From Streptomycetaceae bacterium (lineage in GTDB: Bacteria > Actinomycetota > Actinomycetes > Streptomycetales > Streptomycetaceae): 37,648 nucleotides of DNA. The notes beneath the pieces were generated by a model, which saw only the letters and a program-made list of their open reading frames with translations, ran no database searches and had not been told where the DNA came from. The stretch is from assembly GCA_019243445.1 (NCBI GenBank), contig JAFAUH010000053.1, positions 1 to 37,648 on the forward strand, read 5' to 3'. Shown here piece after piece: positions 1-37,648 of this stretch (positions within the stretch are counted from its first letter, which is position 1; the number at the start of each line of letters is the position of its first letter). Position numbers and translations under genes: made by a program.

Positions 1-2
1 TC

Positions 3-317
3 CAAGTCCGCTCCGAGAAAGCCATCGTGCGGCACTGGCAGCTGGTGATGCTGGCATTCACCTTCAGCCTGCTGGCCACAGCACCGACCGACCAGGTTGA
101 AAAAGCGTCACCCGACAACGACGGGTCGGCGGCGAGGGAAAATCCGCAGCGCCGGATCGTCTGGCAGTCCACACTGCGGCAGGTCCGCAGCTGGCTGTGC
201 CCCTGGGCCCGTCTGCAGGTGTACTGGCACCGCTGGTCGACCGCCCCACCCCCGCCGCAACTGGCAGCCCTGCTTGAGCATGTGGGCCGCTCCCACCCGC
301 TGGTCGCCCCGACCTGA
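3..317 (+). pseudogene. IS701-family transposase, C-terminal fragment
   Basis: The reading frame is already open at the window edge (reads QVRSEKAIVRHWQLV from base 3) and runs about 104 codons to TGA at 315-317. The segment VRSEKAI-RHWQ followed by a hydrophobic AFTFSLLA stretch matches the C-terminal end of Streptomyces IS701-type (DDE) transposases as I know them. The catalytic part lies off the window, so it cannot be told whether the full gene is intact. An IS1380-type element begins 34 bases after the stop, so two unrelated insertion sequences sit side by side. An internal GTG at 27 is not a likely start. Family call is fairly confident; functional state is unknown. Confidence 0.6.
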
Positions 318-351
318 CCAACCAGCGTTATGGGGACGATCACGGTGTAGG

Positions 352-1888
352 AACCTCGATCATCTCATCCCAGGAAAGGCACTTGGCTCTCCATCAGCTG
401 CCGCTGGCCCCGCTACCTGCGCATTCGGGTCTGATCACGCTCGCCTGCGCGATCATGCTGGGCGCCACCAACGTCTTGGAAGCCGAGCAACTCCAGCATC
501 ATTGGCGGCGGTTGTTCCCGCAGCCCAGTCTCGGACAGCACCCTGCGGCGCACCCTGGAGGCGATCGACGGCCCGGTGACCGCGCGGGTCGAGCGGGCCC
601 GTGCCGCGATCCGGTGCGTGGTGTGGACGCTGTTGGCCCTGCGCCCCGGGGGCTTCCCCTGGATCTCGGTGTGCGGACGGCGGCTGACCGGCTGGTACGT
701 CCTCGACCTGGATGCCACCATCCTCCCCTGCACCGGCAAGAAGGAGGGTGCGGCGGGTACGTACAAGGGAACGTTCGGGCACATGCCGCTGGGGGCCTGG
801 GTGGCCAACACCCGCGAGTGCGCCGCGATGCTGCTCAGGTCGGGCAACGCCGCCCCCAACGACGTCGCCGACCACAAGACGGTGCTGGCCGCCGCGCTGC
901 GGCAGCTGCCGCTTCCCCTCTGGTCGAAGCTGCTGGTACGGATCGACGGGGCGGCCTTCAGCCACGGCCTCCTCGAGCACCTGCAATCGCTGACCACCAG
1001 CCGGCGCCGGGTGCGCTGGGTGACCGGCTGGGCGATCAACACCGCCGACGAGCAGGCGATCGCGCTGCTGCCCGAGAGCGTGTGGACTCCCGCGCTGCGG
1101 CAGGACGGGCAGATACACCAGATCAAGGGCCCGGACGGCGAATGGATCTCCTACCAGGTCGCCGAGCTGACCGGGGTGCGGGACCTGACTGGCTGGCCCG
1201 AAGGGATGCGGCTGATCGTGCGCCGGGTCAAGCCCTCGCGCCGGGACGCGAAGAAGCTGACCGCCTTCGAGAAGCGCACCGGCTGGCGCTACCAGATCGT
1301 GGCCACGAACATCCCCGCCCACCACGGGCTTTCCGGGGTGCCGGGCTCCGGTCAGGTGTGGTTCGTCGACGCCCTTTACCGCGATCACGCCGAGGTGGAG
1401 GACCGCGTGAAGGCAGCCAAGCGGGTCGGTCTCGGGCTGCTGCCCTCCAAGTCCTGGCAACTCAATGCCGCCTGGCTGCTGGCCGCAACGCTCGCCGCGG
1501 ATCTGGATGCCTGGACCCGGCTCCTCCTTCTGCACGACGAGCCCGAGCTGGCCGGCGCCGAACCGGAGACGATCCGCATGAAGCTGTACCACCTGCCCGC
1601 CCGCCTCACCGCCCACGCCCGCAGACGCACTGTGCACCTGGACCGGACCTGGCCCTGGGCAGCAGCGTTCACCACGGCCTGGCAGCGGGCCACCGAGCTT
1701 CCGGCCCTCACCTGACGGCCGACCACCACCCCGACCACGCAGGAGAGGAGAGGACCGCACCACCCTCGGGTCCGTGGAACCCGACGCCCCGCAGCGACAC
1801 GCGACGGCCCCGCCCCGACACGACAAGGGACATTTCGGGCAGTCGGCCGCACACGGCGCCGCCATCAGCCCTCGGAAGAATCGAGGTT
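352..1888 (+). mobile_element. Defective IS1380-type insertion sequence
   Basis: The outer ends carry a perfect 9-bp inverted pair: AACCTCGAT at 352-360 and ATCGAGGTT at 1880-1888. Between them lies an IS1380-type transposase whose 5' part is broken. The 1.54-kb length is slightly short for the family, which fits an internal 5' loss. The bases flanking the two ends (gtagg before, gagcg after) are not duplicated, so no target-site duplication is visible. The right end lies 21 bases beyond the dnaE stop codon, so insertion did not cut that gene. The exact end bases are inferred from the inverted pair only. Confidence 0.6.
413..1715 (+). pseudogene. IS1380-family transposase, 5' end disrupted
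   Basis: From about 540 to the stop at 1713-1715 one frame reads SDSTLRRTLEAIDGPV, then DLDAT, a KKEGAAGTYK segment, GNAAPNDVADH, LVRIDGAAFSH, ELTGVRDLTGWPEGMR and a C-terminal AEVEDRVKAAKRVGL segment. This is the order of conserved blocks in IS1380 DDE transposases; the D of DLDAT and the D of RIDGA are the likely first two catalytic acids. The preceding part, LACAIMLGATNVLEAEQLQ at about 437-493, lies in another frame, so at least one frameshift occurs near 500-540, and the true N-terminus seems missing. The longest open frame could start at GTG 576 (379 codons), but that product would lack the N-terminal domain. Probably inactive. Confidence 0.7.
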
Positions 1889-1909
1889 GAGCGACCACAG
1901 CGTTGTTGT

Positions 1910-4900
1910 TCACGCCGCGCCTGGCCAGGCGGCCTGCCCGAAAGTCCCCTTGATGTCGCTGGCGATGTTTTCTGGATTGATGAGGAACCCAAGCTCGTAG
2001 ACGACCGTTTTGGTGCGGCCTTCGGCTCGCAGGCGCACTGGGGTGTCGCCGGGGTGTGCGGTGAGGATGCGTTTGAGCTCGTCGACCACGGGTTTGGTGT
2101 AAGCACGGTGGCTGGGGAGGACGATCACCACCGGGGGCTTGCCCCCGTACTCGGCCGAGGAGATATCCAACTCCGCCAGTTCCTGTCCGGCAAGGTTGAT
2201 GCCGCTGTCGCGAGCATTGATCCGGCCGCGTACGGCGATGACGCTGTCGTCGATCAGAGTGTGCTGTACCAGTTGGTAGCTGGCAGGGAAGAAGCAGACC
2301 TCGATCGAGGCGTCACGGTCGGCGAGACGGACGATAGCCCAGGCGTTGCCCTGCTTTGTCATACGCCGCTCGACGCCTTCGATCAGACCGGAGATCTTGA
2401 CGTCGCCTTGTGTCCGGCCGGAGTCCAAGAGCTCGGCGATGGACATGTCGCGGTTCCTGGCCAGTACGTGTTCGGCACCGTCGAGAGGATGCGCGGAGAC
2501 GTACAAGCCGAGCATCTCCCGCTCCAGACTGAGTTTCGTCTTACGGTTCCATTCCCCCTCGCTGAGCTTGAAGTCAAGCCCTACCCCCGCTTCGTCCCCT
2601 CCGGTGTCGATGGAGCCGAAGAGGTCATCTTGTCCGATGGCCTGCTGTTTCTTGACGGGCACGACGGCATCGACGGCGTTTTCGTGCACCTCGCACAGGC
2701 TCTTGCGGGTATGTCCGAGTGAGTCGAAGGCACCGGCCTTGATGAGGGAGTCGATAGTGCGTTTGTTGCAAACGGCGATCTCTACCTTGTCGAGGAAGTC
2801 CGAGAAGGAGGTGTACTTACCTTTCTCCTTACGGGTCTTGACGAGGGATTCGATCACGTTCAGTCCGACGTTCCGCACGCTCTTCAAGCCGAACCGGACG
2901 TCGTCCCCGACCGCGCTGAAGTCTGCGACGCTCTCATTGACGTCGGGCGAGAGGATCTTGATGCCCATCGTGCGGGCCTCAGCGAGGTAGACGGCGGCCT
3001 TGTCCTTGTCGTCGTCCACGGACGTGAGGAGGGCGGCCATGTACTCGGCCGGGTAGTTGGCCTTGAGGTACGCAGTCCAGTAGGAGACGAGTCCGTATCC
3101 GGCGGTGTGCGACTTGTTGAAGGCGTAGCCGGAGAACGGCAGCATCACGTCCCAGAGCGCCTTGATGGCCTCTTCGGAGTAGCCGTTGCCCTTCATGCCG
3201 CCGTGGAACTTCTCCCACTCGGCTGCCAGTACCTCGGGCTTCTTCTTGCCCATGGCTCGTCGGAGCAGATCGGCGCCGCCAAGGCTGTATCCGGCGAGTT
3301 CTCGGGCGATGGCCATGATCTGCTCTTGGTAGACGAGCAGGTGGAATGTCGTGCCGAGGATGGGATCCAGGGCGTCCTTGAGCTCGGGGTGGATCGGTTC
3401 GATGGCCTGACGGCCGTTTTTGCGGTGGGCGTAGTTGGTGTGCGCGTTGGCCGCCATCGGGCCAGGACGGTAGAGGGCCAGGACGGCTGCGATGTCTTCG
3501 AATCGGGTCGGCTCCATGAGCTTGAGGAGCTCGCGCATGGGGCCGCCGTCGAGCTGGAAGATGCCGAGGGTGTCTCCCCTGGCCAGTAGCTCGTATGTCT
3601 TCTTGTCATCGAGCGGGATCTTGGTTGTGTCGATCTCGACGCCACGGTTGGCCTTGATCACTTTGATGGCGTGGTCGATGATGCCCAGGTTGCGAAGGCC
3701 CAGGAAGTCCATCTTGATCAAGCCCATGGCTTCGCACGAGGGGTAATCGAAACCGGTGAGCTTCACGCCGTCTTTGGCGCGCATGTGGAGCGGGATCAGG
3801 TCGAGCAGCGGCGTCTTGGAGAGGATCACCGCAGCCGCGTGCACGCCGGTACCACGGATCAGGCCTTCGATGCCTTGGGCTGTGTCGATGACCTTCTTGA
3901 CGTCCGGCTCGTTCTCGTACATCTGGCGGATCTCGCCCGCTTCACCGTAGCGGGGGTGTTCCGAGTCGAAGATCCCGGACAGCGGGATGCCCTTGCCCAT
4001 GACGTCCGGCGGCATGGCCTTGGTGATGCGATCGCCCATGGCGAAGGGGTAGCCGAGGATGCGGTTGGCATCCTTGACGGCGGCCTTGGCCTTGATGGTG
4101 CCGAAAGTGTTGACCTGAGCGGTGTACTCATCGCCGTACTTTTCGGTGACGTAGCGCACCATCTGGTCGCGCTGGCGGTCGTCGAAGTCGAGGTCGACGT
4201 CCGGGGGGTTGATGCGCTCGGGGTTGAGGAATCGCTCGAAGAGCAGGCCGTGCTCAAGCGGATCGAGTTCGGTGATGCGGGTGGCATAGGCGACGATCGA
4301 ACCGGTTGCCGATCCACGGCCGGGGCCGACTGGGATGCCATTGTCGCGGGCGTACTTGCAGATGTCGGCGACCACGAGGAAGTACGAGGAAAAGCCCATC
4401 GGTCCGATGACCTTCATCTCGGTCTCAAACCGTTCCATGACGTGGTCGGGGATCGGATCGCCATAGCGCATGGCCAGGCCCTTGAAGACCTCCTTGCGCA
4501 GCCACGATTCCTGAGTCTCTCCCTCGGGCACATCGAACTGGGGCATCTGGTCGACGTACTCGAAGACCTCGTCGTAGCTGTCGATGCGCTCGGCGATCAG
4601 CAGTGTGTTGTCGCATGCCTCGGGCAGTTCACCGAAGAGCTCACGCATCTCGGCTGCGGAGCGCAGGTAGTAGCCGCTGCCGTTGAAGCGGAAGCGGTTC
4701 GGGTCGTCCTTGTTCTTCCCCACGCCGACGCACAGCAGGCTGTCGTGTGCGTCCGCCTGGTCCTCGGTGACGTAGTGCGCGTCATTGGTGGCCAAAAGCG
4801 GGATGGACAGTTCTTTGGCCAGCCGGAGCAGGTCATCGCGGACGGTGCGCTCGATGTCGATGCCGTGATCCATCAGCTCCAGGAAGTAGTTGTCCTTCCC

Positions 4901-5470
4901 GAAGATGTCCTGGTAGGCCGCTGCTGCCTTGAGCGCCCCGTCGAACTGGCCGAGCCGCAGTCGCGTTTGCACCTCGCCGGAGGGGCAGCCGGTGGTGGCG
5001 ATGATGCCGTCGGAGTGCTCCGCGATCAGTTCGCGGTCCATACGGGCCTTGCCGGCCGGGAACTGACCTTCGTAGGAGGCGAGGGAGGAGAGGCGGAAGA
5101 GATTCCTCAGTCCCTGGGCGTTCTTGGCCCACATCGTCATGTGGGTGAACCGACCGCCGCCGGAGACGTCTTTGCTGCCCTCACCGTCCTCGGACATGGC
5201 CCGCTGGCCGCCAGGCCCCCAAAACTCTTGCTTCCGGCTAAATCGTGACGAGGGGGCCACATAGGCTTCGATGCCGATAATTGGCTTGACCGGTGAGTTC
5301 TTCGCTACCTGGAAAAATTCGTACGCACCGAACATGTTGCCGTGGTCCGACATGGCCACAGCCGGCATCCCGAGCCGCTCGACCTCCTTGAACATGGGCT
5401 TAAGCTTCTGAGCCCCGTCAAGCATGGAGTATTCGGTGTGATTGTGCAGGTGAACGTAGCTATCAGCCAC
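1910..5470 (-). CDS. dnaE: DNA polymerase III alpha subunit, divergent DnaE1-type paralogue
   Basis: An 1186-residue C-family replicative polymerase, complete in length. The N-terminal PHP domain begins HLHNHTEYS (residues 7-15) with SDHG at 41-44. The palm has VGPGRGSATGS (381-391), PPDVDLDFD with the two catalytic acids at about D426 and D428, and KMDFLGL with the third at D588. LYRPGPM lies near 667, FNKSHTAGYG near 785. A clamp-binding motif QDDLF sits at 947-951 and an OB fold at about 1020-1100. Start GTG has GAGGAG 9 nt upstream. A 60-base sample (2821-2880) is 57% G+C against 67% in etfA (7441-7500), and several normally invariant spots differ (SATGS for SAAGS), so this is probably not the host's main dnaE. 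No imuA/imuB partner is adjacent, and the clamp motif and PHP layout argue against DnaE2/ImuC. It could be an accessory or resistance copy. Confidence 0.9.
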   Translation of the reverse strand: MADSYVHLHNHTEYSMLDGAQKLKPMFKEVERLGMPAVAMSDHGNMFGAYEFFQVAKNSPVKPIIGIEAYVAPSSRFSRKQEFWGPGGQRAMSEDGEGSKDVSGGGRFTHMTMWAKNAQGLRNLFRLSSLASYEGQFPAGKARMDRELIAEHSDGIIATTGCPSGEVQTRLRLGQFDGALKAAAAYQDIFGKDNYFLELMDHGIDIERTVRDDLLRLAKELSIPLLATNDAHYVTEDQADAHDSLLCVGVGKNKDDPNRFRFNGSGYYLRSAAEMRELFGELPEACDNTLLIAERIDSYDEVFEYVDQMPQFDVPEGETQESWLRKEVFKGLAMRYGDPIPDHVMERFETEMKVIGPMGFSSYFLVVADICKYARDNGIPVGPGRGSATGSIVAYATRITELDPLEHGLLFERFLNPERINPPDVDLDFDDRQRDQMVRYVTEKYGDEYTAQVNTFGTIKAKAAVKDANRILGYPFAMGDRITKAMPPDVMGKGIPLSGIFDSEHPRYGEAGEIRQMYENEPDVKKVIDTAQGIEGLIRGTGVHAAAVILSKTPLLDLIPLHMRAKDGVKLTGFDYPSCEAMGLIKMDFLGLRNLGIIDHAIKVIKANRGVEIDTTKIPLDDKKTYELLARGDTLGIFQLDGGPMRELLKLMEPTRFEDIAAVLALYRPGPMAANAHTNYAHRKNGRQAIEPIHPELKDALDPILGTTFHLLVYQEQIMAIARELAGYSLGGADLLRRAMGKKKPEVLAAEWEKFHGGMKGNGYSEEAIKALWDVMLPFSGYAFNKSHTAGYGLVSYWTAYLKANYPAEYMAALLTSVDDDKDKAAVYLAEARTMGIKILSPDVNESVADFSAVGDDVRFGLKSVRNVGLNVIESLVKTRKEKGKYTSFSDFLDKVEIAVCNKRTIDSLIKAGAFDSLGHTRKSLCEVHENAVDAVVPVKKQQAIGQDDLFGSIDTGGDEAGVGLDFKLSEGEWNRKTKLSLEREMLGLYVSAHPLDGAEHVLARNRDMSIAELLDSGRTQGDVKISGLIEGVERRMTKQGNAWAIVRLADRDASIEVCFFPASYQLVQHTLIDDSVIAVRGRINARDSGINLAGQELAELDISSAEYGGKPPVVIVLPSHRAYTKPVVDELKRILTAHPGDTPVRLRAEGRTKTVVYELGFLINPENIASDIKGTFGQAAWPGAA

Positions 5471-5508
5471 CGAGCAGGCTCCTCGTCATACGGCATCGGG
5501 CGGCTACC

Positions 5509-5514
5509 ACCCTA
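5509..5514 (-). promoter_or_regulatory. Candidate -10 box of dnaE
   Basis: The minus strand reads TAGGGT here, a good TANNNT -10 hexamer. It would start the transcript about 30 nt before the GTG, leaving room for the GAGGAG ribosome site. No convincing -35 is seen; the hairpin just upstream occupies that position. Confidence 0.35.
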
Positions 5515-5530
5515 TCGCTGCAGCCACACG

Positions 5531-5552
5531 CTGAACCTTTCGGCAGGTTCGG
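5531..5552 (-). terminator. Hairpin between dnaE and the DUF6986 gene
   Basis: GAACCT (5533-5538) and AGGTTC (5545-5550) pair around a 6-nt TTCGGC loop, extendable by one G-T and one C-G pair. dnaE lies upstream on the same strand, so on the minus strand the hairpin is in the region before dnaE rather than after a gene in this window. It is either a terminator for plus-strand readthrough or a control element at the dnaE promoter. There is no T-run. Confidence 0.35.
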
Positions 5553-5584
5553 CCTGTACGCCGAGCGGCTGCGGCAGCATCCCG

Positions 5585-6856
5585 TTACGCACGGCCCGCC
5601 AGGGCGTTCAGTTGCGCGCGGGTAAGCCCTGTCGCGCCGGTGACCTCGTCGGGATCGACCGCTGCGCAGTCGAGGCCGCGCAGCAGATACCCGCTCAGTG
5701 CCTTCGCCGTGGCCGGCTCGTCCAGCACGCCGCCCCCGGCACGTCCGAGGTATGCCGCCAGACGGGCCGCCGCCGGTTGCAGGCCCTCACGGTAGAAGGT
5801 GTAGACGGCTGCATAGCGGCTCGGCAGGTGGCCCGGGTGCATGTCCCAGCCCTGATAGTAGGCGCGGGTCAGCGAACGCCGCACCAGGCCGTAGTGGAGC
5901 CGCCAGGCGTCGTGGACTTGGGACGGTGGTCCGACCGGCAAGACATTCGTTGATCCGTCCGACAACCGTACGCCCGTGCCCGCGGCGGCGACCTGCATGA
6001 CGGCCTTGGCATGGTCGGCCACCGGATGGTCCATGGACTGGTAGGCGGCACTGACGCCGCACGAGGCGCTGTAGTCGAAGGTTCCGTAATGCAGCCCCGT
6101 GGCGCGGCCTTCGGCGGCGTCGATCAGCCGGGCGACTGTCGCGCGGCCGTCAGGGCTGAGGATTGCCTGGGTGGTCTCGATCTGGATCTCGAAGCCGATC
6201 CGACCCGGGGCGAGTCCGCGGGCCTTTTCGAACTCCGTGCAGAGCCTGGCCATGGCCGAGACCTGTTGGGGGAAGGTCACCTTGGGCAGGGTCAGCATCA
6301 GTCCCGCGGGCAGGCCACCTGCTTCCATGAGCCCGGTGAGGAAGATGTCGAGCGTGCGGATGCCGCGGTCGCGGACGGCAGCCTCCATGCACTTCATACG
6401 GATGCCGATGCAGGGCGGCGCGGTGCCGTCGGTGACCGTCCCGGCGACCAACCGAGCGGCGCGCGCGGTAGCGGCATCCTCCTCATCGTCCGGACGCAGG
6501 CCGTAACCGTCCTCGAAGTCGATGCGCAGGTCTTCGATCGGCTCTCGGCGCAGCTTGGCACGGACGCGTTCGTAGATATCTACGGTGAGTTCCCCCGGAA
6601 GCTCCAGGACGCGGGCGAAGGCCGTGGCGTCCGGGGCGTGCTCGTCGAGCGCCGCGAGGGCCTGGTCGCTCCAGGAGCGCACGATGCCCGCGTGGAATAC
6701 ATCACCCGGCACGTAGACGGTGTGCACCGGCTGGCGTGTCCCGGGATCGCCCGGGTAGCGCCGTGCCAGCTCGGCGTCGATGCCCGCCAGCGACGCGCCG
6801 ACGCCCTCCCGTACCGCGTTCGGCAGCGATATGCCGACTTTCCCGCCCTGCGCCAT
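5585..6856 (-). CDS. DUF6986 family protein (HpcH/HpaI aldolase / citrate lyase-like)
   Basis: A 423-residue protein starting at ATG 6856. It has the TIM-barrel signals of the HpcH/HpaI aldolase and citrate-lyase-beta superfamily: RIDFEDGYG (residues 111-119), an acidic metal/substrate loop, and GFEIQIET at about 230, holding the second acidic ligand. The HYGTFDYSA and WDMHPGHLPSR segments are also superfamily-like. Streptomyces homologues are annotated DUF6986 and have no experimentally known substrate that I can name. It lies 79 nt after etfA on the same strand and may share its transcript, but a functional link with electron transfer flavoprotein is only inference. The fold assignment is fairly sure; the reaction is not. 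Confidence 0.7.
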   Translation of the reverse strand: MAQGGKVGISLPNAVREGVGASLAGIDAELARRYPGDPGTRQPVHTVYVPGDVFHAGIVRSWSDQALAALDEHAPDATAFARVLELPGELTVDIYERVRAKLRREPIEDLRIDFEDGYGLRPDDEEDAATARAARLVAGTVTDGTAPPCIGIRMKCMEAAVRDRGIRTLDIFLTGLMEAGGLPAGLMLTLPKVTFPQQVSAMARLCTEFEKARGLAPGRIGFEIQIETTQAILSPDGRATVARLIDAAEGRATGLHYGTFDYSASCGVSAAYQSMDHPVADHAKAVMQVAAAGTGVRLSDGSTNVLPVGPPSQVHDAWRLHYGLVRRSLTRAYYQGWDMHPGHLPSRYAAVYTFYREGLQPAAARLAAYLGRAGGGVLDEPATAKALSGYLLRGLDCAAVDPDEVTGATGLTRAQLNALAGRA

Positions 6857-6935
6857 CCGTCATGCTCCCGATATGTTCGACAAGCCCAGCGACCCGGCAC
6901 ACACGGGGCGTACCGGGTTGCTTCACCGGTCCGGC

Positions 6936-7898
6936 TCAGCCCTTGCGGGCTTTGATCTCCTCGGTGAGCTGCGGGAGGACTTGGAAGAGGTCGCCGACCA
7001 CGCCGTAGTCGACGAGGTCGAAGGTCGGGGCCTCGGCGTCCTTGTTGACGGCCACGATGGTCTTGGATGTCTGCATGCCCGCCCGGTGCTGGATCGCGCC
7101 GGAGATGCCGCAGGCGATGTACAGCTGCGGGGAGACCTGCTTGCCGGTCTGGCCGACCTGGCTGCTGTGCGGATACCACCCGGCATCGACGGCGGCGCGC
7201 GAGGCGCCGACGGCCGCGCCCAGCGAATCGGCCAACGCCTCGACGACGGCGAAGTTTTCCGCGGCGCCCATACCACGGCCGCCGGAAACCACGATCGCGG
7301 CCTCGGTCAGCTCGGGGCGGCCGGTGGACTCGCGCGGAGTGCGCGAGACGACCTTGGTACCGGTCGCTCCCTCGCTGAAGGTCACTGCAAGCTGCTCGAC
7401 GGTGCCTGCCGCCGGGGCGGCCTCAGGGGTGGCCGAGTTGGGCTTGACGGTGATCACCGGCGTGCCCTTGGTGACGTGCGACTTGGTGGTGAAGGCGGCG
7501 GCGAACACAGACTGGGTCGCGACCGGGCCCTCAGTGCCCGCTTCGAGGTCGATGGCGTCGGTGATGATGCCGGAGCCCAGGCGCACCGCGAGGCGGGCGG
7601 CGATCTCTTTGCCCTCGCCAGAGGACGGCACCAACACGGCCACCGGGTTCACAGCCTTGGCGGCCTGTTCGAGCGCGTCCACCTTCGGTACGACGAGGTA
7701 GTCGGCGAACTCGGGCTCGTCGGCAGCCAGCACACGGGTCGCGCCGTGCTCGGCGAGCACTGGGGCGGCGGTGTCGGCGCCGGCGCCCAGATGGACGGCG
7801 ACGGGCTCGCCGAGGCGGCGGGCCAAAGTCAGCAGTTCGAGGGTCGGCTTGCGGACAGCGCCGTCCACATGGTCGACGTAGACGAGGACTTCACCCAT
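6936..7898 (-). CDS. etfA: Electron transfer flavoprotein alpha subunit
   Basis: A 320-residue FixB/EtfA protein. With EtfB it forms the FAD heterodimer that takes electrons from acyl-CoA dehydrogenases and related flavoenzymes and passes them to the quinone pool via ETF dehydrogenase. The C-terminal FAD domain shows the family signature: SGGRGMG (about 205), QVGQTGKQVSPQLYIACGISG (starting about 250), IQHRAGMQTSKTIVAVNKD, and a terminal DYGVVGDLFQVLPQL. The start MGEVLVYVDH was chosen because GCAGGAGA lies about 8 nt upstream; a longer open frame upstream of it overlaps etfB's 3' region and has no family similarity. It lies 61 nt downstream of etfB, forming an etfBA operon. Very confident. 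Confidence 0.96.
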   Translation of the reverse strand: MGEVLVYVDHVDGAVRKPTLELLTLARRLGEPVAVHLGAGADTAAPVLAEHGATRVLAADEPEFADYLVVPKVDALEQAAKAVNPVAVLVPSSGEGKEIAARLAVRLGSGIITDAIDLEAGTEGPVATQSVFAAAFTTKSHVTKGTPVITVKPNSATPEAAPAAGTVEQLAVTFSEGATGTKVVSRTPRESTGRPELTEAAIVVSGGRGMGAAENFAVVEALADSLGAAVGASRAAVDAGWYPHSSQVGQTGKQVSPQLYIACGISGAIQHRAGMQTSKTIVAVNKDAEAPTFDLVDYGVVGDLFQVLPQLTEEIKARKG

Positions 7899-7959
7899 GG
7901 GAATTCGTTCTCCTGCGAGGTTCTGACGGCGTGACAGGGGCTGCGGCTCAGCGGCGGCT

Positions 7960-8757
7960 TCAGATGAACTTGCGCTCCACGAGGAAGGCAGCGAGCTGCT
8001 TGCCGCCCTCGCCCTCGTCCTTGACGATCGTGCCGGCGGTGCGGACCGGGCGCTCATTGGCCTCGTTGACCGCGCTCCAGGCGCCCGCCAGGCCTACTTC
8101 GGCCGCGTCGATGCCCAGGTCGGACAAGTCGAGGGATTCCACCGGCTTCTTCTTGGCGGCCATGATGCCCTTGAACGACGGATAACGGGCCTCACCGGAC
8201 TGGTCGGTCACCGACACCACGGCCGGGAACCGGGCCTCGAGCTGCTCGCTCGCGGCGTCGCCGTCTCGGCGGCCGGTCACCTTGCCGTCCTCGACCGCGA
8301 CCTCGGACACCAGCGTGACCTGCGGCACCGAGAGGCGCTCGGCGAGGATCGCCGGCACCACACCGGCGGTGCCGTCGGTCGAGGCCATTCCGCAGACGAC
8401 CAGGTCGTAGCCGACATGCTCGATCGCCTTGGCCAGGACCAGGGACGTACCCAGGATGTCGGTGCCGTGCAGCGCGTCGTCCTCGACGTGGACCGCCTTG
8501 TGGGCACCCATTGACAGAGCCTTGCGCAGCGCGTCCTTGGCGTCTTCGGGGCCGACGGTCAGCACGGTGATCTCCGCGTCGTCCCCTTCTTGCTGCCGGC
8601 TTTCGGCGATCTGCAGCGCCTGCTCCACCGCGTATTCGTCGAGCTCCGACAGCAGGCCGTCCACGGCATCGCGATCAGTGGTCAGATCCTCGGCGAAGCG
8701 ACGGTCGCCGGTGGCGTCGGGCACGTACTTCACACAGACAACGATCCTCAAGCTCAC
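7960..8757 (-). CDS. etfB: Electron transfer flavoprotein beta subunit
   Basis: A 265-residue FixA/EtfB protein that supplies the AMP-binding partner of EtfA. It starts SLRIVVCVKYVPDATGDRR after the initiator, then LDEYAVEQALQIAE, VLTVGPEDAKDALRKALSMGA, and the signature GTDILGTSLVLAKAI plus VVCGMASTDGTAGVVPAILAE segment typical of the family. The C-terminus PSFKGIMAAKKKP is the recognition-loop region. The GTG start at 8757 is preceded by TAGGAGAG at about 9 nt. It is the first gene of etfBA. A 386-nt leader/intergenic stretch containing a hairpin separates it from the upstream threonine aldolase gene, so it may have its own promoter there. Confidence 0.96.
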   Translation of the reverse strand: MSLRIVVCVKYVPDATGDRRFAEDLTTDRDAVDGLLSELDEYAVEQALQIAESRQQEGDDAEITVLTVGPEDAKDALRKALSMGAHKAVHVEDDALHGTDILGTSLVLAKAIEHVGYDLVVCGMASTDGTAGVVPAILAERLSVPQVTLVSEVAVEDGKVTGRRDGDAASEQLEARFPAVVSVTDQSGEARYPSFKGIMAAKKKPVESLDLSDLGIDAAEVGLAGAWSAVNEANERPVRTAGTIVKDEGEGGKQLAAFLVERKFI

Positions 8758-8827
8758 GCCTGCTCTCCTACTGCATCGGGTTTGTGGGCCCATCCAGTAA
8801 CTGCCCTGATGAAGGCAGCATAGGCGC

Positions 8828-8871
8828 CTTCGGTGGCGGTTCCCCGGCCGGAGCGCCAGGCGGCACCGAAG
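8828..8871 (-). promoter_or_regulatory. Long inverted repeat upstream of etfB
   Basis: CTTCGGTG (8828-8835) pairs perfectly with CACCGAAG (8864-8871), with a further GGCG/CGCC pairing inside (8835-8838 with 8854-8857). It lies about 70 nt upstream of the etfB start on the 386-nt stretch after the threonine aldolase gene, so it could be that gene's terminator or part of the etfB leader. The rest of 8758-9143 holds no convincing gene; AT-rich TATATTAC near 8892 may mark a promoter. Confidence 0.4.
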
Positions 8872-9143
8872 CATCCTCGATGCGCCCGACAGATATATTA
8901 CTCACCAGTAGACAGAACCCGTGCCCGATCGGCAAGGCTCGTGAACTGTGACGTCGCCGACGCCCCGCCCGCGCACTACGGTGCCGGAGTCAGTGGCGCA
9001 AGACGTTGAACCGGCCCTCGTGGTAGAGCAGGGGCGCCCAGGTCCTTCTTCCACGGCTGGCCCGCGGCCCGAGAGCGAGGTGAGACCTCCGATGTCACAG
9101 TGCCGTCGGCCACATGCAATCCATGCAGGATCTTGTGCAGGAT

Positions 9144-10247
9144 CTACCGCACTGCCATCTCCCCGGCGATCGCCGTGGCGAAAGCGTCCACATCCTCCTT
9201 GGTCGTGTCGAACGAGCACATCCAGCGCACAGCGCCAGTCGCTTCGTCCCACACGTAGAAACGGAAACGCTTGTGGAGCCGCTCGGTCACCTCGCGTGGC
9301 AGCGTCGCGAAGACTCCGTTCGCCTGCACCGGGTAGAGCACCGAGACACCGTCGATCCCGCGGACGGCGTCCGCCAGCCGCGTTGCCATCGCGTTGGCGT
9401 GCCGTGCGCTGCGCAGCCAAAGATCACCGGCGAGCAGCGCCTCGAACTGCACTGAGATAAAGCGCATCTTGGAGGCCAACTGCATCGACAGCTTGCGCAG
9501 ATGCTTCATCGCACGTACCCGCCGCGGATCGAGCACGACGACGCACTCGCCGAACAGCAGCCCGTTCTTGGTCCCACCGAAGCTGAGGACGTCCACTCCG
9601 GCCTCGGTGGTGAATTCGGCGAGCGGCACGCCCAGCGTCGCGGCGGCGTTGGAGATCCGCGCGCCGTCAAGGTGCACCGCCATGCCGTGCTCATGGGCGC
9701 GGTCGCAGATCGCCCGGATCTCCTCCGGCGTGTAGCAGGTGCCCAATTCGGTGCTCTGGGTGAGAGAGACGATCTGCGGCTGGGCACGGTGCTCGTCGTC
9801 GAATCCCCATGCCTCCCGGTCGATCAGTTCGGGGGTGAGCTTGCCGTCAGGCGTGGGGATCGCCAGCAGCTTGAGCCCGCCGATGCGTTCGGGCGCCCCG
9901 CACTCGTCCACGTTGATGTGTGCGGACGCGGTGCAGATCACCGCCCCCCACCGTTCGGTGAGCGCCTGCAGCGCGGTGACGTTGGCGCCGGTGCCGTTGA
10001 ACACCGGGTACACCTCGGCGTACGAGCCGAAGTGGCGGCGGAAGACGTCCTGCAGATGCGCGGTGTATTCGTCCTCGCCGTAGGCGCTCTGGTGGCCGCC
10101 GTTGGCGAGCGCGAGCGCCTGGAGCACCTCGGGGTGCACACCCGCGTAGTTGTCGCTGGCGAAGCCGCGCGCTCCGGGATCGTGGCGTCGTACGGCGTCG
10201 GTGGCAGGTCGGTCGGTCCGGTCGGTCACGGTCGAGGGGTGAGCCAC
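9144..10247 (-). CDS. ltaE: Low-specificity L-threonine aldolase
   Basis: A 367-residue fold-type I PLP enzyme that splits L-threonine or L-allo-threonine to glycine and acetaldehyde. It has FASDNYAGVHPEV (29-41), GYGED-like AYGEDEYT (55-62), FNGTGAN (83-89), SAHINVDECGA (108-118) with the ring-stacking histidine, HLDGARISNAA (192-202) with the PLP-contacting Asp, and LSFGGTKNG (221-229) with the Schiff-base lysine K227. Length fits the family. The start overlaps the end of the upstream SDR gene by 22 bases, indicating translational coupling. It is the last gene of the DUF6421-SDR-ltaE unit. Confidence in the family is high; substrate stereopreference cannot be read from the sequence. Confidence 0.92.
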   Translation of the reverse strand: MAHPSTVTDRTDRPATDAVRRHDPGARGFASDNYAGVHPEVLQALALANGGHQSAYGEDEYTAHLQDVFRRHFGSYAEVYPVFNGTGANVTALQALTERWGAVICTASAHINVDECGAPERIGGLKLLAIPTPDGKLTPELIDREAWGFDDEHRAQPQIVSLTQSTELGTCYTPEEIRAICDRAHEHGMAVHLDGARISNAAATLGVPLAEFTTEAGVDVLSFGGTKNGLLFGECVVVLDPRRVRAMKHLRKLSMQLASKMRFISVQFEALLAGDLWLRSARHANAMATRLADAVRGIDGVSVLYPVQANGVFATLPREVTERLHKRFRFYVWDEATGAVRWMCSFDTTKEDVDAFATAIAGEMAVR

Positions 10248-10984
10248 AAGCGGTTTCCGTTCACTTCATCGGCAGGCCGGGTCCACACCTCGGCGATGGT
10301 GTCCGCCAGCTCGCCCACATCGGTGAATCCGGCGAATTTCGCGTTCGGGCGCTGCGCCCGCATCTCGTTGTGCACAAGCGCCTTGACGATGATGATCGTA
10401 GCGGCGGCAGTCGGTCCGGCCTCGCCCCCGGCTTTGCGGAAGGAGTCCGCGAGTGCCAGTGTCCATGCCTCGGCCGCTGCCTTGGCAGCGGCATAGGCCG
10501 CGTTGCCCGCGGTGGGCTTGGTCGCGCCGGACTGGCTGATCAGCACATACCGTCCGAACGCGCTGCGCAGCAAGGGATCATGGAAGGCGAGCGAGGTGTG
10601 CTGGACGGTACGCACGAGCAGGTCGGCCAGGACGGTCCAGTCGTCCAGATCCGTCTCCGGAAAGGTGGCAGAGCCACGCCACCCGCCCACAAGATGGACC
10701 AGGCCGTCGATGCGGCCGAACTGCTTCTCGGTACGGTCGGCCCACTGCCGGGCCGCGTCGATATCGAGCAGGTCGATGATGTCTCCGGTGATGTTGCCGC
10801 CCCCGGCCTGGTAGCGGGCGGCGTCGACCGCTTCGGCGAGACGCTCCGGCTGGGCGTCTGCGGCCACGACGTGCACTCCTGCCTGGGCGAGACGGCACAA
10901 CGTGGCCTTGCCCGCCGGGCCGCCGGCCCCCGCCACCGCGATCACCGCGCCGCTCAGCGGGCCGCTGCTGGTCTCAGTGGTCAT
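10226..10984 (-). CDS. SDR family NAD(P)-dependent oxidoreductase
   Basis: A 252-residue classical short-chain dehydrogenase fold. The nucleotide loop is AVAGAGGPAGKA (residues 16-27), a variant of TGxxxGIG. D62-type helix capping is not clear, but the active-site Tyr-x3-Lys is YAAAK (Y164, K168), with S150/S152 upstream. The usual NNAG is replaced by HLVGGW (97-102). It lies 63 nt after the DUF6421 gene and overlaps the threonine aldolase gene by 22 bases, so the three are almost certainly one transcript. The substrate is unknown; a role around a hydroxy-amino acid or its aldehyde product is inference from the neighbour only. Confidence 0.85.
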   Translation of the reverse strand: MTTETSSGPLSGAVIAVAGAGGPAGKATLCRLAQAGVHVVAADAQPERLAEAVDAARYQAGGGNITGDIIDLLDIDAARQWADRTEKQFGRIDGLVHLVGGWRGSATFPETDLDDWTVLADLLVRTVQHTSLAFHDPLLRSAFGRYVLISQSGATKPTAGNAAYAAAKAAAEAWTLALADSFRKAGGEAGPTAAATIIIVKALVHNEMRAQRPNAKFAGFTDVGELADTIAEVWTRPADEVNGNRLWLTPRP

Positions 10985-11047
10985 CGCCTTCGCCTCCTGC
11001 CCCTTTGGCCTTCTTTGGGCCTAGACCCTGTCCGGGCCCAGCGCACG

Positions 11048-12433
11048 TCACGCGGCCACTCGCACCGCATCGTCGGCAGTGATTCCCTTTGTCGAGGCGA
11101 TCACATCACGCAACTTCTTCGCGAGCGCCTCATAGAACATGCTGAGCGGAAACTCATCCGGCAGCACGTCGTCGACGAGTTTGCGCGGCGGAAGCGAAAG
11201 ATCCAGGGCGTCGGGGCCCTTGGCCCATACCGAGCCGGGGTGCGGCGCGAGATAGGTCGAAACCAGCTCGTAGGCCGCAAACCAATGGACGAGCTTGGGC
11301 CGGTCGATGCCCTTCCGGTAGAGCTTTTCGATCTCTGCGCAGAGCTCGTTGGTGACTTGCGGCGCACGCTGCCAGTCGATGCGAAGGGTGTTGTCCGTCC
11401 AGCGCAGCACGTCATGCTTGTGCAGGTATGCGAAGAGCAGTTGGCCTCCCAGGCCATCGTAATTGCGGACCCGGTCGCCGGTAACCGGGAAGCGGAAGAG
11501 CCGGTCGAACAGAACTGCGTACTGGACGAGGGCACCCTGCTGGTAACCGTCCGATTCGAGCTCGACCGCCTCCTTGAAAGCGGTCAGGTCGCAGCGCAGT
11601 TCTTCCAGTCCGTACATCCAGAACGGCTGGCGCTGCTTGATCATGAACGGATCGAATGGCAACTCACCGTGGCTGTGGGTCCGGTCGTGGATCATGTCCC
11701 AGAGCACGAAGGTCTGCTGCGCGAGCTCCTGGTCGGCAACGAGGTCCGCGGCACGCTCGGGGAGTGCGAGACCGAGGGCGGTGATGGCGGCCTTCGTCAC
11801 GCGGCGGAAGCGGGCTGCTTCACGGTCGCAGAAGATGGCACCCCAGCTGAACCGTTCCGGCACCTCGCGGACCGCGACCGTCTCGGGGAAGAGCACGGCG
11901 GAATTCGTGTCATAGCCGCTGGTGAAGTCCTCGAAGGCGATCGGCACGAACATGGGGTTGTCGTAGCGGGTCCGCTCCAGTTCGGCGAGCCACTCGGGCC
12001 ATACCACGCGCAGCGCGACGGCCTCCAGGTTGCGGTAGGGGTTGCCGTTTTGGGTGTACATCGCGAAGACGACGAGGTGCTCCAGGCCGTCATGGCGGTC
12101 GGCCGCGGGCTGGAAGGCCAGCAATGAGTCGAGGAAGTCGGGGACGCCGAATCCTTCCCTGCCCCAGCGGCGGAGGTCGGCGATGAGTGCCTGGTGGTAT
12201 GCGGCGTCGTGCGGCAGCAGCGGAGCGAGCTCCTGGACGGCGCCGATCACGCGTTCCAGCCGGTCTTCCACCTCGAATCGCGCAGGTGCGCCCTCGGCGG
12301 TGAGGTCGATGGAGCCGTCCTTCGACTGCCATACCCGTATCGCCTCGACCGCGTCTTTGAGTACGGCCCAGGCAGGCTGCCGAACGATACCTTCGTCGCC
12401 GCTCGTCGCGACCGACAGGAAATCTTCTCTCAT
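11048..12433 (-). CDS. DUF6421 family protein of unknown function
   Basis: A 461-residue soluble protein without signal peptide or membrane segments. I recognise it as the actinobacterial DUF6421 family, which to my knowledge has no assigned function. The most conserved-looking block is WDMIHDRTHSHGELPFDPF near residue 250, where HDRTH resembles a metal-binding HxxxH, followed by EELRCDL about 20 residues later, which could supply an acidic ligand. No other known domain is seen. Start: GTG 12436 and ATG 12433 are adjacent; GGAGG lies 7 nt before the ATG but only 4 nt before the GTG, so ATG is preferred. It leads the operon with the SDR and threonine aldolase genes. Enzyme activity is possible but unproven. 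Confidence 0.8.
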   Translation of the reverse strand: MREDFLSVATSGDEGIVRQPAWAVLKDAVEAIRVWQSKDGSIDLTAEGAPARFEVEDRLERVIGAVQELAPLLPHDAAYHQALIADLRRWGREGFGVPDFLDSLLAFQPAADRHDGLEHLVVFAMYTQNGNPYRNLEAVALRVVWPEWLAELERTRYDNPMFVPIAFEDFTSGYDTNSAVLFPETVAVREVPERFSWGAIFCDREAARFRRVTKAAITALGLALPERAADLVADQELAQQTFVLWDMIHDRTHSHGELPFDPFMIKQRQPFWMYGLEELRCDLTAFKEAVELESDGYQQGALVQYAVLFDRLFRFPVTGDRVRNYDGLGGQLLFAYLHKHDVLRWTDNTLRIDWQRAPQVTNELCAEIEKLYRKGIDRPKLVHWFAAYELVSTYLAPHPGSVWAKGPDALDLSLPPRKLVDDVLPDEFPLSMFYEALAKKLRDVIASTKGITADDAVRVAA

Positions 12434-12477
12434 CACTCGTCCTCCACGGAGTATTTTTGCCCCAGGCCTGAGAGGGA

Positions 12478-12520
12478 TGCAAGATTGTGCGATTCACGGG
12501 GAGGATTCAGATGATCCTCC
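12478..12520 (-). promoter_or_regulatory. Inverted repeats in the DUF6421 operon leader
   Basis: Two symmetric elements lie in an unusually AT-rich region (12437-12600). TGCAAGATTGTGC (12478-12490) has half-sites TGCAA and TTGTGC, close to a TGCAA-N3-TTGCA Lrp/AsnC-like palindrome. GGAGGAT (12500-12506) and ATCCTCC (12514-12520) form a perfect 7-bp pair with a 7-nt spacer. Both are upstream of the DUF6421 start on the minus strand and are candidate operators. Which protein would bind is unknown; no regulator gene is adjacent. Confidence 0.4.
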
Positions 12521-12730
12521 AGAAAAATCTAGGTTTCGCGAATATTTTTCCTGCTTCTTACCCATTCCGAAGGAGATTTACCATCCTGGCCGGGTCGCCG
12601 CCACGCAGCCACCGGTGGTTCGGCAGATCGTCACCGCGGGTGGCTGTGGTTAGGGTGGCCGGTGAGCTGCTGCGGGCGACCGCGGGAGGCGAAGGCCGGA
12701 GTACGACCGGAGTGCGGAGGCGCGAGCACG

Positions 12731-13465
12731 TTGACTTTCTTCACCGTCGGCCACCGCGGCGTCATGGGCGTCGAACCGGAGAACACCCTGCGCTCCTTCA
12801 TCAGGGCCGAGCGTGAAGGGCTTGACGGGATCGAGCTCGACCTGCACCTGAGCAAGGACGGCGAGCTCGTCGTCATGCATGACGACACTGTCGACCGCAC
12901 CACCGACGGCACCGGGGCCATCGCCGGTCTCACCCTCGCCGAGCTGCGCGAACTCGACGCCGGCCTGGGCGAGCGGGTGCCGGTCTTCGAAGAGGTGGTG
13001 GACGCTGTGAGCCGGCCACTGCAGGCTGAGATCAAGGATGTGGCGGCGGCCCGAGTCCTCGCGGGAGTGCTGCGTCGGCGTCAGCTGCTCGAGCGGGTCT
13101 GCGTGCTCTCCTTCCACGACTCGGCGCTGCTGGAGATCAGGGAACTCCTGCCCGAGGTGCGGACGGTGCTGGTGGCGGGGCGCACGGGCGCAGACTTCGT
13201 CTCGCGGGCGCAGGCGGTCGGTGCTCGGCTGGTCAGCCTCGAACTGCGCAAGCTCAGCCTCGACGTTGTCGAGCGTTGCCAGGCCGCGGGCATCGCCGTC
13301 ATGGCCTGGACCGTCAACACACCGCACGAACTGGCGCTGGCCCATGCGCTCCGGCTCAACGGTGCGGCCACCGATGTGCCGGAGATCAAGCGGGCGGTGG
13401 AGGCCGCTGAGGCCGCTTCCCGGCCAGGCGCTTGGTCGTGTTCAGCCGAGCTTCTTGATCAGTAA
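12731..13465 (+). CDS. Glycerophosphodiester phosphodiesterase
   Basis: A 244-residue GDPD TIM-barrel enzyme that hydrolyses glycerophosphodiesters to glycerol 3-phosphate and an alcohol. It shows VGHRG (6-10) and EPENTL with the catalytic His/Arg and Glu, DGIELDLHLSKDGELVVMHD with the metal-binding E/D pair and second catalytic His, then TVDRTTDGTG. The QAEIKD strand and the C-terminal AWTVNTPHE segment complete the family pattern. No signal peptide is present, so it is likely cytoplasmic. The TTG start at 12731 was chosen because GGAGG lies 10 nt upstream and because similarity to the family begins directly after it; the frame is open further upstream but with unrelated residues. It is divergent from the DUF6421 operon. 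Confidence 0.9.
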   Translation: MTFFTVGHRGVMGVEPENTLRSFIRAEREGLDGIELDLHLSKDGELVVMHDDTVDRTTDGTGAIAGLTLAELRELDAGLGERVPVFEEVVDAVSRPLQAEIKDVAAARVLAGVLRRRQLLERVCVLSFHDSALLEIRELLPEVRTVLVAGRTGADFVSRAQAVGARLVSLELRKLSLDVVERCQAAGIAVMAWTVNTPHELALAHALRLNGAATDVPEIKRAVEAAEAASRPGAWSCSAELLDQ

Positions 13466-13503
13466 CCCGAACCGCAGATCACCGAAGCGTGGCTGGACTG
13501 GCC

Positions 13504-13530
13504 GCGGTGCCCCGAGGCGCGGCGCACCGC
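13504..13530 (+). terminator. Putative terminator after the GDPD gene
   Basis: GCGGTGC (13504-13510) and GCACCGC (13524-13530) form a perfect 7-bp stem with a 13-nt loop, 38 nt after the GDPD stop. There is no T-run, as is common in Streptomyces terminators. Confidence 0.45.
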
Positions 13531-13551
13531 TGCGCGGATGACCTGAGACCG

Positions 13552-13557
13552 TATCGT
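13552..13557 (+). promoter_or_regulatory. -10 box for a leaderless VOC transcript
   Basis: TATCGT lies 7 nt before the ATG at 13565 and no Shine-Dalgarno is present. The spacing predicts transcription starting at or next to the A of ATG. Confidence 0.5.
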
Positions 13558-13564
13558 CCGCCTT

Positions 13565-13951
13565 ATGGTCAACGTATTGAGCAGCCGGATCCTGCTGCAG
13601 CCGACCGTTTTGGAGCGGTCCCGCGCTTTCTACCGCGACGCCCTCGGTTTGGCGATCTACCGCGAATTCGGGCAGGGGCCGGAGCGGGGCACGGTGTTCT
13701 TCCTCGGCGGCGGCCATTTGGAGCTCTCGGGCAGCTCGGATCATTCACCGGCACCGGGGATGCGGCTGTGGCTGCAGGTCCCGGATGTACGGGAGGCGCA
13801 TGAACAGCTCACCGCGCGTGGCATCGAGGTGGTGCGGCAACCGCGGCGGGAGCCGTGGGGGTTGATCGAGATGTGGATCAGCGATCCCGACGGGGTGCAG
13901 ATCTGCGTGGTGGAGGTGCCGGAGGACCATCCCATCCGGTACCGGCCCTGA
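13565..13951 (+). CDS. VOC family (glyoxalase/bleomycin-resistance fold) protein
   Basis: A 128-residue single VOC unit with two beta-alpha-beta-beta-beta modules. The first reads LLQPTVLERSRAFYRDALGLAIYREFG and VFFLGGGHLELSG; the second LWLQVPDVREAHEQLTARGIEVVRQPRREPWGLIEMWISDPDGVQICVVEV, the terminal DPDGV...E pattern being characteristic. Potential metal ligands are the His/Glu of GHLELSG and the final glutamate of VVEV. Proteins this short act as dimers. The superfamily covers glyoxalases, dioxygenases, isomerases and antibiotic-binding proteins, so the function cannot be named. It stands alone between the GDPD and DUF5134 genes. Confidence 0.85.
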   Translation: MVNVLSSRILLQPTVLERSRAFYRDALGLAIYREFGQGPERGTVFFLGGGHLELSGSSDHSPAPGMRLWLQVPDVREAHEQLTARGIEVVRQPRREPWGLIEMWISDPDGVQICVVEVPEDHPIRYRP

Positions 13952-14120
13952 GCAATGTGTGGGCCAGTTCGTCAGGCGACTCCGGTCCCCACTCCCCACA
14001 CACAGACCACCTCGCGCCGGCACTCGGGAATGCGCCCTGCCGCACTACCGTGCGCCGTGTGTGCGCCGAACACCCCGGGCATCTTCCTTACGTGGCATCG
14101 GTACGGACCGGGGAGGGATC

Positions 14121-14726
14121 GTGCACGGACCGCCGTTCGTCGGCTGGTTACTCGTGGTGATCGGTTCTGCCGCTGGGGTCTGGTGTCTTCTGCGTACGAG
14201 AGCAGGGCGCGCCGCCACGCCAGGTGAGCGGCGCACCGCGCGGAATGAAGGGCTTATGGGGCTCGGCATGGGCCTGATGGCGGTTCCCGCATCGGTTCTC
14301 GGTCAACCCCCCTGGGAACCAGTGGTATTGGTGCTGCTCTTCGGTGCGATGGCAGTGCGCTTCACCGTGCTGGCGCGTGACGATCTCCACCACTTCCACC
14401 ATGCCATGGAGACCGCTGCGATGGCCTACATGGCGGTCGCTATGGGCGCGGGCGGTGGATCGGGGATGGCGGGCATGGCAGGCATGGCCGCGAGCGGCGG
14501 TGACACAGGCGGACCGCCAGGCATACCGGTACTCACCGGCGTACTGCTCGCCTACTTCGCGCTTTACGCGCTGGCTGCGGGCATACGCCTGCTCCCTGCG
14601 AGCGGGTTCGAGCCGGCCATGGCCGCCGGACCGCAAACCGGATCCATACTCCAGGCCCCGGAGCTCACCGCGGCGTGCCGCCTGGCGCTGGGCATCGGGA
14701 TGTTCATCATGCTGCTGACGATGTGA
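14121..14726 (+). CDS. DUF5134 membrane protein with His/Met-rich segment
   Basis: A 201-residue integral membrane protein, with hydrophobic segments at about 6-24, 45-60, 66-84, 95-110, 135-158 and 184-200. The block ARDDLHHFHHAMETAAMAYM (86-105) followed by MGAGGGSGMAGMAGMAASGG contains four histidines (90, 91, 93, 94) and many methionines (96, 101, 104, 108, 116, 119, 122), a pattern that would suit soft-metal binding such as copper. GTG 14121 is chosen because GGGAGGG is directly upstream and the protein then begins with a membrane segment; the frame is open further back. The M56 metallopeptidase gene follows after 91 nt, and DUF5134-M56 neighbours are familiar in Streptomyces. Function unknown. 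Confidence 0.75.
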   Translation: MHGPPFVGWLLVVIGSAAGVWCLLRTRAGRAATPGERRTARNEGLMGLGMGLMAVPASVLGQPPWEPVVLVLLFGAMAVRFTVLARDDLHHFHHAMETAAMAYMAVAMGAGGGSGMAGMAGMAASGGDTGGPPGIPVLTGVLLAYFALYALAAGIRLLPASGFEPAMAAGPQTGSILQAPELTAACRLALGIGMFIMLLTM

Positions 14727-14804
14727 CGGCCGGATGATGTGACGGCTGGATGAGGCGTATGTCACCTTCCGGGACAGTCCGCCCCCTCGGGGGTAGGGGA
14801 GCCT

Positions 14805-14810
14805 TAGTCT
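14805..14810 (+). promoter_or_regulatory. -10 box for a leaderless M56 transcript
   Basis: TAGTCT lies 7 nt before ATG 14818. The purine-rich GGGGTAGGGGAG stretch ends too far upstream (about 15 nt) to serve as a normal ribosome site. Confidence 0.5.
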
Positions 14811-14817
14811 TTGCGCC

Positions 14818-15837
14818 ATGACGGTTCCGTTCGTGCTGCTGGTACTCGGCGCACTGACGGCAGCGCTGGCACCGCGTCTGCTGGCCCGAGCCGACTGGCC
14901 TGACCGCGAGCCCGTGCTGGCATTGTGGGTGTGGCAGTGCGTGATCGTCGGCGTCCTTCTGTGTTGTGTGTCGGCGATGGCGTTGTGCGCGTCCGCCGCC
15001 TGGGCCGAGGTGCGCGGGCACGTCTTTGCGCTCGCACCCCGCAGTGTGGTGGACGCGTATGGGCTGGCCAGGTACGGGAGGTGGGCGAGCCCCCTGGCCG
15101 TGCTGCTCGCGTGCGGCGGCGCCTGGACGGCAGCGATGCTCACACGTGAGCTACGCGACGCCGGCACCCAGCGTCGGCGTCGGCGCGCCGAGCTGCGCGC
15201 GCGCTGCCCACGGCTGCCCGGCGAGGCAACATCAGCCTCTCCCTATCTTCCGGGGGCACCTCCCGCCGCAGGCATGGGAAGGGAGGCATCCCCTGACGCG
15301 GCGGGCCCTGCGGGAGGCGGCGAGCACCTGCTGGTCCTGGAGAGTGAGCAGGCCGAGGCATGGCGGCTGTCCGGCTCCCGGCTCCAGCTGGTCATCACGA
15401 CGGCCGCCCTGCGCAGACTGCGGGGCAAGCAGCTCGATGCCGTGCTGGCCCACGAGCGAGGCCACGCCCGGGCCCGCCACGATTGGTTGCTGGCCTGCGC
15501 GTACGCCCTGGCCTCGGGCTTTCCGCAAGTGCCCGTCTTCGCGGGATTCCGTCATCAGGTGCACCGCTTGGTGGAGTTGGCGGCCGACGATGTGGCCTCG
15601 CGGCGCTTCGGCGGGCTGACCACCGCCTTGGCGCTGGTCGAACTCAATGAGGACCGAGGGGTGTTCGGGCCATGCCCTACACCGTTCGCCCAACTTCCGG
15701 GTCGGATCCACCGGCTGATCGACCCCGCTCCACGACTGACGCGGACACGCCGATTGGGAGTGACGGCGGTGGCACTGCTGGTGCCTGCCATTCCCTTGCT
15801 GGTGACCTTCGCTCCTGGTATCAGCGCGCTGACGTAG
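14818..15837 (+). CDS. M56 family membrane zinc metallopeptidase
   Basis: A 339-residue protein with membrane segments at about 4-22, 36-60, 90-108, 222-236 and 312-330. The zinc motif HERGH (212-216), in VLAHERGHARARHDW, and a downstream ELAADDVASRRFGG block with the third ligand Glu identify M56 (BlaR1/MecR1-type peptidase domain without a sensor domain). The active site would face the cytoplasm. A cytoplasmic loop at residues about 140-157 (SASPYLPGAPPAAGMGREASP) is encoded by a palindromic dispersed repeat inserted in frame at 15235-15285. No BlaI-type repressor is adjacent, so this is the free-standing Streptomyces type paired with DUF5134. Its substrate is unknown. Confidence 0.85.
   Translation: MTVPFVLLVLGALTAALAPRLLARADWPDREPVLALWVWQCVIVGVLLCCVSAMALCASAAWAEVRGHVFALAPRSVVDAYGLARYGRWASPLAVLLACGGAWTAAMLTRELRDAGTQRRRRRAELRARCPRLPGEATSASPYLPGAPPAAGMGREASPDAAGPAGGGEHLLVLESEQAEAWRLSGSRLQLVITTAALRRLRGKQLDAVLAHERGHARARHDWLLACAYALASGFPQVPVFAGFRHQVHRLVELAADDVASRRFGGLTTALALVELNEDRGVFGPCPTPFAQLPGRIHRLIDPAPRLTRTRRLGVTAVALLVPAIPLLVTFAPGISALT
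15235..15285 (-). repeat. Dispersed palindromic repeat, copy A (inside M56 gene)
   Basis: This 51-bp segment matches, in inverted orientation, the segment at 19161-19211 at 42 of 51 positions. Shared blocks are GCCTCTCC, GGGCACCTCCC and AAGG/CAGGC...GGGAG. It lies inside the M56 reading frame and, having a length divisible by three, keeps the frame open. In both copies the sequence GGCAACATCAG precedes the element on the plus strand. It looks like one of the small palindromic repeats scattered between Streptomyces genes. Confidence 0.7.
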
Positions 15838-15856
15838 GGGCATCCGGCGTGGGTCG

Positions 15857-15862
15857 TAGCAT
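15857..15862 (+). promoter_or_regulatory. -10 box for a leaderless PAP2 transcript
   Basis: TAGCAT lies 8 nt before ATG 15871; no Shine-Dalgarno sequence is present in the 33-nt gap after the M56 gene. Confidence 0.5.
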
Positions 15863-15870
15863 CGGCGTAC

Positions 15871-16572
15871 ATGTCCGCTGATACCTCCGCGTCCCCGCTC
15901 GCACCCTGGCGTCCCGCCGAGCGTGCCGCCCGGCTCCGCTGCCTGTCTTGGGCGGCCGTGCTGACTTGCGGCTTTCTTGTGCTGCTCGGCCTCCTTCTGG
16001 TGATGCCCGGGCGCCCGTCGTTGCTTTCCCTCGACCGGCGCACCGACACCGCTCTGCATGCTTTCGCGCTGGCCCATCCGGCTGTGACACGACTGTGTCT
16101 CGTTCTGACGGACTGGGTATGGGGCCCGACCCCCATGCGGCTGCTCACGCTGGCGGTGGCCGGTCTGCTGCTGTGGCGGGGTCACTGGCGCCGCGCGGTG
16201 TGGGCGCTGTTCGCATGCGCCGCGGGATGGGCGTTGGAGACGGGGGTGAAGGCGGCAGTCGGCCGTGCCCGCCCGCATTGGCCGCATCCGGTGGACACGG
16301 CCACCGCTGCTTCCTTCCCCTCTGGCCATGCCCTCGCGGCGGCGACGGCCTGTGTGACGCTGCTCTGGCTGACACGGCTGTACGGGGTACGGCGGTGGTG
16401 GTGGACGGTGCTGGTTGCGATTGGCGTGCTGTCCATCACCGGGGCCGGCTTCACCCGGCTCTATCTGGGGGTGCACTGGCCTTCCGACGTGTTCGCCGGG
16501 TGGCTGCTCGGCGGGGCCGTGGCGACGGCGTCGGCGGCCGTGACCGTGCCGTGGAAGCCGGTTGAGCGGTAA
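15871..16572 (+). CDS. PAP2 family membrane phosphatase
   Basis: A 233-residue membrane protein of the type-2 phosphatidic acid phosphatase superfamily. All three active-site motifs are present: KAAVGRARP (K127, R134), SFPSGHA (PSGH 150-153, catalytic His153) and TRLYLGVHWPSD (R196, H202 nucleophile, D206). Five to six membrane segments are seen (about 25-46, 68-82, 90-103, 108-122, 158-170, 178-195, 207-224). The active site would face outside, dephosphorylating lipid phosphates such as undecaprenyl pyrophosphate or phosphatidic acid; which one cannot be told. Starts at ATG 15871, 33 nt after the M56 stop. Confidence 0.92.
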   Translation: MSADTSASPLAPWRPAERAARLRCLSWAAVLTCGFLVLLGLLLVMPGRPSLLSLDRRTDTALHAFALAHPAVTRLCLVLTDWVWGPTPMRLLTLAVAGLLLWRGHWRRAVWALFACAAGWALETGVKAAVGRARPHWPHPVDTATAASFPSGHALAAATACVTLLWLTRLYGVRRWWWTVLVAIGVLSITGAGFTRLYLGVHWPSDVFAGWLLGGAVATASAAVTVPWKPVER

Positions 16573-16615
16573 CGACAGTGAGGGAGCAATCGCTGCAGCG
16601 GGAAGAATCGCGGGC

Positions 16616-16711
16616 ATGACAGCAACTGCGGAAGGCCACTTCAGGGGATGCGTCTTCGACTTCTTCGGCACGCTCTTTCGGAAGGGATCTGCGGTCGGTG
16701 CTCAAACCTGA
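16616..16711 (+). pseudogene. HAD-family hydrolase, N-terminal stub
   Basis: ATG 16616 opens a 31-codon frame ending TGA at 16709-16711. It reads FRGCVFDFFGTLFRK, which is the first strand and motif I (DxxGTL, nucleophile Asp) of a HAD-superfamily hydrolase, and then stops. No continuation of a HAD domain follows in any frame; within 60 nt the yjbQ gene begins. The remainder was probably deleted. GGAAGAA lies 7 nt upstream as a possible ribosome site. The stub is too short to be an enzyme. Confidence 0.55.
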
Positions 16712-16757
16712 TCGGCTGAGTGCGGCGGACGGTGACGCGGGGTCCAGCCACATCGGC

Positions 16758-16763
16758 AATCAT
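16758..16763 (+). promoter_or_regulatory. -10 box for a leaderless yjbQ transcript
   Basis: AATCAT (or CAATCAT) lies 6 nt before ATG 16770; no ribosome site is seen. This is the weakest match of the series. Confidence 0.35.
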
Positions 16764-16769
16764 GGGTGC

Positions 16770-17192
16770 ATGGCTGACACCTTCGTCACCGACACCTTCG
16801 AGCTGACTACCGGCGCCCAAGAGACGGCCATCGACATCACCGAGCGCTGCGAAGCGTTCCTGGCTCGGGCGGCGGGCGGAGCCGACGGCCTGCTCAACAT
16901 CTTTGTGCCGCATGCGACTGCCGGAGTCGCGCTCATCGAGACGGGCTCAGGCAGTGATCGCGACCTGATCGCCGCGTTGCGCAATCTGCTGCCTGCCGAC
17001 GACCGCTGGCAGCACCGGCACGGCAGCCTGGGACACGGACGCGACCATGTCCTTCCGGCCTTCGTGGCGCCGCACGCGACGCTTCCCGTGCTCGGCGGTT
17101 CGCTCACGCTCGGCACGTGGCAGTCCGTCGTACTCGTCGACACCAACAAGGACAATCCGCGCCGCACGGTACGGCTGTCCTTCCTCGGCTGA
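16770..17192 (+). CDS. YjbQ family (UPF0047) protein
   Basis: A 140-residue protein of the YjbQ/UPF0047 family, annotated in databases as secondary thiamine-phosphate synthase enzyme because overexpression of E. coli YjbQ rescues thiE mutants; its physiological role is unsettled. Family blocks are present: GLLNIFVPHATAGVALIE (about 45-62), WQHRHGSLGHGRDHVLPAFVAPHATLPV (about 75-102), and GTWQSVVLVDTNKDNPRRTV. The conserved histidines H53, and those in GLGHGRDH and APHAT, form the putative metal site. Start ATG 16770 gives the usual family length; the frame is open a little further upstream. Confidence 0.88.
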   Translation: MADTFVTDTFELTTGAQETAIDITERCEAFLARAAGGADGLLNIFVPHATAGVALIETGSGSDRDLIAALRNLLPADDRWQHRHGSLGHGRDHVLPAFVAPHATLPVLGGSLTLGTWQSVVLVDTNKDNPRRTVRLSFLG

Positions 17193-17215
17193 AGAGTTCC
17201 GGCGGCCGGTCCCGG

Positions 17216-17581
17216 TCAGCTCGAGAAGCCGATGTGCACGTGATCGTGGTGCGTGTCGTCCGAGAAAAACTCCAGCAGCGCCGAGCAGTACGAACCTTCT
17301 GCCGACAGGACGGTGAAGGGGCTGACGGTTCGCGGATTCGGGGTACAAGGCCATGTGCCGCTCCTCGCGCTGCCGGGCGCATCGGGCGTGCCGGTCGAGC
17401 GCTTGTCGGGCGTCACACGCCCGGTCTCCTGCTCCCGTGGCCTGGTCGCACAGCCGGGCGACGCCATGTCGGCAACCGGGCAGATGCTGTCGGGGCCGCT
17501 CCCCTGCGACGGCCCCGACAGCAATGGGCAGCGCCGACACCGGACGATCCCCCGTGTCGCCCGGTACCGTGCCGCCCCCAT
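17216..17581 (-). pseudogene. Possible remnant of an M15/LAS-type peptidase
   Basis: A minus-strand open frame of about 121 codons ends in GSYCSALLEFFSDDTHHDHVHIGFSS. The terminal HHDHVHIGF resembles the zinc-binding end of LAS/M15-type murein peptidases and extensin-like proteins. The upstream part is rich in Arg, Pro and Gly, has no signal peptide and no first zinc ligand (HxxxxxxxD), so this is at best a decayed 3' fragment. It fills part of the 462-nt gap between yjbQ and the TetR gene. Low confidence; a chance open frame in high-G+C DNA is the alternative. Confidence 0.3.
17485..17523 (+). terminator. Strong hairpin upstream of the TetR gene
   Basis: Two perfect 14-bp arms, 17485-17498 and 17510-17523 (core TGTCGGGGCCG / CGGCCCCGACA), enclose an 11-nt loop. 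This is the strongest stem in the window. It sits in the yjbQ-TetR gap and would insulate the TetR promoter from upstream transcription. No T-run follows. Confidence 0.6.
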
Positions 17582-17616
17582 GGCCGACCGCCCAGGGCAG
17601 TCGGCACCGCGCTGAG

Positions 17617-17634
17617 TATATTGGCTCTGAGCCA
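17617..17634 (+). promoter_or_regulatory. TetR gene promoter and autoregulatory operator
   Basis: TATATT (17617-17622) is a clear -10 box. It abuts the perfect palindrome TGGCTC-T-GAGCCA (17622-17634), which would cover the start of transcription, 20 nt before the regulator's ATG with its CAGGAG ribosome site. This layout is typical of TetR autorepression. Confidence 0.5.
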
Positions 17635-17654
17635 GTCAACGCAGGAGTTACAGC

Positions 17655-18269
17655 ATGTCCCCGCGAAGCGCCTCGGTCAATGAAGAATTGCGCCGCCGCT
17701 CCCGCGAGCGACTACTGCAGGCGACGGTCGAACTTGTAGGCGAACACGGTTACGAGGCCACAACTTTGGCGGACGTCGCGGATCGCGCGGGGGCTGCACG
17801 CGGACTGGTTTCGTACTACTTCCCGGGCAAGCGCCAGCTCGTCCAATCGGCGGTGCACCGGCTGATGCACCTGACGCTCGCCGCCGCACTGGAGCGGGAG
17901 CCACACAGCGACAACGGCAATGAGCGACTGGCCCGTGCGATCGACGCAGTGCTCGGCCTGACTCGCAGCCATCCCACGGTGATGCGTACGCACATGGCGC
18001 TGATCTTGCAGCACGAGGGTTTCATCCAGTGCCCGGAGCAACAGAAACTGGCGGCGCTGCTGGAGGACACGATCACCCGCTGGGGCGCTGCCGATCCGGA
18101 CCAGAGCTACTGGCTGCTGCGGGCGCTGCTGATGGGCGCGGTGGTGGCGCTGCTGCTGCCGGGCGCACCGATGCCGCTGGCCAGCCTGCGGGCCGAGCTC
18201 TTCCAACGGTACGGACTGGCATGGGAGTTGGGCCGTCCGCCGAAAGGAGTTCCACCGCCTCGGAGTTGA
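17655..18269 (+). CDS. TetR family transcriptional regulator
   Basis: A 204-residue regulator. The N-terminal helix-turn-helix reads RERLLQATVELVGEHGYEATTLADVADRAGAARGLVSYYFPGKRQLVQSAV (about 17-67), the standard TetR DNA-binding domain. The C-terminal ligand domain is helical, with THMALILQHEGF and a hydrophobic LLMGAVVALLLPG helix; no ligand can be predicted. CAGGAG lies 8 nt before the ATG. A palindrome overlapping its own -10 region suggests autoregulation. The downstream ung gene has its own start signals, so the regulated target other than itself is not evident. Confidence 0.92.
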   Translation: MSPRSASVNEELRRRSRERLLQATVELVGEHGYEATTLADVADRAGAARGLVSYYFPGKRQLVQSAVHRLMHLTLAAALEREPHSDNGNERLARAIDAVLGLTRSHPTVMRTHMALILQHEGFIQCPEQQKLAALLEDTITRWGAADPDQSYWLLRALLMGAVVALLLPGAPMPLASLRAELFQRYGLAWELGRPPKGVPPPRS

Positions 18270-18389
18270 CGGCGAGTGACCTCAACCGATCCCTTTCAGG
18301 GGGATACCGCGGACGGCACCGAGGCGTCCGTTGCTGCCCTTGGTGATCCTCTCCCGGATGAAGGGCGGTACGCTGCGCAAGATCAAAGG

Positions 18390-18395
18390 TAGAGT
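18390..18395 (+). promoter_or_regulatory. -10 box for a leaderless ung transcript
   Basis: TAGAGT lies 8 nt before GTG 18404; no Shine-Dalgarno is present. Confidence 0.5.
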
Positions 18396-18403
18396 GGCCC
18401 ACC

Positions 18404-19078
18404 GTGGCACGACCCTTGAACGAGATCGTCGAAGCGGGCTGGGCGAAAGCGCTGGAGCCGGTGGCGGAGAGAATCGCCGCGATGGGCGATTTTCTACGCT
18501 CGGAGATCGCTGCGGGCCGTACATACCTGCCGGCCGGACCGAATGTGCTGCGGGCCTTCCAGCAGCCGTTCGACGATGTGCGGGTCCTCATTGTCGGCCA
18601 GGATCCCTACCCCACGCCCGGCCATGCGGTCGGGCTGAGTTTCTCGGTCGCCCCCGATGTGCGCCCGCTGCCTGGAAGCCTGGTCAACATCTTCCGCGAG
18701 TACAGCGCCGATCTGGGGTTTCCGCCTCCGTCCAATGGTGACTTGACGCCATGGACGCGCCAGGGAGTGCTGCTGCTCAACAGGGCGTTGACCACGGCGC
18801 CGCGCAAGCCCGCGGCGCACCGCGGCAAGGGCTGGGAGGAGGTCACGGAACAGGCGATCCGAGCCTTGGTGGCGCGGGGAGCACCCTTGGTATCGGTGTT
18901 GTGGGGACAGGACGCGCGCAATCTGCGCCCGCTGCTTGGTGATCTGCCTGCTATCGAGTCGTCCCACCCCTCTCCCATGTCCGCGGACCGAGGCTTCTTC
19001 GGTTCCCGGCCATTCAGCCGCGCCAACGAATTGCTTACGCGGCAGGATGCGGAGCCCGTGGACTGGCGCCTTCCCTGA
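18404..19078 (+). CDS. ung: Uracil-DNA glycosylase, family 1
   Basis: A 224-residue UDG that removes uracil from DNA to start base-excision repair. The water-activating motif is VGQDPYP (64-70, Asp67), followed by GLSFSV (uracil stacking Phe), LLLNRALT (123-130, Asn recognising uracil) and the minor-groove loop [11 protein letters not shown] (188-198, His188). Length and motif spacing are normal. The GTG start puts the N-terminus [17 protein letters not shown] in line with the family. It is a monocistronic gene between a TetR gene and a repeat-rich intergenic stretch. Confidence 0.95.
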
Positions 19079-19082
19079 TCGG

Positions 19083-19106
19083 CTACGGGGCTACGGGGCT
19101 ACGGCT
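19083..19106 (+). repeat. 8-bp tandem repeat after ung
   Basis: CTACGGGG occurs twice in tandem (19083-19098), followed by a partial third CTACGGCT, directly after the ung stop. The 201-nt gap between ung and the next gene holds only this and the palindromic repeat copy B. Confidence 0.7.
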
Positions 19107-19160
19107 CGTCGCTTTCTGTTCGCCCCACCGCGCCAGCGGCGCCGGCAACATCAGGAGCGG

Positions 19161-19211
19161 CTCCCTCCCCCTGCCTTCGGTGGGAGGTGCCCTCTGCAGA
19201 CGGGGAGAGGC
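19161..19211 (+). repeat. Dispersed palindromic repeat, copy B (intergenic)
   Basis: The 51-bp unit begins CTCCCTCCCC and ends GGAGAGGC, with a TGCCTTCGGTGGGAGGTGCC core that can fold on itself. It is 42/51 identical in inverted orientation to 15235-15285. It ends 68 nt before the start of the kinase gene. Its appearance matches the small inverted repeats common between Streptomyces genes. Confidence 0.7.
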
Positions 19212-19266
19212 TCCGCCACGGACACTGCCGCCCGGTTGCCAGCCGTTGGTTCGCTTCTTCGCCCGG

Positions 19267-19272
19267 TACGCT
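19267..19272 (+). promoter_or_regulatory. -10 box for a leaderless kinase transcript
   Basis: TACGCT lies 7 nt before GTG 19280; no ribosome site is seen. Confidence 0.45.
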
Positions 19273-19279
19273 GCCTTGT

Positions 19280-20269
19280 GTGACAGCACGTGCGCCCCGC
19301 TGGGTTCTGGGGGTCGATTCGGGAGGATCGGGGCTGCGCTTCGCACTCGTCCGGCTGTCCGATGACATGACCGGCCGGGAGATCGTCGCCACAGCCACCG
19401 ACGAGCCGGTGCGCACGGATATGACTGGCATCGCCGCAGACCATCTGCTGACCCTGCTGCGCCCTGCCCTCAAGGACGCCATGACCGATGGCGGGGCCGC
19501 CTACCTCACTGCGGCTGCCATCGGAGCCGCAGGAATGGCATCACTCGGTACGGCACTACGGGAACGGCTGCCTGCGGTGCTGCGTACGGAATTCGGCGTA
19601 CCCAGCGGTCGGCTCGCGCTCGCCGCCGACGCCGTGACGGCGTACGCGGGGGCGCTTGGCATGCGCCCGGGTGCGGTTGTCGCCGCCGGCACCGGAATGG
19701 TCGCGATCGGCACCGGCCTCGGTGCCAGCGGCTGGCGGCGTGCCGACGGCTGGGGCCATCTGCTCGGCGACTGCGGTGGCGGCGCGTGGATCGGTCGTTG
19801 CGGCCTCGAAGCGGCAATGCGTGCCTACGACGGGCGGGAGGGCGGCTCGGGCGTGCTGTGGGCGCGCGTGGAGTCCCTGTTCGGGCACCCTGCCGAATTG
19901 CCGGGGATGCTGTATCCGCGCAGCGACCGGGCTGCCGTACTTGCCTCGTTCGCCCCCGAGGTCGCCCGCTGCGCCGACGAGGATCCGGTGGCCGCCGGCA
20001 TCCTGCGCGCGGCAGCCCGGCACATCCTGCAGGCCGCGGCGGCCGTCCGGCCTGATCACGGCGGTGAAGTGGCGCTCACCGGCGGGCTGTTCAAGATGGG
20101 CGAGCCATTGCTGGAGCCGCTGCGGGAGCAAGCGGAGCGATATCTTCCAGGCGCCCGCCTGATCGCTCCCGAGAGCGACCCGCTGCACGGCGCCGTGCGT
20201 ATCGCGGAGGCTCTGGCGTGCAGCGCACTCCCGCTGCCGATCGACTCCGCACTGCTCACGCTCCATTGA
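19280..20269 (+). CDS. N-acetylglucosamine kinase-type ATPase (BadF/BadG family)
   Basis: A 329-residue ASKHA-fold protein. The phosphate-1 loop GVDSGGSGLRFAL (about 11-23), the AADAVTAYAGAL segment, AGTGMVAIGTG (phosphate-2) and the DGWGHLLGDCGGGAWIG block are typical of the BadF/BadG/BcrA/BcrD family, to which N-acetylglucosamine kinases belong; GDCGGGAWIGRCGL in particular matches GlcNAc-kinase-like members. A later VALTGGLFKMGEP is the adenosine motif. Expected reaction is ATP-dependent phosphorylation of an amino sugar. No transport or nag genes are nearby, so the substrate is inferred only from the family. GTG 19280 is chosen because similarity starts there and a -10 box precedes it. 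Confidence 0.85.
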   Translation: MTARAPRWVLGVDSGGSGLRFALVRLSDDMTGREIVATATDEPVRTDMTGIAADHLLTLLRPALKDAMTDGGAAYLTAAAIGAAGMASLGTALRERLPAVLRTEFGVPSGRLALAADAVTAYAGALGMRPGAVVAAGTGMVAIGTGLGASGWRRADGWGHLLGDCGGGAWIGRCGLEAAMRAYDGREGGSGVLWARVESLFGHPAELPGMLYPRSDRAAVLASFAPEVARCADEDPVAAGILRAAARHILQAAAAVRPDHGGEVALTGGLFKMGEPLLEPLREQAERYLPGARLIAPESDPLHGAVRIAEALACSALPLPIDSALLTLH

Positions 20270-20294
20270 TATCACCTGCTCTGCTCTCATTTCT

Positions 20295-20335
20295 AGGAAA
20301 TATCCTGCGATTCTGATTTCGCAGGAAATATCCTG
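20295..20335 (+). promoter_or_regulatory. Paired near-palindromes after the kinase gene
   Basis: AGGAAATATCCTG occurs exactly twice, at 20295-20307 and 20323-20335, 28 bp apart. Each copy is nearly palindromic (AGGA...TCCT). Between them, TCCTGCGA (20303-20310) and TCGCAGGA (20319-20326) form a perfect 8-bp stem with an 8-nt loop. The stretch is AT-rich in a G+C-rich neighbourhood. It could be a double operator for the downstream gene or a terminator for the kinase gene. No known Streptomyces operator that I can name matches. Confidence 0.5.
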
Positions 20336-20430
20336 TATCGGCTTTCTGTGATCGACGTAATAAACAGGTCAGACCAGGGCACCTTCGGCCTGCTCGCCAC
20401 CCGCCCGAGCCAAAGCACACCCGGAACCGT

Positions 20431-20436
20431 TACCAT
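20431..20436 (+). promoter_or_regulatory. -10 box for a leaderless CbiX-like transcript
   Basis: TACCAT lies 8 nt before ATG 20445; no Shine-Dalgarno is seen. Confidence 0.45.
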
Positions 20437-20444
20437 GCGACGCC

Positions 20445-21338
20445 ATGAGCTCTGCCACTGGCCCCGCACCCGGCCTGCCCGTACGAATGCCGCGTCCCCG
20501 ACAGCCCGGTCGGCACCGGCGCCCGGAACCCCTGGCCGCGCCCGAGGACGCACCGGCTCTGGTCCTCGCTGTTCCCGGCACCCCCTCCCCCGCCGTGCGT
20601 GCCTTGGTGCAGGAGGTGCTCAGTATCGCGAGCTCCGAACTGCCCGGGCTCAACGCCCGTATCGGCTACCTTGAGGGAAGCGACGTGGGCCCGGGATCCG
20701 AATACCCCTCTCTTCAGGCAGAGTTGAGGCGAACCGCCACCACGGAGCATGCCGAGGCCGCACCCGCCGCCGTGATCGTTCCGCTCCTCGTCGGGCCTGA
20801 GTCGTCGGTACTGCGGCAGATCCATCAGGCCATCGCGGACAGCGGTGTGGCGGTCGAACTGACCGACGTACTCGGTCCGCACCCTCTGCTCGCCGAGGCA
20901 CTGCATGTACGGCTGTCAGAGGCCGGCCTTGCCCGGGCCGACCGCGCACGGCTGTTCACCGTCGCGACCGCAGCAGATGGCATCATCCTGGCCACGGTCG
21001 GTGGTGAGGAGGCGGTGCAGGCCGCAGGCGTCACCGGACTGCTGCTCGCCGCGCGGCTCGCGGTGCCGGTACTGGCCGCCGGTATCGACGTGGAGGGCGC
21101 GATCGCGCGCACCGCGGAGCAGTTGCGCTCCTCCGGCTCTGGACGGCTGGCGCTTGCGCCGTACCTGATCGGCCCGGAGCTCGGCGAGGAGCTGCTCGCC
21201 GCCGCGGCCGAGAAGGCCGGTTGTGCTGCAGCAGAGGCGTTGGGCGCCTACCCGGCGGTCGGCCAGCTCGTCCTCAATCGCTACACCACCACGCTGGGCA
21301 TTGCCCCGCAGCAGCCGCAGGGTACTCCGATCCGCTGA
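20445..21338 (+). CDS. CbiX/SirB-like chelatase-fold protein
   Basis: A 297-residue protein with two repeats of a chelatase-like fold. The first half has ALVLAVPGTPSPAVRALVQEVL and VIVPLLVGPESSVLRQIHQAI then LGPHPLLAEALHVRLSEAG, the order seen in CbiX/SirB proteins that insert cobalt or iron into sirohydrochlorin. The usual HGS motif is replaced by PGTP, and the metal-binding histidines are largely missing (PLLVGPE where family enzymes have PLFL..G.H), so catalysis is doubtful. The second half reads GRLALAPYLIGPELGEELLAAAAEKAG and GAYPAVGQLVLNRY. An N-terminal basic/Pro-rich tail of about 35 residues is present. It ends 10 nt from the convergent lactonase gene. Confidence 0.7.
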   Translation: MSSATGPAPGLPVRMPRPRQPGRHRRPEPLAAPEDAPALVLAVPGTPSPAVRALVQEVLSIASSELPGLNARIGYLEGSDVGPGSEYPSLQAELRRTATTEHAEAAPAAVIVPLLVGPESSVLRQIHQAIADSGVAVELTDVLGPHPLLAEALHVRLSEAGLARADRARLFTVATAADGIILATVGGEEAVQAAGVTGLLLAARLAVPVLAAGIDVEGAIARTAEQLRSSGSGRLALAPYLIGPELGEELLAAAAEKAGCAAAEALGAYPAVGQLVLNRYTTTLGIAPQQPQGTPIR

Positions 21339-21348
21339 GGCCCCTCCA

Positions 21349-22443
21349 CTACCGCTCCGCGTCCACCTGTTTCCCGAGGGTAGGGGCGGGCGGAACGAAT
21401 ACGACGCACGATGCAGCCGGGACGGGGATCGATCCGGCGAGCAGCGGGAGCCCGGTCTGCGGGTCCACGTCGAACCAGGTCACCTCACCTGAGCGCTCGT
21501 TCGCTACGTAAAGGCGGCGACCGGAGGGGTCGAGCGCGAGGTGACGCGGCCAGTGGCCGCCGCACGGCGTGGTCCCGGCGAGCTCCAAGCGATCGCCTTT
21601 CGCATCGAGATCGAGCACAGCGATGCAGTCGTGGCCTCGGTTGGCCACCCACACATAGCGTCCGTCGGGTGAAACGACCACCTCGGACGGGGAGTTGGGC
21701 TCGTCGCTGGAGGTGACGGAGATCGTCGCCGCGGAACCGATCGGCGTCAGCGTTCCCGTCTCGGCGTTCCAGGCCAGGACGGTCACGCTCGATCTCAGCT
21801 CGTTGACGACGTACGCGTGGTGGCCTCGTGGATGGAAGGCCACATGGCGCGGGCCCGTGCCCGGTCTCAGTCGGGTCTCGCTGTGGACGCGCGGCACGCC
21901 GGTGGCCATATCGAGCCCGTAGACACGCACCGTGTCAGTGCCCAGGTCGGCGCTGACGATCCAGCGGCCGGAGGGATCGGGCACCACCGCATGCACGTGC
22001 GGGCCCTCCTGGCGCTCCGGATGTGGTCCCCGCCCCTTGTGCCCGAGTACGTGACTGGACTCGCCAAGAGCGCCGTTCGCCCCGATGGGCAGCACGCTGA
22101 TGCTTCCCGAGGTGTAGTTGGCGGTGAGCACATAGCCGCCGAACACGCACAAGTGGGTGGGCGCACCTCCCTGGACGGGGACTGTGGTGCCGACCTGCCT
22201 GGGGGCGTCGGGGTGGTGCAAGGAGAACGCGGCTGCGCAGCCCTCCGGCTGCTCGCTGACCGCGTAGAGCACGGCCGCGTCGGGCGACAGGGCGAGGAAC
22301 GACGGATCGGGCACCGCATCCGTCCGGCTCACTTCGGTGAGCGCCCCCGTTTTCGGGTCGTAGGCCATCGTGGTGATGCCGTTGCCGCCCGCCGAGGTGA
22401 ACGATCCGATGTACGCGCGCTGCGCCCTGTCACTGCCGGTCAC
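21349..22443 (-). CDS. Lactonase family (6-phosphogluconolactonase-like) beta-propeller
   Basis: A 364-residue seven-bladed propeller of the YbhE/Pgl type. It has the family's opening AYIGSFTSAGGNGITTM, repeated blade signatures (DPSFLALSPDAAVLYAVSE, GAPTHLCVFGGYVLTANYTSGSISVLPI, GTGPRHVAFHPRGHHAYVVNEL, NSPSEVVVSPDGRYVWVANRG, HWPRHLALDPSGRRLYVANERSGEV) and the conserved HVHAVVPDPSGRWIVSADLGTD block. The best known activity is hydrolysis of 6-phosphogluconolactone in the pentose phosphate pathway, but many homologues are uncharacterised and no zwf/gnd neighbour supports that role. The GTG start has GGGAG about 6 nt upstream. No signal peptide is seen. Confidence 0.9.
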   Translation of the reverse strand: MTGSDRAQRAYIGSFTSAGGNGITTMAYDPKTGALTEVSRTDAVPDPSFLALSPDAAVLYAVSEQPEGCAAAFSLHHPDAPRQVGTTVPVQGGAPTHLCVFGGYVLTANYTSGSISVLPIGANGALGESSHVLGHKGRGPHPERQEGPHVHAVVPDPSGRWIVSADLGTDTVRVYGLDMATGVPRVHSETRLRPGTGPRHVAFHPRGHHAYVVNELRSSVTVLAWNAETGTLTPIGSAATISVTSSDEPNSPSEVVVSPDGRYVWVANRGHDCIAVLDLDAKGDRLELAGTTPCGGHWPRHLALDPSGRRLYVANERSGEVTWFDVDPQTGLPLLAGSIPVPAASCVVFVPPAPTLGKQVDAER

Positions 22444-22638
22444 CAGGGCTCCCGTCTTCCGCCGATCTCCTCCGACCGACGCTAATACCGGCAGGCCACC
22501 TGTGCGAGGCGGAGCCGAGGCCGGCTGACGCGGACCTCAGGCGGCGAGCGAGGCTCTCCTCCTGGCATGCCGGTCGTCGAGGAGCGCGAGCATCTGACGA
22601 GCCCGCTCCTTGCGGCCCCGCAGCAGGCAGAGCGGGCG

Positions 22639-23433
22639 CTAACCGATCAGTCCAAGCGCCGCCGCGCAGCCGACTCCGCCGAGGCCCACGAAGAGCGGCA
22701 TGAGCAGTTTCACCTCCACCCAGCTGCCGGCGTGAAAGCGCATGAAGTGCGGTGTCCCGACCGGGTACCAGCGCTTGCGACCGATCGGTATGGGCCACAG
22801 AACCGGGCATCCCGAGACCGTGAGGGCATCTCCGATGCAGTGCACAAGCGAGCCGAGGACAACGGGCAGACCGATCCACAAGTAGTGCTGTCCGGGCTGG
22901 GTGAACAGCCAGCTCTGGTTCATGCCCCGATCGGCCAGCACACCGGCGAGGAACCAGGCGCTTGCCGCGCCCAGCAGCCACACCAGGAGGTGGTGGTGTC
23001 CTCGGGCCTCCCACCACAGCAGACCGTCGATCGCCAGCACGACGTGCACGAACAGCACGGCGAGCACACCCCACCGTCCGCCGTACATAGCTGTCGCGGA
23101 GGCCGCCCCACCGCACATCACGGCCCAGGGCCAGGTGTGGGTCAGCGTACGGTGACCGCCGTTGCGATGTGGGTCGCCCTTCTTCCGAGTCAGGTGATAG
23201 ACGCCGAGAGAGAGCTTCTCGACGATTTCGCAGAGCGCTCGCGACAGCGGGCCGAAGGCGCGCGAGATCGTCGCCGGCTTGTGGTCGAGGTCCGGGCCGA
23301 GCGCTGCCCCGGCGCACAGCAGCGTGCCGACCACGAGGACAGGCCACGGCATGGGGTGGTGATCATACATGGCCGCCGCTCCCACCCCCAGCCAGGCCGC
23401 TGCTCCGGACAGTGAGTGCGCCGGACCCATCAT
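22639..23433 (-). CDS. YdjM-type (DUF457) membrane metal-dependent hydrolase
   Basis: A 264-residue membrane protein with an MMGPAHSLSGAAAWLG N-terminus holding the first conserved His. GALGPDLDHK-like AALGPDLDHKPATISR (about 44-58), GGHRTLTHTWPW (about 92-103), and SLVHCIGDALTVSGCPVLWPIP (about 195-216) carry the metal-binding acids and histidines of the LexA-regulated YdjM/DUF457 family. Four or five hydrophobic helices surround them. Reaction unknown; predicted membrane hydrolase. Two adjacent ATGs (23433, 23430) follow GGGGGGAG. It is divergent from the helicase gene. The 195-nt gap to the lactonase gene (22444-22638) shows no gene. Confidence 0.85.
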   Translation of the reverse strand: MMGPAHSLSGAAAWLGVGAAAMYDHHPMPWPVLVVGTLLCAGAALGPDLDHKPATISRAFGPLSRALCEIVEKLSLGVYHLTRKKGDPHRNGGHRTLTHTWPWAVMCGGAASATAMYGGRWGVLAVLFVHVVLAIDGLLWWEARGHHHLLVWLLGAASAWFLAGVLADRGMNQSWLFTQPGQHYLWIGLPVVLGSLVHCIGDALTVSGCPVLWPIPIGRKRWYPVGTPHFMRFHAGSWVEVKLLMPLFVGLGGVGCAAALGLIG

Positions 23434-23470
23434 GGCCTGGCTCCCCCCTTCGACCCGCCCTGCAGCGGGG

Positions 23471-23501
23471 TTGACGCGATGGTGACGCCACAGCCTAGCG
23501 T
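23471..23501 (+). promoter_or_regulatory. Candidate promoter of the helicase gene
   Basis: TTGACG (23471-23476) and TAGCGT (23496-23501) with a 19-bp spacer match the Streptomyces housekeeping sigma pattern. The predicted leader is about 50 nt and includes the GGGGAG ribosome site before ATG 23557. Confidence 0.45.
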
Positions 23502-23556
23502 CGGCTGGTTTTCGTGCATACGGGCAGTTCCGCTTTCACACGGGGAGCCAGGCAAG

Positions 23557-26079
23557 ATGGAGGGCGTGACCCTCACCGATCAGATCCCCGCGGCCCCAGA
23601 CCCCGACGTCCTCTTCGAGACCTTCTCGGCCTGGGCGCAGGAGCGGGGGATCTCGCTCTACCCGGCCCAGGAAGAGGCGCTGATCGAGGTGGTCTCCGGG
23701 GCGAACGTGATTCTTTCGACCCCCACCGGCTCCGGCAAGAGCCTGGTGGCGGCCGGCGCGCACTTCACGGCCCTCGCCCATGACAAGGTCACCTTTTATA
23801 CCGCTCCGATCAAGGCGTTGGTGTCGGAGAAGTTTTTCGACCTGTGCAAAGTCTTCGGCACCGAGAACGTCGGCATGTTGACGGGTGACGCCTCGGTCAA
23901 TCCTGATGCGCCTGTGATCTGCTGCACAGCCGAGGTGCTGGCGTCCATCGCATTGCGCGACGGCAAGGACGCCGACGTCGGCCAGGTGGTGATGGACGAG
24001 TTCCATTTCTATGCGGAGCCGGACCGCGGCTGGGCGTGGCAGATTCCGCTCCTGGAGCTGCCGCAGGCCCAGTTCGTGCTGATGTCGGCGACGCTCGGGG
24101 ATATGTCGCGGTTCGAGGAGGACCTGACCCGGCGCACCAGCCGTCCCACGGCCGTGGTGCGTTCGGCGACCCGGCCCGTACCGCTCAGTTACGAATACCG
24201 CACGACGCCGTTGACCGAGACGCTCACCGAGCTGCTCGAGACGCATCAAGCTCCCGTCTACATCGTGCACTTCACCCAGGCGGCAGCGGTCGAGCGTGCG
24301 CAGGCGCTGATGAGCATCAACATGTGCACACGCGCCGAGAAGGATGCGATCGCCGAGTTGATCGGCAACTTCCGTTTCACCACCAAGTTCGGCCGGAATC
24401 TGTCGCGGTTCGTACGGCACGGCATCGGGGTGCACCACGCGGGGATGCTGCCGAAGTACCGGCGGCTGGTGGAACGACTTGCGCAGGCCGGGCTGCTCAA
24501 GGTGATCTGCGGTACCGACACCCTCGGTGTCGGCGTCAATGTGCCTATTCGCACGGTGCTGTTCACGGCACTGACCAAGTACGACGGTTCGCGAGTACGG
24601 GTGCTGCGGGCTCGGGAGTTCCACCAGATCGCCGGCCGTGCCGGGCGGGCCGGTTTCGACACCGCGGGGCTTGTAGTCGCGCAAGCCCCTGAGCATGTGA
24701 TCGAGAACGAGAAGGCTCTGGCAAAAGCCGGGGACGATCCGAAGAAGCGACGCAAAGTGGTGCGCAAGAAAGCTCCGGAGGGCTTTGTCAACTGGTCCCA
24801 GCAGACCTACGAGAAATTGATCGCCTCCGATCCCGAACCGCTCACCTCCCGCTTCAGAGTCACGCACGCGATGCTGCTCTCCGTGATTGCCCGGCCCGGC
24901 AACGCCTTCGACGGTATGAGGCAGCTGCTGGAGGACAACCACGAGCCGCGCCGCGCCCAGTTGAAGCACATTCGGCGGGCGATCGCGATCTACCGGTCAC
25001 TGGTGGCGGGAGGTGTCGTGGAACGGTTGGAGGAACCCGATGCGGAGGGCCGCATCGTCCGGCTCACTGTGGATCTCCAATCGGATTTCGCACTCAATCA
25101 GCCGCTGTCCACCTTCGCACTCGCCACGTTCGAACTCCTCGACCCGGAGTCGCCGTCATACGCCCTCGACATGCTCTCGGTCGTGGAGTCCACTCTCGAC
25201 GACCCGCGCCAGATCCTGGCCTCGCAGCAGAACAAGGCGCGTGGCGAAGCCGTGGCCCAGATGAAGGCCGATGGCATCGAGTACGAAGAGCGGATGGAAC
25301 AGCTCCAGGACGTCACCTACCCCAAGCCACTGGAGGACCTGCTCTTCCACGCCTATGGCGTCTACCGCAAGAGCCACCCCTGGGTCGGCGACCATCCGCT
25401 CTCACCCAAGTCCGTGGTGCGCGACATGTTCGAGCGGGCCATGACCTTCACCGAGTTCACCTCCTTCTACGAACTCGCCCGTGCCGAAGGGATCGTGCTG
25501 CGTTACCTGGCGAGCGCGTACAAGGCGCTGGAGCACACCGTCCCGGAAGACCTGAAATCCGACGACCTGCAGGATTTGATCGCCTGGCTGGGCGAATTGG
25601 TCCGTCAGGTGGACTCCAGCCTGCTGGACGAATGGGAGCAGTTGGCGAACCCGCAGGAGGAGACGGCGGATGAGGCTGCGGACCGCGCAGACCAGGTCAA
25701 GCCGGTCACCGCCAACACCCGTGCCTTCCGAGTACTGGTGCGCAACGCGATGTTCCGCCGGGTGGAGCTCGCCGCACTGGAGAAATACGACGAACTGGCC
25801 GAGCTCGATGCGGAGACAGGTTGGGACGCCGACGCGTGGGCCAATGCCATGGAGACGTACTGGGAGGAGTACGAAGATCTGGGCACCGGCCCCGACGCGC
25901 GCGGCCCGAAACTGCTGCAGATCGAAGAAGAGCCGCAGCACGGACTGTGGAAGGTCCGCCAGGTCTTCGCCGACCCGGAAGGTGATCACGACTGGGGCGT
26001 CTCGGCGGAGGTCGACCTGGCCGCGTCCGACGAGCAGGGCCGGGCAGTGATCCGTGTCACAGGCGTCGGCCAGATGTGA
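23557..26079 (+). CDS. Ski2-like DEAD-box RNA helicase with DUF3516 C-terminus
   Basis: An 840-residue superfamily 2 helicase. Motif I is STPTGSGKS (54-62, K61), motif II is DEFH (147-150), motif III is SATLGD (about 186), motif V lies in GTDTLGVGVNVPIRTVLF and motif VI is HQIAGRAGRAGF (about 360). After about residue 480 comes the long helical DUF3516 region typical of actinobacterial Ski2-like helicases, rich in acidic residues near the end. Likely role is RNA unwinding or remodelling, but the family is poorly studied. ATG 23557 was chosen over the open upstream codons because GGGGAG lies 9 nt upstream and similarity starts with DVLFETFSAWAQERGISLYPAQEEAL. The thioesterase gene follows after 49 nt. 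Confidence 0.92.
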   Translation: MEGVTLTDQIPAAPDPDVLFETFSAWAQERGISLYPAQEEALIEVVSGANVILSTPTGSGKSLVAAGAHFTALAHDKVTFYTAPIKALVSEKFFDLCKVFGTENVGMLTGDASVNPDAPVICCTAEVLASIALRDGKDADVGQVVMDEFHFYAEPDRGWAWQIPLLELPQAQFVLMSATLGDMSRFEEDLTRRTSRPTAVVRSATRPVPLSYEYRTTPLTETLTELLETHQAPVYIVHFTQAAAVERAQALMSINMCTRAEKDAIAELIGNFRFTTKFGRNLSRFVRHGIGVHHAGMLPKYRRLVERLAQAGLLKVICGTDTLGVGVNVPIRTVLFTALTKYDGSRVRVLRAREFHQIAGRAGRAGFDTAGLVVAQAPEHVIENEKALAKAGDDPKKRRKVVRKKAPEGFVNWSQQTYEKLIASDPEPLTSRFRVTHAMLLSVIARPGNAFDGMRQLLEDNHEPRRAQLKHIRRAIAIYRSLVAGGVVERLEEPDAEGRIVRLTVDLQSDFALNQPLSTFALATFELLDPESPSYALDMLSVVESTLDDPRQILASQQNKARGEAVAQMKADGIEYEERMEQLQDVTYPKPLEDLLFHAYGVYRKSHPWVGDHPLSPKSVVRDMFERAMTFTEFTSFYELARAEGIVLRYLASAYKALEHTVPEDLKSDDLQDLIAWLGELVRQVDSSLLDEWEQLANPQEETADEAADRADQVKPVTANTRAFRVLVRNAMFRRVELAALEKYDELAELDAETGWDADAWANAMETYWEEYEDLGTGPDARGPKLLQIEEEPQHGLWKVRQVFADPEGDHDWGVSAEVDLAASDEQGRAVIRVTGVGQM

Positions 26080-26128
26080 CCGCCCGACTCACAAGAGCAC
26101 CGTCCGAGGACGAGACAAGGGAGCCCCG

Positions 26129-26995
26129 ATGACCAATCCCACCGAGCGGCTGGTGGACCTGCTGGATCTGGAGCGGATCGAGGAGAACATCTTCCGCGGC
26201 CGCAGCCCGGAGGAGCGCCTGCAGCGGGTATTCGGCGGGCAGGTCGCCGGCCAGGCGCTGGTCGCGGCCGGGCGCACCACGGACAGGCAGCGGCCAGTGC
26301 ACTCCTTGCACGCATACTTCCTGCGCCCGGGACGCCCCGGCGTACCGATCGTGTACCAGGTCGAGCGGGTGCGCGACGGCCGGGCGTTCACAACCCGCCG
26401 AGTGGTCGCCGTACAGCAGGGCCGGACCATTTTCAACTTGACCGCCTCCTTCCACCTTGCCGAGCCCGGATTCGAGCACCAGATGCCAATGCCCGAGGTG
26501 CCGGGCCCCGAGGAACTGCCCAGGATCGCCGACGAGATCCGCGAACATCTGGGCACTCTGCCCGAGACTCTCGAACGCATGGCACGCCGGCAGCCGTTCG
26601 ACATCAGGTATGTGGAACGGCTGCGCTGGACCCCACAGGAAATCGAGGGCGCCGAGCCGCGTAGTGCCGTGTGGATGCGTGCGGTCGGGCCGCTGGGCGA
26701 CGATCCACTTGTCCACACCTGCGCCGTGACTTATGCGAGCGACATGATGCTGCTCGACGCCGTACGGGTACCCATTGAGCCGCTGTGGGGCCCTCGCGGC
26801 TTCGACATGGCATCACTGGATCACGCAATGTGGTTCCACCGCCCGTTCCGAGCCGACGAGTGGTTCCTCTACCAGCAGGAGTCGCCGATCGCGACCGGTG
26901 CAAGAGGTCTGGCCCGCGGCCAGATTTACGACCGCGAAGGCAGACTCCTCGTCTCCGTCATGCAAGAAGGGCTGTTCAGGAAGACCGGAAGCTGA
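26129..26995 (+). CDS. tesB: Acyl-CoA thioesterase II
   Basis: A 288-residue double hot-dog TesB protein that hydrolyses acyl-CoA to free acid and CoA. It begins LVDLLDLERIEENIFRGRSP, then RVFGGQVAGQALVAAGRT, RPVHSLHAYFLRPG and the first-domain core. The second domain has YASDMMLLDAV with the catalytic Asp, SLDHAMWFHRPFRADEWFLYQQESPIATGARGLARGQIYDREGRLLVSVMQEGLFR with the catalytic Thr/Ser and Gln. Length and spacing are normal. The ATG has AAGGGAG 6-7 nt upstream. It follows the helicase gene by 49 nt and may be co-transcribed, with no obvious functional link. Confidence 0.94.
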   Translation: MTNPTERLVDLLDLERIEENIFRGRSPEERLQRVFGGQVAGQALVAAGRTTDRQRPVHSLHAYFLRPGRPGVPIVYQVERVRDGRAFTTRRVVAVQQGRTIFNLTASFHLAEPGFEHQMPMPEVPGPEELPRIADEIREHLGTLPETLERMARRQPFDIRYVERLRWTPQEIEGAEPRSAVWMRAVGPLGDDPLVHTCAVTYASDMMLLDAVRVPIEPLWGPRGFDMASLDHAMWFHRPFRADEWFLYQQESPIATGARGLARGQIYDREGRLLVSVMQEGLFRKTGS

Positions 26996-27101
26996 TCCAC
27001 TCCCTATTACTCCCCAGGTCGTAAGCCTGCCGTTGCCGACTGAGTTCGGCGGGAAGTCGACTACTGCCACCTCCACAAGGAGATCACTCGCTAGGAGATT
27101 G

Positions 27102-27638
27102 ATGACCATTCAGGGACGCTCCGCCGACGAACTGCTGGACATCGTGGATGAGGCCGATGAAGTGATCGGCCAGGCACCGCGGGGCGAGGCGATGGAGCAG
27201 CGGCTGCGCCACCGCTGCGTCTTCGTCATGGCTCGTGATCTGAAGGGACGAATCTTCGTCCACCGCCGCACGGCGGACAAACTTGTCTTCCCCTCCCGCT
27301 ACGACATGTTCGTGGGCGGAGTGGTCGGCGCGGGTGAGAGCTATGACGATGCGGCGCTGCGCGAGGCGGAGGAGGAGCTGGGCGTCTCGGGGCTGCCACG
27401 CCCCGTTCCGGCGCTGAAGTTCCTGTACGAGACGCCGGAGCACACCTGGTGGTCACGAGTCTACGAAGTCGAGTGCACGCTTCCAGTACGGCCGCAGGCG
27501 GACGAAGTCGCCTGGCACACCTTCCTCACGGATGCGGAGTTGGCAGCCCGGATCCCTCAGTGGCCCTGGGTGCCTGACGGCTTGGAAGCATTCCACCGGC
27601 TGTCCGAGTTGCGCCGCACGCAACACCGGGCTCACTGA
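27102..27638 (+). CDS. NUDIX hydrolase (YfcD-like)
   Basis: A 178-residue NUDIX protein. The box GGVVGAGESYDDAALREAEEELGV spans about residues 72-95 and contains all consensus residues (GX5EX7REUXEEXGU). The preceding IVDEADEVIGQAPRGEAMEQRLRHRCVFVMARDLKGRIFVHRR and KLVFPSRYDMFVGG are typical of the YfcD/isopentenyl-diphosphate-isomerase-like subgroup. It should hydrolyse a nucleoside diphosphate linked to another group, substrate unknown. TAGGAG lies 6 nt before ATG 27102. A longer open frame upstream overlaps tesB but has no similarity. It follows tesB by 106 nt. Confidence 0.92.
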   Translation: MTIQGRSADELLDIVDEADEVIGQAPRGEAMEQRLRHRCVFVMARDLKGRIFVHRRTADKLVFPSRYDMFVGGVVGAGESYDDAALREAEEELGVSGLPRPVPALKFLYETPEHTWWSRVYEVECTLPVRPQADEVAWHTFLTDAELAARIPQWPWVPDGLEAFHRLSELRRTQHRAH

Positions 27639-27764
27639 TCGGCCTGGCACTCCTGCTCGGGCCAGGGCGACGGCGTGGCAGCGGTCGGCAGGACCTGTCA
27701 CACCAGATCGTCTTGCCAGTGGTGGGCCGAATTCCCCGCTTCTTATTGCTCCCAGGCTGTAAGG

Positions 27765-28110
27765 GCCGCCGTAGCGAGTACAGCAGATCAGCGAATTCGG
27801 CGGCCACCTGCTCGGCGGAGAGCGGACCGTCTTCGCGATACCAGGTGCCCAGGTGGTGCGCTGGGGCGAGGAAGTAGTCCACGACGAGATCAGGGCGGGC
27901 TCGGTACAGAAGGCTCCGTCCTGCTGTCTTTCCTCGACCAGCGATCCGAACCGCTCGTGGCAATGGCAGCGGTCCGCCCGGCCCGATTTCGCCTCGGTGA
28001 TATAGGCGTTGATGTCGTGGCACGCTGCAACGGGCACGGCTTGGCTCGCAGGCAACAGCGGACACCCTCTCCAGTCGGAGCCGTGCAGATCTGAGCGGCC
28101 GGCATCCGGA
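27765..28110 (-). pseudogene. TetR-family regulator, frameshifted C-terminal remnant
   Basis: On the minus strand one frame reads SDWRGCPLL, then ACHDINAYITEAKSGRA, ERFGSLVEERQQDGAF near 27905-28060. The next frame over continues PDLVVDYFLAPAHHLGTWYREDG, then PLSAEQVAAEFADLL from about 27895 down to 27770. Together they follow the order of the ligand-binding domain of a TetR regulator, joined by a one-base shift near 27893-27905. No helix-turn-helix domain is found upstream, so the 5' part is lost. The 27639-28624 gap otherwise holds several short open frames I cannot assign. Confidence rests on pattern recognition across the frameshift. Confidence 0.45.
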
Positions 28111-28163
28111 AGGACGTGCCACGGGGCCGATGGTTCTGTTTATCAGCACCAGGACACGAAGTC

Positions 28164-28232
28164 GATTGGCATATACCGGGTGCATTACTGTGTCTTGTTT
28201 TCTTTCCATCGCGCAGGATTACTATGCCAATC
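28164..28232. repeat. 10-bp inverted repeat spanning 69 bp
   Basis: GATTGGCATA (28164-28173) and TATGCCAATC (28223-28232) are perfect inverted copies separated by 49 nt of AT-rich sequence. It lies upstream of the TetR remnant on the minus strand, where its operator would have been, and could also be ends of a small insertion. Confidence 0.5.
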
Positions 28233-28624
28233 AAAGACGCTTGCGTCAGCCAGCCTCGGGGTAGCCTGCGGACAGCGCGTCGTAGGGATCCAGTTGATCG
28301 GTGCTGTGAGTCGGACGAGTACCGAGGAGCCGGTTGCGAGGATGTCGGCGATGGACTGGTTACCGTTTTTGCCGGGGGCAGAATGTCGTCGCATTGGCCG
28401 TGGCAGTAGTCGGTACCGGCGTCGGTGGCACGAACTGCCGGTGAGACGATGCAATGAGGGTGACGCCCCATGCGCGTCGCCGTACATGAGCAATCGCCAT
28501 ATTGGTTTGCCCATGGCCTTCATCTCCCTTCGGAGGGAGGCGAATCGCGGTGCGGTACGTTCATTCTTCAGCACCTCGATATCGCGTCGTTCGTGATAGC
28601 TGAACAAGGATCGAGGTGGGATAG

Positions 28625-29224
28625 ATGGCCGGTTTTCGCAGTCTCGCAAGCCAAGTTCGCGATCCGCGTCTGGTGGCCGCGCAGCAACGCTCCTCGCTGC
28701 GCAGATGCCTTGAACGCTTCGCACCCTACGGCCACCGGGCCACCTGGCATCATCTGTGCACCCGGGCCGGGATCGGCACCGAGGACAGGTGGCCTCGGCA
28801 GGACAGACTCCTCGCAGCACTGGAGGAGTTGGAGGAGGCGCGCGCCGTGTGGCTGGCCTACGAGGGCGAGTTCGCTTCCCGCCGCAAGCGAGAAAAGCAC
28901 CACGGCATACGCCAGCCGACTACCCTCGACGACTGGCACCGGCATACCTGGGGCGGGTGCGGCATCGCCTGGTGCGACGATCCGCTGGTGCACCCGACGG
29001 GCCAGCTCGCCGAGGTGCTGCGCCGACTGATCTCGGCACTGCAGTCCGAGCCGGGCAGCGCCTGCCCGGTCTGCCAGGAGGCACGGATCAGGTGGCGCAC
29101 CGATCTGCACCGCTTCCCGCACACGGGCGCCGTCTGTGTCAACTGCGGCATCGTCGTGCCGCAGCCCGTACTGACGCCGCAGGCAATCGAGGTCGCGAAG
29201 GTGGCACCACTCGCCCTGCGGTGA
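28625..29224 (+). CDS. Hypothetical protein with C-terminal zinc ribbon
   Basis: A 199-residue soluble protein I do not recognise. Two CxxC pairs, CPVC (147-150) and CVNC (171-174), with 20 residues between them form a likely zinc ribbon. The N-terminal 100 residues are helical and Arg/Lys-rich (RDPRLVAAQQRSSLRRCLERF; EELEEARAVWLAYEGEFASRRKREKHH), and a Trp/Cys-rich DDWHRHTWGGCGIAWCDD segment (102-119) precedes the ribbon. It may bind nucleic acid. ATG 28625 is 4 nt after GATCGAGGTGGGAT-type purine sequence, giving a fair ribosome site. It converges on the TetR gene with only 1 nt between stops. No function can be given. Confidence 0.7.
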   Translation: MAGFRSLASQVRDPRLVAAQQRSSLRRCLERFAPYGHRATWHHLCTRAGIGTEDRWPRQDRLLAALEELEEARAVWLAYEGEFASRRKREKHHGIRQPTTLDDWHRHTWGGCGIAWCDDPLVHPTGQLAEVLRRLISALQSEPGSACPVCQEARIRWRTDLHRFPHTGAVCVNCGIVVPQPVLTPQAIEVAKVAPLALR

Positions 29225-29225
29225 A

Positions 29226-29864
29226 TCACTGATGCGCCGGCCCGGCGTGCCGGAGCATCCGCAGCACCAGGTCGGCGTAGAGCTCACCCACCTCCTCAGG
29301 CGAGCGGCGCCGCTCCGCGCCGAACCAGCGCGCCACGTCGATGCAGAGCGACATCACGGCGACCGTTGCCCCGGCCAGGTCCGGCACGACGAAGTCGCCC
29401 GTGTCCACGCCTTCTTGGATGATGCCCCTGACCACCCGGTCGGTACGACAGCGCAGGTCCACGATCTCAGCATGGTGCTCCTTGGCGAGCGCACCCAGCT
29501 CATACTGGACCACCCGGGCCATGGTGTGGTGCTCCGCGTGCCAGCGTGTGAAGGCGCGCACCGCCGCAGCGAGCCGGTCGACGGGGGTGCCCTCGCCGGA
29601 CGCAGCGTCTTCGAGCAGGCGCAGTACGAGGCGGTGGCCGGCGCTGCTGATCTGGTAAAGCAGCTCTTCCTTGGTCTTGTAGTGGATGTAGAGAGCTGCC
29701 GGGCTCATTCCGGCCCGCCCTGCGAGGTCACGAGTGGTCGTGGCGTGATAACCGCGCTCGGCGAACTCCTCGACCGCGGCGATCACCAGCCGCCGTGCCG
29801 CGTCCGGGGTGACCTGCTGCCATGGCACGGGCATCACCTGTGACGTCTTCTCCTCCCCGCCCAT
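29226..29864 (-). CDS. TetR family transcriptional regulator
   Basis: A 212-residue regulator. The helix-turn-helix domain spans about residues 20-68 (ARRLVIAAVEEFAERGYHATTTRDLAGRAGMSPAALYIHYKTKEELLYQI). The C-terminal domain includes FTRWHAEHHTMARVVQYELGALAKEHHAEIVDLRCRTDRVVRGIIQEG, resembling TetR regulators of acyl-CoA or lipid metabolism in actinobacteria. ATG 29864 is preceded by GAGGAGGGG about 8 nt upstream; a longer open frame upstream lacks a ribosome site. An AAGCGCTT-core palindrome lies 84 nt upstream. It is downstream of the zinc alcohol dehydrogenase gene on the same strand, which it may control. Confidence 0.9.
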   Translation of the reverse strand: MGGEEKTSQVMPVPWQQVTPDAARRLVIAAVEEFAERGYHATTTRDLAGRAGMSPAALYIHYKTKEELLYQISSAGHRLVLRLLEDAASGEGTPVDRLAAAVRAFTRWHAEHHTMARVVQYELGALAKEHHAEIVDLRCRTDRVVRGIIQEGVDTGDFVVPDLAGATVAVMSLCIDVARWFGAERRRSPEEVGELYADLVLRMLRHAGPAHQ

Positions 29865-29947
29865 CGAACTTCCCCTCCTCTTGAGCTCTACCGCCCTTGC
29901 ACCTGTCCCCACCTGCACCGCCTCCGCGTGATCACCCCATCGCCCCA

Positions 29948-29965
29948 CCTGAGCAAGCGCTTAGG
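29948..29965 (-). promoter_or_regulatory. Putative TetR operator
   Basis: CCTGAGCAAGCGCTTAGG is an 18-bp palindrome with one mismatch (CCTGAGC/GCTTAGG around AAGC) and contains the AAGCGCTT core often seen in operators of actinobacterial TetR repressors of acyl-CoA metabolism. AGCAAGCGC recurs at 29970-29978. It lies in the 118-nt gap between the alcohol dehydrogenase stop and the TetR start. Confidence 0.45.
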
Positions 29966-29982
29966 GCGCAGCAAGCGCATCG

Positions 29983-31065
29983 TCAGAAGACCACGAGCGC
30001 ACGGCCCCCGTGGCCCGCGAGCATCGCGTCGAAGGCCGCCGGGATGCCGTCGAGCCCGATCCGCTCGGTGACCAGAGCACTCAGGTCCAGTCGCCCGGCC
30101 CGGACGTGCTCGGCCAGTACGGGCAGGTCCTTTGCGGGGTCGCTGTTGCCGTAAACGCAGCCGGAGAGGATGCGAGCGAAGCGGAAGAGCTCAAGGGCGG
30201 TAAAAGTGACCTGCTGGTCCTTGCCGCCGATGCCGACCACCGTGGTGCGGCCGCCGCGCCGGGTCGAGGACCACGCGGTGCGGATGGCCTCGGCGCGGCC
30301 CACGCACTCGATGGCGGCATCGGCGCCGTAGCCTCCGGTGAGCTTCCTGATCTGACTGGCCGTCTCGTCACAAGCGAGAAGGAAGTCGGTGGCGCCGGCA
30401 GCGTGTGCCAGCATCTCTTTTTCGGGGGAGACGTCCACCGCGACAAGTGGCGCGGCGCCCGCGATACGAGCCGCCTGCAGGACGGCGAGGCCGACGCCGC
30501 CCACGCCGAAGACGGCGAGCGATTCCCCGGCCCGTAGTCGTATCGCGTGGTGCACGGCGCCGTAACCGGTGAGCACGGCGCAGCCGAGCAGGGCCGCCTC
30601 GGCGAGCGGCACCCCGTCGGGCAGTGGGAGTACGGCGTTCGCCGCGACTACCGTCTCCTCGGCAAAGACGGCGGTGCCAAGTCCCGGGTAGAGCTCGCTG
30701 CCGTCGTCCAAGCGCTTGGCGTACGGGTGTGCGGCGCCCGCTGCGGCGTTGGCGCACAGCCACGGCTCGCCGAGCTCGCAGAAGTGGCACGCCCCGCACG
30801 AGGGCGCCCAGTTGAGGACCACGCGGTCACCGGGCGCAACGGAGGTGACGCCCTCACCGACCACGGTGATCGTGCCGGCGCCCTCGTGGCCGAGCACGGC
30901 CGGCACCGGCTGCCGCAGTGTGCCGTTGGCCAGCGACAGGTCCGAGTGGCACACCCCGGCGGCTGCGAGCCGCACCCTGACCTGGCCGGGGCCGGGCTGC
31001 GGCAGCTCGATCTGTGTGATGTCGAACGGGGCGCCCACGGCGGGCAGGATGGCGGCGCGGACCAC
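29983..31065 (-). CDS. Zinc-dependent alcohol dehydrogenase (MDR family)
   Basis: A 360-residue medium-chain dehydrogenase. The catalytic zinc ligands are Cys in AAGVCHSDLS (about 38), His/Glu of LGHEGAG (about 60) and Cys of LLGCAVLTGYGAV. The structural zinc lobe is CGACHFCELGEPWLC (about 88-102), and the NAD(P) site is VFGVGGVGLAVLQAARIAGA (about 184-203) followed by a VAVDVSPEK acidic end that suggests NAD. The class resembles the mycobacterial/Streptomyces mycothiol- or aryl-alcohol-type enzymes; the substrate is unknown. The GTG start has AAGGAG 6 nt upstream. The TetR gene follows after 118 nt; hmgA is divergent. Confidence 0.92.
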   Translation of the reverse strand: MVRAAILPAVGAPFDITQIELPQPGPGQVRVRLAAAGVCHSDLSLANGTLRQPVPAVLGHEGAGTITVVGEGVTSVAPGDRVVLNWAPSCGACHFCELGEPWLCANAAAGAAHPYAKRLDDGSELYPGLGTAVFAEETVVAANAVLPLPDGVPLAEAALLGCAVLTGYGAVHHAIRLRAGESLAVFGVGGVGLAVLQAARIAGAAPLVAVDVSPEKEMLAHAAGATDFLLACDETASQIRKLTGGYGADAAIECVGRAEAIRTAWSSTRRGGRTTVVGIGGKDQQVTFTALELFRFARILSGCVYGNSDPAKDLPVLAEHVRAGRLDLSALVTERIGLDGIPAAFDAMLAGHGGRALVVF

Positions 31066-31162
31066 AGCGGCTCCTTGTGTGTATCAAGGCGGGGTGGAAA
31101 CAGGAGGGAAGAGGGAAAACGTAGTCACCTCGTCGACGATGACGCCCCGTGCCCCCTCGTCA

Positions 31163-31191
31163 TTGACGAGAGACCCGCACAATCCTATGGT
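31163..31191 (+). promoter_or_regulatory. Promoter of hmgA
   Basis: TTGACG (31163-31168) and TATGGT (31186-31191) with a 17-bp spacer are a near-consensus housekeeping promoter. Transcription would start near 31198, within the operator palindrome. Confidence 0.6.
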
Positions 31192-31204
31192 CAAGCATAG
31201 GATT
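31181..31204 (+). promoter_or_regulatory. Operator palindrome over the hmgA -10 box
   Basis: AATCCTATG (31181-31189) and CATAGGATT (31196-31204) are perfect 9-bp inverted arms with a 6-bp GTCAAG centre. The palindrome covers the -10 hexamer and the predicted start site, the usual place for a repressor. The GntR/UTRA gene immediately after hmgA is the obvious candidate binder. Confidence 0.6.
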
Positions 31205-31238
31205 CAGGAATGGTCCAATGACGCTCAGGGAGCAGGCG

Positions 31239-32591
31239 ATGGGCACGGCGCACGACGGGGTCGATGGGATCACTGGCGGCTCGGAGTCTGCCCGCAAGAT
31301 CGCAGCCGGTCTCACGTACTCCCCCGGCTTCGGCAACGAGCACGTCAGCGAGGCGGTGGCCGGGGCGCTGCCGGTGGGCCGCAACTCACCGCAGCGTGCG
31401 CCGCTCGGTCTCTATGCCGAGCAGTTGTCCGGCACCGCCTTCACCGAACCGCGTCACCACAACCGGCGCAGCTGGCTGTACCGGATCCGGCCTTCCGCGG
31501 CCCATCCGGCATTCCGCCGAATCGACAACAAACAGCTGCGGACCGCGCCGTTCACCGAAGTTGAGCCCGACCCCAACCGGCTTCGCTGGAACCCACTGCC
31601 GATTCCGCAGATGTCGACCGACTTTGTCGACGGCCTGGTGACAGTGGGCGGAAACGGCGATGCGCTGCAGCGGGCCGGTATCGGCATCCACTGGTATGCA
31701 GCAAACCGTTCGATGACCGACCGGGTATTCTCGGACGCCGACGGGGAGTTGCTGATCGTGCCTGAGCGCGGCGGTTTGCTGCTCCGCACCGAACTGGGGC
31801 TGCTGAGCGCCGAGCCGGGTCACATCGTGCTGATCCCGCGTGGGATCCGCTTCCGTGTCGAACTGCTCGACGCTGACGCCCGCGGGTATGTGTGCGAGAA
31901 CTACGGGCAGCCGTTCCGGCTCCCCGAGCTCGGTCCGATCGGGGCCAACGGACTGGCGAACGCGCGCGATTTCCTCGCGCCCGTCGCCTGGTTCGAGGAC
32001 CGGGACGGGCCGGTCGAGGTGGTGAACAAGTTCGGCGGGAACTTGTGGGCGGCCGAGTACGACCACTCCCCTCTCGACGTCGTCGCCTGGCACGGCAGCC
32101 ATCTGCCGTACCTCTACGACCTGCGCCGTTTTAACGTGCTCGGCTCGATCAGCTACGACCATCCGGACCCGTCCATCTTCACGGTGCTCACCTCACCCTC
32201 CGACACCCCCGGGTTGGCGAGTGCAGACTTCGTGGTCTTCGCCCCGCGTTGGCTGGTCGGCGAGGACACCTTCCGGCCGCCCTACTTCCACCGGAATGTG
32301 ATGAGTGAGTTCATGGGGCTGGTGGAGGGGGCCTACGACGCGAAGGCCGAGGGGTTCATGCCCGGCGGGGCGTCGCTGCACAACATGATGTCGGCGCACG
32401 GCCCCGACCGCGAGACCTTCGAGGCGGCGAGCTCCGCCAAGCTGAAGCCGCAGAAGATCGACAACGGTCTGGCCTTCATGCTCGAAACACGCTGGCCTTT
32501 GGTGCCGACCGCGCAGGCACTCGGCGCGGACCACCGTCAGCCGGAGTACGACGCGGTATGGCAGGGGCTGGAACGGCACTTCACCTCCTGA
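31239..32591 (+). CDS. hmgA: Homogentisate 1,2-dioxygenase
   Basis: A 450-residue non-haem iron enzyme that opens homogentisate to maleylacetoacetate in phenylalanine/tyrosine breakdown. Family blocks are [67 protein letters not shown] and LTSPSDTPG. The iron ligands are H351 and E357 in [14 protein letters not shown] and H387 in [13 protein letters not shown] 31239 has AGGGAG 6 nt upstream; ATG 31218, 21 nt earlier, is also possible with a weaker AGGA. No fumarylacetoacetase or isomerase gene is in the window, so the rest of the pathway is elsewhere. Regulated probably by the palindrome at 31181-31204. Confidence 0.95.
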
Positions 32592-32608
32592 CCGCATCGG
32601 ATACGCCT

Positions 32609-33355
32609 GTGACCGAATTCACGCCTGGCTCGATCGCCCTGAACCGCACGTTGCCATTGTGGTATCAGGTGTCGCAGTCGCTGCGTGCTTCGATACTCGG
32701 CAGACCTCAGGACGCACCCTTGCGGCTGCCGACCGAGAACGATCTGGCGGCACACTACGGCGTGAGTGTCCTGACCATACGGCAGGCGCTCAAGCCGCTG
32801 GTCGAAGAGGGACTGATCAGCCGTCACCGACGGCGCGGCACCTTCATCGAACCGGGTGCGCGGCGGGCGGCTCCGATACGGCTGCTGGGCTCGGTCGACG
32901 CGATTGTGGCCCAGCAGTCGGGCATGCGGACGACGCTGCTGGGCCACGGGCGCGGTCCCGTGCCGCCCGAACTCGCCGACTACTTTCCTGGTCTGCCCGA
33001 GGCCGCCTGGTACCGGAGGCTGCGCTATGACGCGAGCGGCGAGCCGACGAACTGGGCGGAGAACCATGTGCTCTGTGGGACAGGTGACCGGATCGACCCC
33101 GGCGACCTGGAACGCTGGCCGATGACGAAGGTGCTCAAAGACCGTCTGGGGGTGCGGATCAGCCGGATCACCGACACTGTGGAGGCACGGCTCGCCGACC
33201 TGCTGACCGCGGAGTTGCTCCAGGTGCCGCTGCTGAGCCCGATCCTGCACTACACGGGCGTGACATACGACGAGAGCAGCCGGGTCGTCGATGTGGCCCG
33301 CATTCACTACCGGGGTGACCGGTTCTCCTTCTCCGTCACCCTGGAAGCCGACTGA
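32609..33355 (+). CDS. GntR family (HutC/UTRA) transcriptional regulator
   Basis: A 248-residue regulator. The N-terminal winged helix-turn-helix is ALNRTLPLWYQVSQSLRASIL, LRLPTENDLAAHYGVSVLTIRQALKPLVEEGLISRHRRRGTFI (about 8-80). The C-terminal UTRA effector domain ends RISRITDTVEARLADLLTAELLQ, PLLSPILHYTGVTYDESSRVVDVARIHYRGDRFSFSVTLEAD, the typical HutC-family tail. It starts 17 nt after hmgA, with no strong ribosome site, so is likely translated from the hmgA transcript. The ligand is plausibly a tyrosine-pathway intermediate. It is the best candidate for binding the hmgA palindrome. An ATG at 32558 in frame overlaps hmgA and is less likely. Confidence 0.9.
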   Translation: MTEFTPGSIALNRTLPLWYQVSQSLRASILGRPQDAPLRLPTENDLAAHYGVSVLTIRQALKPLVEEGLISRHRRRGTFIEPGARRAAPIRLLGSVDAIVAQQSGMRTTLLGHGRGPVPPELADYFPGLPEAAWYRRLRYDASGEPTNWAENHVLCGTGDRIDPGDLERWPMTKVLKDRLGVRISRITDTVEARLADLLTAELLQVPLLSPILHYTGVTYDESSRVVDVARIHYRGDRFSFSVTLEAD

Positions 33356-33498
33356 TGGCGCTCGTGCGGGCAGCAGCTCTCCTTGGCTTTCCTTGGCAGG
33401 AGCGAAGGACGCACTCGCGGGACAGCAGAAGAAGGAGAGCGGAGCGAGCGCGGTGCGGTCAGGCGGCCCGCCGACGGAGTCGGCTGATGCCACCGATC

Positions 33499-33544
33499 GG
33501 CCCGCGGCGCCGCGGGCCCTACTGCCGGAGGCTCTTAACTCCGG
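33499..33544. terminator. Convergent-gene terminator: 20-bp palindrome plus hairpin
   Basis: GGCCCGCGGC-GCCGCGGGCC (33499-33518) is a perfect 20-bp palindrome. CCGGAG (33525-33530) and CTCCGG (33539-33544) form a second stem with a GCTCTTAA loop that includes the stop codon of the minus-strand gene. Placed between the convergent GntR and small-protein genes, the pair could stop transcription from both sides. The 179-nt gap has no other supported feature; an open frame starting at 33355 has no recognisable product. Confidence 0.5.
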
Positions 33545-33795
33545 TTGCCGAAGAGTGAACGGCGAAGCCGCCGCAGCGGGGCGAACAGCGAAAGACGTGC
33601 GCCCTGGGTCTCCTTGGCGCGAACGTGATCCCGCATCGTCAGCTCACGCATCAGCGATATCGCCTCGACCGACTCACGGGGCGGCACAGCAGGGCCGCCG
33701 AGCACCGCGAGATGGCGGTCGAGACGCGCACTGCTCGCGCGGCTGCCGCAGTTGATGGCAGGGACTCGCGCCCTGCTGCGCACTATCTGTTCCAT
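33535..33795 (-). CDS. Small conserved Streptomyces protein, function unknown
   Basis: An 86-residue basic protein. The ATG at 33795 has GGGGAG 5-6 nt upstream. Its middle, CGSRASSARLDRHLAVLGGPAVPPRE, and its C-terminus, ARLSLFAPLRRLRRSLFGNRS, look like a short protein I recall from many Streptomyces genomes, with a conserved amphipathic, Arg/Leu-rich tail that might bind membrane or nucleic acid. There are no membrane segments or known domains. It is downstream of, and on the same strand as, the YtrA-type GntR gene, with a 188-nt gap containing AT-rich sequence near 33890-33925 that may hold its promoter. Confidence 0.65.
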   Translation of the reverse strand: MEQIVRSRARVPAINCGSRASSARLDRHLAVLGGPAVPPRESVEAISLMRELTMRDHVRAKETQGARLSLFAPLRRLRRSLFGNRS

Positions 33796-33983
33796 TGATA
33801 CTCCCCGCCCGTACGAAGGCGCCCGGCTCGGGCAGCGTAACCCTATCGCCCCCACGCGTCACTCGGGCATCCGAGGCTGCGGATTCACCTCTCTCGTTTG
33901 TATGTTGACATTTTGTTCCATAACGATCCGGGCAAGACCGGCCCTTCGCGGGCGTAACGACCTTGTCGGTGATAGGGAGCGGC

Positions 33984-34364
33984 CTAACCTGACTCCCCAT
34001 AGGTCGCACGCAGGGCCTCCTCAACGGCCGCGAGCGCGGACGAGCGGTCGAGACCGAGACGGTGAGCGCGGTGCGCATACTCCGCTGCCGCGGCAGCCGC
34101 CTGCCGCGCAGCGGCGTCGCCCGCCGCGGCGATGAACGTGCCGTTGCGGCCGCGCGTCTCGATCACCCCGTCGACCTCCAGCACACGGTATGCCTTGGCC
34201 ACCGTATTCGCCGCCAGGCCCAGTTGGCCGGCGAGCCCGCGCACCGTAGGCATCCGGTATCCGACCGGCAGCGCACCGCTGCGTGCCTGTCCGGCGATCT
34301 GCTCCCGCAGCTGTTCGAACGGCGGGATGGCCGATGCCGGATCGACGGTGATCTTCAAGCTCAC
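33984..34364 (-). CDS. GntR family regulator, YtrA type
   Basis: A 126-residue short GntR protein: winged helix DPASAIPPFEQLREQIAGQARSGALPVGYRMPTVRGLAGQLGLAANTVAKAYRVLEVDGVIETRGRNGTFI (about 7-76) followed by a small helical tail instead of a ligand domain, the hallmark of the YtrA subfamily. YtrA-type genes usually sit next to ABC transporters, but none is present here. The GTG start has GGGAGG 6 nt upstream. It is divergent from the SnoaL-like gene across a 251-nt gap with AT-rich, partly symmetric sequence (GAACA at 34463 and TGTTC at 34480), a possible shared operator. Confidence 0.88.
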   Translation of the reverse strand: MSLKITVDPASAIPPFEQLREQIAGQARSGALPVGYRMPTVRGLAGQLGLAANTVAKAYRVLEVDGVIETRGRNGTFIAAAGDAAARQAAAAAAEYAHRAHRLGLDRSSALAAVEEALRATYGESG

Positions 34365-34462
34365 GTACGGCCTCCCAAGAAGTGCGACAGATTGTGCCAT
34401 TCATTGTGCTTCAAGCCCACCGCACCGCCGGCACATCCTTGCTGGCGCCATTTTCCACCATA

Positions 34463-34484
34463 GAACAATTTCGAATTTATGTTC
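34463..34484. promoter_or_regulatory. Possible operator in the GntR/SnoaL divergent gap
   Basis: GAACA (34463-34467) and TGTTC (34480-34484) are 5-bp inverted arms around an AT-rich 12-bp centre with TTCGAA. This is the lowest-G+C spot of the gap and the most likely operator region, but the symmetry is weak. Confidence 0.25.
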
Positions 34485-34572
34485 GATGCAATCTCCAGTC
34501 CGGCGGACGACGTGTGTGGCGTGTTACCACTGGCCGCGGGAGGCTGGAAGAACGCAACGGACAGGCGTCCGT

Positions 34573-34606
34573 CCTCAAAAGATCGTCAGCCTCAAAAGAT
34601 CATCAG
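34573..34606 (+). repeat. 17-bp tandem repeat upstream of the SnoaL-like gene
   Basis: CCTCAAAAGATCGTCAG (34573-34589) is followed directly by CCTCAAAAGATCATCAG (34590-34606), one mismatch. It ends at the GAGGAGG ribosome site of the next gene, so it lies in the mRNA leader or at the promoter and could be a pair of regulator sites. Confidence 0.8.
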
Positions 34607-34615
34607 GAGGAGGCC

Positions 34616-35167
34616 ATGAGCGCACCCACTGCACCCGTAGCACCTGCCGACGTAGCCCGCACCGCCTTCGAGGCGCTGGCTGCCGGTGACCTCGACCGCT
34701 TCGCCGACCTCACCCACGAAGACGCCGTCTTCGACGTCCTCCCCATCGGTGAGCAGCGCGGGCGGACTGCCATACGGGAGCACTACGAAAAGCTCCGCGC
34801 TGCCCTGCCGGACGCCACGTTGACGCTGGAGGGTGTCACCGGGGACGACCGGCGCGCGGCCATCGAGTGGCGGATGACGGGCACCTTCGAAGGCAAGCCG
34901 TTCGAGGGCATCACTCCCAACCACCACAAGGTCGACCTCCGTGGGGTCGACTTCATGGAGATCGACTCCGGCCGCATCCGTCACGACCGGGTCGCCTTCG
35001 ACGGCGTCGAGTTCGCCCGCCAGGTCGGCATGCTGCCCCATCGCGGCTCGACCGCCGACCGCGCCATGCTGGCAGCCTTCAACGCGAAAAGCCGGCTCGT
35101 CGAAGGCTGGCACGAGCGGCGGGAACGGCACGAACAGCACGAGAAGAAGCACGCCAAGCACAACTGA
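34616..35167 (+). CDS. SnoaL-like (NTF2-fold) protein
   Basis: A 183-residue protein. The NTF2/SnoaL-like domain covers about residues 8-125: ARTAFEALAAGDLDRFADLTHEDAVFDVLP, GRTAIREHYEKLRAALPDATLTLEGVTGDDRRAAIEWRMTGTFEG, PNHHKVDLRGVDFMEIDSGRIRHDRVAFDGVEFARQVGML. The domain binds small hydrophobic molecules and serves as isomerase, cyclase or steroid hydratase in different members. A charged His/Glu/Lys-rich tail (ERRERHEQHEKKHAKHN) follows. GGAGGAGG lies 5 nt before the ATG. The serine hydrolase gene follows after 48 nt, so the two are probably one operon. Confidence 0.82.
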   Translation: MSAPTAPVAPADVARTAFEALAAGDLDRFADLTHEDAVFDVLPIGEQRGRTAIREHYEKLRAALPDATLTLEGVTGDDRRAAIEWRMTGTFEGKPFEGITPNHHKVDLRGVDFMEIDSGRIRHDRVAFDGVEFARQVGMLPHRGSTADRAMLAAFNAKSRLVEGWHERRERHEQHEKKHAKHN

Positions 35168-35215
35168 GCGGCACTCGCCCGGTAGGACCCGGCGAAACCG
35201 CCGAAAGGGGCTGCG

Positions 35216-36427
35216 ATGGGCGCCGGAGACCTGTCGAAGGCGCGTCTTGGCCGCATGCACGCCGTCATGGACGGCCATGTCGCCAACGGCAAGGTCCCCG
35301 GCCTCGTCGCGCTGATCAACCGACGCGGCGAGGTACACGTCGAGGTGATCGGCACGCAGGCGGCTGGCGGCAATCGGCCGATGCGGCGCGACACGATCTT
35401 CCGCATCTCCTCAATGACCAAACCGGTCATCGCCGCCGCGGCAATGATCCTCGTGGAGGAGTGCACGTTGCGGCTGGACGAGCCTGTCGACCGGCTGCTC
35501 CCAGAATTGGCCGACCGCAAGGTCCTCAAGCGGCTGGGCGGGCCACTCAGCGACACCGTGCCCGCGAACCGGCCGATCACCCTCCGCGACCTGCTCACCT
35601 TCCGGATGGGCTTCGGTATCGTCATGGCGCCACCCGGCATATATCCGATCCAGGCGGCCATGGAGGGCCTGCGCCTGGGCCAGGGCCCACCGAGGCCCGC
35701 GATAGTGCCCGCCCCGGACGAATGGATGCACCGTTTCGCCACGCTTCCGCTGATCCATCAGCCAGGCGAGAGGTGGATGTACAACACGGGCGCCGATGTC
35801 CTGGGCGTGCTCATCGCGCGCGCCTCGGACTGGCCGCTGGAGACATTTCTGCGCGAGCGGCTCTTTGACCCGCTCGGTATGAAGGACACCAGTTTCAGCG
35901 TGCCGGCCGAGAAACTCGACCGGCTGGCGACTAGCTACGCCCCGGACCCGCAGACCGGCACGCTGAAGCTCTACGATGAGGCAAAGGACAGCGAGTGGAG
36001 CCGCCCGCCCGCGTTCCCCTCCGGTGGCGCGGGGCTGGTTTCAACGGCCGACGACTATCTGGCCTTCGGCCGGATGATGCTGGCCAAGGGCCGGTACGGA
36101 AGCGAGCGCATTTTGTCCAGGCCCTCGGTCGAGGCCATGACCACCGATCAGCTCACATCCGCACAGAAAGCGGCGTCCGACTTCGTCCCGGGATTTTGGA
36201 CCACTCGCGGCTGGGGATTCGGCATGTCGGTGGTCACGGCACGCGACAACCTCTGGTCCGTTCCCGGTCGTTACGGCTGGGACGGCGGCCTCGGCACCTC
36301 CTGGTACGCGGACCCCGCGGAGGAGATGACCGGCGTCCTGATGACCCAAAGCGCCTGGACCTCGCCCAACCCGCCCTCCGTCTGCGTCGACTTCTGGACT
36401 TCGGCCTATCAGGCGATCGACGACTGA
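35216..36427 (+). CDS. Serine hydrolase, beta-lactamase/esterase fold (class C-like)
   Basis: A 403-residue member of the serine beta-lactamase-like superfamily. The nucleophile motif SMTK (S66, K69) follows TIFRIS, and the second motif Y190-N-T-G lies in GERWMYNTGADVLGVL. FPSGGAGLVSTADDYLAFGRMML and the C-terminal GWDGGLGTSWYADP (KTG-equivalent region) complete the fold. No signal peptide is seen, so it is probably a cytoplasmic esterase or amidase rather than a secreted penicillin-binding enzyme. AAAGGGG lies 6-7 nt before the ATG. It shares an operon with the SnoaL-like gene. Substrate unknown. Confidence 0.88.
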   Translation: MGAGDLSKARLGRMHAVMDGHVANGKVPGLVALINRRGEVHVEVIGTQAAGGNRPMRRDTIFRISSMTKPVIAAAAMILVEECTLRLDEPVDRLLPELADRKVLKRLGGPLSDTVPANRPITLRDLLTFRMGFGIVMAPPGIYPIQAAMEGLRLGQGPPRPAIVPAPDEWMHRFATLPLIHQPGERWMYNTGADVLGVLIARASDWPLETFLRERLFDPLGMKDTSFSVPAEKLDRLATSYAPDPQTGTLKLYDEAKDSEWSRPPAFPSGGAGLVSTADDYLAFGRMMLAKGRYGSERILSRPSVEAMTTDQLTSAQKAASDFVPGFWTTRGWGFGMSVVTARDNLWSVPGRYGWDGGLGTSWYADPAEEMTGVLMTQSAWTSPNPPSVCVDFWTSAYQAIDD

Positions 36428-36451
36428 GGCGCCTCACGCGCGGCGTTCCCT

Positions 36452-36485
36452 TTGGCCCCGCCTTCGTCTTGGCCCCGCCTTCGTC
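36452..36485 (+). repeat. 17-bp perfect tandem repeat after the serine hydrolase
   Basis: TTGGCCCCGCCTTCGTC occurs twice without mismatch (36452-36468, 36469-36485), in the 143-nt gap between the convergent serine hydrolase and slipin genes. No hairpin terminator is otherwise clear here. Confidence 0.8.
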
Positions 36486-36570
36486 CAGCAGGTGGGAGAG
36501 GCACACCTCGGTGAACGGGGTGTTCCGTACGCGTCGGCCCGTTACGCACTGCGCGCCTTTGACCAGCCGG

Positions 36571-37557
36571 TTACTCCTCCTTCGTACATTCTGTGGGATC
36601 CAACGGCTCGGCGAGGCCCAGCGGATCCACTGGCCCGACGGGGTTCACCGGGTCCACCGGATCTTCCGTCTCCAGATCCGGCCCGAAACCGGCGTGGAAC
36701 TCCGGCTCGAAACCGGCGTGGAGTTCCGGCTCGGCCTTCGGCGCTTCCGCCTCCGTGGCCGCCGCCGATCCGCCACCGTCCGGCCCGCCCTCCAGCACGG
36801 TGGGATTCTGCGCGGCGCGTTCCAAAAACCGCAGCAGCTCCACCGGGAACGGCAGCACAAGCGTGGAGTTCTTCTCCGCCGCCACCGCCGTCACGGTCTG
36901 CAGCAGCCGCAGTTGAAGCGCCGCGGGCTGGCCGCCCATCACCGCAGCCGCCTGCGCCAACTTCTTCGATGCCTGCAACTCCGCGTCCGCGTTGATCACT
37001 CGGGCCCGGCGGTCGCGCGCCGCCTCCGCCTGCCGCGCCATCGACCGCTTCATCGTCTCCGGAAGCGACACGTCTTTGATCTCCACCCGGTCAATCTGGA
37101 CGCCCCAGCCGAGCGCAGGGCTGTCAATCATCAGCGCCAGGCCCTCGTTGAGTTTCTCGCGGTTGGAGAGGAGGTCGTCCAACTCGCTCTTGCCGATGAT
37201 CGACCGCAGCGAGGTCTGGGCGACCTGCAGCACGGCGAAGCGGTAGTCCTCGACATTGATGATGGCGTCGGCGGGGTGGATGACCTTGAAGTAGACGACT
37301 GCGTCCACCCTGACTGTGACGTTGTCGCGAGTGATGCCCTCCTGGGCTGGGATCGGCATCGTCACGATCTGCAGATTGACCTTCCGCAGCCGGTCTATGA
37401 CAGGAACGATCATAGTGAATCCGGGGCCGCGCACCGGATCCTTCAGATGTCCGAGGCGGAACACCACGCCGCGCTCGAACTGCTGGACCACGCGGGCGCC
37501 CGCGAGGAAATACACGAGGCCGAAGCTCAGGACACCGGCCACCAGATCCACGATCAT
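36571..37557 (-). CDS. Slipin (SPFH/band 7) membrane protein
   Basis: A 328-residue stomatin-like protein. An N-terminal membrane anchor (about 2-20) precedes the SPFH domain: VVQQFERGVVFRLGHLKDPVRGPGFTMIVPVIDRLRKVNLQ, EGITRDNVTVRVDAVVYFKVIHPADAIINVEDYRFAVLQVAQTSLRSIIG and GWGVQIDRVEIKDVSLPETMKRSMARQAEAARDRRARVINADAE (about 25-220), followed by a coiled coil and the ALQLRLLQTV segment. Such proteins scaffold membrane microdomains. The C-terminal tail is low-complexity, with an 8-residue duplication (EPELHAGF/EPEFHAGF) and repeated PVDP/PVNP units. ATG 37557 follows AGGGGG; the frame is open upstream. No NfeD gene is present in the window. Confidence 0.92.
   Translation of the reverse strand: MIVDLVAGVLSFGLVYFLAGARVVQQFERGVVFRLGHLKDPVRGPGFTMIVPVIDRLRKVNLQIVTMPIPAQEGITRDNVTVRVDAVVYFKVIHPADAIINVEDYRFAVLQVAQTSLRSIIGKSELDDLLSNREKLNEGLALMIDSPALGWGVQIDRVEIKDVSLPETMKRSMARQAEAARDRRARVINADAELQASKKLAQAAAVMGGQPAALQLRLLQTVTAVAAEKNSTLVLPFPVELLRFLERAAQNPTVLEGGPDGGGSAAATEAEAPKAEPELHAGFEPEFHAGFGPDLETEDPVDPVNPVGPVDPLGLAEPLDPTECTKEE
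36684..36731 (-). repeat. 24-bp tandem duplication in the slipin tail
   Basis: Two adjacent 24-bp units (36684-36707 and 36708-36731) differ at two positions and encode the repeated EPE(L/F)HAGF octapeptide. The in-frame duplication lengthens the acidic Pro-rich tail. Confidence 0.8.
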
Positions 37558-37648
37558 CACGGCCCCCTGCCGTCCGCATTCGCAGGCATCGTGAAATGAA
37601 AGCCTCTCTGACTTCACGGTACGCCCCGGCAGGGCAGTCGTCAGGAGG

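Follow-up and report, generated by a model that had tools for sequence, protein, structure and literature searches.

A dispersed palindromic repeat lying in frame within protein genes of a Streptomycetaceae bacterium

The window, a stretch of 37,648 nucleotides from a Streptomycetaceae bacterium, contains a gene for a membrane metallopeptidase that carries a palindromic repeat within its reading frame, and a second, degenerate copy of the repeat that lies in inverted orientation between an open reading frame ending at 19078 and the next one (Table 1). Matches to the peptidase are found in all 41 family genomes searched, including the window's own genome. The gene had been labelled an M56 peptidase in the original prediction; its product is indeed an HExxH membrane peptidase of the M48/M56 kind, but the M56 assignment is unconfirmed, as Pfam gives Peptidase_M48 and a search of NCBIfam gives no match.

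Table 1. Coordinates of the peptidase gene, the two repeat copies and their parts in the window
Feature	Position	Strand	Evidence
HExxH membrane metallopeptidase gene (M48/M56 kind), 339 aa	14818..15837	+	ORF; Pfam Peptidase_M48, E 8.8e-7
78-bp long-form palindromic repeat, in frame, residues 138-163 (TSASPYLPGAPPAAGMGREASPDAAG)	15229..15306	+	BLAST, covariance model R1
Inverted unit U nested in the long form	15252..15282	-	3 mismatches
HERGH zinc-binding motif, residues 212-216 of the peptidase	15451..15465	+	
Second, degenerate repeat copy	19141..19217	-	R1, 53.8 bits, E 6.2e-9
Unit U in the second copy	19164..19194	+	2 mismatches

The reading frame of the peptidase is open through the repeat, whose length is a multiple of three, so that the gene is unbroken, as had been predicted. 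The dimensions of the insert differ from the prediction, which described a 51-bp unit adding 17 residues just before HERGH. Specifically, a BLAST search of the window's genome with positions 15200-15320 yields 21 matches, the best of which, besides the query itself, span about query positions 30-107, and this search and a covariance model (R1) together define a repeat of 78 bp that encodes 26 residues and ends 49 residues upstream of HERGH. R1 was built from nine repeat copies, including the one in the peptidase, which it scores at 89 bits (E 1.7e-17). The 26-residue block is absent from all 28 aligned peptidase homologues (29 homologue loci were given, and one, L046, dropped out of the alignment), among which the length of the linker varies. 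Furthermore, the peptidase gene of Streptomyces humicola RB6PN25 (genome G001) is exactly 26 codons (78 bp) shorter than the window gene and aligns to it as two pieces, residues 1-136 and residues 164-339, with three bases between them. The absence of the loop from homologues, proposed as a check on the prediction, is thereby borne out.

Positions 15235-15285 and the reverse complement of positions 19161-19211 are identical at 42 of 51 positions, exactly as claimed, while the best match in 100 windows simulated with a first-order Markov model is 32 of 51, and the mean is 28.9. The sequence GGCAACATCAG, said to precede both units, is present at both (15225-15235 and 19144-19154) but, since one copy is inverted relative to the other, it marks opposite ends of the unit on the + strand and so does not constitute a common 5′ flank. 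No coding signal is detected on either flank of the second copy (locus L073).

R1 detects 35 matches at E <= 0.01 in the window's genome, in agreement with the expectation that the unit is repeated elsewhere in it; three pairs of matches represent one place detected on both strands, leaving 32 distinct places. Twelve of the 32 are in frame inside protein genes. S. humicola, the one further member of the genus compared, has four matches, and a search of 59 other family genomes under stricter filters (61 genomes from 17 genera in all) returned none at E <= 1e-4. The Rfam covariance models give no match over positions 14800-19400 up to an E value of 1. A degenerate pattern for the 25-base core matches exactly in no more than 24 stretches, all from Streptomyces or Actinacidiphila, among the contigs of 84,980 species, a collection that may omit records of the window's own genome.

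The core matches outside the window's genome include some in other settings. In A. paucisporea (L128, L130, L132, L135, L136, L138, L141, L143 and L146) and A. epipremni (L129, L134, L137, L142, L145 and L149), the 25-base palindromic core lies within longer, nearly identical dispersed repeats of each species, and it looks as if two mobile repeats captured, or were hit by, one 25-base unit. In Streptomyces sp. NBC_01306, the core lies in the open frame of an acyl-CoA dehydrogenase gene (L144:1951-3258, + strand), the product of which has 32 residues where the best solved homologue has four, which looks like an insertion. In Streptomyces CB02980, the core lies in the open frame of a gene for a PLP-dependent enzyme (L126:5495-7294, - strand); a solved homologue aligns through this stretch with little gap, and an insertion is not supported there.

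The repeat occurs in two main forms, a long form of 78 bp (26 codons) and a short form of 51 bp (17 codons). The core of the short form is a 31-bp unit, U, and the long form is the short form with a further unit U nested in it in inverted orientation, a net difference of 27 bp (9 codons). At up to three mismatches, the window's genome has 25 occurrences of unit U, and S. humicola, where the unit also occurs twice in tandem with a spacing of 27 bp, has 19; a control with the unit written backwards gives no match. The consensus folds into a palindromic hairpin of 22 pairs, with 90.8% of cells paired. RNA folds of the element strand at L002 and L005 are more stable than those of shuffled sequences (z -2.45 and -2.76), while the fold of the window copy is no better than its own shuffles (z -0.33). 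Compensatory base changes are few, involving three pairs, a number reached by 71 of 500 shuffles, and we consider covariation unconvincing as proof of selection on the fold.

The ends of the repeat are not sharp, and the net gain in CobB is 33 codons, not 26. GTG directly precedes the core in 12 of 34 copies. A longer conserved flank (CCGTCCGCGGAGC...GGGCGACAGTG), which is perhaps the full-length parent element, surrounds the copies at L078, L016, L010, L077 and L120; some of the copies of this kind are intergenic. In view of these flanks and of the GTG, the ends given here are provisional. Nucleotide alignments against S. humicola, run for six host genes that do not include the acyl-CoA synthetase, reveal neither a target-site duplication nor terminal inverted repeats, at a divergence that would mask a short duplication.

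The twelve host genes have open frames and conserved domains and nothing in common in function. Compared with S. humicola, the element is absent in eight, its site is shared in two, and no orthologue was found for one; the twelfth host, a class E sortase with both flanks of the repeat coding in one frame, lies outside the comparison with relatives. Taking all relatives together (8 or 10 best homologue open reading frames aligned per host other than the peptidase and the sortase), at least one relative lacks the element at the site for 10 of the 12 host genes. In particular, the element is absent from every genome aligned for an LPG-synthase-like membrane protein (five of five: G001, G016, G013, G012 and G007), CobB (six of six), SbcC (four of four) and BCCP (four of four), the site in BCCP being a variable linker. 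DXS and PIP synthase have a C-terminal tail without the element in S. humicola, and the PIM acyltransferase, in which the copy is near the C-terminus, lacks it there in S. humicola. The siderophore synthetase of the IucA/IucC type lacks the element in G013 and G016, while S. humicola carries the 17-codon form at the same site; the SpoIIE phosphatase likewise has the 17-codon (51-bp) form at the same site in S. humicola, the G013 homologue being too divergent to judge. For the acyl-CoA synthetase, whose reading frame uses the opposite strand of the repeat, only the G007 homologue is close enough for comparison, and it is shorter at this place. The net gain is 26 codons for the peptidase and the LPG-synthase-like protein relative to G001 and for IucA/IucC relative to G013.

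Solved structures were compared for three hosts. CobB has no match among them, and the match of IucA/IucC reaches only up to the insert. The best solved chain for the acyl-CoA synthetase aligns in two parts around the insert, which therefore lies in a gap between conserved parts.

Several observations concern individual hosts. The genes for PIP synthase and the PIM acyltransferase, both of phosphatidylinositol mannoside synthesis (L063 and L065, contig C8 of the window's genome), are neighbours, each with a copy at or near its 3′ end, and the frame of these two copies differs from that of most other hosts. The SpoIIE phosphatase gene (L072:1-2682, - strand) appears to encode a second fragment of the repeat peptide, in degenerate form and farther upstream (TSAFPCLQGGPAAVG). 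A P-type-ATPase-like gene (L210, named by eye) and an S. humicola gene (L211) look like similar hosts as judged by flank scores only.

Five of the six frames of the consensus unit are open. Shuffled units have a mean of 4.3 open frames, and 44% of them have five or more, so the openness of the repeat is not special. Among the 12 in-gene copies, nine are read in the TSASP frame, two in the DMSLP frame and one on the reverse strand; a share of nine in one frame has a probability of about 3e-4 if the five open frames are equally likely, in a test chosen post hoc. A codon-usage test of the flanks was applied to 34 copies, 31 from the window's genome and three from S. humicola, with one weak own-genome match (C50:15525) omitted. 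In seven own-genome copies, each flank scores at least 5 as coding and the frame is the same on both sides; two further copies (L063 and L076), whose flanks are coding on one strand in differing frames, lie at the ends of genes. The test revealed no broken gene, although it would hardly recognise one. The class of coding copies demands an open frame, and gene-breaking copies might be counted as intergenic.

Palindromic DNA in frame within genes was described first as a peculiarity of Rickettsia and then in a few other lineages. The Rickettsia palindromic elements (RPEs; Ogata et al. 2000, 2002) measure 105-146 bp and belong to obligate intracellular alphaproteobacteria, according to the reviews PMC2229807 and PMC10969869. 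As described there, RPEs resemble the present repeat in being dispersed palindromes found between genes and, in frame, within numerous conserved genes that are unrelated to one another; the host proteins tolerate RPEs, as they probably do the present repeat. The present repeat differs from RPEs in its size of 78 or 51 bp, its GC-rich Streptomycetaceae genome, and its nested inverted 31-bp units that grow by 27-bp steps. Judged from lineage and composition, kinship in sequence with the RPE families is unlikely. The protein-coding palindromes of Wolbachia and Methanocaldococcus jannaschii, as cited in PMC2996958, are likewise stand-alone in-frame insertions in assorted housekeeping genes; they belong to other lineages, and the likeness lies in the description. 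The GTAG/CGTC-tagged REPs, as described in PMC3733652, are short palindromes that sometimes lie wholly within open reading frames, including those of DNA repair genes (compare SbcC here), but their end tag is not visible by eye in the repeat consensus. Bacterial MITEs such as ERIC and Correia/NEMIS, as outlined in PMC2229807, are small non-autonomous repeats, several of which are fused in frame to other open reading frames; unlike them, the present repeat has yielded no terminal inverted repeats or target-site duplication.

With the RPE-like class the repeat has in common its dispersal in multiple copies, a palindromic hairpin, in-frame positions in unrelated genes and absence from orthologues. 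None of PMC10969869, PMC3733652 and PMC2229807 uses the word Streptomyces in its main text, and searches of an open-access library for protein-coding palindromes from Streptomyces or other actinobacteria showed no case. We therefore place the repeat in the class of protein-coding palindromes, with a modular build that is possibly new.

Copy number, the sequence relation between copies, in-frame presence or absence at orthologous sites, open frames and the change of form at two sites are direct observations. They are very probably explained by a family of small, non-autonomous, hairpin-forming repeats that multiplied after the split from S. humicola and whose in-gene copies are tolerated. Mobility is suggested by presence and absence between sister species, and the proposal of a small mobile repeat that donates protein sequence, made originally from one gene, is much strengthened by 12 host genes with an in-frame copy. 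Copies would land both in intergenic DNA and in genes. Their movement would be by insertion, with a transposase probably acting in trans on a hairpin or single-stranded intermediate. In-gene copies would persist because the main forms are multiples of three, because five of six frames are open, and because the small Pro/Gly/Ala-rich peptide would be tolerated in loops, linkers and tails, while selection would have purged gene-breaking copies. The encoded peptide is most likely neutral or nearly so, an extension of linkers and not an adaptation.

Other accounts of the data carry less weight. It is scarcely credible that the loop is an ancient functional feature of this peptidase subfamily and resembles intergenic DNA only through convergence of GC-rich palindromes: linker length does vary naturally among the homologues, and GC-rich genes often contain low-complexity Pro/Gly stretches, but none of the aligned homologues has the loop, the DNA family occupies 31 other places in the genome, and unrelated proteins contain this peptide at sites that lack it in S. 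humicola. We also regard it as improbable that the repeat is a selected functional element, such as a site for protein binding or RNA processing, or a module of coding sequence, with the in-gene copies as exaptations. The single frame common to nine of 12 copies, and the two in-gene insertions common to S. humicola that have kept their frame despite differing in form, would fit such an element; the hosts, however, are functionally unrelated, the sister species lacks the element at most of these sites, base-pair covariation is weak, and no Rfam family matches.

The swap between long and short forms at the orthologous IucA/IucC and SpoIIE sites resembles turnover in place, as expected if the spread was due to recombination or gene conversion among pre-existing repeats and not to insertion. 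However, each site that is empty in the sister species and in other genera requires a first insertion, and there is little probability that conversion accounts for the spread. A refinement of the insertion model, in which the repeat is a palindrome-associated non-autonomous element moved by a host IS200/IS605-type Y1 transposase, is somewhat less improbable than these, though still doubtful. The window's genome has five Y1_Tnp genes (L150-L154), and S. humicola, with few R1 copies, has none; two genomes make no correlation, however, and S. humicola still has its 19 copies of unit U. With regard to a REP of the GTAG/CGTC type with an associated RAYT gene, Y1_Tnp genes are present in the genome, but the DNA adjoining them does not match the repeat: 19 of 20 alignments score at most one point above the shuffle maximum, and one reached 37 versus 26. 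Y1 transposase was the only candidate helper sought, and no mobilising gene was identified for the repeat.

Beyond the family of tolerated insertions, we tentatively propose, as a possibility somewhat short of even, a modular protein-coding palindrome system of actinomycetes, in which the 31-bp unit nests inverted within itself in steps of nine codons and the preferred frame encodes a benign TSASPCL...VPPGAAG linker. Under such nesting, both insertion and later growth or shrinkage would preserve the frame. If this is true, a free-living bacterium would keep gaining new loops from selfish DNA that has been shaped to traverse genes.

The present data suggest that selfish DNA has added stretches of protein to about a dozen ordinary genes of a Streptomyces-like bacterium. 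A GC-rich Streptomycetaceae lineage offers a dozen in-frame cases, with empty sites in a sister species and two sites at which the form differs between species, and with it the ways in which these elements select genes, persist in them and alter them become directly testable in culturable bacteria.
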